Source of the DNA: Serripes groenlandicus | Lineage: Eukaryota; Mollusca; Bivalvia; Cardiida; Cardiidae | Length of the DNA: 64,000 nucleotides | Direction of reading: 5' to 3' | NCBI GenBank assembly: GCA_031761405.1 | Contig: JASEVX010000011.1 | Span: 33,623,822-33,687,821, forward strand | Shown here: positions 1 through 64,000 of the stretch, in pieces | Position numbering within the stretch: position 1 is the first letter of the stretch | Layout of the letters: each line of letters starts with the position of its first letter | Position numbers and translations under genes: made by a program | The notes under the pieces: model-generated | Told to the model about the DNA's origin: nothing | The model's database searches: none | What the model saw: only the letters and a program-made list of their open reading frames with translations

Positions 1-975
1 GGCTTCTGCTTTTTATGAATTGGATTTTAAATTCGGCGACCGTGTCAACGATCTAATTAAAAAACAAGTTGAAAAGGTGGAACCTGTAAAATAAAATCCG
101 GGGTTCAATGACTGCATTGAGATCGTTTTTCGACGGTAAATTACCACCTACTGTCCCATGACGAAATATTAAATATAGTACGGATAAAACCCTATCTTAT
201 ATACAGAAAACCTCAGAAAAGGAACCCATCAAGGCAAACATTTGGAAAGTCTCGTTTATGAGCAATTCACCTTCTGCTGTAATAGTTTAAAAAGTCGTCT
301 GCTGCCAAATAAGTCTGCGTAAAGGAAATATCTGATGTCATAAATGTAATTTCATCTTTTGATTAAAAAAGGGTTGTGTACTTGCACACGTTTCTTCATG
401 GAATAACATCATGATCTTTCTGAAAACGTATGAACTGGTGGATTGCGTGTTTGTATGTTGGTCAGAAAATATATAAGTTAAATTTTTCTCACACACAGAC
501 GCCTCTGCAGCAGACGACTTGTGAAACTATTTTGACAAAAGGAGTAGTTGCTCATAATGGGCAATTTCAACTTTTGCCACAATGTTCTATCAAGAAATGT
601 TCAAAAGTTATCTGATGCAGATTTGTTGTAAGTTGGAAAGGGGGTTATACTGCACAAAAGAGCGTGATCATCTTATTTTCGACTTGGTTCTCTTTTTTTG
701 ATGGACTAATTCATGGGCAGTTAAGAATATTTCTCAAATTCAGAACACGAATTTTGATGTGTTCGTTAAACCGGACCCTGGATGAAAATAATCAACAGGT
801 AGAATTGTTGGGGACCGCGTTTCTTTGTGTCGACTGCCTGTAAGATCGGGAGTAACTAGAGGATCGCCAAAAATTCAGCGAGCAATTTTTCTTTTGTTCC
901 CTCAAATCGTATATAAGGCAGTATGAAAAGTTTTCTCTCACCAGTTTTGAAGCAGACGAGTCATATCATATCGGG
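1..975. repeat. Local segmental duplication, copy A (left block)
   Basis: This block aligns by eye with 9818-11185. Both copies share the opening GGCTTCTG, the TCGGCGAC.GTGTCAACGA block, AAATTACCACCTACTGTCCC and, later, a diverged MITE with ACAGACGCCTCT..CAGCAGA. They separate at about 975 (copy A) and 11185 (copy B). A second homologous stretch, at 2434-2575 here and 11605-11790 there, shares ACTCCTTCGGCATTTCTA and AGGCACGGT. The small frame at 430-615 lies in the MITE part and is not considered a gene. The copies differ by many substitutions and indels, so the duplication is old. Confidence 0.75.
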
Positions 976-990
976 TAAATAGTTCAGCTT

Positions 991-2155
991 AATCAAGAGG
1001 GCGATGATGGCCCTGGATCGCTCACCTGATTTAATATCACTTAAAGAAAGAGTTTTCAATATTCTTACTTTATGGCCATGTTATATACCATTTCTGAATA
1101 ATTACAACAGTCTTGCTATTGGGTCACCCAAATAAATACTTGCACCAAATTATTTTAAAATCAGCCCTATACTTTTAACAATACGATTTTGAAAGTTTTC
1201 ACTATATATACATATAAGAAAAATAAGCATCGCTCCTCCTCTGGCGGCCATGTTATCCAACGGATCTCAATAATTTCAATAGTCTTGGTAGAGATTTACC
1301 CAAGGACAATTTGTGCATTTTTGTTCTTCAAATCTTGCCTGTTCTTTTGGACAAGAAGATTTTTAAAGTTTTCACTATGTATACATATAAAAAGAAGTCC
1401 TCCTCCTGGTGGCCATTTTGTTTAATAAATCAGAATGATTTGAACAATATTGGTAGAGGGTGGCCAAAAGCACATTTGTTCCAAAAATAAATATTAAAGG
1501 CCGAGCGTCTTTGTACGGGATTGTAAGTTTTCACAAGATGTACATGTAACGAAAACAAGACTCACCCGGATCGGAATTATTTGAGAAGGTCGACAAAGGA
1601 ACATTTGTGCCAAATTATTTTGAAATCTGGCCAGTACTTTTAGACAAGAATATTTAATATATACAGCGAACATGTTTTTCAATGGATCGGACTAATTTGA
1701 GCAATCGTTAAAGAGGTTCACCAAAGGAATATTTGTGCCAAATTATTTTCAAATCTGGCCAGTACTTTTATACAAGAATGTTCACCATACATATATAAGG
1801 AAGACATGCTTCTCTCTCTGGTGACCATGTTTTTTCAACGGATCGGAATAATTTGAAAAATCCTGGTAGATAGTCATCTAAGGACCATTTGTGCATACAT
1901 ATCAAATCGTACTTTTGAACAAGAAGATTTTGAATGTTTTGGACACTTTCCCCTTTTCTGATGCCACAACAATCAACGTTCTGCATGGAAGAATTGAAGT
2001 ATTTAATCAGTCTTGAAACAAGACGACATAAGGAGCAATTCTGTGAAATCCTTTTGAAATCGGTCCATTTATTAAGGAGGAGAAGTTGTTTGTTGGACGA
2101 CGGACGGTGTGTGATCACAAAAGCTCACCCCGCACTTCGAGCTCAGGTGAGTTAA
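991..2155 (+). mobile_element. Tandem-repeat-cored non-autonomous element
   Basis: The body consists of about six degenerate units of roughly 130-180 bp. Each contains a piece resembling CCAAATTATTTTGAAATCTG, then TACTTTTA.ACAAGAA, a TATACATATAAG stretch and GGCGGCCATGTT. The 5' side carries GATCGCTCACCTGA (CTCACCTGA at 1021-1029). The 3' side is CGGACGG followed by a small hairpin ending in TCAGGTGAG (2143-2151), which is the reverse complement of the 5' motif. This left arm, tandem core and right arm plan resembles tandem-repeat-containing elements reported in bivalves (Pearl/CvA-like, TR-MITEs); that assignment is from memory. It lies exactly where duplication copies A and B stop aligning, so it probably inserted after the duplication. 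The overlapping frames of 73 and 116 residues are not coding. Confidence 0.65.
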
Positions 2156-2599
2156 AAATCAAAGGTAGATTTTCGTTAGACATTGCCCATCTATTTCAGC
2201 ATCAATTGAAATTATAAACCTCGACACGAACAAGTTATTGGATATCCCATAATGATAGATGCTATAGCATCAATGCCTCGTAAAATTTCATTTATTTTAC
2301 CTATCTGTGTCAAATCTTTACTATCTTGCATTTTGCGATCACTAACCGTCGGGCTATATGATATTGCTTTTAACACTGCCTTAAATTGACAATGGGTATC
2401 AAGTGTGCGGTCCAAAAAGTGTGTAAAAAGTATCTTCTAATATAAATTACTCCTTCGGCATTTCTATTTTCACATAGGTGTTTGTTTCGGATTATGTAAA
2501 GTAAATAGCAGCTGTTAACGTAATAAGGCACGGTTAAAAATATAATTAATATTCTTTTTAATAGCTTTCAAATACACAATGTTTAACCGTTTAAAGTGA
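2156..2599. other. Non-coding spacer with the second homologous block of duplication copy A
   Basis: No gene is seen. Positions 2434-2575 match 11605-11790 of the second duplication copy. The rest (2156-2433) has no visible partner in the window. The LINE remnant begins directly after this block. Confidence 0.6.
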
Positions 2600-5096
2600 C
2601 AATACACACAAGCCTCCAAAAGTCTTCCGACAAGTCACTTCAATAGACATGCCAAACCCCATTGGTCTTCTGAGGTAAAGCAATCGTATGCACAAATGCT
2701 TCATCTACGCAACATTTGGTTCGAATCTGGAAGGCCTAGGGACCAATCCCAAGTTTACTTGTCCTATAAACAGGCAAAAACTGCGTTTAGGCGTACAGAA
2801 AGACACGCCCGCGAGATGTACGAAAACTCAGTTTTCGACCAACTCAATAAAGCAGCCGAACTAGACTATAGGGTATTCTGGAAGCTGCTTCGTCAAAAAA
2901 GTGGTAAAAACTTCGACACTTGCTCACAAATAGTAGTTGCAGAGAGTACATTTGAAACACATGAAGTAACTAACGGCTTTCGCGAATACTTCGCCCATGT
3001 ATTTGACAATATTTGTACTGACGATACCATTAACAGCCCCTTAAGTAATGAACTCAGTAACTATTTCAATACCCGCGGAAGTCAAATCGTCCAAACCATT
3101 ACACGCGAATTCAGAACGGACGAAATCGAAAGCGTAGTCAAAATCCTCCAAAAGCGGAAATCTCCTGGGATTTACTGTATCCTTAACGAGCATGTTATAC
3201 ACGCAGGCAAACCGATAGTACACATACTAACATTACTGTTCAACTCGATCCTAAAGTACGAAAAGTTACCTAAAAATTGGCAAACTAGCGTTCTTATCCC
3301 GATCTACAAGGGCAAAGGAAAAAACAAATCTGACCCTTCTAGCTATCGTCCTGTCTCTCTTTTGCCGTGCTTTAGTAAACTATTTGAGAAACTGCTTTTA
3401 AATCGAATACAAGCATATTTATCTCTGTGTAATAGTCAATTCCCATGCCCCCAACAACACGGCTTCCAAAAACAATTAAAGTGTATTACTACGTCGTTCA
3501 ACGTCCAGGAAACTGTGTACTACAACGTTGAGCGTCAGAGTGACGTCTATGTCGCTAGTCTTGATCAAAAAGGCGCCTTCGATACAGTCAGATATAAATC
3601 CCTAATGCTTAAGCTCGGACGGATGGGACTCGTTGGTAAAATTCTTCGAATCATCCGTGATTCTTATACCGATTTAAATTGCTTAATTCGCTATACTAAC
3701 CATACGTCCGATACCTTCAACGTGGTGCGCGAGGTACGTCAGGGAGGGGTGATGTCCACATTCCTCTATCTGGTCTACATCAATGCCCTGATAACTGAAC
3801 TACAAGACAGCAACTTAGGAACAAAGGTATTGTCTACAACGGTTAGCAACCCGTCATTTGCTGATGACATATCATTAACAGCCATTTCCCACCTTAATTT
3901 ACAGAAAATGACGGATATCGTGTACAGGTATTGCAAAACATGGTGTATTGATATTAACGTGAACAAGTCAAATGTCATTGTGTTTAGCACAAAGCGTCAA
4001 CCGCCAGCGGTCGGAATTATGTATGGCGAGCATTTTATCCCCCAAGTAAAATCCTTAAGCCACCTAGGAATTACTCACGATTCGAACATGAAACTGAGTT
4101 AACGTATCAATGACAGGATTCAAAAGGCCCGTAATGCTCTTTTCTCCATGGTTGGGCAAGGTGTCAATCCCCAAGGAGTCAATCCAATGGTTTCCGCAAG
4201 TTTATATTGCAAAATTATACTCCCTATCCACCTGTACGGAGCAGAGATTTGGAGTAATATGACTACCTCTGATGTGAAACATCTCCAAACATTCCAGCAT
4301 TATGTCGCGAAAAAGATACAGGGGTTCTCTCGAAGAACCAGATCTGACATGGCGGAGTCAATGCTCGGTCTGTATAGGGTATCAAGCACAATCGATAAGA
4401 GGAAATTTATGTTCCTTCACAAAATACTAGAGCTACCAGATTCGTGTAAAAGAAATTTTTGTCAAGAAGTACTATATGTACATGTCAGACAAAAGTTCAG
4501 TTACTCTTGGTTTCGTCCCAGATGTATGTCATATAGTCAACAAGTATAACCTACACTCAATTCTGAACAACTATTTTCAGACTAATTCACTGCCGTCTAA
4601 ATGTGCATGGAAGTCCACTGTACGTAATGTTGTTCACACCCGCGAACAATTCCTACTAAACGAACGTTTGTCGACTCACCCAGATTTCCTGTTTTTTCAT
4701 ACGCTGCAGCCTTGCAATGAACCTTGCATTGTTTACAAGGTATCAAATGTCAGTACATTTCGACCTATCATGAGTGCGGTAGCTAAGCTATGGTCACGCC
4801 CAACATTATGTATCAATACTGTCTGCACTATATGTAATCAACCACAACAAGAAGAGTAAGTACACAGACTTTCTGATTGCCATGTCATTGTAGGACTGAA
4901 GCAAAAATTAAAATCCACACTATTCAGAAATTGCAGCAGATCCTTCGCACACGATATATACGCTCTAGATAGCTACTCATTAACGCTTAGCATGTTAGGT
5001 GCGCCGATAATAACTCTACCAATAGAATTACAAAGAAAGGCATTTCTAGAAATAACCTTTAATTACATATACCAGTGTCTTAAAATGTATCTTTAA
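2600..5096 (+). pseudogene. 5'-truncated, broken non-LTR retrotransposon (LINE) reverse transcriptase ORF
   Basis: This is the ORF2-type polyprotein of a jockey-superfamily (CR1/L2-like) LINE. The frame is open from 2600 and the first ATG is at 2696. Reverse transcriptase blocks appear in order: SYRPVSLLP, QQHGFQ, LDQKGAFDTV, VRQGGVMST, the catalytic FADD near 3857-3868, and the later SLSHLGI. The usual thumb and C-terminal region follows. The coding frame is damaged in three places: an in-frame TAA at 4100-4102, a frameshift between about 4445 and 4476, and an in-frame TAA at 4857-4859. After the last stop the frame continues as recognisable LINE C-terminus to a natural stop at 5094-5096. 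No apurinic endonuclease domain is present upstream, so the copy is 5'-truncated, as dead LINE copies commonly are. It cannot make an active protein. The clade assignment is approximate. Confidence 0.88.
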
Positions 5097-5900
5097 GAAT
5101 GAAAATACATTTCAATACATCTGGGTATGAATATAATCAATAGATACTTGAGATATCATTCTGATTTATTTCACCCATTCTGATTTATTTCCAGCAGGGA
5201 CATTATATTGTAATATAGTGTCCCTGTTCCCAGTGACACGGTTTTATGTAATTGGCTTATACCAGATAGTATTGGACTTTCTTCTACAAAGTGTATTTCA
5301 TCTCCTACAATATTTCATAATTCACATTTTCTTTCATCAAAAAGGAAAAATACTAGTCTTTTATAAGGGATTTAAAAAAAACAAGACTCAAATCATTTCA
5401 TATTTCAACAACGTGATTGAACACACCATTACAAACTAAGATTTCTAAATATAGATGTTTATATAACTAAATGTAAATTAAAGCGGAGACTCTGGTGAGA
5501 ATGAACGAATGCTCCTGTTCACTGTTCTCAGATGCATTAATTATACGCGGCCGTTAATTTTTTTAGCTAGTCATGTTTGATTGATTTGAGTTAATTTGTT
5601 GTATACATATGTTCAGTCATATCACTGCAGCTAGTTCATCTAACCATGTACTTCCTGGGTTTGTCACAACAGCATAACACTGCATAGAACCTTTTTCAAG
5701 GGCTGTAATTGAGCCAATTGGTGAAAGACGAAATACACTCGTTATGTACAATGATTTATTTATAACAAAATATTAAATGCATCACAACTTAGTTATTTGA
5801 ATACATTTATTACTCGTGTTGGCTAATTTGATACTCTATCATTTTCACATCTTCTGAAATGACCGGTTGATGGAATTCAAAAGCAAATCAATTGTGCAAT
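5097..5900 (+). other. LINE 3' trailer and unique AT-rich spacer with a hairpin at 5197-5224
   Basis: Directly 3' of the LINE stop is AT-rich DNA with a near-perfect hairpin. GGGACATTATATT (5197-5209) pairs with AATATAGTGTCCC (5212-5224) with one mismatch. Structured 3' ends are common in LINEs as recognition sites for their reverse transcriptase, so this may be the element's 3' UTR; that is an inference. The exact 3' end of the LINE was not located. No gene is seen up to the minisatellite at 5906. Confidence 0.45.
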
Positions 5901-5905
5901 ACCCC

Positions 5906-7305
5906 AACAGGGGGGTTGGTTTCCTTTTAAGTCATGGTGTTACAGTTTTACGACAGGGGGTTGGTTTCCTTTTAAGTCATGGTGTTACAGTTTTAAAACA
6001 GGAGGTTGGTTTCCTTTAAAGTCATGGTGTTACAGTTTTACAACAGGGGGTTGGTTTCCTTTTAAGTCATGGTGTTACAGTTTTACAAAATTGGGTTGGT
6101 TTCCTTTTAAGTCATGGTGTTACAGTTTTACAACATGGGGTTGGTTTCCTTTTAAGTCATGGTGTTACAGTTTTACAACAGGCGGTTGGTTTCCTTTTAA
6201 GTCATGGTGTTACAGTTTTAAAACAGGGGGTTGGTTTCCTTTAAAGTCATGGTGTTACAGTTTTACAACAGGAGGTTGGTTTCCTTTAAAGTCATGGTGT
6301 TACAGTTTTACAACAGGGGGTTGGTTTCCATTTAAGTCATGGTGTTACAGTTTTACAACAGGGGGTTGGTTTCCTTTAAAGTCATGGTGTTACAGTTTTA
6401 CAACAGGGGGTTGGTTTCCTTTTAAGTCATGGTGTTACAGTTTTATAACATGGAGTTGGTTTCCTTTAAAGTCCTGGAGTTACAGTTTTACAACAGGGGG
6501 TTGGTTTCCTTTTAAGTCATGGTGTTACAGTTTTATAACATGGAGTTGGTTTCCTTTAAAGTCCTGGTGTTACAGTTTTACAACAGGGGGTTGGTTTCCT
6601 TTAAAGTCATGGTGTTACAGTTTTACAACAGGGGGTTGGGTTTCCTTTTAAGTCAAGGTGTTACAGTTTTACAACATGAAGTTGGTTTCCTTTAAAGTCC
6701 TGGTGTTAGAGTTTTACAACAGGGGGTTGGTTTCCTTTTAAGTCATGGTGTTACAATTTTATAACATGGAGTTGGTTTCCTTTAAAGTCCTGGTGTTACA
6801 GTTTTACAACAGGGGGTTGGTTTCCTTTAAAGTCATGGTGTTACAGTTTTACAACAGGGGGTTGGTTTCCTTTTAAATCAAGGTGTTACAGTTTTACAAC
6901 ATGGAGTTGGTTTCCTTTAAAGTCCTGGTGTTACAGTTTTACAACAGGGGGTTGGTTTCCTTTTAAGTCATGGTGTTACAGTTTTATAACATGGAGTTGG
7001 TTTCCTTTAAAGTCCTGGTGTTACAGTTTTACAACAGGGGGTTGGTTTCCTTTAAAGTCATGGTGTTACAGCTTTACAACAGGATGTTGGTTTCCTTTAA
7101 AGTCATGGTGTTACAGTTTTACAACAGGGGGTTGGTTTCCTTTTAAGTCATGGTGTTACAGTTTTACAACAGGGGGTTGGTTTCCTTTTAAGTCATGGTG
7201 TTACAGTTTTACAACAGGATGTTGGTTTCCTTTTAAGTCAAGGTGTTACAGTTTTAAAACAGTGGGTTGGTTTCCTTTTAACTCAAGGTGTTGCAGTTTT
7301 ACAAC
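5906..7305. repeat. Minisatellite, 45-bp unit, about 31 copies
   Basis: The unit reads GGGGGTTGGTTTCCTTTTAA then GTCATGGTGTTACAG and TTTTACAACA. Variants include TTTAAAG for TTTTAAG, CCTGG for CATGG, and ATGGAG or AGGATG for AGGGGG. Because 45 is a multiple of three, one frame stays open for 186 residues (6091-6651) as a monotonous 15-residue repeat. This is a repeat artefact with no sign of selection. Variant units recur in alternation, which suggests block duplication. Confidence 0.95.
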
Positions 7306-7391
7306 CAGGTGAACTGCGGCTATATACTATCAAAAGCGAATAAAGACACAAAAACCTTCACAATGTGTAAATATTTTGCAGAATGTAAATA

Positions 7392-7640
7392 AGCCTATAA
7401 TGTCATGAGGATTTCCTGAAAATGCACTTAAAATGGGCTTCTTACAAAATACTTTGACAAACATCTGTAGACAATATTTGGCTTATAACGATATGAAGAT
7501 TTTCTGAAAATGCACTTAAAATGGGCTTCTTAAATACTTTGACAAACATCTGTAGACAATATTTGGATTATAACGATATGAAGATTTCCTGGAAGTGACC
7601 TTTAAATGGACTTCTTACAAAATCTCTCAAACACTTCCAA
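7392..7640. repeat. Short tandem repeat, 84-87-bp unit, about 2.7 copies
   Basis: The segment from CTATAATG..ATGA.GATTT.CTG through AAATGGGCTTCTTA to CATCTGTAGACAATATTTGG occurs twice in full. A partial third copy starts near 7565. No coding potential is seen. Confidence 0.85.
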
Positions 7641-9390
7641 AAGTATGCAAATGATGATGATGGTTTCGCTTACTGTTCACTAGTCCAACACGTGTGCATG
7701 ATCTCTGTATTGTGATACAAGTAAGTATGACACTGCGTCACTTTAGGTTCATATGTTGAGTAAATACTATTGAACTTTTATTGGTTAATGCTTCAACAAT
7801 TGACCCTAACACCCTTGGTTGGTTTGTCACATACAAGCATACTACTAATGACAACAAAGCAAGGGAATGACAATATGGCGTTAACTTATTCATTGTTATA
7901 ATGAGGTAAACTATCCGTGAATAATCATTTGTATTACCGATGTGATAACCGGCGCCATCATAAGGTTGTGTATGTCATCTCCATATTGAATCTGGATACC
8001 ATCATTAATCGTCAGTTGTAGCTCCATATTATATCAGAAATTTGTAGCATGAGTATACGACTAGATAGGTGCATGGAAGATGGCGTCGACCGATCTGGTT
8101 GTTCGAAGGGCATAAGCAGTTACCTTTCAAATGTGCTGAACTCCAGATGGAGATCGAAATTGTGAAATGTTGACACATCTGAAAGTATTGCTAAGAGTGA
8201 CCACAAACTAAGTAATAACTAGTTCAAAATTATTATGTCAGTCAATGTTGCAAAACTGTCAATTGAAAGTCATGAAAATGTACAGAATTTGACTTACTGG
8301 GTTTGACTATTCAGTAAAGATAAAGCATACACGATCAATATTTAAATATTTATGGTACTAGAAAGTGAAATTATTAATCTAATTGTATCCCAGAATTATG
8401 ATTCTAATATTTGACTACAATATCTATTTCTGTAGTTCAGCACCTTATTTAATTATTAAACCACCGAAACTCGGTTTTCGTGTAACATGTCTTATGTCAA
8501 CCCAAACTAACGTTGGTGAACCGTGTTACACAAACAACTACCTTACCCACACGTGAATCAATTTAAACCATTTCAATGAGGCCAAAACAAAAGGACGTTG
8601 ACTTAGAAGCACTGACTACTGTTTCATTGAACCCGATTTTACACTTTGCTAACTAAAACGGTTTATTGCGAAGTTGAAAGATTGCAGACGTCGATAAATA
8701 GTGTATGTGTATTGTTATTAATAACTATATAATTATATATATAATTATATACACGATGTAAACGCCTGCAGAATATAACCTTTTTCTGCCAAAGGCATAT
8801 AAAGGCGTTTGCAAACAATTCAGATTCAGGTGGGACAGCCCATAACTTGAAATCTGCATTGTATGCCATTTAGACATTAAATTATACCAAATTTCCCGTA
8901 GGACGAAAAATCGAGTGGACCAACTTTCAATATGGAAGAGGCGATTTTTTGAAATTCGGCAGTGCTATAGTTAAATGAGCGACGCTCTACGAAACCTAAT
9001 CGTATTGTATTTGCGACCACTGATATCCAGATCAGCAAGCGCATCGGGACAGTCTGATCGGGCTCTGCATTGTTTCCTTAAATGTAATGGAGGGTTTCAA
9101 GAGAACTTCTGTTACGTTGACTCTATTTTGATCCATAGCATGAAGGTTTTTCAACATACGTAATTTAAGCGTAATAATCTTGTTAAGGTCAGTTTACCTG
9201 TAGTACCGGTCAAATAATTGTTTGAAAAAAACCTACTTTTTTAGGAAACGGCTTATCCAGATCACAAACTGGTGACTAGATCGCATCACATAACAAACTA
9301 TTTCTTTAAGAAACTGCTATTTAAGAACACAAACTGGTGACTAGATCTTACACACCAAAACCCTGTCATGTCTGCTGTCCACAATCAACT
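7641..9390. other. Unique spacer; contains a lone unit of the 43-bp repeat at about 7978-8040
   Basis: No supported gene. Around 7978-8040 there are about 1.5 units related to the large array at 11836-14466 (CTCCATATTGAATCTGGATA, then CATCATTAATCGTCAGTTG and TAGCTCCATATTATATC). A short alternating TA/TATA tract lies at 8725-8752. A direct repeat containing AAACTGGTGACTAGATC occurs at about 9258 and 9320. The frames of 60-70 residues here look random. Confidence 0.55.
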
Positions 9391-9701
9391 CAGGGGCGTA
9401 GCTTGGCAATAATCAATGTGTAGGCCGTCTCGTGAGAAAATCAACATTGTGGACTCTGCGTAAAGTATCGACCAGGATCAGCCTAAGCATGCCAGACAGG
9501 CCTACCCGGATATACACTTTTCGCCTCCTGTGGATTTTCTGTTTCAGGAATAACTACTCTATACATCTATCCTCCTAAGACAGAATGTGTCGGCCGGATC
9601 AGTCTGCGTGGACAGCGCAGGCTGATCTGGTCGATACATTACGCAGATGTCTAAAATGGGTAGGCACGTGCCTACAGTGCCTAAAGGGAGCTACGCCCCT
9701 G
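9391..9701. mobile_element. hAT-like MITE containing a GAGCCG-type palindromic element
   Basis: The outer ends are CAGGGGCGTAGCTTGG (from 9391) and AGCTACGCCCCTG (to 9701). They form an inverted pair of about 13 bp of the CAGGGGCGTAG type seen in hAT elements. Inside lies a related palindromic segment (CGTCTCGTGAGAAAATCAAC, GTGGACTCTGCGTAAAGTAT, CCTCCTGTGGATTTTCTG, GATACATTACGCAGAT). The same composite, with the same junctions, occurs at 47856-48186, so it moves or duplicates as one unit. A clean 8-bp target duplication was not found, so the superfamily is tentative. Confidence 0.65.
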
Positions 9702-9817
9702 ACATTTGACTAGCATTCGCTGGTTGTGTTAAAGCAATCGGAATACAGACGTACTTCGCGTCAATGAAATGGCGCGTATTTCTTCTCGAGGCATTTTTGC
9801 ATAATATCTGAGTATGG

Positions 9818-11185
9818 GACGGCTTCTGAATTTAATGAATTGAAATTTAATTCGGCGACTGTGTCAACGACCTTATAAAAAGTCAAGGTTATAAATGGGA
9901 CCTGTGAAATAAAATCCGGTTCAATGACTGTATTGAGATCGTTTTTCGTAGGTAAATTACCACCTACTGTCCCATGACGAACTATGTAATATAGTACGGG
10001 TTAGGGTCACTGTCTTACATACAGAAAAACTTGAATAAAAAATCCATCTCGACAAGCATATAGGAAAGTCACTATTACTGTTGAATATAGTTGAACTCAT
10101 TTTGCCAAAAGGAGATAATTTTCATTATGAGCAAATAAGTTATGTAATATATGTCATGTCACAATTTTAAAAAAGGGGATACATACTTTCAAAAGTTTCT
10201 TATGAGAATAACATCTTTCTAGAAAAACGTATGCACTGGTGGATAGTTTGTCAGTATTTTAATCAGAACACTGGTGGATAGTTTGTCAGTATGTTAATCA
10301 GAACACTGGTGGATAGTTTGTCAGTATGTTAATCAGAACACTGGTGGATAGTTTGTCTGTATGTTAATCAGAACACTGGTGGATAGTTTGTCAGTATGTT
10401 AATCAGAACACTGGTGGATAGTTTGTCAGTATGTTAATCAGAACACTGGTGGATAGTTTGTCAGTATGTTAATCAGAACACTGGTGGATAGTTTGTCAGT
10501 ATGTTAATCAGAACACTGGTGGATAGTTTGTCAGTATGTTAATCAGAACATCTCAAAGTTTACCCTTTCCCACACACAGACGCCTCTTCAGCAGATGACT
10601 TGTGAAAAAAAATGGTGACAGATCGAGAAGTTTCTCATATTAGGTAATTTCCACTTTTGCCACAATAGTTTCAGCTCTATTGATAAATTGTTATTTCATC
10701 TGTAAAGATTTTTCATAGTTTTGTCAATAAAATTCCAAAAGTTATCTGGTACAGATGTTTTGTATGTTGGAAAGGGCGGTTAAACTGCACTGAAGAACGT
10801 GCTCATCTTATTTCCAACTCGGCTCTCGTTTACTTATTATTCTTAATGTCATTCTTAGTGTTATTTCAAAAGCTAACACAGTATTTGATTGCCTAATCAT
10901 AATTAGATTAGAACATTTCTCAAATGTAAAACATGAATTTTAATTGGTTGGTAAAACTGGACCATGGTAGAAGATTATCAACAGGTCGGATATTTGGTGA
11001 CCGCGTATCGCTTTGTAGATGTGTTGACTGCCTGTAAGCTAGGGAATAACTAAGGGATTGCCAACAGTTCAGCGAGCAAATTTCTTTATGTTTCTTCATA
11101 CACAAATTGTATATGAACCAGTATCAAAAGTAAACATATGATTCGCCAAATATCTTCCTCTTTGAATGCAGACAACTCATATCAT
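9818..11185. repeat. Local segmental duplication, copy B
   Basis: Homologous to 1-975. It continues the same order of blocks but carries an extra 35-bp minisatellite (10235-10550) not amplified in copy A, where the matching site (about 425-460) has a single unit (ACTGGTGGATTGCGTGTTTG). A further homologous stretch is at 11605-11790. A diverged MITE of the GCAGCAGACG family lies at about 10553-10790. The small frames here are not considered genes. Confidence 0.75.
10235..10550. repeat. Minisatellite, 35-bp unit, 9 copies
   Basis: The unit is CTGGTGGATAGTTTGTCAGT followed by ATGTTAATCAGAACA. The copies are almost identical (one TATTTT variant in the first, one CTGTATG variant). The uniformity indicates a recent expansion, or homogenisation, inside duplication copy B. 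Confidence 0.95.
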
Positions 11186-11835
11186 ATCAGGTTACCGAAT
11201 TTGATATTAAAACCAAATAAAATAATTAACGAAATAATTATATCTTATTCATACAAAAAGCTTATATTATTTTTCTTTTACCGATTTCGTCTAGTCAATT
11301 TAACCGCGTGTTGGAAGAAATTTTAAAGAGATAAAGAGGAAAGCTTCATACTTTTGATACGTTATGCAATGTTAAATATGATTTATTCAATTTTTGCAAT
11401 AGCTTTCTATTTTGTTAACATCGACTACTTTTTGGTTAAGCTGTAAGGGTTTTACGGAACTTGACTTTCACTTTCACATGTTGTCAAGGTGATGTCTGGT
11501 TTCACACGATAAGAACAAATATTCTTATTCGAAAACAGTATTCGAATATTCGTTCCCATCCCGTGTCGGATGCAAATAAATATTCCTTCCGTGTGGTATT
11601 TTTTTTTAATATAAATGACTCCTTCGGCATTTCTAATCATAACATACGTTATATTTCAAAAGTTACATGAGACATTTATTTTAACAAATTGAAATAAAGG
11701 GAAACATGTAACAAAAAGTAAACAGCATCTGTTAACGTAAGTAGGCACGGTAAAATGATTTACTTATGTTCTTTTTAATAGCTAGCATCATCATATTGAC
11801 GAAATATCCATTTTAAATTGGTTTTATATATGCTT
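11186..11835. other. AT-rich spacer with the second block of duplication copy B
   Basis: 11605-11790 matches 2434-2575. No gene is seen. The two 62-69-residue frames at 11452-11670 overlap on opposite strands and look random. Confidence 0.55.
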
Positions 11836-14466
11836 GTTGTTGTAACTCCATATTGTATCTGAATGCTATCAATAACCGTCAGTAGTAACTCCATATTGTA
11901 TCTGGATGCTATCAATAACCGTCAGTTGTAACTCCATATTGTATCTGGATGCTATCAATAACCGTCAGTTGTAACTCCATATTGTATCTGGATGCTATCA
12001 ATAACCGTCAGTTGTAGCTCCATATTGTATCTGTATGCCATCAATACTGGTCAGTAGCAGCTCCATATTGTATCTGGATGCCATCATTAACCGTCAGTTG
12101 TAGCTCCATATTGTATCTGTATGCCATCATTAACCATCAGTTGTAACTCCATATTGTATCTGTATGCCATCATTAACCGTCAGTTGTAGCTCCATATTGT
12201 ATCTGTATGCCATCATTAACCATCAGTTGTAACTCCATATTGTATATGTATGCCATCATTAACCGTCAGTTGTAACTCTATATTATATATGTATGCCATC
12301 ATTAACCATCAGTTGTAACTCCGTATGGTATCTGTATGCCATCATTAACCATCAGGTGTAACTCCTTATTGTATCTGTATGCCATCATTAACCATCAGTT
12401 GTAACTCCATATTGTATATGTATGCCATCATTAACCACCAGTTGTAACTCCATATTGTATATGTATGCCATCATTAACCATCAGTTGTAACTCCATATTG
12501 TATCTGTATGCCATCATTAACCATCAGTTGTAACTCCATATTGTATCTGTATGCCATCATTAACCATCAGTTGTAACTCCATATTGTATATGTATGCCAT
12601 CATTAACCATCAGTTGTAACTCCATATTGTATCTGTATGCCATCATTAACCATCAGTTGTAACTCCATATTGTATCTGTATGCCATCATTAACCATCAGT
12701 TGTAACTCCATATTGTATCTGTATGCCATCATTAACCGTCAGTTGTAACTCTATATTATATCGGTATGCCATCATTAACCGTCAGTTGTAACTCTATATT
12801 ATATCGGTATGCCATCATTAACCGTCAGTTGTAACTCCTTATTGTATCGTATCTGGATGCCATCATTAACCATCAGGTGTAACTCCATATTGTATCTGTA
12901 TGCCATCATTACCGTCAGGTGTAGCTCCATATTGTATCTGGATGCCATCATTAACCATCAGGTGTAACTCTATATTGTATCTGTATGCCATCATTAACCG
13001 TCAGTTGTAACTCCATATTGTATCTGTATGCCATCATTAACCATCAGTTGTAACTCCATATTGTATCTGTATGCCATCATTAACCGTCAGTTGTAACTCC
13101 ATATTGTATCTGTATGCCATCATTAACCATCAGTTGTAACTCCATATTGTATCTGTATGCCATCATTAACCATCAGTTGTAACTCCATATTGTATATGTA
13201 TGCCATCATTAACCATCAGTTGTAACTCCATATTGTATATGTATGCCATCATTAACCATCAGGTGTAACTCCATATTGTATCTGTATGCCATCATTAACC
13301 ATCAGGTGTAACTCCATATTGTATCTGGATGCCATCATTAACCGTCAGTTGTAACTCCATATTGTATCTGTATGCCATCATTAACCATCAGGTGTAACTC
13401 CATATTGTATCTGTATGCCATCATTAACCATCAGGTGTAACTCCATATTGTATCTGGATGCCATCATTAACCGTCAGTTGTAACTCAATATTGTATATGT
13501 ATGCCATCATTAACCGTCAGTTGTAACTCCATATTGTATCTGGATGCCATCATTAACCATCAGTTGTAACTCCATATTGTATCTGTATGCCATCATTAGC
13601 CATCAGGTGTAACACCATATTGTATCTGTATGCCATCATCAACCATCAGTTGTAACTCCATATTGTATATGTATGCCATCATCATTAACCGTCAGTTGTA
13701 ACTCCATATTGTATCTGTATGCCATCATCATTAACCGTCAGTTGTAACTCCATATTGTATCTGTATGCCATCATTAACCGTCAGTTGTAACTCCATATTG
13801 TATCTGTATACCATCATTAACCATCAGTTGTAACTCCGTATGGTATCTGTATGCCATCATTAACCATCAGGTGTAACTCCTTATTGTATCTGGATGCCAT
13901 CATTAACCATCAGTTGTAACTCCATATTGTATCTGTATGCCATCATTAACCGTCAGTTGTAACTCCATATTGTATCTGTATGCCATCATTAACCATCAGT
14001 TGTAACTCCATATTGTATCTGTATGCCATCATTAACCATCAGTTGTAACTCCATATTGTATCTGTATGCCATCATTAACCGTCAGTTGTAACTCCATATT
14101 GTATCTGTATGCCATCATTAACCATCAGTTGTAACTCCATATTGTATCTGTATGCCATCATTAACCGTCAGTTGTAACTCTATATTATATCTGTATGCCA
14201 TCATTAACCATCAGGTGTAACTCCATATTGTATATGTATGCCATCATTAACCATCAGTTGTAACTCCATATTGTATCTGTATGCCATCATTAACCATCAG
14301 TTGTAACTCCATATTGTATCTGTATGCCATCATTAACCATCAGTTGTAACTCCATATTGTATCTGTATGCCATCATTAACCGTCAGTTGTAACTCTATAT
14401 TATATCGGTATGCCATCATTAACCATCAGTTGTAACTCCATATTGTATCTGTATGCCATCATTAAC
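11836..14466. repeat. Large minisatellite, 43-bp unit, about 60 copies
   Basis: The typical unit is GCCATCATTAACCATCAGTT then GTAACTCCATATTGTATCTG and TAT. Variable sites recur many times (ACCATC or ACCGTC, CAGTTG or CAGGTG, CTGTAT, CTGGAT or ATGTAT, CTCCATATTG or CTCTATATTA). The first four units carry CTATCAATAA instead of CCATCATTAA, so the left edge is an older subtype. Two neighbouring units have an extra ATC. Recurrence of variant combinations implies block duplications. There is no open coding frame. Confidence 0.95.
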
Positions 14467-14690
14467 CAGGAGTAAAAGACCAGGATTCGATCCTTGGTCG
14501 GGTCATACCAAATACTTTAGAAATGGTAGCAATGGCCTCTCAACCCTTCCCTTTTCGCTCCGGGTTACGTGGACTGCTTTACTGCTGTCGGGAATATTTA
14601 TATCGGTAATACTGGTATTTTACCCCGAAAACGATGTGCAATAACTGAAATATTGTTGAAAAGGGTTTAAAACAAACTTTACGCCGTCGG
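14467..14690 (+). mobile_element. tRNA-derived SINE, 3' portion
   Basis: Begins with a B-box-like CCAGGATTCGATCCTTGGTC, then GGGTCATACCAAATACTTTA, and later TAACTGAAATATTGTTGAAA with a GGGTTTAAA end. The same body occurs at 15690-15870 (minus), 20395-20612, 49985-50135, 51480-51712, 54190-54422 and, in part, 38700-38775. The copy is joined directly to the right edge of the 43-bp array, so its tRNA-like A-box half is missing. SINEs of this type are transcribed by RNA polymerase III and moved by LINE enzymes. Confidence 0.7.
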
Positions 14691-14699
14691 ATCTATCAA

Positions 14700-15372
14700 T
14701 AGGACGAACATGTCGACTATATAAATATGTACAACATTTCGACTATATAAATATGTCCAACATGTTAACTATATAAATATGACCAACATGTCGACTATAT
14801 ACATATGTCCAACATGTCGACTATATAAATATGACAATCATGTCGATTATATCAATATAAACAAAATGTCGACTATATACATATGACAAACATATCGACT
14901 ATATAAATATGACAAACATGTCGACTATATAAATATGACAAACATGTCGCCTATATAAATATGACAAACATATCGGCTATAAAAAATATGACAAATATGT
15001 CGCCTATATAAATATGGCAAACATGTCGACTATATAAATATGACAAACATGTCGACTATATAAATATGTCCAACATGTGAACTATATAAATATGACAAAC
15101 ATTTCGACTATATAAATATGACAAACATGTCGACTATAAAAATATGACAAACATGTCGACTCTATAACTATGACAAACATGTCGACTATATAAATAGGTC
15201 AAACATGTCGACTATATAAATATAACAAGCACGTCGACTATATAAATATGTCCAACATGTCGACTATATAAATACGACAAACATGTCGACTATATAAATA
15301 TGACTAACATATAGACTATATAAATATGTCCAACTTGTCGACTATATAAATATCACCAACATGTCGCCTAAA
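14700..15372. repeat. Minisatellite, 26-bp unit, about 25 copies
   Basis: The unit is CATGTCGACTATATAAATAT followed by GACAAA, with GTCCAA and GACCAA variants. It includes a SalI-like GTCGAC and a TATA-rich stretch in each unit. No coding frame. Confidence 0.93.
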
Positions 15373-16230
15373 TGAATACGCTACGTAATCGTAGTTACAT
15401 GTAGCAATTATTTAAAAACCTCGATGTCGTTGTGTGTGTATGACGTGACCCAAAAGGCCTATAATTATGTTATTAGGATTAAAACTGTCTTTGACGCTTT
15501 ATTTAACGCAGTCATCTTAAAAAATGGATAAACAGCTGACGAAGCAAGATTATATCTGCCTGTGACGCTTTATTTAACACAGTCATTTTGAAAACAGCTG
15601 ACTCAGCAAGATTTTATATACTTGGTTCCACTCATTTCAGAAGTGTTTGTGTGGCATTTAACGCCTCTTTCAACATGTGTGCCCAGTAATATCATGGTGT
15701 TTCCTAGGTAAGTTACCAGAATTACTGGTATATTTATTCTGACAGCAGCCAGTAAGTAATGCCTACCCCACAACCCCAGTAGTAATGCTAGCCCAACGAA
15801 CCTGAGTGCCAAGTAGGGAAAGCCATTACTACCATTTTTAAAGCGACTGAAATCCAGATGGCACGAACAAAAAAACAAAAAAAAACACGTCGAATTCGCC
15901 CTAAATGTTATTCTTTATGTTATCCAAGTAAAACCAGGGTAGAAAATGTATCGTTTTTTATCAATAAAGTGAACTTGAGTCGTTTTCAATTGTCCCGTTG
16001 AAGGGGTTTCCTATTTAAAAATACTTACCCCGTTACTGACAGGGTAGAATTTGCGATGGAAAAAGTATCGAAAACAAGAAAATCTCACCGATTATAGCGG
16101 TATGTAATATGTCAGTTATCATATTTTAATGCCCCAAATACAAAAATAACACTTATTTTATTAAAATTGGAAATTTTATTTTTTTTCGACAGTTGGGTAT
16201 CTGGAGTTCAGTCGCTTTAAAGTATTTGGT
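15373..16230. other. Non-coding spacer with a minus-strand SINE (15690-15870) and a short duplicated segment
   Basis: 15480-15610 holds a roughly 83-bp segment present twice (TGACGCTTTATTTAAC.CAGTCAT and AACAGCTGAC..AGCAAGAT). 15690-15870 is a minus-strand SINE fragment (CCTAGGTAAGTTACCAGAAT, then AGTGCCAAGTAGGGAAAGCC, ACTACCATTTTTAAAG). The 91-residue minus frame over it is a shadow. No gene is seen. Confidence 0.6.
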
Positions 16231-16239
16231 ATGAACTGT

Positions 16240-18094
16240 CACCTCCAACACTCGAGACGTACGCTCTATCACTACAACATCGAGGCGATCATCCCGGTAG
16301 TTATGATGACCCGCGACCTATCAAACTTGAGACGTACGCTCTTTCACTACAACACCGAGGCGATCATCTCGGTAGTTATGATGACCCGCGACCTATCAAA
16401 CTTGAGACGTACGCTCTATCACTACAACACCGAGGCGATCATCACGGTAGTTATGATGACTCGCGACCTATCAAACTTGAGACGTACGCTCTATCACTAC
16501 AGCACCGAGGCGATCATCTCGGTAGTTATGATGACCCGCGACCTATCAAACTTGAGACGTACGCTCTATCACTACAACACCGAGGCGATCATCTCGGTAG
16601 TTATGATGACCCGCGACCTATCAAACTTGAGACGTACGCTCTATCACTACAACACCGAGGCGATCATCTCGGTAGTTATGATGACCCGTGACCTATCAAA
16701 CTTGAGACGTACGCTCTATCACTATAACACCGAGGCGATCATCTCGGTAGTTATGATGACCCGCGACCTATCAAACTTGAGACGTACGCTCTATCACTAC
16801 AACACCGAGGCGATCATCACGGTAGTTATGATGACTCGCGACCTATCAAACTTGAGACGTACGCTCTATCACTACAGCACCGAGGCGATCATCTCGGTAG
16901 TTATGATGACCCGCGACCTATCAAACTTGAGACGTACGCTCTATCACTACAACACCGAGGCGATCATCTCGGTAGTTATGATGACCCGCGACCTATCAAA
17001 CTTGAGACGTACGCTCTATCACTACAACACCGAGGCGATCATCTCGGTAGTTATGATGACCCGTGACCTATCAAACTTAAGACGTACGCTCTATCACTAC
17101 AACACCGAGGCGATCATCTCGGTAGTTATGATGACCCGCGACCTATCAAACTTAAGACGTACGCTCTATCACTACAACACCGAGGCGATCATCTCGGTAG
17201 TTATGATGACCCGCGACCTATCAAACTTGAGACGTACGCTCTATCACTACAACACCGAGGCGATCATCTCGGTAGTTATGATGACCCGCGACCTATCAAA
17301 CTTGAGACGTACGCTCTATCACTACAACACCGAGGCGATCATCTCGGTAGTTATGATGACCCGCGACCTATCAAACTTGAGACGTACGCTCTATCACTAC
17401 AACACCGAGGTGATCACCCTGGTATTGATAATGACCCGCGATCTTCCACACCCGATACATACTCACTATTACTACAACTCAAAGACGATCATCCCGGTAT
17501 TGATAATGACCCGAGACGTACTCTCTATCATTACAACTCAGAGGCGATCATCCCGGTATTGATAATGACCCGAGACGTACTCTCTATCATTACAACTCAA
17601 AGGTGATCATCCCGGTATTGATAATGACCCGCGACCTCCCAGACCCGAGACGTACTCTCTATCATTACAACTCAAAGACGATCATCCCGGTATTGATAAT
17701 GAGTATTAATGACCCGCGACCTCACACACCCGAGACGTACTCACTATTACTACAACCCAAAGGTGATCATCCCGGTATTGATAATGACCCGAGACGTACT
17801 CACTATTACTACAACTCAAAGGTGATCATCCCGGTATTGATAATGACCCGAGACGTACTCACTATTACTACAACTCAAAGGTGATCATCCCGGTATTGAT
17901 AATGACCCGAGACGTACTCACTATTACTACAACTCAAAGGTGATCATCCCGGTATTGATAATGACCCGAGACCTACTCACTATTACTACAACTCAAAGGT
18001 GATCATCCCGGTATTGATAATGACCCGAGACGTACTCACTAGTACTACAACTCAAAGGTGATCATCCCGGTATTGATAATGACCCGCGACCTCA
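16240..18094. repeat. Compound minisatellite: 75-bp units (about 15) then 60-bp units (about 11)
   Basis: The 75-bp part (to about 17440) has GAGACGTACGCTCTATCACT, ACAACACCGAGGCGATCATC, TCGGTAGTTATGATGACCCG and CGACCTATCAAACTT. The 60-bp part has GATCATCCCGGTATTGATAA, TGACCCGAGACGTACTCACT and ATTACTACAACTCAAAGGT, lacking about 15 bp of the larger unit. In the 75-bp part, variant markers recur 375 bp apart (five units), so it has a higher-order structure. Both lengths are multiples of three, so a 443-residue frame stays open (16231-17562). This is judged an artefact because the peptide is a bare repeat with no known domain and the array continues past its stop. Confidence 0.92.
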
Positions 18095-18103
18095 CACACT
18101 CGA

Positions 18104-18332
18104 ATGAATGAATGTATATTGTTGTATGGCGCATCGACAGCTAAGGTCATTTAGCGCGCAATTAAATTTAATTATTCATGATCCCTGGGTAAACAAACCA
18201 GTACTAGGCTAGAAAATGTGCCTTGCCCAAGGGCACTCCACCATGACCGTAGTGCCGCGACTGGGGATCGAACCCGGGACACCCGGTTTTGAAATCCCCG
18301 TCGCTAACCACTCGACGACAGCAGATTCTCCC
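18104..18332 (-). mobile_element. tRNA-derived SINE inserted in the satellite, with target duplication
   Basis: On the minus strand the head reads as a tRNA-like gene. GTCGAGTGGTTAGCGA matches a pol III A box and GGGTTCGATCCC is a perfect B box, within about 75 nt starting near 18328. The body follows (CTTGGGCAAGGCACATTTTC), and a CATTCATTCATTC tail ends at 18104. The 9-bp CACACTCGA flanks both sides (18095-18103 and 18333-18341), matching satellite sequence, as expected of a retroposition target duplication. It is not a functional tRNA gene: it is followed by a SINE body and was not checked for acceptor-stem pairing. Confidence 0.8.
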
Positions 18333-18420
18333 CACACTCGAGACGTAATCTTTATCACCACAACTCAGAGGCGATCATCCCGGTAGTGGTGATCTACGAA
18401 ACCTTAAATTAACTTTATGG
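18333..18420. repeat. Last unit of the 60/75-bp satellite, separated by the SINE
   Basis: CACTCGAGACGTAATCTTTA, ACAACTCAGAGGCGATCATC and CCGGTAGTGGTGATC continue the array after the SINE insertion. Confidence 0.8.
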
Positions 18421-18880
18421 CAGTTTAGATATTTACTAAATGTGTATGTGTTGATGTAACAAAGATTTATATCTTGTTATTTCAAAATAAGGTTTATATA
18501 ATGTTTAACCAATATTTGATACATCGTTTAGATGCTGATATATTATATAGCGGGTATCGTTCACGGTCATCTTTTACGGCACAATTAACAGAATGCATAT
18601 ATATAACGTTTACAAGCATATATTTGACCACTCGCCACAGTTTCAATTCTTCTCAGACCCCAAAACTCTTACCTGTATATACATATTGGTGTTAAGTTTG
18701 GCATCAACAATAATATAATACAATAGTAAGACACTCTGTATTTCTTTTAAAGACAAATTAAAACTTTTCGCTGCCATATATTCAGCCATCCTGTACGGTG
18801 ATACATTACTTGTAAAACAAACCACAACATATGGAAAAAGATCATTATTTCATTTGTTTAACCCCAATGTGATCATTGTA
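18421..18880. other. Unique AT-rich spacer, no gene seen
   Basis: Two overlapping short frames on opposite strands (18474-18695 and 18643-18825) have no recognisable domain and are not called. Confidence 0.5.
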
Positions 18881-18881
18881 T

Positions 18882-19008
18882 CCAGCTACCAGTCAGTGCA
18901 GTACAGCTACCAGTCAGTGCAGTACAGCTACCAGTCAGTGCAGTACAGCTACCTGTCAGTGCAGTACAGCTACCAGTCAGTGCAGTACAGCTACCAGTCA
19001 GTGCAGTA
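18882..19008. repeat. Short tandem repeat, 21-bp unit, 6 copies
   Basis: The unit is CAGCTACCAGTCAGTGCAGTA, one copy with ACCTGTC. The 74-residue frame across it is an artefact of the unit length. Confidence 0.95.
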
Positions 19009-19530
19009 CTTGTGTAAGACATTTCTCGAGACCATAATCTGTGTCACTCATCAGTGCAACATCGTCAGCGAATATTAGGGAGAATATTTCCCTTGGATAA
19101 AAGAAGTAAAAGAAAGCGAAGATATCACATCTATCAGGCTATAATAATCGATTTATATTAAATATGCGGTTAATAACCCATAAATGTCACACATAATTTA
19201 TGTTAATAATATCTGTGTTTTTTGTTTTTTTTGTTTTTTTGATGATCGCAACACTCCAGCTGATCTAAAATGTTACTTATATTTTATAATAACACTATCA
19301 TTTGTAGATGTAACCCAGTTGGGGAAAAAAACACTATAAAAGCTAGCTATATAGCAAGGCAGTATAATTATCAACTTATACAAACAAATAGCTACATATT
19401 GTATATCTATGGAACAAACCACTTTACTATATAGACATAGTCCGAATTTATACCTAGTTGTCTTCAAAGTCAGCTGCTGCAGATGTGTTGTATGTTGGAA
19501 AGTGTGGTTATTACAGAGTATACGAAAAAC
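19009..19530. other. AT-rich spacer with a T-rich tract near 19216-19242
   Basis: No gene is seen. It contains a TTTTTTG-type simple repeat and unremarkable AT-rich sequence. Confidence 0.5.
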
Positions 19531-19760
19531 GTCAGGTTAACATTTCCCTCATATAAACCTTTTCTGACACCTCTTCAGCAGACGTTTTTTTAAAACATGT
19601 CGACAAAAGAAGAAATTGCTCAAAACCAGCAATTTCTCCTTTTGTCACCATGTTTTCAACTCTTTTTCTATTATTGTACATTTTATTAAAGGGAGTTTCC
19701 AATTTCTTCAAAGTCGACTGCTGCAGATGTGTTGTATGTGGGAAAGGATAGTTATACGAG
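19530..19760. mobile_element. Diverged TTAA-type MITE
   Basis: Starts GTTAACATTTCCCTCATATA and continues TTCAGCAGACGTTTTTTTAA. It has the central palindrome AGAAATTGCTCAAAACCAGC and AATTTCTCCTTTTGTCACCA and ends CTGCTGCAGATGTGTTGTAT, GGGAAAGG. It is the same design as the well-preserved copies at 24253-24482 and 28084-28307 but more eroded. A second, partial right end lies just upstream (19468-19510). Confidence 0.6.
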
Positions 19761-19839
19761 ATACGTCACCTTAACACCGCTGGGACTCTTTCAAACCTAG
19801 ATTACTCCCGTTGCTCCTAAATATCCTATTACACCGATA

Positions 19840-20290
19840 ACTTCACCCAGACGACATTTGACATCTGCTATTGAACATGACTTTTGAAAAGATTGCAATA
19901 AAATGTGAATTTACTCAAAACGAGGAATTTCCCCTTTGATTGCAATATTTTCAACTCTTTAACCCTTTCCCTCATACGACAATTCTGCAGCAGACGACTT
20001 TGAACATATATTGTCAAAAAATAGAAAATCTCTATAATTGAATGGATAACCTATGACTAAAAGTGAAAAACATTGTGTCAAAAGGAGAAATTGCTTGTTT
20101 TGAGCAATTTCTTCTTTTGTCACTATGTTTTCAAAAAGCCGTCTGCTGCAGAGGCGTCAGAAAGCGTCTATATGAGGGAAAGGGTTAACAATATTAATAT
20201 GTCAGTTTTCTAGATTTTTGAAATTGTTCGTCTGATGATTGTAAAGCAGACGCCCTTTGAGAAAGTCATGTGAAGTAATTGGTTAAAACT
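19840..20290. mobile_element. MITE of a related family split by a younger TTAA-type MITE
   Basis: The outer element (CAGACGACATTTGACATCTG, TTGCAATAAAATGTGAATTT, TTGCAATATTTTCAACTCTT, then after the insert TTTCTAGATTTTTGAAATTG, TCGTCTGATGATTGTAAAGC) matches 43064-43275 on both sides. It is interrupted exactly at TTAA by the insert at 19959-20188, while the related copy at about 43187 is uninterrupted. Confidence 0.75.
19959..20188. mobile_element. TTAA-flanked MITE (piggyBac-like target), nested copy
   Basis: TTAA (19959-19962), CCCTTTCCCTCATACGACAA, CTGCAGCAGACGACTTTGAA, a central palindrome GCTTGTTTTGAGC flanked by AGAAATT and AATTTCT, CCGTCTGCTGCAGAGGCGTC, TATATGAGGGAAAGGG, TTAA (20185-20188). 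The ends are inverted repeats and the TTAA duplication is what piggyBac-type transposases make. It has no coding capacity. Confidence 0.85.
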
Positions 20291-20394
20291 ACGTTTTTGG
20301 TATTCAAAAAGAATCAACTCAAGCCGTTTAGGTCAAATACAGATTTATCGTTTTAGAACTCTTACTGAATATTAAGACTCGTCTTATCTCCCCT

Positions 20395-20612
20395 ATCCTC
20401 GTGGTTCGAACCCCAGCCGGGTTATTCCAAAAACTATAACTAATGTAATAATGGCTTTCGATCCTTGGCACCCATAATTTTGGGATTAGCAGTACGATTG
20501 ACTCACTGGATTCAGGATAAGTAGACCAGTAGCACTGGTAACTTACCCAAGATACGCCGTGATGTAACTGAAATAGTGTTGAAAGCGGCGTTAAACGTTA
20601 AAGAAACGAGGA
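20395..20612 (+). mobile_element. tRNA-derived SINE
   Basis: A B-box-like GTGGTTCGAACCCCAGCCGG is followed by the shared SINE body: GTAGCACTGGTAACTTACCC, GCCGTGATGTAACTGAAATA, GTGTTGAAAGCGGCGTTAAA. The A-box half is weak. Confidence 0.65.
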
Positions 20613-21761
20613 AATATCCGTGTGTATCATCATGCTCAAAATATTGCTACAACAATCCAATCTCTATCCTCATACGTGTGAAAGCTCGAGCCGAAGGCTC
20701 GAGCGAAGCACGCCTATAGGTTACACGTACGAACACATCATACGAGATCAAAACAACGAGAATTCAGTACAATCTTACTGTTTTTCACATATCAAATCTC
20801 AACCCCATAGCACTTTTTTTCGGCCATTTTGCTTACGGTCTTACTGGATGGACAAATTATCGTAACCTATTCATTTCGTAACCGGTAAAACCCACAAACA
20901 CGATATTCGCATGTTTTGACAAATCAAAAAATACTTAGAACTAGAGAGAAAAATTAAATTAAATTCCTTCTCGATAAAGGAATGAAAACAAGGAATCTGA
21001 TATGTGATAATTTGCGTGTAATTGCACTCGTTTTCTATTTTTAAAATAATATTTTCTCAACCGGAAGTAAACACATCCAAATGTGACGTCATTGCAACGA
21101 AAAGAAACGTCATTGTAAGGCAAGTAATAAATAAATAACAAAAGGAAAACGACAGGAATGGTAGGAAAAGATAGTTTGACTCGTCACAAATGGATTTCAT
21201 TCACTGGAAGGACTTTATGAAGGCTAAGTCGACTATTCTTTTGTACCTGTCATCATTATTTCATGGATTTTATATCTTTGCAATATAGAGAAGCAATAAA
21301 CACTTGAAAATGATTGTAAATATTTCAACGGAAGTTATCGTTCGTTACACTGGCCTCGGATATTATTTTAACTGAAAAGGACGAACAATTCTGTTTCTGT
21401 ATCGGCATAGCTTCATTTCAAGGTAAGCTATTTATTATATCAATAATTTGCTTAAAAATATAACTTCATTTCTAAATTATTTGTTATATCTGTTGGGAAC
21501 GATCCACGATGCTTTCGTCACATCGCGTGACGTCACATGGTGTGTATCGTTTATGACTGTATCTGTCATTTGAAGCCGAAGCCGTCTTGTCAAATGTTGA
21601 CTCCACTCAAGAAAATGGCTATTAAAACTATCATATCTTCGACTGTCTAGTTGTATTGCCTTTAAGACGTTTATCTATTTATTGCAGTAAATGTAGCAAA
21701 CAAACAAAACTACAGTCAATTTCTAATTATTTGCCTTTAATTTACATTATTTTTTTACATT
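20613..21761. other. Unique spacer left of the P-type transposon; small perfect hairpin at 20681-20703
   Basis: AGCTCGAGCC, GAA, GGCTCGAGC forms a tight hairpin. No gene is seen. The sequence ends in the 8-bp target duplication of the large transposon at 21762. Confidence 0.5.
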
Positions 21762-21769
21762 GTACAGTT
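21762..21769. repeat. Left target-site duplication GTACAGTT
   Basis: Identical to 31280-31287 on the other side of the transposon. Eight base pairs is the size made by P-superfamily (and hAT) transposases. Confidence 0.9.
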
Positions 21770-22280
21770 CACAGGTGCCAGACGCGTTGATTGGACTCCC
21801 ATGGGATACAACCCTAAAAACCCACAAAATTACACCAAAATATCTTAAACACTTACAAATAACAACAATTCAAACAGAAAATAACTTTTTTTCATTTTTC
21901 CTTCCTTTATAAAGGTATTGAACAAACCTGGGATTTTTCTCTCAAAAACACGACATCGCCTGCATTTGCGATCGTAGCACATTCAATTTTGGCTCGATCT
22001 CGGCCATATCGGTCTCAATCGTTACGGGATAGTTCACAGAAACACAGACAAACATCGGTTTCAACCTTTTTTCAACGGCGTTGACACAACAGGCAGACAA
22101 AGTCGAAGAAACTCAGGTCGGACACGATCGCGTTAGATCACGCATACAAAAAATGTAACAAATGCATTCGTTACAGTTTTTAGCGCCGAATAAACTATTG
22201 CAAATAATGAAATCAACTATTCTGTTAAACTTACCACCACAGATTTTCTCTCGTTCGACGTAGTACAGCCAGTCTTCGAT
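21770..22280 (+). repeat. Left terminal inverted repeat of the P-type transposon
   Basis: 511 bp; reverse complement of 30752-31279. By eye the inner 380 bp are identical between the arms. Differences lie near 21895-21910: a block of about 17 bp present only in the right arm and one CCTTCC/CCTTTC change. Just inside the repeat, TTGACCCGGAAGT (22332-22344) is present again in inverted orientation at 30690-30702. Confidence 0.92.
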
Positions 22281-22547
22281 GAAATCAAGTCAACAACATT
22301 TTATAACTGCAGGCCTGCGCTTACAATTTTCTTGACCCGGAAGTAGTTGCGGCATAAAATTAGAGATTTCCGGTTTCGTCGTTATACGTATAGGTAAGTT
22401 AGGGAACCAGTATTTTGTAAACATTGATCAGCTGTATGTAAAGACCCGCCCTATTTTTGAAGCAAGTTATTTTGTAGTAAACTACATCAATTAAGGACAA
22501 AATGCCTATAGTTACCTGGTAAATGATGTTTCTGTATTATTATAAAG
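22281..22547. other. Left subterminal region of the transposon, 3' of the PHD exon
   Basis: Contains the inverted 13-mer TTGACCCGGAAGT (22332-22344). No gene. The minus-strand stop of the PHD exon is at 22548-22550. Confidence 0.6.
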
Positions 22548-24213
22548 TTATAAACATTCACTACAATAAAAGATGGAGCCTTTTCTATTAAATTTTTTCC
22601 ATTTCATGTGGTGTTTTAGTCCGGCACATGTACGGTGTAGCCATGCGGAACAACTGTCGCATTGTATCCAATCTGTGTCTTTTGTAATAGTTAAACATTT
22701 TTTACATTTTGAAGACACATCTTCATTATCAGAACACTCCAGTGGCTCATCCTGTGAAGTACCAGGCACAGGCGATTTGTTCAACTCGGGAGTGCATGAT
22801 GACTCTGGCCTCTGCTCACATTCAAAATCACTATTTGATGAAGATTGGTTTTCATCAGGAGGCTCATCATTTTTACTGATTGAGGGGTCATTATTTTTCC
22901 CTTTTGTTCTTCTTTTTCTTTTTTTGGTTTTCTTTTCTGCATTTTCTTCATTTGTCTGTACATTTTCCTGTACTTGATCTTCATTTAAATCACTTTTTCT
23001 TTTATTTTTTTTAACCTCTTTAGAAACCAAAATTTGCTTTCTGTGTGCCATTTTTTTATGAACTTGATAAATGTCTATAAGGTCTTTCCTGAATTGTCCA
23101 AAAATCACAAGTAAATAGAGTTTAACAATTTTTTGAAAAATAATATTTATTATTTCCTGTTTATCAACACTTGTTTCTTCTCTATTTAAAAGTTCACTTG
23201 TTTTTTCTGTGCCCTGATTTTCAATAACACTGTAAAAGCTTTGAAATAAATCACTGTTCTCATAAGTTGTTTTTTTACATGACTCAAAAAAATCACTTCC
23301 ATGTGTGTTGAAGTTTTCACTGGTAATCATAGCCAGGCAAAATTCTGAAAGTTTTAGGAAAAATTTGAATAAAGGATCAGAAATATTCGTGAGTCCTCTG
23401 TTAAGATTTTGCTTTCTGGTTGTATCTAACAATGAATCAGGTTCAGTACTATTCCCAAGAATGTATTGTTCATCTACTCTTAAGGAATCCATAATTTGTG
23501 TGGCACACATTGCTTCATCATAACCCTGTTGTCCTTCTACAGTTTTTGTATACCTTAAAGCTTTCTTTTTGTTGATCATCTTAAACCTTATTTTAGCTAT
23601 GCAATATCCACCAATGTATCTAATCCTTGCGCGTGATGCGTTTGTTACAGATCTTATTGACAGATTTTTCTCAGAACTTGGGTAAACTTCAGCCTTTTTC
23701 TTTAGAATATATTTTCTAATTTCTACAGATATATTGAAACAGATATGTTTGTGTTCTGCTGTGAATGCTTCATTTTCGAATAATAACATGCAACTCAAAA
23801 TAAATTCAGCACTGTTTAAGTGTTCATGAATAGATGAATAGAATTGCCCTAGATCTTTAGCTTTAACTGGTCCTTCAAATTTTAGAGTTTCTATTAATGA
23901 CATGATTTTATTGTACTCTCCTTGGCAAAAGTTTAAGTATTTCAACCTATCCAAATTATTTAGAATACAGTTTGTATTGTACTGAAAAGGAGTTAAAACT
24001 TCATCTGTTTTCAGTTTTTCTGTTATCATGTTCAAATTCAAATCTTCAGGTATTTCTATTTGATTACCTTGCAAATTTATTGTTTTGATAATATCATCAA
24101 ATTCTTCATCAAATTCTTCATCAAATGAATTCTCTTCACTTATTTCTATGTCGGGCAAAATATCATTGTTTAAAACTTCCGGTACAGTGAAAAAGTTGGT
24201 AGCCTCTTTCTGC
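22548..24213 (-). CDS. Final exon of the transposon's minus-strand gene: acidic/basic protein with C-terminal PHD finger
   Basis: The frame is open from 24311, but the first 33 codons run through a MITE end and a likely intron. A good acceptor (TTTTATTTGCAG, ending at 24214 on the minus strand) places the exon start at 24213 in phase 2. Numbering from 24311, there is an acidic stretch near residues 60-72 (ENSFDEEFDEEFDD), a conserved-looking patch RYIGGYCIAK near 232-241, and two basic nuclear-localisation-like clusters (KKNKRK, KKTKKRKRRTKGK). A Ser/Glu-rich linker follows, then a C4HC3 zinc finger at 536-586 (CKKC, QCDSC, LHRTC, YCSEC). PHD fingers usually read histone H3 tails, so a chromatin-targeting role is inferred. 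The splice phase matches the helicase exon at 27857-28057, so this is probably the C-terminal half of one protein. No damage is seen in this exon. Confidence 0.8.
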
Positions 24214-24252
24214 CTGCAAATAAAACAAATTAATAATGTCACAACTGTCAGC

Positions 24253-24482
24253 TTAACCCTTTCCCTCATACGACAATTCTGCAGCAGACGACTTTGAACA
24301 TATTTTGTCAAAAAATAGAAAATCTCTTTAATTGAATGGATAACCTATGACTAAAAATGGAAAACATCGTGGCAAAAGGAGAAATTGCTCGTTTTGAGCA
24401 ATTTCTTCTTTTGTCACTATGTTTTCATAAAGCCGTCTGCTGCAGAGGCGTCAGAAAGCGTCTATATGAGGAAAAGGGTTAA
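24253..24482. mobile_element. TTAA-flanked MITE, copy 1 in the transposon
   Basis: TTAA at 24253-24256 and 24479-24482. Inverted ends CCCTTTCCCTCATACGACAA and TATATGAGGAAAAGGG, with central palindrome GAAATTGCTCGTTTTGAGCA. It sits just upstream of the predicted acceptor of the PHD exon, so splicing would remove it; otherwise it would add a foreign N-terminus. Confidence 0.9.
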
Positions 24483-24614
24483 TATGTATATATTAAGTTA
24501 GAAATATATTGAACAATTTCAAGTGAAATCAGCACTACTGAACCCACTATTGATGTTAACTATAGATTTATTCTAATTATGCCGTAACATCAGTAAGACT
24601 TGAAAATTTGGACA

Positions 24615-24844
24615 TTAACCCTTTCCCTCATACGGTAATACTGCAGCAGACGAATTTGAACGTATTTTGTCAAAACATAGAAAATCTCAATAATTAAATG
24701 GATAACCTATGACTAAAAATGGAAAACATCGTGGCAAAAGGAGAAATTGCTCGTTTTGAGCAATTTCTTCTTTTGTCACTATGTTTTCATAAAGCCGTCT
24801 GCTGCAGAGGCGTCAGAAAGCGTCTATATGAGGAAAAGGGTTAA
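24615..24844. mobile_element. TTAA-flanked MITE, copy 2 in the transposon
   Basis: TTAA at 24615-24618 and 24841-24844. The ends are CCCTTTCCCTCATACGGTAA and GTCTATATGAGGAAAAGGG. It differs from copy 1 at ACGGTAATACTG and CGAATTTGAACG. Confidence 0.9.
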
Positions 24845-24976
24845 TATGTATATATTAAGTTAGAAATATATTGAACAATTTCAAGTGAAATCAGCACTAC
24901 TGAACCCACTATTGATGTTAACTATAGATTTATTCTAATTATGCCGTAACATCAGTAAGACTTGAAAATTTGGACA

Positions 24977-25202
24977 TTAGCCCTTTCCCTCATACGGTAA
25001 TACTGCAGCAGACGAATTTGAACGTATTTTGTCAAAACATAGAAAATCTCAATAATTAAATGGATAACCTATGACAAAAAGTGGAAAACATTGTGGCAAA
25101 AGGAGAAATTGCACATTGTGCAATTTCTTCTTTTGTCACTATGTTTTCAAAAGCCGTCTGCTGCAGAGGCGTCAGAAAGCGTCTATATGTGGAAAGGGTT
25201 AA
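24977..25202. mobile_element. TTAA-flanked MITE, copy 3 in the transposon
   Basis: Left TTAG (24977-24980), right TTAA (25199-25202). Its central palindrome is shortened to GAAATTGCACATTGTGCAAT. It ends six bases before the ATG at 25208 of the transposase frame. The reading frame open from 25091 runs through it, but the MITE part is not considered transposase sequence. Confidence 0.9.
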
Positions 25203-25207
25203 ATCAT

Positions 25208-27673
25208 ATGGAGGCATGTCCATTTAAGGAAAGGTGGTACATTGATTTTCTTACAAATTACTTTTTTAATTACAGGCTGTTGAATAGGGTGAAGGAGGAT
25301 AGCAGTTTGGAAACGGATATCAATTCTTTGTATGAAGCTTTCAAGTTTGAAATTTTGGAGTCTGGCTATAATGTTAATATTGGAAAGAGAGTGTTTATTG
25401 AACATTTATTGAAAGTATATCCTACGATACAAAAGGAAAGACGTCAGCAAAATAACTCAAGCTGTACAGTATATAAAGGAATTTCTTTAAAACAATTAAG
25501 TATTGAAAAATCTATTGAATGCTCCACTTTAGGAGAAATAACACACTTTTTTCCAGAAGAATTTACATTAAATTTTGAAAACCACAATAACGTTTCTTGT
25601 GAGTTAAAATGTGAAAGTAAGATTAATGGAAATCATGTATACAAAAAGGTTACATTTTTCGAGAACAGGAAGTGGGCATTAGAAATCAGTGGCAACAAGG
25701 TTGATCTTCCAAAATTATTCATTAATGATGACTTTGAAATGTGCAGAGAAAGTGTTCAAAATGTTTGTAAATCTGTCATAATGTTAAAACTATGTGTGGC
25801 AGTAAAGTTAACTAAATGAGTTGTGGTCAGCAGATACCACACAATAGAAACTTTCAATTCTGGTGAGATTCAAGAAAGAAAAATAAGATCTATCACCTGT
25901 GATAAAGTAGTGCCTATAAACTCTATTTCAAATACATGCAGAAAATGCCAAAAAATGACATTTGGACAACCTAAAACTGAAACTTTGATTAATGCAGAAA
26001 AAAATAAAGAAAATGAGCAAACTAAGGAGAATAAAACAACTGAAAGTAAAGGAAAGACAGCAACAAGAGAAGAAATTCTAAGACTGTTTCCAAATGCTAA
26101 TGAAGAAATGATAGAGATACTTTTAAGTCAAGCTAAAAACATTAATAAAAATCCAAAAGGTAGACGATGGAGTAAAGGGGTAATTACTGCATGTATGCAA
26201 TGGTACTGCCGTAGTCCCCAGTCTTACACAGCTTTTAGAGATAGTCAATATCTAATTCTTCCATCACCATCATTGTTAGTGTTATATAAGAACAGAGTGA
26301 AACAAGAAGTTGGCTTTCATAAAGATGTTTTTAAATGGATGCATGAGGAAGCAAAGAGAAGAAATATACCTGAAGAAGGATGGACCGGAGGGATAATCTT
26401 AGATGAGATGAGCATACAGGCTGACATTCAAATAAGTAAGAGTGGTGATATGGTAGAGTTATCTGGTTTAGTTGAAGTTGGTGAAGAAGGAAACATTTGT
26501 CATACTATAAGAACAGGGAAAAATGACCAAACTCTTGGAAGCCATGCTCTTCAAATGATATTTTTGGGCATCAGTGGATTTCGTTTCCCTTTTGCTCATT
26601 TTATCACTGATGGAATTCAAGCAACAGAATTGTACTCCCTTTTTTGGGAAGCTGTTGACACTCTTCAGAAGTTTGGGTTTAGCACTGTATATACATGCAT
26701 GGACGGTGCCCAGTCTAACAGGTCTTTCATGAAGTATAATATTGGTGAAAAGTCTACAACATTTACATGTTCCAGCCCATGCAATTTGGATTCCATGATT
26801 TTCATGATGGATGTGTCGCATGTAATTAAAAAACTCAGAAACAATGTATTAAAAAGTGGAATACAAAACAACAGCACTAGGCTATTAACACTACCCTCTT
26901 CTCGCACAGTTCAATGGCAAATGTTTATCGACTGTTTTCATTGGGATAAAACAAATGCTGTCCAGATACACAAGAAATTAACAAATGAACACCTTTTCCC
27001 ATCAAATCAAACCAAAATGAGAAACCATCTTGCTGATGAAGTTTTGAATACAGACATGCTACATTTAATGTTACAATATCAACTTTATTTAGGCCCTAAA
27101 GGCAATATACTTGATGGCGCAATTGAATTTTTAAGAAACACGTCTATGTTAATTGATATATTCAGGGGTAGGGCACCCATAAGGTCAATACATGATGAAA
27201 GGTTAGAACAATTAAGTAATATCAACAACTGGTTTTATAAATGGGAGACAGCAGTGAAAGCATCAACAGATATTTCTAACAAAGAAAAAGTACATAAACT
27301 GATGTCATACCAATGCCATGAGGACATTCATGCTTGTATTATTGGTTTCGTAAACCTGTGTCATAAACTTCTAAAAAAGGATTCTCTACTTTTCATAACT
27401 CCTACACTTATTAACTCTGATGTTGTAGAAAATACATTCAATCAAATGAGAAGCACATACAATGGGGCAAACAGTAACCCCAATGCCTTACAATATAAAA
27501 GAACATTGAATAGTATTATTCTAGGACAGAAAACTGTATCAATTAAGGCGAATGCTGGAAGGAGTAAAGACGGGGCACTACTTTTTGATTGTAAATTGAA
27601 GAAGTCGGCTACTAAAAGAAAACGTGAACCAGCGAAGGGCGACCAGAAAGCCATTAAAGTCATCAGATGCTAG
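25208..27673 (+). pseudogene. P-element/THAP9-like transposase, interrupted by one in-frame TGA
   Basis: An RNase H-like DDE/D transposase that would cut and join the element's ends. The two open parts (to 25819, and 25823-27673) are in one frame, separated only by TGA at 25817-25819. Numbering from 25823: CDK..CRKCQK (26, 39-42), a possible zinc-binding remnant; RRWSKG..SPQSYTAFRD and LPSPSLL (115-152), typical of P/THAP9 proteins; ILDEMSI with first Asp 194; TCMDGAQSNR with second Asp 294; DVSHVIKKLRNNV (330-342); and VENTFNQMRSTYNGANSNP with Glu 536. The order D-D-E fits the P family, with the insertion domain between the second Asp and the Glu. No THAP domain is visible. The start is unsure: an ATG at 25208, or a spliced start at the strong acceptor TTTTTTAATTACAG (exon from 25276) with unknown 5' exons. 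The stop may be a real mutation, an assembly error or part of a retained intron. Confidence 0.85.
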
Positions 27674-27856
27674 AAGGTAAGCATTTTTGCATTATATTAC
27701 CATATACTGTTATATAAACACAAGCAGGAGTAAAGATGGGCACTTAATTGGGTCTTATTTTTTCTAGTCCCCTCTCAAGATAAAATAATGTGGATGTTTA
27801 TTTGGGGGAGAAGGAGCTTATACGAAGGTATATGGTATAACATTTTATACATTTAC
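27674..27856. other. Short spacer between the transposase stop and the helicase exon 3 donor
   Basis: No coding sequence is seen. The transposase ends at 27671-27673 (TAG) and its poly(A) signal was not located. The minus-strand donor is at 27856. Confidence 0.5.
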
Positions 27857-28057
27857 CTTACAAGTACTTGACAACAAGTGTTGTTTTCAGATGGTTCTTC
27901 AGTTGCCATATTAACAAAGTTTACAACAGTGTCTGGGTGTGCCATACAACTGTTACGACTGAAATTAATGACTCTAAGTCCTGATCTTGTTCTGGCCCTG
28001 CCTATAGCCACACCAAGCTGTCCAGGCTTAAATATACCTTTACAGTCTACTTCAACC
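27857..28057 (-). CDS. Pif1-like helicase exon 3 (C-terminal helicase motifs)
   Basis: 201 bp between the acceptor CTTATTTTCAG (exon begins 28057) and the donor AAG/GTAAATG (exon ends 27857). It encodes the Pif1 signature RVEVDCKGIFKPGQLGVAIG followed by RARTRSGLRVINF, i.e. helicase motif VI with its arginine finger, then a short tail. Unspliced, the frame would stop at TAA eight bases further on. Spliced, it enters the PHD exon at 24213 in frame. Confidence 0.82.
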
Positions 28058-28083
28058 CTGAAAATAAGAAAATATGTTAAAGG

Positions 28084-28307
28084 TTAACCCTTTACCTCAT
28101 ACGACAATTCCGAAGCAGACGACTTATTTTGTCAAAACATAGAAAATCTCCATAGTTGAATAGATAAATTATGACAACAAGTGGAAAACATTGTGGCAAA
28201 AGGAGAAATTGCACGTTTTGTGCAATTTCTTCTTTTGTCACTATGTTTTCAAAAAAGCCGTCTGCTGAAGAGGCGTCAGAAAGCGTCTATATGAGGGAAA
28301 GGGTTAA
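28084..28307. mobile_element. TTAA-flanked MITE, copy 4, in helicase intron 2
   Basis: TTAA at 28084-28087 and 28304-28307, ends CCCTTTACCTCATACGACAA and GTCTATATGAGGGAAAGGG. It lies between helicase exons 2 and 3 and so would be spliced out. The 60-residue frame over it is an artefact. Confidence 0.9.
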
Positions 28308-28676
28308 CATATCTTTAATGTTTCCAGTGTTTTTATTATGTTTTACAGTTTAATCTGTGAAATTAATGAATATACAGACTGCCCTTTGGAGAATAAAATG
28401 TTGTCTCTATTTATAGGTGGTCTTCATTCACAGGTTATATAACTTTGAAATTGTTTCAATGGTAAATAATACAAATTAGGTGATGTTGAGAAATCTTCAT
28501 AGGAGATATTTAACACAGGTGTGACAGTACACATTTTCTGACACTACATGTCATGGGGTATTTTGGTTAAAATGACAGTGAACACTGCTTCAACATATAA
28601 AAGCTAGAGTAAATAACATTTCAGTTTTTAAGATTTTCAAATTGGTTTCTTCTATTGTAAAAGAAATCAGATGTAC
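28308..28676. other. Intron sequence between helicase exons 2 and 3, no other feature seen
   Basis: AT-rich. The intron runs from the donor at 28676 to the acceptor at 28058 on the minus strand. Confidence 0.5.
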
Positions 28677-28782
28677 CTGTCAAGAGTCATTCCCTGCGAC
28701 TTGTGGATCGTTAATGCAAAAGCCAATTTAAGAGGTAACTGTTCTCTGGCTGCAACATCTCTGTTCTCTCTACGACTGAAAA
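28677..28782 (-). CDS. Pif1-like helicase exon 2
   Basis: 106 bp with the helicase motif V region: FSRRENRDVAAREQLPLKLA then FALTIHKSQGMTLD, almost the textbook Pif1 sequence. The acceptor TTTTAG ends at 28783 and the donor GTACAT starts at 28676, both on the minus strand. Phases join cleanly to exon 1 (one base carried over) and exon 3 (two bases carried over). No damage is seen. Confidence 0.82.
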
Positions 28783-29599
28783 CTAAAATCAGACATCCAT
28801 TTAATAACTTTTCATTTTAGTAAAAATTATTTTGTCGCTTTCACACAAATTGTAATGTTGAATATATATTGTATTTTTTCATGAAAAATAACACATATTT
28901 GCCATAATTGGTTATGTCTGTCCCTTAATCACCTTTCATACGAGCCACAGCGTGTACATAATAGCCGGTTGAGGTGTAAAAATGAAAGCGAATGTTGCGG
29001 CCATTATGCATTTGCTAGGTGCCTACTGTAAGGTATGATAACACTGTTCGGTATAATTCTGGTTCTCTTCAAACTGTTACGCTACATTTTTGCTTCCGTT
29101 CGTTTTCCTTTTCTGAAATTCAACCCTTTGCGAATGAAAAGGTACACATTGAATTTTGTGAACAGTGTAGGACCAGATCAACCTGTACATCCGCACAGTC
29201 TGGTCACAAAGTACTAACATAATTACGCCTGTCAGGGCCACTTGGTATGGTACAAGTTTGCTACACTGTTCAAGAAATAATTGAGCGAAAAGGTACATAT
29301 TTGCTTTCGTGAGCATTGTATATCCAGATAAGATCAGCCTGTACATCAGCACATGCTGATCTGGTCCTACAGGGTTCACAAAATCTACACTGTTCATGTA
29401 TAACTTACGTAATTGAGCATGTCCATGCGAAAATATACAAGTTTGCTTTCGTGAACAGTGTAGACTGAGATGAGCATGTGCGGATGCACATGCTGATCTT
29501 TGCCTACACTGTTCAAAAATGCCAACTGTATAACTTTGAAGAAGTTCAAATGTAAGAGTATTAATTTATGAATAACATGTATTTTGAAATAAGACTTAC
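28783..29599. other. Helicase intron 1, with small palindromic repeats at about 29137-29517
   Basis: Two or three partly overlapping palindromic elements share GAACAGTGTAG, TGAGCATGTGCGGATGCACA or CAGCCTGTACATCAGCACAT and GCCTACACTGTTC. They resemble a MITE family in which arms of TTTGCTTTCGTGAACAGTGT surround a hairpin. The small frames at 29019-29397 lie in these repeats and are not genes. Confidence 0.6.
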
Positions 29600-30573
29600 C
29601 TGTAAATTTAAGCTTTTTAATTGGAATCTTCATGTCAAGAGATGGAAACTCTACCACTGGTCCGTTGTCATCAATATCATAGACCACGCCCCTAAGTCCA
29701 TTTACAAGCTTGTCCGAAAGATTTCGTAGTAAAATAACTGGGACTCCTATTTTCAGCCATAATATACGTGGTGCAAGAATATTTGACAAGTACCTACTTT
29801 CCCCATTATCACTTGAAATGTACTCAAATATTGTTCCAGGAAAGTCTATCAAAGAGTTTCTGTTGAAATCAAGTTTTATACTATCCTCTTCATTAGGAAG
29901 TGGTCTGGTAAGGCTTTTCATAAACTGAATGGTTTCATTTGATGTTGAGCCATGTAAAACTTCCTGAATGGCTTCTATGAAACGATCCTCAGTCTGGCGA
30001 ACAACATTTGTGAGAGTGACTCTATGTTTAAAAGTAGTGTTAAATATGTTGCTGGTAAAAACAGAATTCTCCATTTTCATTGCAAAGTGAGTTAGGCACT
30101 GGGGCAAGTTGAAAAAAGTCTCCACATAAAACAAGTTGAATGCCACCAAATAGTAAGTTTTCATTCTTCAAAGAACACACTGCATTCAAGCTGTTAAACA
30201 TATTTTTGCTCAACATTGAGCATTCATCAATAATTAACAAATCAGTATTTTTAATATTGTTAACTGTTTGCGCATACTTTACATTGTTATTTAAAACACA
30301 TTTTATTTCAGACGGAGAAAAGCGGCCATCATCTATCCCTGACCAGCGATGTATGGTTTGGGCTTTCACTGGAATGTTTTTATACACCGAACATGCTATG
30401 CCTGTGGTGCAATTCAAGGAGACACGTTTTTGAGATTCAACAGCTTCACGAACTATCTCATGAATTAGAAAAGATTTTCCAGTTCCAGCAGCCCCCAATA
30501 TTAACAAATTGTGACCATTTAACACTAGACTCAGTGCTTCTTTTTGTTCTTTATTAAGAATTGCCATTGTCAC
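29600..30573 (-). pseudogene. Pif1-like helicase exon 1 (ATPase core), with a one-base frameshift
   Basis: A superfamily 1B 5'-3' DNA helicase core. It starts at ATG 30573 (a second ATG lies two codons on) about 180 bp inside the right terminal repeat. Residues: LNKEQKEAL (Q motif-like, 6-14), Walker A GAAGTGKS (27-34), TTGIA (56-60), TIHRWSGI (73-80), Walker B LLIIDECSM (112-120), GDFFQLAP (151-158). The frame then breaks in a run of five T on the minus strand (30057-30061). Dropping one base restores the expected continuation with VRQTEDRFI, GVPVILLRNLS and LVNGLRGVVYDI, ending at the donor CAG/GTAAGT (29600/29599). The break could be a real mutation or a homopolymer sequencing error. In Pif1 proteins this enzyme unwinds DNA; a job in replication or repair of the excised element is inferred. 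Confidence 0.85.
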
Positions 30574-30751
30574 ACGGTCCCTGTCAAACTACTTTCGGTT
30601 TCAAAACGGATGTTTACAAAATTATTGGTTTCACTGTTCATACGGATATTCAATGATGCGGGGAACCAGCCAATTAGTTTACCACGAGGACTTCCGGGTC
30701 AATTTTTAGGAAAACAGTTGATGAAACATTGACGGTAATAAATTAGTTTTA
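30574..30751. promoter_or_regulatory. Right subterminal region; likely promoter side of the helicase gene
   Basis: Between the helicase ATG and the right terminal repeat lies ACTTCCGGGTCAA (30690-30702), the inverted copy of 22332-22344. Its CCGGAAGT core equals the consensus of ETS-type promoter elements, and a pair in mirror positions could also be a transposase-binding site. No TATA box stands out. The regulatory role is inferred. Confidence 0.35.
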
Positions 30752-31279
30752 ATCGAAGACTGGCTGTACTACGTCGAACGAGAGAAAATCTGTGGTGGTA
30801 AGTTTAACAGAATAGTTGATTTCATTATTTGCAATAGTTTATTCGGCGCTAAAAACTGTAACGAATGCATTTGTTACATTTTTTGTATGCGTGATCTAAC
30901 GCGATCGTGTCCGACCTGAGTTTCTTCGACTTTGTCTGCCTGTTGTGTCAACGCCGTTGAAAAAAGGTTGAAACCGATGTTTGTCTGTGTTTCTGTGAAC
31001 TATCCCGTAACGATTGAGACCGATATGGCCGAGATCGAGCCAAAATTGAATGTGCTACGATCGCAAATGCAGGCGATGTCGTGTTTTTGAGAGAAAAATC
31101 CCAGGTTTGTTCAATACCTTTATAAAGAAAGGAAAAATGAAAAAAATTAGGACTAAAAAAAAAGTTATTTTCTGTTTGAATTGTTGTTATTTGTAAGTGT
31201 TTAAGATATTTTGGTGTAATTTTGTGGGTTTTTAGGGTTGTATCCCATGGGAGTCCAATCAACGCGTCTGGCACCTGTG
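30752..31279 (-). repeat. Right terminal inverted repeat of the P-type transposon
   Basis: 528 bp, matching 21770-22280 in reverse complement, with about 17 extra bases near 31140-31165 (AATTAGGACTAAA region). The 108-residue minus frame inside it (30948-31274) has no recognisable domain. Its start lies in the repeat, its counterpart in the left arm is broken by the indel, and it is not called as a gene. Confidence 0.92.
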
Positions 31280-31287
31280 GTACAGTT
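31280..31287. repeat. Right target-site duplication GTACAGTT
   Basis: Exact match to 21762-21769. Confidence 0.9.
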
Positions 31288-31438
31288 TAACAGTTTATGT
31301 CTATGACCTAGTCTTTGTCAAATCATGAAAGTATGACCAGAATCAGTTCACCCTGATTTTGGGGTATACATAGTAAATGTCTTAATGTCTAAATGTCTAT
31401 ATCCTCCAACCTGAAAGAGAGGAAAACACTTTCATGCC

Positions 31439-31990
31439 TTCAAATGCGTCTATTGTTTTAAAGAAATGATGTTATATGTGGACTATCAGTAAAACACATA
31501 ACTTTTCTTTCAATAGGCTGAATTTCTAGTAGTTTCATCTTTTTGTTATCCAAAATTTGTTTATTGATCAAACTCAAATGAGTCCATTGTTTTAAAGGAA
31601 TGATGTCATATGTGGGCTATCAATAAAACACATTACTTTTCTTTCATCAGGCTGAATTTCTAGTAGATTTATCTTTTTTTTTATCCAAAATGTGTTTATT
31701 GATCAAACTCAAATGAGTCCATTGTTTTAAAGAAATGATGTCATATATATGTGGACTATCAGTAAAACACATTACTTGTCTTTCAACAGGCTGCATTTCT
31801 AGTAGATTCATATTTTTTTTAACCAAAATTTGTTTATTGATCAAACTCAAATGAGTCATGATTGTTTAAAAGAAATGATGTCATATGGGGGCTATCAGTA
31901 AAACACATTACTTTTCTTTCAACAGGCTGAATTTCTAGTAGTTTCCTTCTTTTTTTTTTTATCCAAAATGTGTTTATTGATCAGATTGGA
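31439..31990. repeat. Tandem repeat, about 135-bp unit, 4 copies
   Basis: The unit contains CAAATGAGTCCATTGTTTTA, AAGAAATGATGTCATATGTG, CTATCAGTAAAACACATTAC, TCTTTCAACAGGCTGAATTT and CCAAAATTTGTTTATTGATC. Units start near 31440, 31575, 31710 and 31848. The 70-residue minus frame is an artefact. Confidence 0.9.
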
Positions 31991-34177
31991 CAAACTTGGT
32001 ACTAAGAATTTAAACATTATTTTCACTAGGTTATTTTAAATACTCTGCATGTATGTATTCAAACAATATTTGAAAAAGATTCAACATCTATTGACAGCAC
32101 TATTTTCATACTTGGGAGCACAACAACCAATGATGTCATAGAACTCTTCAAATTGAAGAGCAAATGCAAAATAAAAGCCTTTTACGGTCACCGATTTAGG
32201 TCCGTCTATGAAACAGGGCAATGTACACTAACTACATCAAACTCAAATAAGGTAAAAACAAACTGAGCATTGAAATCTGTAGATAAAGAGGATCAATCTC
32301 TTTTTAAATTCAACAAACACTCAAAATACTTTTTATTCAAATAAATTTGTATAAACATTTTGGTTGAACAATAAAGAAAACTTAATCTGTTTTTCAACAG
32401 AAAAAGGCTATAAGGCAGTTCATAATTAATGTCAGTTATGTTAGTCACCCAGTGACCTCACATAAGTGTTCTGTCCTCTGATATAACTGAAATACCACAG
32501 AAATGTATCTGTTTTCTATGTAATTTATTGTGAAATCCATTTTTCTGTGTGAAATTGTATAATCTATACAATAGAAATGGTAAAATTTAAATTGGTATAC
32601 ATTCATTGTAACAAAAAAATTCTTATACTTTACTGGTAATAAAAGTACACATATTTTCATGAACTGCTGCTCAAAATAAAAACCTATACTGTAGTTTAAT
32701 GGTAAAACACCTGGTCTAACAAGAGTTCTAAGATCAAATCTCAGCAGGTACATGTTTTGAAAGAGGCAACTAAACTTAACAATGTATACATGAAACAATT
32801 ATGTTGTGGGGAGTTGTCTTACTTAAACACTTATTACATTTTTATCCAGGCTTCTAGTGAAAATAGTTTACTCCCTGTACCCTTTTCAAAAGCTTTTATA
32901 ATTGAGCAATAACAATTATAAAAAGGAATGGTTATCAACATTGATAACTCTGAGAATCTGTACATGTTCAAGGATTGATCCAGCTTTGATTACCGTTCTA
33001 ATATCAAAGTTTTAACGAAATTTATACATCATATTTTTATAATAGAGCAATTTTAACATGATCACTAACAATGTTAAATTATTGCAAATTCTTCTGGAAA
33101 ATCCATTTCTCTGTTCGTACTTTTTATAATTTCTTTATTTGCTATAAACATACTGTTTATTGTTTTATGCAATAAAATGTATATTGAATATATTGATCAG
33201 ATCTTTCATTATCCATTTTTTTTTCAAACAACATATTTCAGATACATGTATATATATTCAGTAACTGTTGTTGACACTAAGTCTGGTACTTATTAACAAA
33301 TAATCTGATGCTGTTTTCATGTTTTACAAATTAAAAACCAGAATTGGAGATAGGTGTTCAAAGTGAAAATGTTGTTGAATAGGAACATATTGTTCATTTT
33401 GGATATGTTCATTTTGGATCAATTACACCATTCCGACAATGTATTCGGATTAGTCACAGAAATCAAGTAATTTACATCAGACAAGGCCGGCTAAACTTTA
33501 ACCTTTCCAACATACATCATTATAAATGGGACTTTTGAAAATATTTGTCAAAAATTACATTTTTCTCAGTCTGTATGCATAGTGTTCTCATCTTAAATTG
33601 TCTCAAGATTATACATTCAGCCAGATCATGCAAAGTTAGCCATCTGCCTTGTAAGATTGTTGTGTGGAGTAATGTTAAGCGCAAGTCATTCAATCAACCA
33701 TGGTAAGAGTCAGTTTTCAATTATATGTATTACTAGTTTACAAATAACTGGCATTTGTAAAAATAAATCAGAACATTCTTCAATGCCTTCTAGTGTTGTT
33801 TTCCATCAACATCCTTGGAAATCTTACAGTCTATTACAATCCTGACCTAATAAAAAATAAAACAGATATATGTACAAATTAAACTTAAATGCATGCTAAA
33901 GTTCGTTTTTTTCAATATGTTTTTCAAATTCTGTTTTTGTAACTTTCTACAATTTTCCTATTAATTTGTTTCTTGTTGGGGGACAGACAGTGCTTAATTA
34001 ATTGTTCTTGCTTTCACACGACCTAGGCTTTGCCTATTAACATATTAAATTGTAAAACATCCGAAGGTCCGTGTTCGTCTGACTTACTTTGAGTATCGAA
34101 TTCACGAATATTTCATAGACACTGATCGGGTTACAGATTGATGTGGCTAAGCCAAACATGGTCGAGTAAATCCTGAA
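31991..34177. other. AT-rich spacer; tRNA-like fragment at about 32687-32752
   Basis: No supported gene. At 32687-32752 TGTAGTTTAATGGTAAAACA, then CCTGGTCTAACAAGAGTTCT and AAGATCAAATCTCAGCA resemble a degenerate tRNA or SINE head; the B box is poor, so it is unlikely to be functional. A weak MITE-like piece (TTTAACCTTTCCAACATACA) lies near 33495-33560. The 117-residue minus frame at 32445-32798 shows no domain. Confidence 0.45.
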
Positions 34178-34640
34178 CCCTTAAATCTGCATCAGGCGAC
34201 TTCGAAAAGAAGTGAGAAAAAATATGGTTAATATCTATACAGATTAAGTAATGAATGGAGATGAAAACAGTGTGGCAAAAAGGAGAAACTCATCAATATG
34301 AGCAATGTTCACAACGTTTTCGTCTGCTGCAGATGCGTCAACATGAATGAAAATGCGTCTTTATCGAGGGCTTGGCGTGAAACGGTTGTAACTCAAATTT
34401 GTCTTTTTTTTTACGATGTTAATCACTTCGCCATAAAGTCTTTATAAACGTTAAATCATTTTTCATGATAAACAATGGACATTTAGGTGCTATTGCTCGT
34501 TCTGAGCAATGGCACCTAAATTTGCATTGTTTGCAAAGGGGTCAAAATTGCCCCTAAACCAGGGTTTTCAAAATAGGCTTTAAGTTACAACCGTTTCACG
34601 CCAAGCCCTCGATATGTGTGAAAGGGTAGGACAGCATACG
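34178..34640. mobile_element. Diverged GCAGCAGACG-family MITE split by a younger MITE
   Basis: The outer pieces are CAGGCGACTTCGAAAAGAAG, AACAGTGTGGCAAAAAGGAG, CGTCTGCTGCAGATGCGTCA and, after the insert, ATGTGTGAAAGGGTAG. The interruption at 34374-34612 falls inside the right end. Confidence 0.65.
34374..34612. mobile_element. Tc1/mariner-type MITE with about 30-bp perfect inverted ends, TA target
   Basis: TCGAGGGCTTGGCGTGAAAC then GGTTGTAACT at the left, and AGTTACAACCGTTTCACGCC then AAGCCCTCGA at the right. A TA flanks each side (34372-34373, 34613-34614), the target used by Tc1/mariner transposases. The centre holds AGGTGCTATTGCTCGTTCTG / AGCAATGGCACCT, so the whole element folds as one hairpin. 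It has no coding capacity. Confidence 0.88.
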
Positions 34641-34732
34641 GCTGTTAAACACCTGCCCTAGATAAATGATATGGCTTTGGTAAACGACCGCACAATCCAA
34701 GGCCAAGGTCATACAGAGCTTCGGGCACATTT

Positions 34733-34984
34733 GAGCCGTCCCAAGAGAAACCCGCCTCTGCGTTATGTATCGATCCAGATCAGCCTGCCAGTCCGCGCTG
34801 ACTGATCCTGGCCGTCACATTCCGTCTCAGGGCGAAAGAGGTATAGAGTAATGATTCCTGAAACAGAAAATCCACAGGAGGCGAAAAGTGACTATCTGGA
34901 TTAGCCTCCGCGACATGCTTAAGCTGATCAGGGACGATACTTTACGCAGAGTACACGATGTTGGTTTTTTTCGCGGGTCGGCTC
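34733..34984. mobile_element. GAGCCG-type palindromic MITE
   Basis: Ends GAGCCGTCCCAAGAGAAACC and TTCGCGGGTCGGCTC. Inside are GCGTTATGTATCGATCCAGA, TCAGCCTG and, near the middle, GAAACAGAAAATCCACAGGA. The arms pair over much of their length. Other copies: 35067-35324, 49573-49834, 53023-53291, 56556-56815 and half a copy at 61021-61160. Confidence 0.82.
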
Positions 34985-35066
34985 ATTTATGACTTAGTAC
35001 AAAGCTTCACCAAATGTTTTATCACACAGCTTGTACCACCCGGTACATGGACCGTCATCAATATAT

Positions 35067-35324
35067 GAGCTGTTCCATGAGAACATTAACAGTATGGACT
35101 CTGCGTAATGTATCGATCCAGACCAGCTTAGGTCCGCGAAGGCTTATCCGGGCCGACACATTCTGTCTCAGGGGGATAGAGGTAAAGAGTAATGATTCCT
35201 GAAAAAGAAAATCCACAGGAGGCGAAAAGTGTCTGTCCGGGTTAACCTGCGCGGCATGCGTATGCTGATCCGGGTCGATACATTACGCAGAGTCCACAAT
35301 GTTGGTTTTCTCGTGGAACGGCTC
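35067..35324. mobile_element. GAGCCG-type palindromic MITE
   Basis: GAGCTGTTCCATGAGAACAT at the left and GGTTTTCTCGTGGAACGGCT at the right, with ATGGACTCTGCGTAATGTAT and GATACATTACGCAGAGTCCA as inner inverted arms. It lies 82 bp from the previous copy, in the same orientation by its central GAAAATCCACAGGAGGCGAA. Confidence 0.85.
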
Positions 35325-37380
35325 GAAACATACTCATAATGGAGCGGCGCTCCAGGAAAACCAACACCATGACATTGGCGAACAGTGTTGCACGCGCTGG
35401 ATGATCGGGATCTGCACTGTTCAATAATACTTCATAGAAGCATCCAGAGAGTCTCCAACAGTGTACATTGTATATACAGTGTATAAGTAGCGGATCATGT
35501 TCTATTGACGTGCGAATTAATCGTTCTCTTCACTTGTCAACAATACGCTAAGGATGGTTTTCGTAGAGTGCGTATCGAATATACTAGGTTAATGACTGAA
35601 TGTTGACGTTGACATTGCTGTTTTTCCAGTATTTGTTTTTCTAAAGCATTTTCATAAACACATTAATGTCAAAAAGCTGATTAGAGATAAATGTAGATAA
35701 ATATAGATGACCTTAATTTCGTAGTTTAATGTACTATTTTAACCGTATTACAGACTGGTTTTTACGCATGGAAAGAAAACGTTTTATTGAAAGTATTTCA
35801 ACTCTGTATAACGATCTGTTTTTTCGCATATATTGCAACTGTCTTCACATTAAATATGCTATGTGTAACCCAACTTTAGGTTATTTGCGTTAAGTGTACA
35901 TCCAGCGAAGATCAAGATTAATCCGTGCATGCGCGAAGCCTTGTCGGTATCTGTACTCTTCACCAAAAAGTCAATGAGGGTTTAAGAAACCTTGGAGAAA
36001 AAAAATTGATACTACACAGCATATCTACATGTGTAATTGTTACGCTACGGTTTGTTTCATAATGTTTTCAAAATAGTCAAAAATGAAAGCACTAAACCAA
36101 ATATTAGGTCATTTAAGCAATTATAATCGAAAATCTGTACCACCCAGACCTAAGTTTTTGAGTCCGACAAGTTTGTCCGCTCGATCAAAAACAGAAACAC
36201 ATAACAATTTTAGGTTTTACTGTGTCACATGTTTAAGGAAATGACCAAACTGTATGTTTATGCATGTTTTGCGCCATTGCACAATCAAATAAAAGTTTAA
36301 ATAGCTATAAAAACATCATGTTTAATGAAAAAATGTAAAAGTGGCTATTACTCAGTGGCTGAACACATCAAGTCCACTCCAGGGAACCAGTTTCATTATT
36401 TTTCAAGCAATTTGACTGTATCCCACCTCGTAAGGGACCCCAGAATGCTTCAATATTTGCAGCTGACACAATATTGACTTTTAATTGTTTCCAGCCAATA
36501 TTGTGACCGAAAGTACATTTGGCTGGTAACTCTTTTCAATGATATAGGGTGATCTACATGAAAAACGCTTAGAAAGTGTGACAATTGAGGGCTGAACCTG
36601 GTTGATTTACATGGAAATAAAAAAAGAATTTATTTGGTGTATGGCGAAAATGGTTGCCGTCACTTTGGACCAAATCGGACCCGGACAAAACCGGTTTTTC
36701 TCATTCTCTACTTTCCTTTTCAAACGAGGTCAAAATACTTAACATGATCACATCAATAATTTCCAGTGCATCCTATACACATTTATAATGAATTTAAACT
36801 CAATTTCATATATTCAAGGTATTCTGGTGATGGTAAATACTCATTTCGACGCAAACAAAGTTTGTTAAGGACTATTTGGCTGTAGATCAGCATGACCGGG
36901 GATGTATTTGGCGTCATTTGACCTACAGGAGTATATCAGCTAAAGTGCTTGATCACATGTTATCACATTGGTACCATTTGGTGACATTCATAATATTCTC
37001 AAAATTGCTATGTCTTGCGAAGTGCACACTGTTTTACAATACCGATAGATTATCTGGAGTAACGTGCCCCTACCAGAACATTACACCAATACTGACGGCG
37101 CCCTTCGGACATGACAGACAGACAAAACATTTTATCACTGAGTATATTGACAAAAGACATCATAAACTTAAAGTAAACATGACAGAACAATATAAACAAA
37201 CATGATTAATTTGAAATGTATAGTTATAATGAATGAATTAAACATGACTTAAACATGATAATGATAAAAAACGTTGTGATGATATTTTAATGGCGAAATG
37301 AATAATGCAAAACTGAAGAGTCAATCATGAAGTAAATAATGAGCGGCCTATGCATGATTGGGTGGATGAAAAAACGATTT
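35325..37380. other. Unique AT-rich spacer, no supported gene
   Basis: Frames up to 109 residues (36876-37205) show no domain. No repeats stand out apart from short AT-rich runs. Confidence 0.5.
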
Positions 37381-37386
37381 AATGAA

Positions 37387-37675
37387 TGATCAATCAAGCA
37401 ACAGTCATGATCCTGATCAATCAAGCAACAGTCATGATCATGACCAATCAAGCAACAGTCATGATCATGATCAATCAAGCAACAGTCATGATCATGATCA
37501 ATCAAGCAACAGTCATGATCATGATCAATCCAGCAACAGTCATGATCATGATCAATCAAGCAACAGTCATGATCATTATCAATCAAGCAACAGTCATGAT
37601 CATTATCAATCAAGCAACAGTCATGATCATGATCAATCAAGCAACAGTCATGATCATGATCAATCAAGCAACAGT
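37387..37675. repeat. Minisatellite, 27-bp unit, about 11 copies
   Basis: The unit is ATCAATCAAGCAACAGTCAT followed by GATCATG, rich in TGATCA palindromes. All three overlapping frames of 112-126 residues on both strands stay open because 27 is a multiple of three and the unit lacks stops. None is a credible protein. Confidence 0.95.
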
Positions 37676-37759
37676 CTTCTTAGAAGAAATCGTGAAACCT
37701 TTTATCAGAGTCGAGTTTAAGAGTAAGACTACTCTTCGTCTTTCCATCTCTGCCAGTTG

Positions 37760-37950
37760 TTAACCCTTTCCCTCATATGACAATTCTGCAGCAGACGACT
37801 TTGAACATATTTTGTCAAAACATAGAAAATCTCAATAATTGAATGGATAACCTGTGACAAAAAGTGGAAAACATTGTGGCAATTTCTTCTTTTGTCACTA
37901 TCTTTTCAAAAAGCTGTCTGCTGCAGAGGCGTCAGAACGCTTGGACGAAT
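37760..37950. mobile_element. TTAA-type MITE, truncated at its right end
   Basis: TTAACCCTTTCCCTCATATG, CTGCAGCAGACGACTTTGAA, GTGGCAATTTCTTC (central palindrome half lost) and GCAGAGGCGTCAGAACGCTT, then unrelated sequence. The terminal GAAAGGGTTAA is missing. Confidence 0.82.
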
Positions 37951-38460
37951 GAAGTAATACTTGTGCAAGTGCTTTTTTCCTAAGATCAATAAAACATGGG
38001 CATCAAACAATAGCAGACAAACTTTTCCATGTAAAGTACATTCTCAAAGATTTTGAAATAAAACATAAGCTGATGTTTTTAACCGTATTCAAATTCTCAA
38101 ATAAGATATGAATTCAAAACAGCAGGCGAACCTTTAGTTGCTTGCCAACTTTGAAGGGAATTATCTTTCATTATTTGGGGAACATGTCTTAATTAGACAA
38201 TCGTGTTGGGAGTATTAAATCATTATAATTTTATCTGATTTCCACATTGATATTGGAGTACACGTCTTTCTATCTGCGGTACTGAATATCGGCGATATTT
38301 AAAGGGGCTGATTCAAGAATTTGAAGTTTTTAGAAACGAAAATTATTTTAACTAAACTTATCCGTCAGAGAAGGGCAACAATACCGATTAAAATTGATTT
38401 GAGTAGTTTATTTTGTAACAATGACGACAACCAATAACAAGGGTAATTGGTTAATATAAC
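37951..38460. other. Unique spacer, no gene seen
   Basis: Ordinary AT-rich sequence without repeats or open frames of note. Confidence 0.5.
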
Positions 38461-38463
38461 AAT

Positions 38464-38780
38464 CAAAGACAGCCTCGGCGGTGTAGAGCGATCGCCTCGG
38501 TTGCAGGAGGCTGGTTCATACGATATACCTCATGGTGTAAGATAAAGACAGCCTCGGCGGTGTAGAGCGATCACCTCGGTTGCAGGAGGCTGGTTGATAC
38601 GATATACCTAATGGTGTCAGATAAAGACAGCCTCGGCGGTGTAGAGCGATCGCATCGGTTGCAGGAGGCTGGTTCATACGATATACCTGATGGTGTCAGG
38701 ACAAATGGAGCTGGTAACTTACCTAGGACGCGTCGCGATATAAGTGAACAATGGTTGAAAGCGGCGTATAGCACCTAACA
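38464..38780 (+). mobile_element. tRNA-derived SINE with its head present three times
   Basis: The tRNA-like head (AGCCTCGGCGGTGTAGAGCG, ATCGCCTCGGTTGCAGGAGG, CTGGTTCATACGATATACCT) repeats with a period of about 80 bp at 38464, 38544 and 38623. Only the third is followed by the SINE body (GAGCTGGTAACTTACCTAGG, GAACAATGGTTGAAAGCGGC). GGTGTAGAGCG and GGTTCATACGAT are A- and B-box-like, so three pol III promoters may stand in tandem. The minus-strand 67-residue frame is a shadow. Confidence 0.75.
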
Positions 38781-38964
38781 AATATACCATGTAACATCGT
38801 ACAATATAACACAGGATTAAGACACAAATAAGAATATGAACGGTGCACCAGGAAAACCAAGCTTAACGTAATCATTACACGGTTGGTACATGGCCATCTG
38901 TACGTCCTATGGATATAGTTTTACAGAAATTTCGTTAAAACTTATATCAATATTGCCGAGCATA

Positions 38965-41855
38965 CTAAGCGGAAGTACTGGCAGATCATGGTGTAACACT
39001 AGTTGGAAGTGCTGGCAGATCATGGTGTAACACTAGTCGAAAGTACTGGCAGATCTTGGTGTAACACTAGTCGAAAGTGCTGGCAGATCATGGTGTAACA
39101 CTAGTCGGAAGTACTGGCAGATCATGGTGTAACACTAGTCGAAAGTACTTGCAGATCATGGTGTAACACTAGTCGAAAGTACTTGCAGATCATGGTGTAA
39201 CACTAGTCGGAAGTACTTGCAGATCTTGGTGTAACACTAGTCGAAAGTGCTGGCAGATCATGGTGTAACACTAGTCGAAAGTACTGGCAGATCATGGTGT
39301 AACACTAGTCGAAAGTACTTGCAGATCATGGTGTAACACTAGTCGGAAGTGCTGGTAGATCATGGTGTGACACTAGTCGAAAGTGCTGGTAGATCATGGT
39401 GTGACACTAGTCGAAAGTGCTGGTAGATCATGGTGTGACACTAGTCGGAAGTGCTGGCAGATCATGGTGTAACACTAGTTGGAAGTACTGGCAGATCATG
39501 GTGTAACACTAGTTGGACGTACTTGCAGATTATGGTGTAACACTAGTTGGAAGTACTAGCAGATCATGGTGTAACACTAGTTGGAAGTACTGGCAGATCA
39601 TGGTGTAACACTAGTTGGACGTACTTGCAGATTATGGTGTAACACTAGTTGGAAGTACTAGCAGATCATGGTGTAACACTAGTTGGAAGTACTGGCATAT
39701 CATGGTGTAACACTAGTCGGAAGTACTGGCAGATCATGATGTAACACTAGTCGGAAGTACTGTCATATCATGATGTAACACTAGTCGAAAGTGCTGGCAT
39801 ATCATGGTGTAACACTAGTCGGAAGTACTGGCAGATCATGGTGTAACACTAGTCGGAAGTACTGGCAGATCATGGTGTAACACTAGTCGAAAGTGCTGGC
39901 AGATCATGGTGTAATACTAGTCGGAAGTGCCTGCAGATCATGGTGTAATACTAGTCGAAAGTGCTGGCAGATCATGGTGTAATACTAGTCGAAAGTGCTG
40001 GCAGATCATGGTGTAACACTTGTCGGAAGTGCTGGCAGATCATGATGTAACACTAGTCGAAAGTACTGGCAGATCATGGTGTAACACTAGTCGGAAGTGC
40101 TGGCAGATCATGGTGTAACACTAGTCGAAAGTACTGGCAGATCATGATGTAACACTAGTCGAAAGTACTGGCAGATCATGATGTAACACTAGTCGAAAGT
40201 ACTGGCAGATCATGATGTAACACTAGTCGAAAGTGCTGGCAGATCATGGTGTAATACTAGTCGGAAGTGCTGGCAGATCATGGTGTAATACTAGTCGAAA
40301 GTGCTGGCAGATCATGGTGTAATACTAGTCGAAAGTGCTGGCAGATCATGGTGTAACACTTGTCGGAAGTGCTGGCAGATCATGATGTAACACTAGTCGA
40401 AAGTACTGGCAGATCATGGTGTAACACTAGTCGGAAGTGCTGGCAGATCATGGTGTAACACTAGTCGAAAGTACTGGCAGATCATGATGTAACACTAGTC
40501 GAAAGTACTGGCAGATCATGATGTAACACTAGTCGAAAGTACTGGCAGATCATGATGTAACACTAGTCGAAAGTGCTGGTAGATCATGGTGTAACACTAG
40601 TCAGAAGTGCTGGCAGATCATGGTGTAACACTAGTCAGAAGTGCTGGCAGATCATGGTGTAACACTAGTCGGAAGTACTGGCAGATCATGGTGTAACACT
40701 AGTCGGAAGTGCTGGCAGATCTTGGTGTAACACTAGTCGAAAGTACTGGCAGATCATGGTGTAACACTAGTTGGAAGTACTGGCAGATCATGGTGTAATA
40801 CTAGTCGAAAGTACTGGCAGATCTTGGTGTAACACTAGTCGGAAGTACTGTCATATCATGATGTAACACTAGTCAGAAGTACTGTCATATCATGATGTAA
40901 CACTAGTCAGAAGTGCTGGCAGATCATGGTGTAACACTAGTCAGAAGTGCTGGCAGATCATGGTGTAACACTAGTCGGAAGTACTGGCAGATCATGGTGT
41001 AACACTAGTCAGAAGTACTGTCATATCATGGTGTAATACTAGTCGAAAGTACTGGCAGATCTTGGTGTAACACTAGTCGAAAGTACTGGCAGATCTTGGT
41101 GTAACACTAGTCGAAAGTACTGGCAGATCATGGTGTAATACTAGTCGAAAGTGCTGGCAGATCATGGTGTAACACTAGTCGAAAGTACTGGCAGATCAAG
41201 GTGTAACACTAGTCGGAAGTACTGGCAGATCAAGGTGCAACACTAGTCGGAAGTACTGGCAGATCAAGGTGCAACACTAGTCGGAAGTGCTGGCAGATCA
41301 AGGTGCAACACTAGTCGGAAGTACTGGCAGATCAAGGTGCAACACTAGTCGGAAGTACTGGCAGATCAAGGTGCAACACTAGTCGGAAGTGCTGGCAGAT
41401 CATGGTGTAACACTAGTCGGAAGTGCTGGCAGATCATGATGTAACACTAGTCGAAAGTACTGGCAGATCATGGTGCAACACTAGTCGGAAGTGCTGGCAG
41501 ATCAAGGTGCAACACTAGTCGAAAGTGCTGGCAGATCAAGGTGTGATCATCGTGTAACACTAATCGGAAGTGCTGGCAGATCATGGTGTAACACTAATCG
41601 GAAGTGCTGGCAGATCAAGGTGCAACACTAGTCGGAAGTGCTGGCAGATCAAGGTGCAACACTAGTCGGAAGTGCTGGCAGATCAAGGTGCAACACTAGT
41701 CAGAAGTGCTGGCAGATCATGGTGTTACACTAGTCGGAAGTGCTGGCAGATCAAGGTGCAACACTAGTCGGAAGTGCTGGCAGATCATGGTGTGATCATC
41801 GTGTAACACTAATCGGAAGTGCTGGCAGATCATGGTGTAACACTAGTCGGAAATG
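38965..41855. repeat. Large minisatellite, 34-bp unit, about 85 copies
   Basis: The unit is CACTAGTCGAAAGTACTGGC followed by AGATCATGGTGTAA, with frequent switches GAAAGT/GGAAGT, TACTGG/TGCTGG, CATGG/CATGA/CAAGG. A block of ten units (340 bp) is repeated in tandem: marker GTAATACTAGTCGGAAGTGC is at 39911 and 40251, marker CACTTGTCGG at 40018 and 40358. Two units carry a TGATCATCGTG insertion (about 41540 and 41790). No coding frame. Confidence 0.95.
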
Positions 41856-43063
41856 CCTTATGATTGGAACCGCTCATATATTCGCTGTTAAAACTCATTG
41901 AAACAGTGTGCTATACTTACTCAATATGAGCCAATTCTCCAGTTTTATATTAATGTTAACAACTAACTCTGAATGAAAACAAATACGTGTTTACCTCAGC
42001 TGTTTTAAAAATAGGCGATTCATTTAAAAGTCTGTCAACGGTAATCCAATTTATATTTATAAACCGGAAAAACAAAGTCAATGTTGAGGATATATTAATC
42101 AAACGACAGTCTAAAAATAGCTATGTAAGATTAACGTAAACGTGTACAACGTTAACATTTATGTAACACCATACATTACGTAAGAGAAAACGGTAAGATA
42201 AATCGTGTATAAATAAGGTCACTTTTTATATTTAATTATTACTATTCACCCTTTTCTACATACAACACATTCTAAGAACATAAAAATGTAAGAATACGGC
42301 AAATTTCTATAAAAGAAATTATAATCATTATCATTTAATATAGTTGAAAACACTGTGGTTAAGGGAGAAATTGCAAATGCATCAAATTACGCCTACGTGC
42401 GGTAACTATTGTTTAAAACATTTAGGCAATGGAAGGAATTGCTCATCATGAGTAATTTCTCATGTTATCCCAACGTGTTCAACTCTATTCAATAATTATA
42501 CTTCATTTATGAAAAGTTCAATACCTGTTCATAGATCTGTTCAAAAGATGTCTTCCTCACATATGTTGTATATGGGAAAGGGGTGAAGCAAGATTCCCAA
42601 ACATTGAGATAAAGACGATAAGTATATGAAGTCTCGTCGAGAATTAAAACTTCTGCTATCATGCATTGATCATTGACAATGGAAGACAGTGGTCCATGGT
42701 ATAGTGTCAGCCTTTCATACCAAAGGTCAAAGATTCGTACTCCGTTATGAGCGTGTTCTGCCTTGTTTATGTATCCACACTAACGGTCTGAGTATTGGTT
42801 ATCTCCTGGAAGCAGATATCGAGCTCTATATAAGATGAACGATTGTTACTTTAATCAATGTAAATTAAATCAGTTCCAACTAAAAAAAAAAGATAGAGAA
42901 CATTGTTGGAATCACGTTAAGAGCGGATTCTCTCGTATGGCGTAATTCCACACCAATTGTGCGAGTTCTGGTTATGTATTCAGGAATCGGAAATGATCGA
43001 GCGTGTAAAATTAGTAAGTTTAAACTAAACCGGATCAAACAATGAGTATCCTCCTTTAGTCAT
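41856..43063. other. Spacer with a MITE relic (42330-42590) and a tRNA-like fragment (about 42690-42760)
   Basis: 42330-42590 retains GAAAACACTGTGGTTAAGGG, AGAAATTGC, GGAATTGCTCATCATGAGTA and ATATGTTGTATATGGGAAAG from the GCAGCAGACG MITE family. 42690-42760 has a pol III A-box-like ATGGTATAGTGTCAGCC and B-box-like AAGATTCGTACTCC, probably a degenerate SINE head. No gene. Confidence 0.5.
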
Positions 43064-43275
43064 TACTTCACACAGACGACAGTTTACACCTGCCATTGAG
43101 CGTGACTATAGATAAACATTGTAATAAAATGTGAAATTGCTCAAAACGAGCAACTTCACCTTTTATTGCAATATTTTCAACTCTTTATCAATATGAATCT
43201 TTCGGTTTTCTAGATTGTTGAAATTGTCCGTCTGATGACTGTAAGGCAGACGACTTTTGAAAAGTCATGTGACAT
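43064..43275. mobile_element. MITE of the CAGACGAC family, uninterrupted copy
   Basis: ACACAGACGACAGTTTACAC, AATAAAATGTGAAATTGCTC, AAAACGAGCAACTTCACCTT, TTGCAATATTTTCAACTCTT, GTCCGTCTGATGACTGTAAG, GGCAGACGACTTTTG. It corresponds to the outer parts of 19840-20290 without the TTAA-type insert. Confidence 0.7.
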
Positions 43276-43397
43276 TGGTGTACATGAGAAGTAATGTGTT
43301 AAATGTGCAACATCTTGTGAACCATCTAGACTCGTGACATTGGTGTACATGTGCAATTTATTCATCACGTTAAGGTTCAAACCTGATGACGGGAAGA

Positions 43398-43626
43398 TTA
43401 ACCCTTTGCCACATATAGTAAATATGCAGCAGACAACTTTGAATTATCGAGTCAAAAAATATAGAAAACCTCTTTTAACGATAGTATGTTTATTGAATAT
43501 TGTTGAAATCACTGTGGCAAATTGCGAAATTGCTCGTTATCGGTGATTTCTCCTTTTTTGCCAAAGTGATTGCAAAAGTCGCACGCTGCAGAAGAATCAG
43601 AAAGCGTCTGTATATGGGAATGGATG
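43398..43626. mobile_element. Diverged TTAA-type MITE
   Basis: TTAACCCTTTGCCACATATA, GCAGCAGACAACTTTGAATT, AATTGCGAAATTGCTCGTTA, TCGGTGATTTCTCC, CGCTGCAGAAGAATCAGAAA, CGTCTGTATATGGGAA. The right terminal TTAA is lost. The 60-70-residue frames over it are shadows. Confidence 0.7.
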
Positions 43627-43951
43627 ACGGAATTATGTCAGGATATTTCTGTAATTGGGTGGAGGAAAGATCCGACATATGAGAGTTAGCTAAACTGCTT
43701 TATGTGCACTTTATGAAATATGTATATCAGTCAAGATTCCACAGTCACAGTTCAATGCCACTTCCAACAGTTCTTCACTTCACCCATATGGTGTCTGCTT
43801 ATCTCGATAAATTATCCGTAAATATTTCTTCCCATGAAATTGGAATTATGTACCTCCCCACAATCACAAAAAATCAGGACACGATATTTGAAAGTATCAA
43901 AGGATAAGCTTCAGTGCTAACATGTGATTTTGAACATGGTTGTATGCGCAA

Positions 43952-44157
43952 TTAACCTTTTCACTGCCGAATTTCATAATGTCGAATCTTCGTTGTTGAA
44001 AATTGGTCCACACCATTTTTCGTCAAAAGGAAAGTTGATAACATTTTAAAATGTCTAAGAATCAACAATGCAGATATCAGGAAAGACAGTTCGTTATGAG
44101 CTGTCTCTCCTTATTCTACATTGTTTGCAAAAGCCTTTGTTTGCCTTAAGCAGTTAA
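43952..44157. mobile_element. TTAA-flanked MITE with a GAGCTG palindrome core
   Basis: TTAACCTTTTCACTGCCGAA at the left and CTTAAGCAGTTAA at the right. The core is AGACAGTTCGTTATGAGCTG followed by TCTCTCC, with TGTAGAATAAGG-type flanks. Same family as 52235-52448 and 58208-58410. Confidence 0.7.
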
Positions 44158-44159
44158 AC

Positions 44160-45235
44160 AGTTAAAGAAAAGTGAGATTAGTATCTGTATGAGTTGTATT
44201 GCCCCCTAAATGAACGTGACGTAACTATAAACAGTGCGATTAGTATCTGTACGATTCGTATTGCCCCCCTAAATGAACGTGACGTAACTATAAACAGTGC
44301 GATTAGTATCTGTACGATTCGTATTGCCCTCCTAAGTGAACGTGACGTAACTATAAACAGTGCGATTAGTATCTGTACGATTCGTATTGCCCCCCTAAAT
44401 GAACGTGACGTAACTATAAACAGTGCGATTAGTATCTGTACGATTCGTATTGCCCCCATAAATGAACGTGACGTTATTATAAACAGTGCGATTAGTATCT
44501 GTACGATTCGTATTGCCCCCTAAATGAACGTGACGTAACTATAAACAGTGCGATTAGTATCTGTGCGATTTGTAATGCCCCCTAAATGAACGTGACGTAA
44601 CTATAAACAGTGCGATTAGTATCTGTACGATTCGTATTGCCCCCTAAATGAACGTGACGTAACTATAAACAGTGCGATTAATATCTGTACGATTTGTAAT
44701 GCCCCCTAAATGAACGTGACGTAACTATAAACAGTACGATTAATATATCTACGATTCGTATTGTCCCCTAAATGAACGTGACGTAACTATAAACAGTACG
44801 ATTAATATCTGTACGATTCGTATTGCCCCCCTAAATGAACGTGATGTAACTATAAACAGTGCGATTAGTATCTGTACGATTTGTAATGCCCCCTAAATGA
44901 ACATGACGTAACTATAAACAGTGCGATTAGTATCTGTACGATTCGTATTGCCCCCCTAAATGAACGTGACGTAACTATAAACAGTGCGATTAATATATGT
45001 ACGATTTGTAATGCCCCCTAAATGAACGTGACGTAACTATAAACAGTGCGATTAGTATCTGTACGATTCGTATTGCCCCCATAAATGAACGTGACGTAAC
45101 TATAAACAGTGCGATTAGTATTTGTACGATTTGTAATGCACCCTAAATGAACGTGACGTAACTATAAACAGTGCGATTAGTATATGTACGATTCGTATTG
45201 CCCCCTAAATTAACGTGACGTAACTATACGTGGTT
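44160..45235. repeat. Minisatellite, 62-63-bp unit, about 17 copies
   Basis: The unit is CCCCTAAATGAACGTGACGT, AACTATAAACAGTGCGATTA, GTATCTGTACGATTCGTATT, GC. Each has TGACGTAA, a CRE-like palindrome half. The 93- and 109-residue frames on opposite strands are repeat artefacts. Later units show ATGTACG and TTTGTAATG variants in alternation. Confidence 0.95.
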
Positions 45236-46192
45236 TCAGACGTTAAAGGGTTAATACTTAACCTGCTGAATTCTTGCAACTGTAATCTTCACCCCTTCGC
45301 GTACAAAATAATACACAATGTTGTTTAAAGTAGCGTACAAAATAATACACACTTTTTAAAGTCGCGTATAAAATAATACACACTGTTGTTTAAAGTTGCG
45401 TGCATAAAGTACGCACTGTTGCTTAAGTTGAGCATTACGTAATATCTGATCGGGTAAATTATTTGATTAATGCAATAAATAAAGGAATACTAGATCAGAC
45501 ATGTACTTATTTCCCCTTAAATCCTATGTTATGGGTACTCAAAAGAATCGTCTCACTGAGACAATTCTTATGAGTACCCACAACATAGGGTTTGATTTAT
45601 TAATAAGAGAGACACAGTGTGGTAATGTCAGTTTATTCCCCCTTATTTTGACATCTGTGACATATAGATAAATAGACTTTCCGTTGACTTGTTTGTTAAT
45701 ACTCTCCTAACCAATAATTGCATCCAAATAGCTCACGGTATGTTTTTCTTTTAACGACGTTAATTTCATGTAGTTTAGCGTTTTGTCGTGTTACGTTTAT
45801 GTACGACAACGAGTGACGCGGCGTCTGAATTATGAATTCATTCCTCGACTTTAATCTTTTATACCATCTTGTAAAGACCGTTTAGCGCAAAGAATCTAAT
45901 AAAAGTAAAAGCATCTGGAAAAGTTTATCTTATGTCATTTTAATCAAGTGAAATGGTTATCTCAATAGAATCTTGGTGAAACAAGCTAACAAGCACAAGC
46001 TAACGTACGTAAAATATCTAATCAGTAGCCTGTTTATGCAATTACCCGTTGCCACATGCAGACAAACTTTAACACATCTGTAGAGGATGAGGATTTTCAA
46101 AAGAATATGACAAAAGGAGCACGGTATGCAATTTCTTGTCGCAACTCAATCCAATAATTATACTTTAATTTATAGACATTTTCCTCGTTTAA
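45236..46192. other. Spacer with a short tandem repeat (about 45298-45420) and a long hairpin (45523-45589)
   Basis: 45298-45420 holds three to four copies of a roughly 35-bp unit (GCGTACAAAATAATACACAC, TGTTGTTTAAAGT). 45523-45589 is an inverted repeat: CCTATGTTATGGGTACTCAA and AAGAATCGTCTCA pair with TGAGACAATTCTTATGAGTA and CCCACAACATAGG. The stem is about 33 bp with three mismatches and almost no loop. A weak MITE relic lies at 46030-46170. No gene. Confidence 0.7.
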
Positions 46193-46405
46193 TTAACCCT
46201 TTCCCTCATATAGACTCTTTTTGACGTTTCTGCAGCAGTAGCATTTTTGAAAACATAGTGACAAAAGAAGAAATTGCTCAAAACGAGCAGTTTCTCCTTT
46301 TGCCACAATGTTTTATAATCATTCAATTATAAAGATTTTCTATTTTCTGACAAAATATGTTCAAAGTCGTCTGCTGCAGAATTGTCGTATTAGAGAAAGG
46401 GTTAA
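46193..46405. mobile_element. TTAA-flanked MITE (opposite orientation)
   Basis: TTAA 46193-46196, CCCTTTCCCTCATATAGACT, TTTCTGCAGCAGTAGCATTT, GAAATTGCTCAAAACGAGCA, GTTTCTCCTTTTGCCACAAT, GTTCAAAGTCGTCTGCTGCA, GAATTGTCG, GAGAAAGGG, TTAA 46402-46405. The order of asymmetric parts is reversed relative to 24253-24482. Confidence 0.85.
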
Positions 46406-46799
46406 AACTCGTTTGATGCAGATGTGTTGTATGTCAGGAAGGGTTTAACATTATCCTGACAGGGGCTAGTTATCTTGATATGCATCCTATGCTTTAAACA
46501 GCGTCGCCATTTAGGATCTGCCGACGGTGAGGACGAACATTCTCACCAGAGCACTCGCCGTCTCGCCGCCAAACAGTCAATTTGTACCGCGGACTGTTAA
46601 AATGGCGTTAAAGCGTTTGCGTGTATTCTCGAGCCGACACTGGAACCCGGACCCGCCCATAGTCAATTCGTGTCCCTAGGGCCGCCGAGGGGTAAATAAA
46701 TATATATGTTGACCAAACAAAACTAGAAGTGCCGCCAAAAGACGTTAAAGTAACTTCCTATATATGTATCGCGGGAAATTGTGTGTGTCACAGTAAACA
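46406..46799. other. Locally GC-rich spacer, unassigned
   Basis: 46490-46690 is GC-richer than its surroundings (CTCGCCGTCTCGCCGCC, GGAACCCGGACCCGCCC) and lacks an open frame. It could be an old insertion but shows no recognisable ends. Confidence 0.4.
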
Positions 46800-47690
46800 C
46801 GTTATCTGTGTTCACTTTGGTAACCTGACATTAGCCCCTCCAGACAATATTCCCCTCGCTAAAAACTGCATTGGCGGACATTAGCCCCTTCGGCTTTTTC
46901 ACATGGCGGACATTATCCCCTTCTTCAGTTTGTGCATAGCGGAAATTAGCCCCTTCAACAGTTTGCCTATACATATATTTTCTTAATTGAACAATTATCG
47001 GATTTCCATTACATATATTAAATCCGCGATTGTTTTGTGTTAAACAGTTTGCCTATAATTACCTTTTAATCCGCAAGTGTTGTGAGTATAATTACCTATA
47101 AAAGACAGAAGGTCATTATACAATTAATTTCATTGATATTCGGACTTAAAACAGATAAAGTATTTCAACTTGAAATGTAAACTGTTTTCATATTTGAAAA
47201 TAATGTATACTGTAAAAATGTGATTAGCTGTTGTTCTTCTTTCTAATGTGTTTTGTCTTTACCATTCGATAATGTTCATTGCGAGAAAAAAAGATCAAAT
47301 CGATTTCAGCAGAGGACTTAAGAAAATATTGAGACAGGAGGAGTTATTGCTCAAAACTAGCAATATCTCCTTTTCTCACAACATTTCCTACTTTGTTCAC
47401 TAATTAGATACTATTGCCTCGATGTAGGCAATGTCGTCTCGAGTATCGTGAATGTGGATGTTTTGTATTTTTGTTCGCCTTGTTGACTATGTATATTGAT
47501 TTCATCCTCGTGTATTCTGTTTGTACAACTGAGAGAAATAATTTGTATTGTATCGTATTGAAGGGGATAATGTCCGCTTTCATAAATCCAATGAAGCTAA
47601 TGCTAATGTCCGCCTATGCACTTTTTGAGGGAGGGGATAATGTCCGGAGGGGCTAATGTCCGCCTTTTTGTTTACTTTAGAGGGGATCTA
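46800..47690. mobile_element. Inverted-repeat element with repeated GGCGGACATTAGCCCC subunits
   Basis: The left arm (46825-46960) has ACATTAGCCCCTCCAGACAA, GCGGACATTAGCCCCTTC and GCGGACATTATCCCCTTCTT. The right arm (47560-47670) carries the same in inverse (AAGGGGATAATGTCCGC, GGGCTAATGTCCGCC, GGGGATAATGTCCGG). The loop of about 600 bp includes a diverged GCTCAAAACTAGC MITE-like palindrome (about 47300-47390). The ends were not resolved. The 80-residue frame over the right arm is an artefact. Confidence 0.65.
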
Positions 47691-47855
47691 CACTGTTCAC
47701 AACTAATCCTTTTTTCAATGGACGTGAAGTATATTTCTTCACTATGTTATCTTCCCCGTATTCAATATTTTGAACACATTTCATTCAAGTTGCTATGAAT
47801 CTGGAGTTATTTGAACTTTGATAATAAATATGAGGTCGTTCCTTGGTATATTTAA

Positions 47856-48186
47856 CAGGGTCGTAGCTTGACAATAATCAATGTGTAGGCCGTCTCGTGA
47901 GAAAAACAACAGTGTGGACTCTGCGTAAAATATCGACCCGGATCAGCCTAAGCATGCCACACAGGTCTACCCGGATAGACACTTTTCGCCTCCTGTGGAT
48001 TTTCTGTTTCAGGAATCACTACTCTATATATCCCCCTTAGACGGAATGTGTCGGCCGGATCAGTCTGCGTTGACAGCGCAGGCTGATCTGGTCGATACAT
48101 TACGCAGATGTGTATCGCCGCAGCTGCATTTTGGAGCATTTTTAGAAAAGATGTGCCTACGGTGCCTAAAGGGAGCCCCGCCCCTG
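47856..48186. mobile_element. hAT-like MITE containing a GAGCCG-type palindromic element
   Basis: CAGGGTCGTAGCTTGACAAT at the left and GGTGCCTAAAGGGAGCCCCG, CCCCTG at the right, with the same inner palindrome as 9391-9701 (GTAGGCCGTCTCGTGAGAAA, TTTTCGCCTCCTGTGGATTT). The 63-68-residue frames across it are shadows. Confidence 0.65.
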
Positions 48187-49572
48187 TTTAAATTACCATG
48201 ACTATCGATCCGTTTATTCTCAACACGTGTTCAGTGTGTTATTCTCTATCCAGCCAAAACTGAGTGTATGGAGTATTCAGCAGTATTTCAGTAATATTCC
48301 AGTGCGACCCGCCTACCAGTAGGCAAAACAGCATTTTGAGCACACAACTGGTTACCTTTACTCTAAAAAGGTAGGCCTACATGTATTCTGTTCGGTTAGT
48401 ACTTAGTAGTGAAAGACGAATGGCGCTTGTCAATTTGTCTATTGTCGTCCATTGGAAATAATGAACGACGCCCGGGCTCGATTGCCCGTGTGGTTTCAGA
48501 CTATGCTATCAAGGCTCGACCATAACACTGAGCACCTGTTACCACAAATGCCAATGTTTTGGTAGTTGCGATTAAGCTGAAAAGGTCGATTAAATTGACT
48601 TATCGGCTCATATTTTATTTACCCTGTCTAACATTTACAGAATCTTCAGCAAGGGACTGTAAACATATATACGCAAAAAAAACATAGAAAACGTCTATAA
48701 AGGAAAGGTTGGTTATTGAATAGAGCAGACAATAGTGTGGTTATAAGAGTATAACTCGTTATGAAAAATGTCTCCTTTTGTCAGAATAATTTCAAAGGTC
48801 ATCTGCCGTAAATGCTTAAAAAAGCGTATGCATTGTTGGAAAGGTTAAACCCCGCCTTTAGATTATGGCTTATCTTATCAAGGCAAAGGTTAGTTAAAGA
48901 TATAATTATGTAACACGTGCGCGCATGTAGCGCTTAACCCTGCACGGATATGGAGAAATATGTGGGTTTGTAAACAAACTATTGTTCTTTAACAAAAATC
49001 CACCTTCTGTGTTTGAGATGGACACAACGTAGTGTATAGAGAGATCTCTGTGAATTCTCTGCAATATCGAATCAAGTGTTTTTTTATTGTTACATATATG
49101 TATTACCAAACCGAATAAAACTTATAGATAGTTTTATCTATGGTAACATGACAGTAATAGAACTTTAAAACATAAACATAGCACCGCAACTAAAACCGCT
49201 GACCCCTCTGGAGCAAAGACAACTTGAAAACATTTTGGAAAAAGGAGAAATTGGTAGAAATTAATCATTTTGCAACAATGCTTTAAGCTCTTTTCAATAA
49301 TTATACTTACATTTAAACAGATTTCCCATAGTTTAATCTATGCGTTTTCAACGTCGTTAGTGGTATATTTGTTGTAAGGTAAGTGGGAAAGGGTTTGAAA
49401 GGTCAATTGAAGGTCAACCCAGCCACATGTGTTAGTGTTAACACATTTGTCTTGTTCGAATAAAGGAAGATGCATGTAGTATCCGTAGTGTGAGCTTATG
49501 TCCTTTCCCTTTTGTAATAGTAGATCAAGATCAGTCTCACAGGCTAATCTATAAGTATATACAAGTACATAA
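48187..49572. other. Spacer with two weak MITE relics, no gene
   Basis: 48600-48850 (GACAATAGTGTGGTTATAAG, TGTCTCCTTTTGTCAGAATA, GGTCATCTGCCGTAAATGC) and 49200-49395 (AACATTTTGGAAAAAGGAGA, TTGCAACAATGCTTTAAGCT) are eroded members of the GCAGCAGACG MITE group. No coding sequence is supported. Confidence 0.5.
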
Positions 49573-49834
49573 GAGCCGTTCCACGAGAAAACCGACAGTA
49601 TGGACTCTGCATAAAATATCGACATTGATCAGTCTAAGCATGCCGCGCAGGCTAATCCGGACAGACACTTTTCGCTTCCTGTGGATTTTCTGTTTTAGGA
49701 ATCATTACTCTATATCTCTATTCCCCCTGAGACGGAATGTGTCGGCCCGGATTAGCCTGCGCGGACTGCGCAGACGGATCTTGGTCGATACATTACGCAG
49801 AGTCCATAATGTTGGTTTTCTCGTGGAACGGCTC
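49573..49834. mobile_element. GAGCCG-type palindromic MITE, well preserved
   Basis: GAGCCGTTCCACGAGAAAAC at the left and its reverse complement GTTTTCTCGTGGAACGGCTC at the right (49815-49834); inner arms ATGGACTCTGCATAAAATAT and GATACATTACGCAGAGTCCA. All frames of 61-124 residues here come from this element. Confidence 0.88.
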
Positions 49835-49906
49835 ATATATAACTTCCCAGATGATATCAGATGAAAGACAAAGCAGCAGGATAAGGTTAACACCCTTGAA
49901 GCTTTT

Positions 49907-49972
49907 AGAGGTGAAGACGTAACTTACATGTAGAAGGGTTAGAGGTGAAGACGTAACTTACATGTAGAAGGG
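49907..49972. repeat. Direct duplication of about 33 bp
   Basis: TTAGAGGTGAAGACGTAACT followed by TACATGTAGAAGGG occurs twice head to tail. Confidence 0.85.
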
Positions 49973-49984
49973 TTTTCATATTGT

Positions 49985-50135
49985 CTCGGTAGTAATGAGC
50001 TTTCCCTCCTTGGCGCTCAGCGTTACGACTGGCTGTCTGGTGTCAGAATAAAAGGACCAGTGAATTACCCAGGAAATGCCGTGATATAACTGAAAAATTG
50101 TTGAAAGAGGCGGAATACAACAAACAATCAATCAA
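49985..50135 (+). mobile_element. tRNA-derived SINE, 5'-truncated
   Basis: GGTAGTAATGAGCTTTCCCT, CCTTGGCGCTCAGCGTTACG, GACTGGCTGTCTGGTGTCAG, AATTACCCAGGAAATGCCGT, GATATAACTGAAAAATTGTT, ending in CAATCAATCAATCAATTAAT, a simple tail typical of SINEs. Confidence 0.75.
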
Positions 50136-51057
50136 TCAATTAATTTCTACAGTTGCTTGGAAGTTAAATTCCACCCGCGACCAGGCCGAATAGTCCATAA
50201 AACACATGTTTAGATGAGAGTGTATACATTACCTTCACCAGAATGCATTGAATATGTGGGAATGAGTTTGAAATCATTGTTAATACCATTGTTAATATAT
50301 ATACATGTATAGGAATAGAATTATCTTAACTAGTTTTTGCTCAGCCCGATGGTACGCAAAATGACGGGAACCATCTTCGCAGACTGATTTAATTCTTGAT
50401 TCGGCCACACACATGTGTTAGCGTATACCTTCATCACACTGTATTGACTAGGTGAGAATGAGTTCTAATTTATTGTTAATATATATATATATATATATAT
50501 AGGTATAGGACGATCTTACGCAAAGAAAAACTAATCGCCTAGTTCCCCCACCACCGGTCCCATTTTTTGCTGGACTATATTGTTATTCTTAGAGGTTACT
50601 CGTTTCAATAATATCAGCTACTTTGCCTATAAAACTTGTAGATAGTTTGACAATGGTGGGTGGTGGGTTGAAACGTGTTGATTCAAATGGAATAAAAGAG
50701 GGAAATGATTTACTGTTCGCAGGTGTAACACGACTACTTGAAATCCAACGCGGCTCCTATGTAAAATGAGCTTGTACTGGACATTAAACCTCATTCTAAC
50801 CCAATAGATGAGAGGAGATATACGTAACGTTAATGGTGCAACACACGGGTTAATGACATTTTGTTATTCAACTTACAAGTCGGTTGCGTAAACAGTTTTC
50901 TCTTATCACGATAAATTGAATGAAAATATCTAAACATGTTTATGCTTATCTTTTGTATTAAAAAAAAAAGCAATTCATCGTTTAAAATATTAAACCGTGA
51001 TAAGATATGAGTTGAGTAAGGCAAAAAGGGGAATCGTTTCTACATTGATAGCTATCA
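50136..51057. other. Spacer with an alternating TA tract at 50480-50502
   Basis: No gene is seen. The TA tract is flanked by a partly repeated sequence: AGAATGCATTGAATATGTGG..GAATGAGTTT near 50240 resembles CTGTATTGACTAGGTGAGAA..TGAGTTCTAA near 50440, suggesting an old duplication of about 200 bp. Confidence 0.5.
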
Positions 51058-51193
51058 CTTTCCGACCCATAGACGCTTTCTGACCCATAGACGCTTTCTG
51101 ACCCCCATAGACGCTTTCTGACCCATAGACGCTTTCTGACCTATGGACGTTTTCTGACCCATAGACGTTTTCTGACCAATATACGCTTTCTGA
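51058..51193. repeat. Short tandem repeat, 18-bp unit, about 7-8 copies
   Basis: The unit is CCCATAGACGCTTTCTGA, with GGACGTTTT and CCAATATAC variants. Confidence 0.93.
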
Positions 51194-51964
51194 TGACTTT
51201 ACGGCAATTTGCCTTCATGTGAAACCGAAACGGAGATGCAATATGACCTATATTCACCGCATTGGCTTATGGTATTTCCCATCATGCACTTGCATGATAA
51301 GTTCAATTTCCGTTCTGGTTAGTGCACATTGATATCTTGATCTCACAGCAGTAAACATCGTCGGTCGGCCTTGAAAACTCTGATTTAGTAAGTTTAACAG
51401 ATGTCCGATATTATTTTCAGAGGAAGAGCCACGTCAGTTGAAAGGGCTGTACATATATACAGTCTCGTAAGAGTCTTCACTTTCTGTTTCGTCAGAGGGT
51501 ACAGGTTCGATCCCCGGTCAAGTCATACCAAAGACTTTAGAAAAAGACAGTATGGCTGCTCTCCGTGGCGCCAAGGGTTGCGGGGTTAGCATCACGACTG
51601 AGCGACTGAGCGACTGATTGGTGCCATGATGAATGGACCAATAGTTCTGTTAACTTACCCAGTAATCGACGTGATAGAACTGAGAACATGTTGAAAGCGT
51701 TTGGCAAAATACTTGAATAATAGACTGGCTGGTGTCCTCTATTGGTTGATTACAGTTTAAGCCCAGTTCAATGGTATTTTAATAACGCCAGGCGGCCAGT
51801 TCACTTGGCGTGTATTTCACACCAGGACTCCACCTAGCAGTCTTTCCAGGCAAATCGACGCTAGTATTGATTACTTTCGACAACACAGGACCGTACTGAG
51901 ATAAGAACTCAGGACGACTTGGAAGCATGCCCTCGTCGCTACCGACAGAGCTCTATATAATGCA
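51194..51964 (+). mobile_element. Spacer containing a tRNA-derived SINE (about 51480-51712)
   Basis: The SINE has the B-box-like ACAGGTTCGATCCCCGGTCA, then AGTCATACCAAAGACTTTAG, GTTAACTTACCCAGTAATCG and GATAGAACTGAGAACATGTT. A degenerate A-box half may lie at 51430-51470. The rest shows no gene. Confidence 0.65.
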
Positions 51965-52193
51965 TTAACCCATTCCCATATACATACGCATTCGTATGCC
52001 TCTGCAGCAGACGTCTTTTCAAAACAGTGTGGAAAAAGGAGAAATTGCTCAGGATGAGCAATTTATTCTTTTGCCACACTGTTTTAAAGTGTATGTAGCG
52101 ATTAAACTCTCATTCATAGAGTTTATCCATAGTGTTGCCAATTTGTTTTCAAAGTCGTCTGCTACAGAATTGTTGTTAGTGAGAAAGGGTTAA
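51965..52193. mobile_element. TTAA-flanked MITE
   Basis: TTAACCCATTCCCATATACA at the left and GTGAGAAAGGGTTAA at the right. Inside are CTCTGCAGCAGACGTCTTTT, GAAATTGCTCAGGATGAGCA, ATTTATTCTTTTGCCACACT and AAAGTCGTCTGCTACAGAAT. The 65-residue frame is an artefact. Confidence 0.85.
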
Positions 52194-52234
52194 CTGCACG
52201 GTTCGATATTGAGTCATGACGCGGGAAGACTAAC

Positions 52235-52448
52235 TTAACTCTTTCAGCGCCGAAGTGTTTAAAGTAGACTCTTCCATGTTCAAAATCGGGTGTGTCCATT
52301 TCTCAATTTATGAAGGTTTTGGACTATTTTGGTAACTAAAAGGCAAACAATGCTGATTTCAGGTGAGACAGCTCGTTACGAGCTGACTCACCTGAATCTG
52401 CATTGTTTGCAAAAACCTCAATATTGCCTGTGGCGCTGAAAGAGTTAA
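52235..52448. mobile_element. TTAA-flanked MITE with a GAGCTG palindrome core
   Basis: TTAACTCTTTCAGCGCCGAA at the left and GGCGCTGAAAGAGTTAA at the right, TTAA on both sides (52235-52238, 52445-52448). The core is CAGGTGAGACAGCTCGTTAC then GAGCTGACTCACCTG inside GCAAACAATGCTGATTT / AATCTGCATTGTTTGC arms: a hairpin within a hairpin. Confidence 0.88.
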
Positions 52449-52465
52449 ATACTTGATTTGAATTA

Positions 52466-52879
52466 TTGTCTTATTTGACGCTGCTACATCAAACGTCATT
52501 ATGGGGAAATAATAACACGTACATGATAAGCACTTTCTGCTCTCCGGTGGTATTTATACCAAGCCGCAAACGTAAGCGTTTTATCTTAAACGTGTATAAC
52601 ATGTCGGAGGGGGTAAAAAGGAACCATGTTTTTCGATTTACTGACATTCTGCAAAATACGTCTAATTATTTTAGCATCACAGAGTCAGTGCAATGCTATG
52701 CACTTTCGAGAAGTATGTGTATTTTACTTCATGCTATTACACTCGTACACACTCTGTCAGCGACACATGTTGAAATAATTAGTTCGTTGGACGCACTGGC
52801 ATCATCACTCTCTCCTTTTCCCACAATGATTTCAAATATGTTTTCAAATGTGTACTATGTTGTTTTTATCCTCTGGTAA
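52466..52879 (+). CDS. Uncertain 137-residue open frame, no recognised domain
   Basis: The longest frame in this part not explained by repeats. It has one hydrophobic stretch near residues 80-100 (ALSRSMCILLHAITLVHTL) and no other feature I recognise. No intron signals or homologous neighbour support it. The ATG is directly after a MITE. It may be chance; listed for completeness. Confidence 0.12.
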   Translation: MSYLTLLHQTSLWGNNNTYMISTFCSPVVFIPSRKRKRFILNVYNMSEGVKRNHVFRFTDILQNTSNYFSITESVQCYALSRSMCILLHAITLVHTLSATHVEIISSLDALASSLSPFPTMISNMFSNVYYVVFILW

Positions 52880-53022
52880 TATTAATGCAGACGACTCGAA
52901 AATGAACATATGGGCGTGTACGTGAGACAAGGTACACATTGACTTAAATAAACAAAACAGTGGAGATCAAGATCACCCTGTGAATCCGCATACTCAGATC
53001 AAGATATACACTGATCACATAT

Positions 53023-53291
53023 GAGCCCTCCCGCGAGATAACCAACTGTGTGAACTCTGCGTAAAAGTATCGACCTGGATCAAACTAAGCATGCCCCGCA
53101 GGCTAACCCGAACAGAAACTTTTCGCCTCCTGTGGATTTTCCGTTTCAGGAATCATTACTCTATACATCTGTCCCCCAGAGACGGAATGTGTCGGCCCGG
53201 ATCAGCCTGTGCGGACTGCGCAGGCTGATCTGGGTCGATACATTTCGCAGAGACAATAATGTTTTTTTTTTTTTTTTTCTTGAAACGGCTC
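53023..53291. mobile_element. GAGCCG-type palindromic MITE with a T18 tract
   Basis: GAGCCCTCCCGCGAGATAAC at the left and CTTGAAACGGCTC at the right. The right arm contains a long T run (about 53262-53279). Middle: TTTTCGCCTCCTGTGGATTT, GGAATGTGTCGGCCCGGATC. Confidence 0.82.
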
Positions 53292-54189
53292 ATATAACTG
53301 ACACAAACTTGTGTACATATGGGTAGATTCTGATGATACGGAGAAGATATAACTGAATTGAACTGACACTTTTCAGAAATGCCAGCTTGTAATTTTTCCC
53401 ACGGACGGACTCATATCAAAATAAACATTTCAATCTACAAAACAATTCATTGGCTTCCATTCATCGATACAAGTACAAGAACAAGCACAAGTACAAATTA
53501 TTTATTGCATAAAACTAACATAATTATATTTATAACAATAAAATGTACAACAAAGTAATAAAAGACATGGTTTACAGGAGTATGTGATTAGCATTGTGAA
53601 AATAACAATATCTATGATAAAGTTCATATCTAATTATATTCTAACAAAATTGGAAAATTAATGAAGTGAATTTTGGCAGGTTGATAATATTATCAAATTT
53701 ACAAATTTATGTTGTGTTGGCCATGTTTAATTATTACATTTAATGTATGTTGATCTCATATCAACATATTAAGGACAAATAATTAGGAAATGATAATCCG
53801 TTTCCATTTGGCCTGCATTACAGTTACAGTTATGGAGACTATTGGGGTGTAAGTCATATTCAACAGTATACATTAGGGCGACAGTTAAATTATACAGGAG
53901 TCCTTACTGAACCATTACTAGGAAATGTACCTTACCCAAGTATGTAACCACTCGGCCAACGCGTAATCATCAAGTCATACTTGTCGACTTGTGTAAACGA
54001 TAGACGGAGGTTATTCAGATGTTAACATCATCTGGTTTATAATTTACTCCCTATACTTAAGATCTGCTTTTTAGTGAAATTCCTCGAATGCATTCACAGT
54101 GAGAAAGCGAAAACCCATAAACAGGGCTTTGACCCCTGACAGATATATGGGCAAAACGTTGGTCAGAGAATAAATCATTTATGGCTCGG
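53292..54189. other. AT-rich spacer, possibly the 3' part of an unidentified retroelement
   Basis: 53470-53560 has ACAAGTACAAGAACAAGCAC followed by AAATTATTTATTGCATAAAA, which recalls retroelement 3' UTRs but has no coding part. No gene is called. Confidence 0.3.
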
Positions 54190-54422
54190 TACCTCCGCGA
54201 TGGTGAAGTGGAAGAGCGCCGCCTCGGGTAGTTGATGTCGAGGGTTCGATACTCAGCAGATTAGCAGTGGATTTTTCTCCGCGCTGCGTTATATATAGGT
54301 TTTCGTTTCGAGTGACTTATTGGTGTAAGAATAAATGGACTTGTAGTACTGGTAACTTTTCTAGACAACACAGCGAAACAACTGAAGGATTGTTGAAAGA
54401 GGCGTAATAGTGCAATCAAACA
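54190..54422 (+). mobile_element. tRNA-derived SINE, nearly full length
   Basis: The A-box-like GATGGTGAAGTGGAAGAGCG and B-box-like GAGGGTTCGATACTC are about 35 bp apart, as in tRNA promoters. The body follows: GAGTGACTTATTGGTGTAAG, TAGTACTGGTAACTTTTCTA, AACTGAAGGATTGTTGAAAG and the AATCAAACAAA end. This is the best copy for defining the family's head. Confidence 0.78.
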
Positions 54423-54562
54423 AAGTTAAGACTCGTTGGGTCGCCGAAAACAGACCTTTCCATGACTTTGTTTCCTTTGTATCTATGTTATATATTTTCC
54501 AAATTTAAAATTGTTTTCTTTAGATGTTTTAAACATGTTGTCACTTATAAATAGTTCCCTTT

Positions 54563-55096
54563 CCTGTTGTACGCGACTATAAATAACATGAAGTTATGTT
54601 ATACTGTGATCTACTATAAATAACATGTAGGTATATTATACTGTGATCTACTATAAATAACATGTAGGTATATTATACTGTGAGCTACTATAAATAACAT
54701 GCAGGTATGTTATACTGTGATCTACTATAAATAACATGCAGGTATGTTATACTGTGATCTACTATAAATAACATGTAGGTATGTTATATTGTGAGCTACT
54801 ATAAATAACATGTAGGTATGTTATACTGTGATCTACTATAAATAACAGTTAGGTATCTTATAATGTGATCTACTATAAATAACATGTAGTTATGTTATAT
54901 TGTGAGCTACTATAAATAACATGTAGGTATGTTATATTGTGTTCTACTATAAATAACATGTAGGTATGTTATACTGTGACCTACTATAAATAACATGTAG
55001 GTATGTAATACTGTGATCTACTATAAATAACATGTAGGTATGTAATACTGTGATCTACTATAAATAACATGTAGTTATGTTATATTGTGAGCTACT
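54563..55096. repeat. Minisatellite, 37-bp unit, about 14 copies
   Basis: The unit is CTACTATAAATAACATGTAG followed by GTATGTTATACTGTGAT. Its right end is cut at GAGCTACT, where a MITE begins. Confidence 0.94.
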
Positions 55097-55312
55097 TTAA
55101 CCCTTTCCCACATATAACAATTCTGCAGCAGACGACTTTAAAAGTATCCAGGCAAAAATAATAATAAATTTCGATAGATTTAAGCATTATAATTGAATAG
55201 ATTTGAAAACATTGTATCAATAGGAGACATTGTTCATTATGAGAATTTCTCTGTTTTCAAAATGTTTTCAAAAGTCGTCTGCCGCAAAGGCGCCAGAAAA
55301 CAAAAGGGTTAC
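55097..55312. mobile_element. TTAA-type MITE inserted at the end of the 37-bp array
   Basis: TTAACCCTTTCCCACATATA, CTGCAGCAGACGACTTTAAA, GTCGTCTGCCGCAAAGGCGC and an eroded right end CAAAAGGGTTAC. The right TTAA is lost. Confidence 0.8.
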
Positions 55313-56555
55313 ATAACAATTGAGAACAAGTTTAAAGATATTTAATATCAAAATTAAGCATTTATGAAATTAAAGAAAAAGTTCTCATGTATAGTCAACA
55401 TATAGCAAGAATACATTGGTCTGAATGAACAACTGTATGGGGAGGAACATTTTAAGTTTAGTAATACAACAGAAATAAATAGGAAAAAACATCACCCGAA
55501 TATTTTTTCTGAGCTCTTCAGAGCAGTAAACCAAACAATTAAAATAGCGTAGCCTAATGAACTCCGTAAATCAACTCATAAAAATAGCTTAGCCTAGTTA
55601 GTTGGGGAACAGTTATCAAACACAATTTAAATGTGTCTAAAGTTTTGTACATATGTTGTATCTTGTTGTTTCTTAAATCAGTTAATACAATTTATTCAAT
55701 TATAAAGGCCGTTTTTTCAAACATATTACAGAGTTTTTCTATACAATACTATTTGTTGATTGCTCCCTTTTAGATTACGTCACCCCATGGTACAAAATCT
55801 TTGACAAGGACCAGTGTCGTAATATATTGCGTATTGGGTTTTGTCAGCTAAACATTGATGCTTCTAACACACTTGATTTCCATAGCGGCTGCTGTGCTTT
55901 TGCTTCAATGTTATGCTTGGTAACACTGTTTAACATGGGAGACAGAAGTGTACTGTTATAGCGGCTGTCTTACCTACCAAATTGCTCTGGTTCGAATCCC
56001 GTTTAGATCAGGTTCTGTCTAATGGCATATTTCCAGACAACGGTTCAAGTACTGGTTAGGTCAACAGAAAGCAAAGATCGAGCGAGATTGATAATGCTGA
56101 AAGTGTATTGCACATTCAATGTAAACAAAATAACTAGCACAGAACGAACCTTTATTTGATTTATATGCATTAAAACATTTTTTTTTTTCTTTCCACAATA
56201 AAATTTGATTGATGGTAAGGACGAACATATAACTGTTGAAACAATATATATGGTTCAATAAAATACTCATTTTAGCTTCAGTATTCGACAATGATTGATA
56301 CAAAACAATAAATTGTAGTCTACTTCCTTTTGTCGCAAAGGTAGTCAAAGCTAATTATGTATAGGACAATACTAGCACACATATGGCTATAATCAACTAT
56401 TTACCTGTACAATTAACTTTATAAGCGTTTGTTAACATCATTGTGGGTTAAGGAAGAACTCTTTTCTCTTAATTAATAAATTCACCATTTCTCACAATGC
56501 TTTTGAATATTTGGTGAGGTCTGCAGAAAGCAAAGTTCGAAGGTGAATAATAAAT
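55313..56555. other. AT-rich spacer; possible SINE head at about 55955-56015
   Basis: TATAGCGGCTGTCTTACCTA and TGCTCTGGTTCGAATCCCGT contain a fair B box (GGTTCGAATCC) but a poor A box. The 95-residue minus frame at 56061-56348 has no recognised domain. No gene. Confidence 0.45.
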
Positions 56556-56815
56556 GAGCCGTCCCGAAAGAAAATCAACGTTATGGCCTCTGCGTAATGT
56601 ATCGTCCCAGATCAGCCGGCGCATTCCGCGCAGATTGATCGGGGCCGACACATTCCGTCTCAGGGGGACAGGGGTATAGAGTAATGATTCCTGAAACAGG
56701 AAATCCACAGGAGGCGGAAAGTGTCTATCCGGGTAAGCCTTTGCGGCATGTTTAGGTTGATCCGGGTCGATTCTTTACGCAGAGTCCACATGTTGGTTTT
56801 CTCGCGGAACGGCTC
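56556..56815. mobile_element. GAGCCG-type palindromic MITE
   Basis: GAGCCGTCCCGAAAGAAAAT at the left and GTTTTCTCGCGGAACGGCTC at the right. Inside are CTCTGCGTAATGTATCGTCC, CAGATCAGCCGGCGCATTCC and GAAATCCACAGGAGGCGGAA. Confidence 0.85.
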
Positions 56816-58207
56816 AAATACCGAGGTTGTAATGCGTTAACCAACACGGAACCTTTTTTTGATTTATTACGTAAAACCGTTTAGTTCTATCCCATTAAAT
56901 ATTTACGGATAATAAAGACGAACAATTTAACTATTGAAACGACATAAATGGCTCATTAAAATGCTCTGTTAAGCTGTATTCATCGATGATAGATATAACA
57001 CAATAAATTCTAAATACTTGATTCTATAATTTACATCATTTTCACCATGTTACCTAGTGCTGATGTACACGTTTCTTATATTCGCTGACATATCACTCGA
57101 TGTTGAAATTCCTTTTCAAAGGTTCATTGCTAAATAATTTATATATAACATATTTTAATACTATGAACAATCAATGCATTTAACACAAGACGGATACTCG
57201 TGCAGCTAAAATATCTGCAAAATAGACGACATTGAATATATCGTAACAAATATGTGAAAATTATACAAATAGAATAAAACTTATTGAATAAGTTTGAAAT
57301 GTTTGTGAGATTCGTTTGATTCTGATCCGTGCGAAGGTGTCTGTCGCTTTTGCTTGGATTATCAAAACATGACAATTTATGAAGTAGCTCAATCAATCAG
57401 GCGCGAGGGTTATCCTAGTGAAGGGGTTATACAGGGACACAAGTGTGGGTTAAATGTATATGATATGCTCATTTGTAAATACACATTCCTTTAATTGTGT
57501 TTTAAAATATGTAATTTGTCACAGTTTGTTTAAGGTTTGTCGGTATATATGTCAAGGCCCTACAGATCTTAATTCTTACACATTTTTGAGAACATTGTGA
57601 GCATAGATGATAAAGTAATTTTAACTCTTTATTCGCCGTATTTCTAAATCGGACTCTTCCATCTTATATATTTTTCATTTAACATTGCTTGTATATTTTG
57701 GGAAAGATTGTGAAGTATTAAGTGCGAAGTACAGATGAAGATCAATCGGTATATATATATATATAAGGGCTGATCTTGGCCTGCACTTTTCGTGTGCGTC
57801 ATACAACTCATCTACGCGCGACGAGGGGGTTAAAAGAGACAATTTTGTGGGTTTAATATTTATGTAATTCTCTTCTGTTAATCCAACATCTCTTAGTTAT
57901 GTTAATCTGTTTGTATTTGCTATAAAACAAGTATATTTTAATGCAATAAAAGATATAAATGGCTTGGCATATATATAATAGAATATACATTGTTTTATAG
58001 CGTGCCAGATCCGATTCATTTCGATATATTCCTTTAAAATTTCGTTTAACAGATAGTCTTAAATTAATGCTGAAGATAACGCAAGTTACGCAACCATTAT
58101 CGAAATATATTTTTACGTGGTCATTTTACATAAATATATAGTATAAACAGTACACTTGTTATAATATTATGTAAACATCATGCGACAGTTGAACTTAGTA
58201 CAAACAA
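56816..58207. other. AT-rich spacer with a possible diverged TTAA MITE at 57621-57833
   Basis: 57621-57833 starts TTAACTCTTTATTCGCCGTA and ends GCGACGAGGGGGTTAA. It shares ATCGGACTCTTCCATCTTA with the 52235-52448 family but lacks its palindromic core. A short AT microsatellite lies near 57751-57766. No gene. Confidence 0.45.
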
Positions 58208-58410
58208 TATCCTCTTTCAGTGACAATGGCAATATTGAAATTTTTGCAAACAATGCAGATTCAGGTGAGTCAGCTCGTAACGAGCTGTCTCACCTGAAAT
58301 CAGCATTGTTTGCCTTTATGTAATAATCAACACATGCCAAAATTCTTATTATATGAGAAATAGAGACGCCCGCTTTTGAACATGGACGAGCCTACATTAA
58401 ACGGAGTTAA
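58208..58410. mobile_element. MITE with a GAGCTG palindrome core
   Basis: CCTCTTTCAGTGACAATGGC, GCAAACAATGCAGATTCAGG, TGAGTCAGCTCGTAACGAGC, TGTCTCACCTGAAATCAGCA and a right end GGAGTTAA. Reverse orientation of 52235-52448; the left TTAA is lost. Confidence 0.8.
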
Positions 58411-59145
58411 ATAAAAAATAACAGTATGCATACAATGGGTTTGAACAATGTATTTGATATCTAGTGAAAGGATTACGCAACTTGTCCATTAAGCGTCGAT
58501 GAAGGACTTCGATCGTATCTCTAAGACGAGAGTTTAATGACCAATCGCTTGAAGGTGTTTTTCTACATCCCTTTGTTGTTGACATGTAGAGTACTACAAA
58601 GAGTCTAAAACGTTGGCAGCGGCGGATTGATAATTAATTAGTAAGTTATTCCATTTCAACTGCTTATATGGATTAAATCTTTGAAGGTAACGCTATCAAC
58701 ATTTTCTAGAGAATACTTCGAGGCTTTTATTTCTTTACATGGGTGTATGACATACATTCGAGCCTCGACTATCAATCCATGGGTGGTGATATTAAACCCG
58801 ACATGGCCTTTAAGTATTTCCGTTGAAAAAAAGTCATTCTATCGAGCTTCCTTTGTCTTCCTCAAATTGGCAAAGTAAATATTATATCGGGATGGTAGCC
58901 AGTTTCCCTTGAAGATTGCTGTGTACAGTACAGGTGCGATGAAGTTGAGTAAGCCATTGTTATTTAAATAGGTCGCCGGGATGAAAGCAAAATAACTCTT
59001 AAAAAGATAATAATCTCCAATCAATCAAACAATATATCTGCATTGGAGATTAGTATGCCAGTTTACACTGAATAATTTAAATACAATTTGATTAAAGACA
59101 GCCGTTACTTTCGAACCAGTTTTCGATACAGGATTTTCATCCTGC
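58411..59145. other. Unique spacer, no gene seen
   Basis: Frames of 61-65 residues on both strands have no recognised domain. Confidence 0.5.
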
Positions 59146-60610
59146 GTGGTATCAAAGGAGTGTGTTATTGGCGGGGTAAAGTAGTATCAAAGGAGTGTGT
59201 TATTGGCGGGGTAAAGTAGTATCAAAGGAGTGTGTTATTGGCGGGGTAAAGTAGTATCAAAGGAGTGTGTTATTGGCGGGTAAAGTAGTATCAAAGGAGT
59301 GTGTTATTGGCGGGGTAAAGTAGTATCAAAGGAGTGTGTTATTGGCGGGGTAAAGTAGTATCAAAGGAGTGTGTTATTGGCGGGTAAAGTAGTATCAAAG
59401 GAGTGTGTTATTGGCGGGGTAAAGTAGTATCAAAGGAGTGTGTTATTGGCGGGGTAAAGTAGTATCAAAGGAGTGTGTTATTGGCGGGTAAAGTAGTATC
59501 AAAGGAGTGTGTTATTGGCGGGGTAAAGTAGTATCAAAGGAGTGTGTTATTGGCGGGGTAAAGTAGTATCAAAGGAGTGTGTTATTGGCGGGGTAAAGTG
59601 GTATCAAAGGAGTGTGTTATTTGCGGGGTAAAGTGGTATCAAAGGAGTGTGTTATTGGCGGGGTAAAGTAGTTATTGGCTGGTAAAGTAGTATCAAAGGA
59701 GTGTGTTATTGGCGGGTAAAGTAGTATCAAAGGAGTGTGTTATTGGCGGGGTAAAGTAGTATCAAAGGAGTGTGTTATTGGCGGGGTAAAGTGGTATCAA
59801 AGGAGTGTGTTATTGGCGGGGTAAAGTGGTATCAAAGGAGGGTGTTATTGGCGGGTTAAAGTAGTATCAAAGGAGTGTGTTATTGGCGGGGTAAAGTAGT
59901 ATCAAAGGAGTGTGTTATTGGCGGGGTAAAGTGGTATCAAAGGAGTGTGTTATTGGCGGGATAAAGTAGTATCAAAGGAGTGTGTTATTGGCGGGGTAAA
60001 GTAGTATCAAAAGAGTGTGTTATTGGCGGGGTAAAGTGGTATCAAAGGAGTGTGTTATTGGCGGGGTAAAGTAGTATCAAAAGAGTGTGTTATGGGCGGG
60101 GTAAAGTAGTATCAAAGGAGTGTGTTATTGGCGGGGTAAAGTAGTATCAAAGGAGTGTGTTATTGGCGAGGTAAAGTAGTATCAAAGGAGTGTGTTATTG
60201 GCGGGTAAAGTAGTATCAAAGGAGTGTGTTATTGGCGGGGTAAAGTAGTATCAAAGGAGTGTGTTATTGGCGGGTAAAGTAGTATCAAAGGAGTGTGTTA
60301 TTGGCGGGGTAAAGTAGTATCAAAGGAGTGTGTTATTGGCGGGGTAAAGTAGTTTCAAAGGAGTGTGTTATTGGCGGGGTAAAGTAGTATCAAAGGAGTG
60401 TGTTATTGGCGGGTAAAGTAGTATCAAAGGAGTGTGTTATTGGCGGGGTAAAGTAGTATCAAAGGAGTGTGTTATTGGCGGGGTAAAGTAGTATCAAAGG
60501 AGTGTGTTATTGGCGGGGTAAAGTAGTATCAAAGGAGTGTGTTATTGGCGGGGTAAAGTAGTATCAAAGGAGTGTGTTATTGGCGGGGTAAAGTAGTATC
60601 AAAGGAGTGC
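59146..60610. repeat. Minisatellite, 35-bp unit (34-bp variants), about 42 copies
   Basis: The unit is GGGGTAAAGTAGTATCAAAG followed by GAGTGTGTTATTGGC. Variants are GGG for GGGG, AGTGG for AGTAG, and AAAGAG. The copies are extremely uniform, so the array expanded or was homogenised recently, in contrast to the older 43-bp array. Confidence 0.96.
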
Positions 60611-61020
60611 GTCTGCACGAGTGTGATATTGGCGGTAAAATCACGAGGGATAAGTCATCAAACGTCGTATGGTATTTAAATTATATATTACATATACGAT
60701 CGATATACACGTTGGTGTAATTTATCGTAAACAACGATTTGAACAAAGAAAATATTCGATTTTGGCACTTTTATGACGTGTGTGTATATAGTTTTGACAG
60801 AGGTAATGACGTAATATACGTGACGACAGGGGGACTGACGTAATATACGTGACGACAGGGGGACTGACGTAATATACGTGACGACACGGAGACTGACGTA
60901 ATATACGTGACGACAGGGAGACTGACGTAATATATGTTACTACAGGGGGACCTCTAACATCCAATGGACATTTTTTCTGAAAATGAAATTATTATTTTTC
61001 CCATGATACTTTTATCAATC
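60611..61020. repeat. Spacer with a 29-bp tandem repeat, 5 copies (about 60800-60955)
   Basis: The unit is GACGTAATATACGTGACGAC followed by AGGGGGACT. Each contains TGACGTAATATACGTGACG, close to a palindrome. The 80-residue minus frame is an artefact. Confidence 0.85.
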
Positions 61021-61160
61021 TTCAGGAATCATTACTCTATATCTAAATCCCCCTGAGACGGAATGTATCGGTCCGGGTCAGTCTGCGCGGACAGCGCAGG
61101 CTGATCTGGATCGATACATTACGCAGAGGCCATAACGTTTGTTTTCTCGCGGGACGGCTC
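61021..61160. mobile_element. Half of a GAGCCG-type MITE
   Basis: Only the right half is present: AGGAATCATTACTCTATATC, GGAATGTATCGGTCCGGGTC, GATACATTACGCAGAGGCCA, TTTTCTCGCGGGACGGCTC. Confidence 0.8.
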
Positions 61161-61189
61161 AAGTATGCAGTGTGTCTCGATTCATCAGC

Positions 61190-61285
61190 TTTTACAATAT
61201 GTATGTAAGACGGTGTATGTTCCCATGTCGCTGTGGGTACAATATGTATGTAAGACGGTGTATGTTCCCATGTCGCTGTGGGTGT
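61190..61285. repeat. Tandem duplication, 45-bp unit, 2 copies
   Basis: ACAATATGTATGTAAGACGG, TGTATGTTCCCATGTCGCTG, TGGGT occurs twice. Confidence 0.92.
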
Positions 61286-62201
61286 GGTTGTGTACCTGCA
61301 TTTCAATGGAGGTTCACGGGAAGCATCGTGTGGTCTATGTGAGGAACGTGCCTAACACTTTCTGCGCGCGCATCCATTTTCGCCGCCCTCGCTGTCGCTT
61401 CACGGCAGGTTGCTGTCACAACGTTGATGATACTTTTACGAATATTATTTTATACTCCTTGGTAAGATATTAGCTACTCGTTAATTTCATTAATGTATAT
61501 ATGTATTTTGTCGTTTATCATACATTTGTTTACCATGGAGTAAATTCATGTTTATCTCATGTTTAACTCATGTTCATCGTCAATATCATGAACGTTCATT
61601 TAAGGCGTAACTGTACATTAAAAGATCATTCAACTGCAACCGTATTGGTCCTTACTTAGTTCGCTCAAAACAAAACAACAACACTACTCTATGTTGTGTG
61701 TACAGGGAGACGCATGTATTGGCAGTCGACACACATATATACAATGTACATATATATAACAGGCATATGTTTGTAATAAATACATTACAGAAATGTAAAA
61801 GAAGTACATGTTTGTACCGGTACTCAGATATTAGTTACTGCGTATGGCTGACTCGCCCAGGAACAACCAGAGATCAAACTAATAGTAAAAAACTCTGGAA
61901 ACCTGTGTCCATTTGTCAAATGTCATGCCATGAAATGTCGAACCTCATTTGCAGTATTAATCCTTAAGATATCATTTAATAATGTATGAGTATACTCATA
62001 TGTATTGAAATTAAGTTTTCGCTTTTAACTTATTAATCATACCTGAAATAGGAATACTATCTAACAAAGATTTCCAAACAGAAATAAATATAAATACATT
62101 ATTCCCTTATCAAATAATATATAAAAAATGATATCATTTCCATTTCAAAATTCTAACATGTTATATAACCAAGAAATATCTAATTTTAAATCTTAGAAAT
62201 G
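61286..62201. other. Unique spacer, no supported gene
   Basis: A slightly GC-rich patch at 61320-61420 and AT-rich DNA after it. The 89-residue frame at 61698-61967 has no recognised domain. Confidence 0.45.
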
Positions 62202-63519
62202 TACGGAATCCTGTTTGGCTCATGTCGTCCGTCGTCCGTCGTGCCTTAGGTCGACGTGCGACAAAGCTACACGACGCACGACAAAGCGACACGACAAAGC
62301 GACACGACGCACGATAAAGCGACACGACGCACGACAAAGCGACACGACGCACGACAAAGCGACACGACGCACGACAAAGCGTAATTTATAGCTTGGGCGT
62401 TTCGAGAACTCACTTCTAGCGAGACAATCGACAGAGGCAGTCGCATTTCTACGGAATCCTGTTTGGCTCATGCCGTCCGTCGTCCGCCGTGCCTTAGGTC
62501 GACGCGCGACAAAGCGACACGACGCACGACAAAGTGACACGACGGACGACAAAGCGACATGACGCACGACAAAGCGACACGACGGAATGTCGTTATGTCG
62601 TGTCGCTTTGTCGCGATGTCGTGTCGCTTTGTCGTCCGTCGTCTGTCGACCGGTGTAGAAGTAGCTTTTTATCATAGACACCGTGACGGTGTATTTGGAA
62701 GTGTAGTAAATACCTTATGTTTGTTTCCTTCTCTAATGCCAAAATCACTTGAATTTCAATATATGAGTAGCCTGAATTATAATAAGTTCTTAATAAATCA
62801 TCCAAGTTGTTCTCCATTTTAAGAAATGATGGCAGTCACATGCTCACCGTGTATGGATAAAAACATAATACTACACCGGTCGACGGACGACGCACGACAA
62901 AGCGACACGACGGACGACAAAGCGACACGACATCGCGACATTCCACGGACGACGCACGACATTACGATGCGTCCGTCGTGTCGCTTTGTCGTCCGTCGTG
63001 TCGCTTTGTCGTGCGTCGTGTCGTTTTGTCGTCCGTCGTGTCGCTTTGTCGAGCGTCGTGTCGCTTTGTCGTCCGTCGTGTCGCATTATATTATTGTAAG
63101 TTATTTAGGTCGACGCACGATAATGCGACACGACGGACGACATTGCGACACGACAAAGCGACACGACGGACGACAAAGCGACACGACGGACGCATCGTAA
63201 TGTCGTGCGTCGTCCGTCGACCTTCTACTCTTCCAAGTCGACGTGCGACAAAGCGACACGACGCACGACAATGCGACACGACGCACGACAAACCGACACG
63301 ACGCACGACAGTACAAGGGTGACGCTCGACGGACGACATAATGTCCTTTCCGTCGTGTCGCTTTGTCGTGCGTCGTGTCGCTTTGTCGTGCGTCGTGTCG
63401 CTTTATCGTGCGTCGTGTCGCTTTGTCGTGTCGCTTTGTCGTGCGTCGTGTCGCTTTGTCGCACGTCGACCTAAGGCACGACGAACGACGGACGACATGA
63501 GCCAAACAGGATTCCGTAA
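62202..63519. mobile_element. Foldback element made of about 20-bp CGACACGACGCACGACAAAG units
   Basis: The ends are inverted: TACGGAATCCTGTTTGGCTC at 62202 and GAGCCAAACAGGATTCCGTA at 63500-63519. Roughly 170-bp arms match closely, down to a shared GATAAAGCG variant. If the flanking TA is the target duplication, the element proper begins CGGAATCC. Inside, the 20-bp unit appears in both orientations. There is a second direct copy of the end (about 62452-62515), a loop of about 230 bp bounded by GTCGACCGGTGTAG and CTACACCGGTCGAC (62646-62883), and a smaller loop at 63086-63110. More than a dozen overlapping frames of Arg/Thr/Cys-rich repeats on both strands are artefacts. Confidence 0.82.
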
Positions 63520-64000
63520 TAAATAGCTATCGCACATACATCCCGTGCGTATACAAAACCGGTTTTGTAGCTTCCCTCCGTGAGGACAAAGGTACTCAGC
63601 TATACGTTGTACCGTCGAGTACCAGCAATTATAATACCCCGGCTACATTTGCAAAATATAATTATTATTCTTATTCGTTCAGGCATGTCAGCAATGATAT
63701 GCATGACAGCATTACACGACTATTATAAACAATTTAATAGTGTGTACGTAAGTAAAGAAACGATTGAATAAAGGACATGTATCAATTGTCTGTCTCGCTT
63801 GTAACAGACCGTGACCAAATAGTTGTCAAAGTAACTTGTGATCTTCATTCAATACGTGATGAAATGATCGTTATCACTATAATGAATACTGTAAATTATA
63901 ACAAATATGAAGTGCAGTTATAACCTTATTTCGTCAACTTTCATATTTTCTTTATTTGAAATGTTGTCTGAACTCGCGATATGCGATATGTGGCATAATT
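63520..64000. other. AT-rich end of the window, no gene seen
   Basis: Ordinary AT-rich sequence. The 63-residue frame at 63580-63771 has no recognised domain. Confidence 0.5.

Follow-up and report, generated by a model that had tools for sequence, protein, structure and literature searches.

Among described mobile elements, those closest to the locus presented here belong to the P superfamily (P element, 1360, Galileo, THAP9 and the zebrafish P-like elements), with which it shares the transposase core by both Pfam and fold, a D-D-E triad accompanied by a D(2)H motif, and an 8-bp target-site duplication. In the literature consulted, the described P-type elements combine a THAP-bearing transposase with reliance on host repair, and in Drosophila the host Bloom helicase participates in the repair of the donor break (PMC7776569). 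Galileo furnishes a P-type precedent for long inverted repeats (PMC4168063), a feature that the present element has in common with it (PMC4168063, PMC7776569). The element occupies positions 21762-31287 of a 64,000-nucleotide stretch of the genome of the bivalve Serripes groenlandicus (the window, hereafter). Its length of 9.5 kb contrasts with the 2.9 kb of the P element (PMC7776569), and it further departs from the P superfamily in the RFX-like N terminus of its transposase, where no THAP domain was found, in a second gene encoding Pif1 and PHD modules, and in the nested layout of the two genes. We consider it probable that it is a two-gene P-type DNA transposon, in which the second gene is predicted to specify a single-chain Pif1-helicase/PHD-finger protein that would be a partner of the transposase. 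Within the accessible literature, the scope of which stopped short of Repbase and most subscription journals, we found no P-type element with a Pif1, PHD or RFX module, and the available part of PMC10027918 makes no mention of RFX.

The ends of the element are well defined. A left terminal inverted repeat (TIR) of 515 nt (21770-22284, forward strand), which starts with CACAGGTGCC, aligns end to end with a right one of 532 nt (30748-31279, reverse strand), the two differing by 2 mismatches and a single 17-nt gap. Immediately outside them lie exactly matching copies of GTACAGTT at 21762-21769 and 31280-31287; for any given position, a perfect 8-nt match has a chance of about 4^-8, and the duplication is judged from this one copy. 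Thus, the repeats of about 0.5 kb and the exact 8-bp duplication reported in an earlier note on this DNA both stand, as does its placement of transposase, helicase and PHD finger between a single pair of ends, since the TIRs and the duplication enclose both genes. Because the divergence between the TIRs is small, a fairly recent insertion would fit. The left TIR further contains a 34-nt imperfect palindrome at 22148-22181. A TATA-like palindrome, CTTTATAAAG, is present at 21904-21915 and is mirrored in the right TIR; these could serve as inward promoters, driving each gene from its own end.

Comparison of the element with the rest of the 64-kb window recovered no second copy, and nearly all the significant matches trace to a repeat of about 230 bp that the earlier note did not mention. 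This MITE-like repeat, with ends TTAACCCTTT...AAAGGGTTAA, is found across the window in copies of 74-96% identity, both inside the introns of the transposon (24253-24482, 24615-24844, 24977-25202 and 28084-28309, three of these four being spaced 362 bp apart) and elsewhere (19959-20188, 37760-37940, 46192-46405, 51964-52193 and 55097-55299). The window also harbors a 500-codon frame at 2600-4102 that encodes a reverse transcriptase domain (E 6.5e-25 to PF00078), likely a retrotransposon remnant, and two long open frames at 5863-7312 and 16165-17606 that comprise only short repeated peptides and are minisatellite-like arrays rather than genes.

The transposase is encoded on the forward strand by an exon at 25276-27673, which is collinear with the relative P0001 (71% over 795 residues) and matches the TNP-like RNase H N profile PF21787 (E 1.8e-15), to which 22 of 22 relatives are likewise assigned; the Pfam comparison that the earlier note had recommended thereby supports its assignment. 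The codons of the catalytic triad start at 26402 (D), 26702 (D) and 27428 (E), with those of the D(2)H motif at 26810 and 26819, and both motifs align with their counterparts in the structure 6p5a. The predicted fold of P0001 is that of a P transposase, and the fold alignment extends across the region of the GTP-binding insertion domain, for which PF21788 is returned in 2 of the 22 relatives and in P0016 and, with an E limit of 1, not in the window piece. By its catalytic core, therefore, the enzyme is a member of the P superfamily. The exon is interrupted by an in-frame TGA at 25817-25819, absent from the earlier note, and a search upstream for the start exon recovered no ATG linked to a phase-compatible splice donor.

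Its N terminus tells a different story from that of the THAP-bearing members of the superfamily. The region at about 25280-25495 (forward strand) corresponds to an RFX-like domain in the predicted fold of P0001, and we accordingly predict, on the strength of that model, that the transposase holds DNA through an RFX-type domain in place of the usual THAP domain. At the sequence level most members resemble RFX only weakly (E 0.41), with 1 of 27 distinct proteins rising above the Pfam cut-off. A search for THAP with an E limit of 1 was negative in 22 plus 5 further distinct relatives, and no C2CH pattern occurs on the forward strand between 21770 and 25276, the interval upstream of the exon in which the start exon was not found. 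The earlier description of the transposase as being of the P/THAP9 kind hence holds for the D-D-E/D(2)H motifs and the P-type core, but not for the N terminus: the element is P-type by its core and lies outside the THAP-bearing P elements (P, Galileo and THAP9). We also considered an RFX-type X-box in the TIR and rejected it: the TIR has no RFX consensus site or X-box, and although GTAAC occurs in it three times, this count was reached in 68 of 1000 shuffles.

The second gene lies on the reverse strand. Its first exon (29600-30567) supplies the ATG, Walker A (30495), Walker B (30234), motif III (30123) and the 2B domain; exons two (28677-28782) and three (27857-28057), located by tblastn with P0135 and by splice sites, carry the helicase motifs TIHKSQGMTL and GVAIGRAR, respectively. 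A last intron of 3643 nt (24214-27856), defined by its splice sites, houses the transposase exon on the opposite strand and leads to exon four (22548-24213), which encodes a helical middle domain and a C-terminal PHD finger (about 22551-22715) recognized from relatives P0121-P0140, PF00628, a structural model and PDB matches. Across these exons (30567-29600, 28782-28677, 28057-27857 and 24213-22548) all the introns are GT-AG with compatible phases, and 657 codons are open from the exon 1 junction to the stop. The Pif1 motifs seen earlier are confirmed by matches of the helicase pieces to PF05970 (PIF1, E 5.4e-25) and PF21530 (Pif1 2B, E 6.4e-10). Likewise, the PHD finger is recovered with PF00628 (E 1.3e-4; 22.4 bits, slightly below the curated cut-off of 24) and with solved PHD fingers such as that of KDM5B (E 1.4e-5); in the alignment with the KDM5B and JARID1A fingers it keeps both tryptophans, residues with a cage role in KDM5-type fingers. 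The earlier note had treated the helicase and the PHD protein as two genes; the splice sites and the relatives instead point to a single fusion gene, as predicted from gene structure and homologs. Both this splicing and the RFX fold are predictions.

The helicase frame changes within a run of five T (about 30057-30061, exon 1), a feature likewise absent from the earlier note and explicable either as a true mutation or as an assembly error. Given this change and the stop in the transposase, the window copy is not autonomous, contrary to the earlier proposal; broken in both genes, it would likely depend on an intact relative for any movement.

In a structure comparison, for which the middle domain was folded together with adjoining sequence, the only clear matches were PHD fingers. 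The possibility that it represents the C-terminal domain of a P transposase in a displaced position was rejected: comparing its profile with the transposase alignment produced no match (probability 0.10), and the profile scored 0 of the 120 listed transposases (of 152) below E 0.5. We note that the precomputed annotation of P0133, P0138 and P0150 includes PF27108, which the Pfam used here did not return for P0133 and P0138; this accession may denote the middle domain under a more recent name.

As judged from protein sequences, the pairing of a P-type transposase with a Pif1-PHD protein recurs in relatives. The search with the PHD protein retrieved gene models that begin with Pif1 (Mya P0129, Mercenaria P0132, Saccostrea P0135, Ruditapes P0137, P0140), and the profile search retrieved longer fusions, including P0144, P0145, P0146 (Mytilus trossulus) and P0147. 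Among the matches listed, the middle domain is present in 41 of 139 proteins (P0121-P0259), 25 of these 41 having Pif1, always on the N-terminal side; the PHD pattern is shown by 25, all three parts by 12, and Walker A plus PHD by 5. The helicase and PHD parts are thus no private insertion of the window copy, a possibility that the earlier note had left to further comparison, but recur in relatives from many bivalves. Transposases and PHD proteins also fall on contigs of the same size: P0002/P0122 (9,026), P0003/P0123 (6,360) and P0027/P0124 (1,746,463). This comparison set 20 PHD-protein matches, leaving aside the profile-search fusions, against 120 listed of 152 transposase matches, and three shared sizes were reached in 14 of 20,000 trials with jittered sizes; gene linkage in the relatives hence rests on equal contig sizes, not on the DNA of a second copy. 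For the Pif1-PHD proteins P0140 (13.4 kb contig) and P0168 (10.6 kb) there is no same-sized transposase contig among the 120 listed of 152, so that coupling in distant lineages is conjectural. Scans of viral contigs with two queries returned no related loci, and that of genome contigs returned one remote transposase contig, in which four Pif1-PHD queries found no match.

The phylogenetic trees are in agreement for the linked pairs: P0003 groups with P0027 and P0123 with P0124, both at 100/100. The window transposase groups with P0002 (97/99) and the window PHD protein, weakly, with P0122 (83/65). In the Pif1 tree, which excludes P0140 and P0175, 27 rows (these proteins and mollusc fragments) stand apart at 100/100 from 26 other Pif1 rows, 11 of them animal host PIF1. 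Within the element-side rows, proteins with and without the middle-domain label are intermingled, many fragments being of insufficient length to reveal the domain. Three relatives of the transposon proteins, P0004, P0032 and P0152, are filed under bacterial names (Sedimenticola and Candidatus Thiodiazotropha bins); these are likely host DNA within symbiont assemblies.

These observations bear on what the second gene is doing in the element. Captured genes are common in transposons, and the Pif1-PHD gene, its helicase broken in the window copy, might be such a passenger with no part in transposition. We regard this as unlikely, as the fusion is found, its motifs kept, across many bivalves, its Pif1 forms a lineage of its own apart from host PIF1, and its tree matches that of the transposase for the linked pairs. 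A quite different reading, that the intron accommodating the transposase gene belongs to a Pif1-PHD gene of separate origin, be it a host gene or part of another element, and that the two form no single mobile unit, would account for the antisense position of the transposase within the last intron and for the long Pif1-PHD ORF on short contigs of 3.3-3.4 kb (P0145, P0147 and P0149). Yet the TIRs and the duplication enclose both genes, the inverted repeats listed include none that flank the transposase alone, and the two proteins occupy same-sized contigs in three relatives, making this reading very improbable.

If the protein does act in transposition, the PHD finger might guide insertion into H3K4-methylated chromatin, with Pif1 opening or remodeling the target DNA rather than serving donor repair. 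The similarity of the finger to H3K4me readers and the binding of methylated H3K4 by the PHD finger of sea urchin RAG2L (PMC7204232) speak for this; however, RAG-like elements, as described in the same report, have a PHD finger without a helicase, so that targeting alone leaves the Pif1 motor unexplained, and we hold this alternative to be doubtful.

Returning to the favored reading, in which the Pif1-PHD protein is a partner of the transposase, we infer every step of its function and advance the following scheme. The transposase would likely bind the inverted repeats via its RFX-like winged helix, possibly at the 34-nt palindrome, and its D-D-E site would cut and join DNA, generating the 8-bp duplications. 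The partner might dock on histone H3 tails by its PHD finger, while, as the donor-site gap is being repaired, DNA would be unwound by the Pif1 motor, such that the element is copied back from the sister chromatid and its copy number rises. As donor repair in Drosophila is served by a host helicase, this lineage would have brought its own. The most far-reaching version, namely an ancient, distinct class of mollusc P-type elements, wherein an RFX transposase works with a Pif1 motor that reads chromatin and restores the element to the donor gap by copying, turning cut-and-paste into self-copying without need for host repair helicases, we offer as a tentative and rather improbable extension. What an element-borne helicase does in donor-site repair now becomes open to direct test, and a number of bivalve gene models labeled "PIF1" or "uncharacterized" would be explained as transposon genes.

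Several other systems invite comparison. Helitrons pair an HUH nuclease with a Pif1-like helicase and are devoid of inverted repeats or a target-site duplication. Our element is like them in encoding a helicase (PMC12730594), but has a DDE transposase instead of the HUH nuclease and is bounded by a duplication and long inverted repeats. AcademH and KolobokH demonstrate that cut-and-paste elements can acquire helicases (PMC10045372, PMC10799480, PMC9587614). AcademH resembles the window element in this respect, and differs in its 9-10-bp rather than 8-bp duplications (PMC10045372) and presumably in its transposase family. KolobokH is similarly a cut-and-paste element with a helicase, and in one Kolobok family the helicase lies on the complementary strand; the window helicase, too, is opposite to its transposase, but is a PIF1, whereas KolobokH, reported from fungi only, has a RecQ helicase and a Kolobok transposase (PMC9587614). 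The RAG-like elements (RAG1L/RAG2L), also found in bivalves, combine a DDE transposase with a PHD-finger protein in opposite-strand genes; these are arranged tail to tail rather than nested, RAG2L is described with a kelch domain and no helicase, and the duplications are of 5 bp (PMC7204232). The Pfam search listed no kelch family for the window PHD protein, and its duplication is 8 bp, not the RAG-like 5 bp. AcademH, KolobokH and the RAG-like elements gained their helper machinery separately; a P-type lineage with an RFX-like domain for THAP, joined by a partner that is both helicase and chromatin reader, would illustrate the route by which cut-and-paste transposons acquire such helpers.
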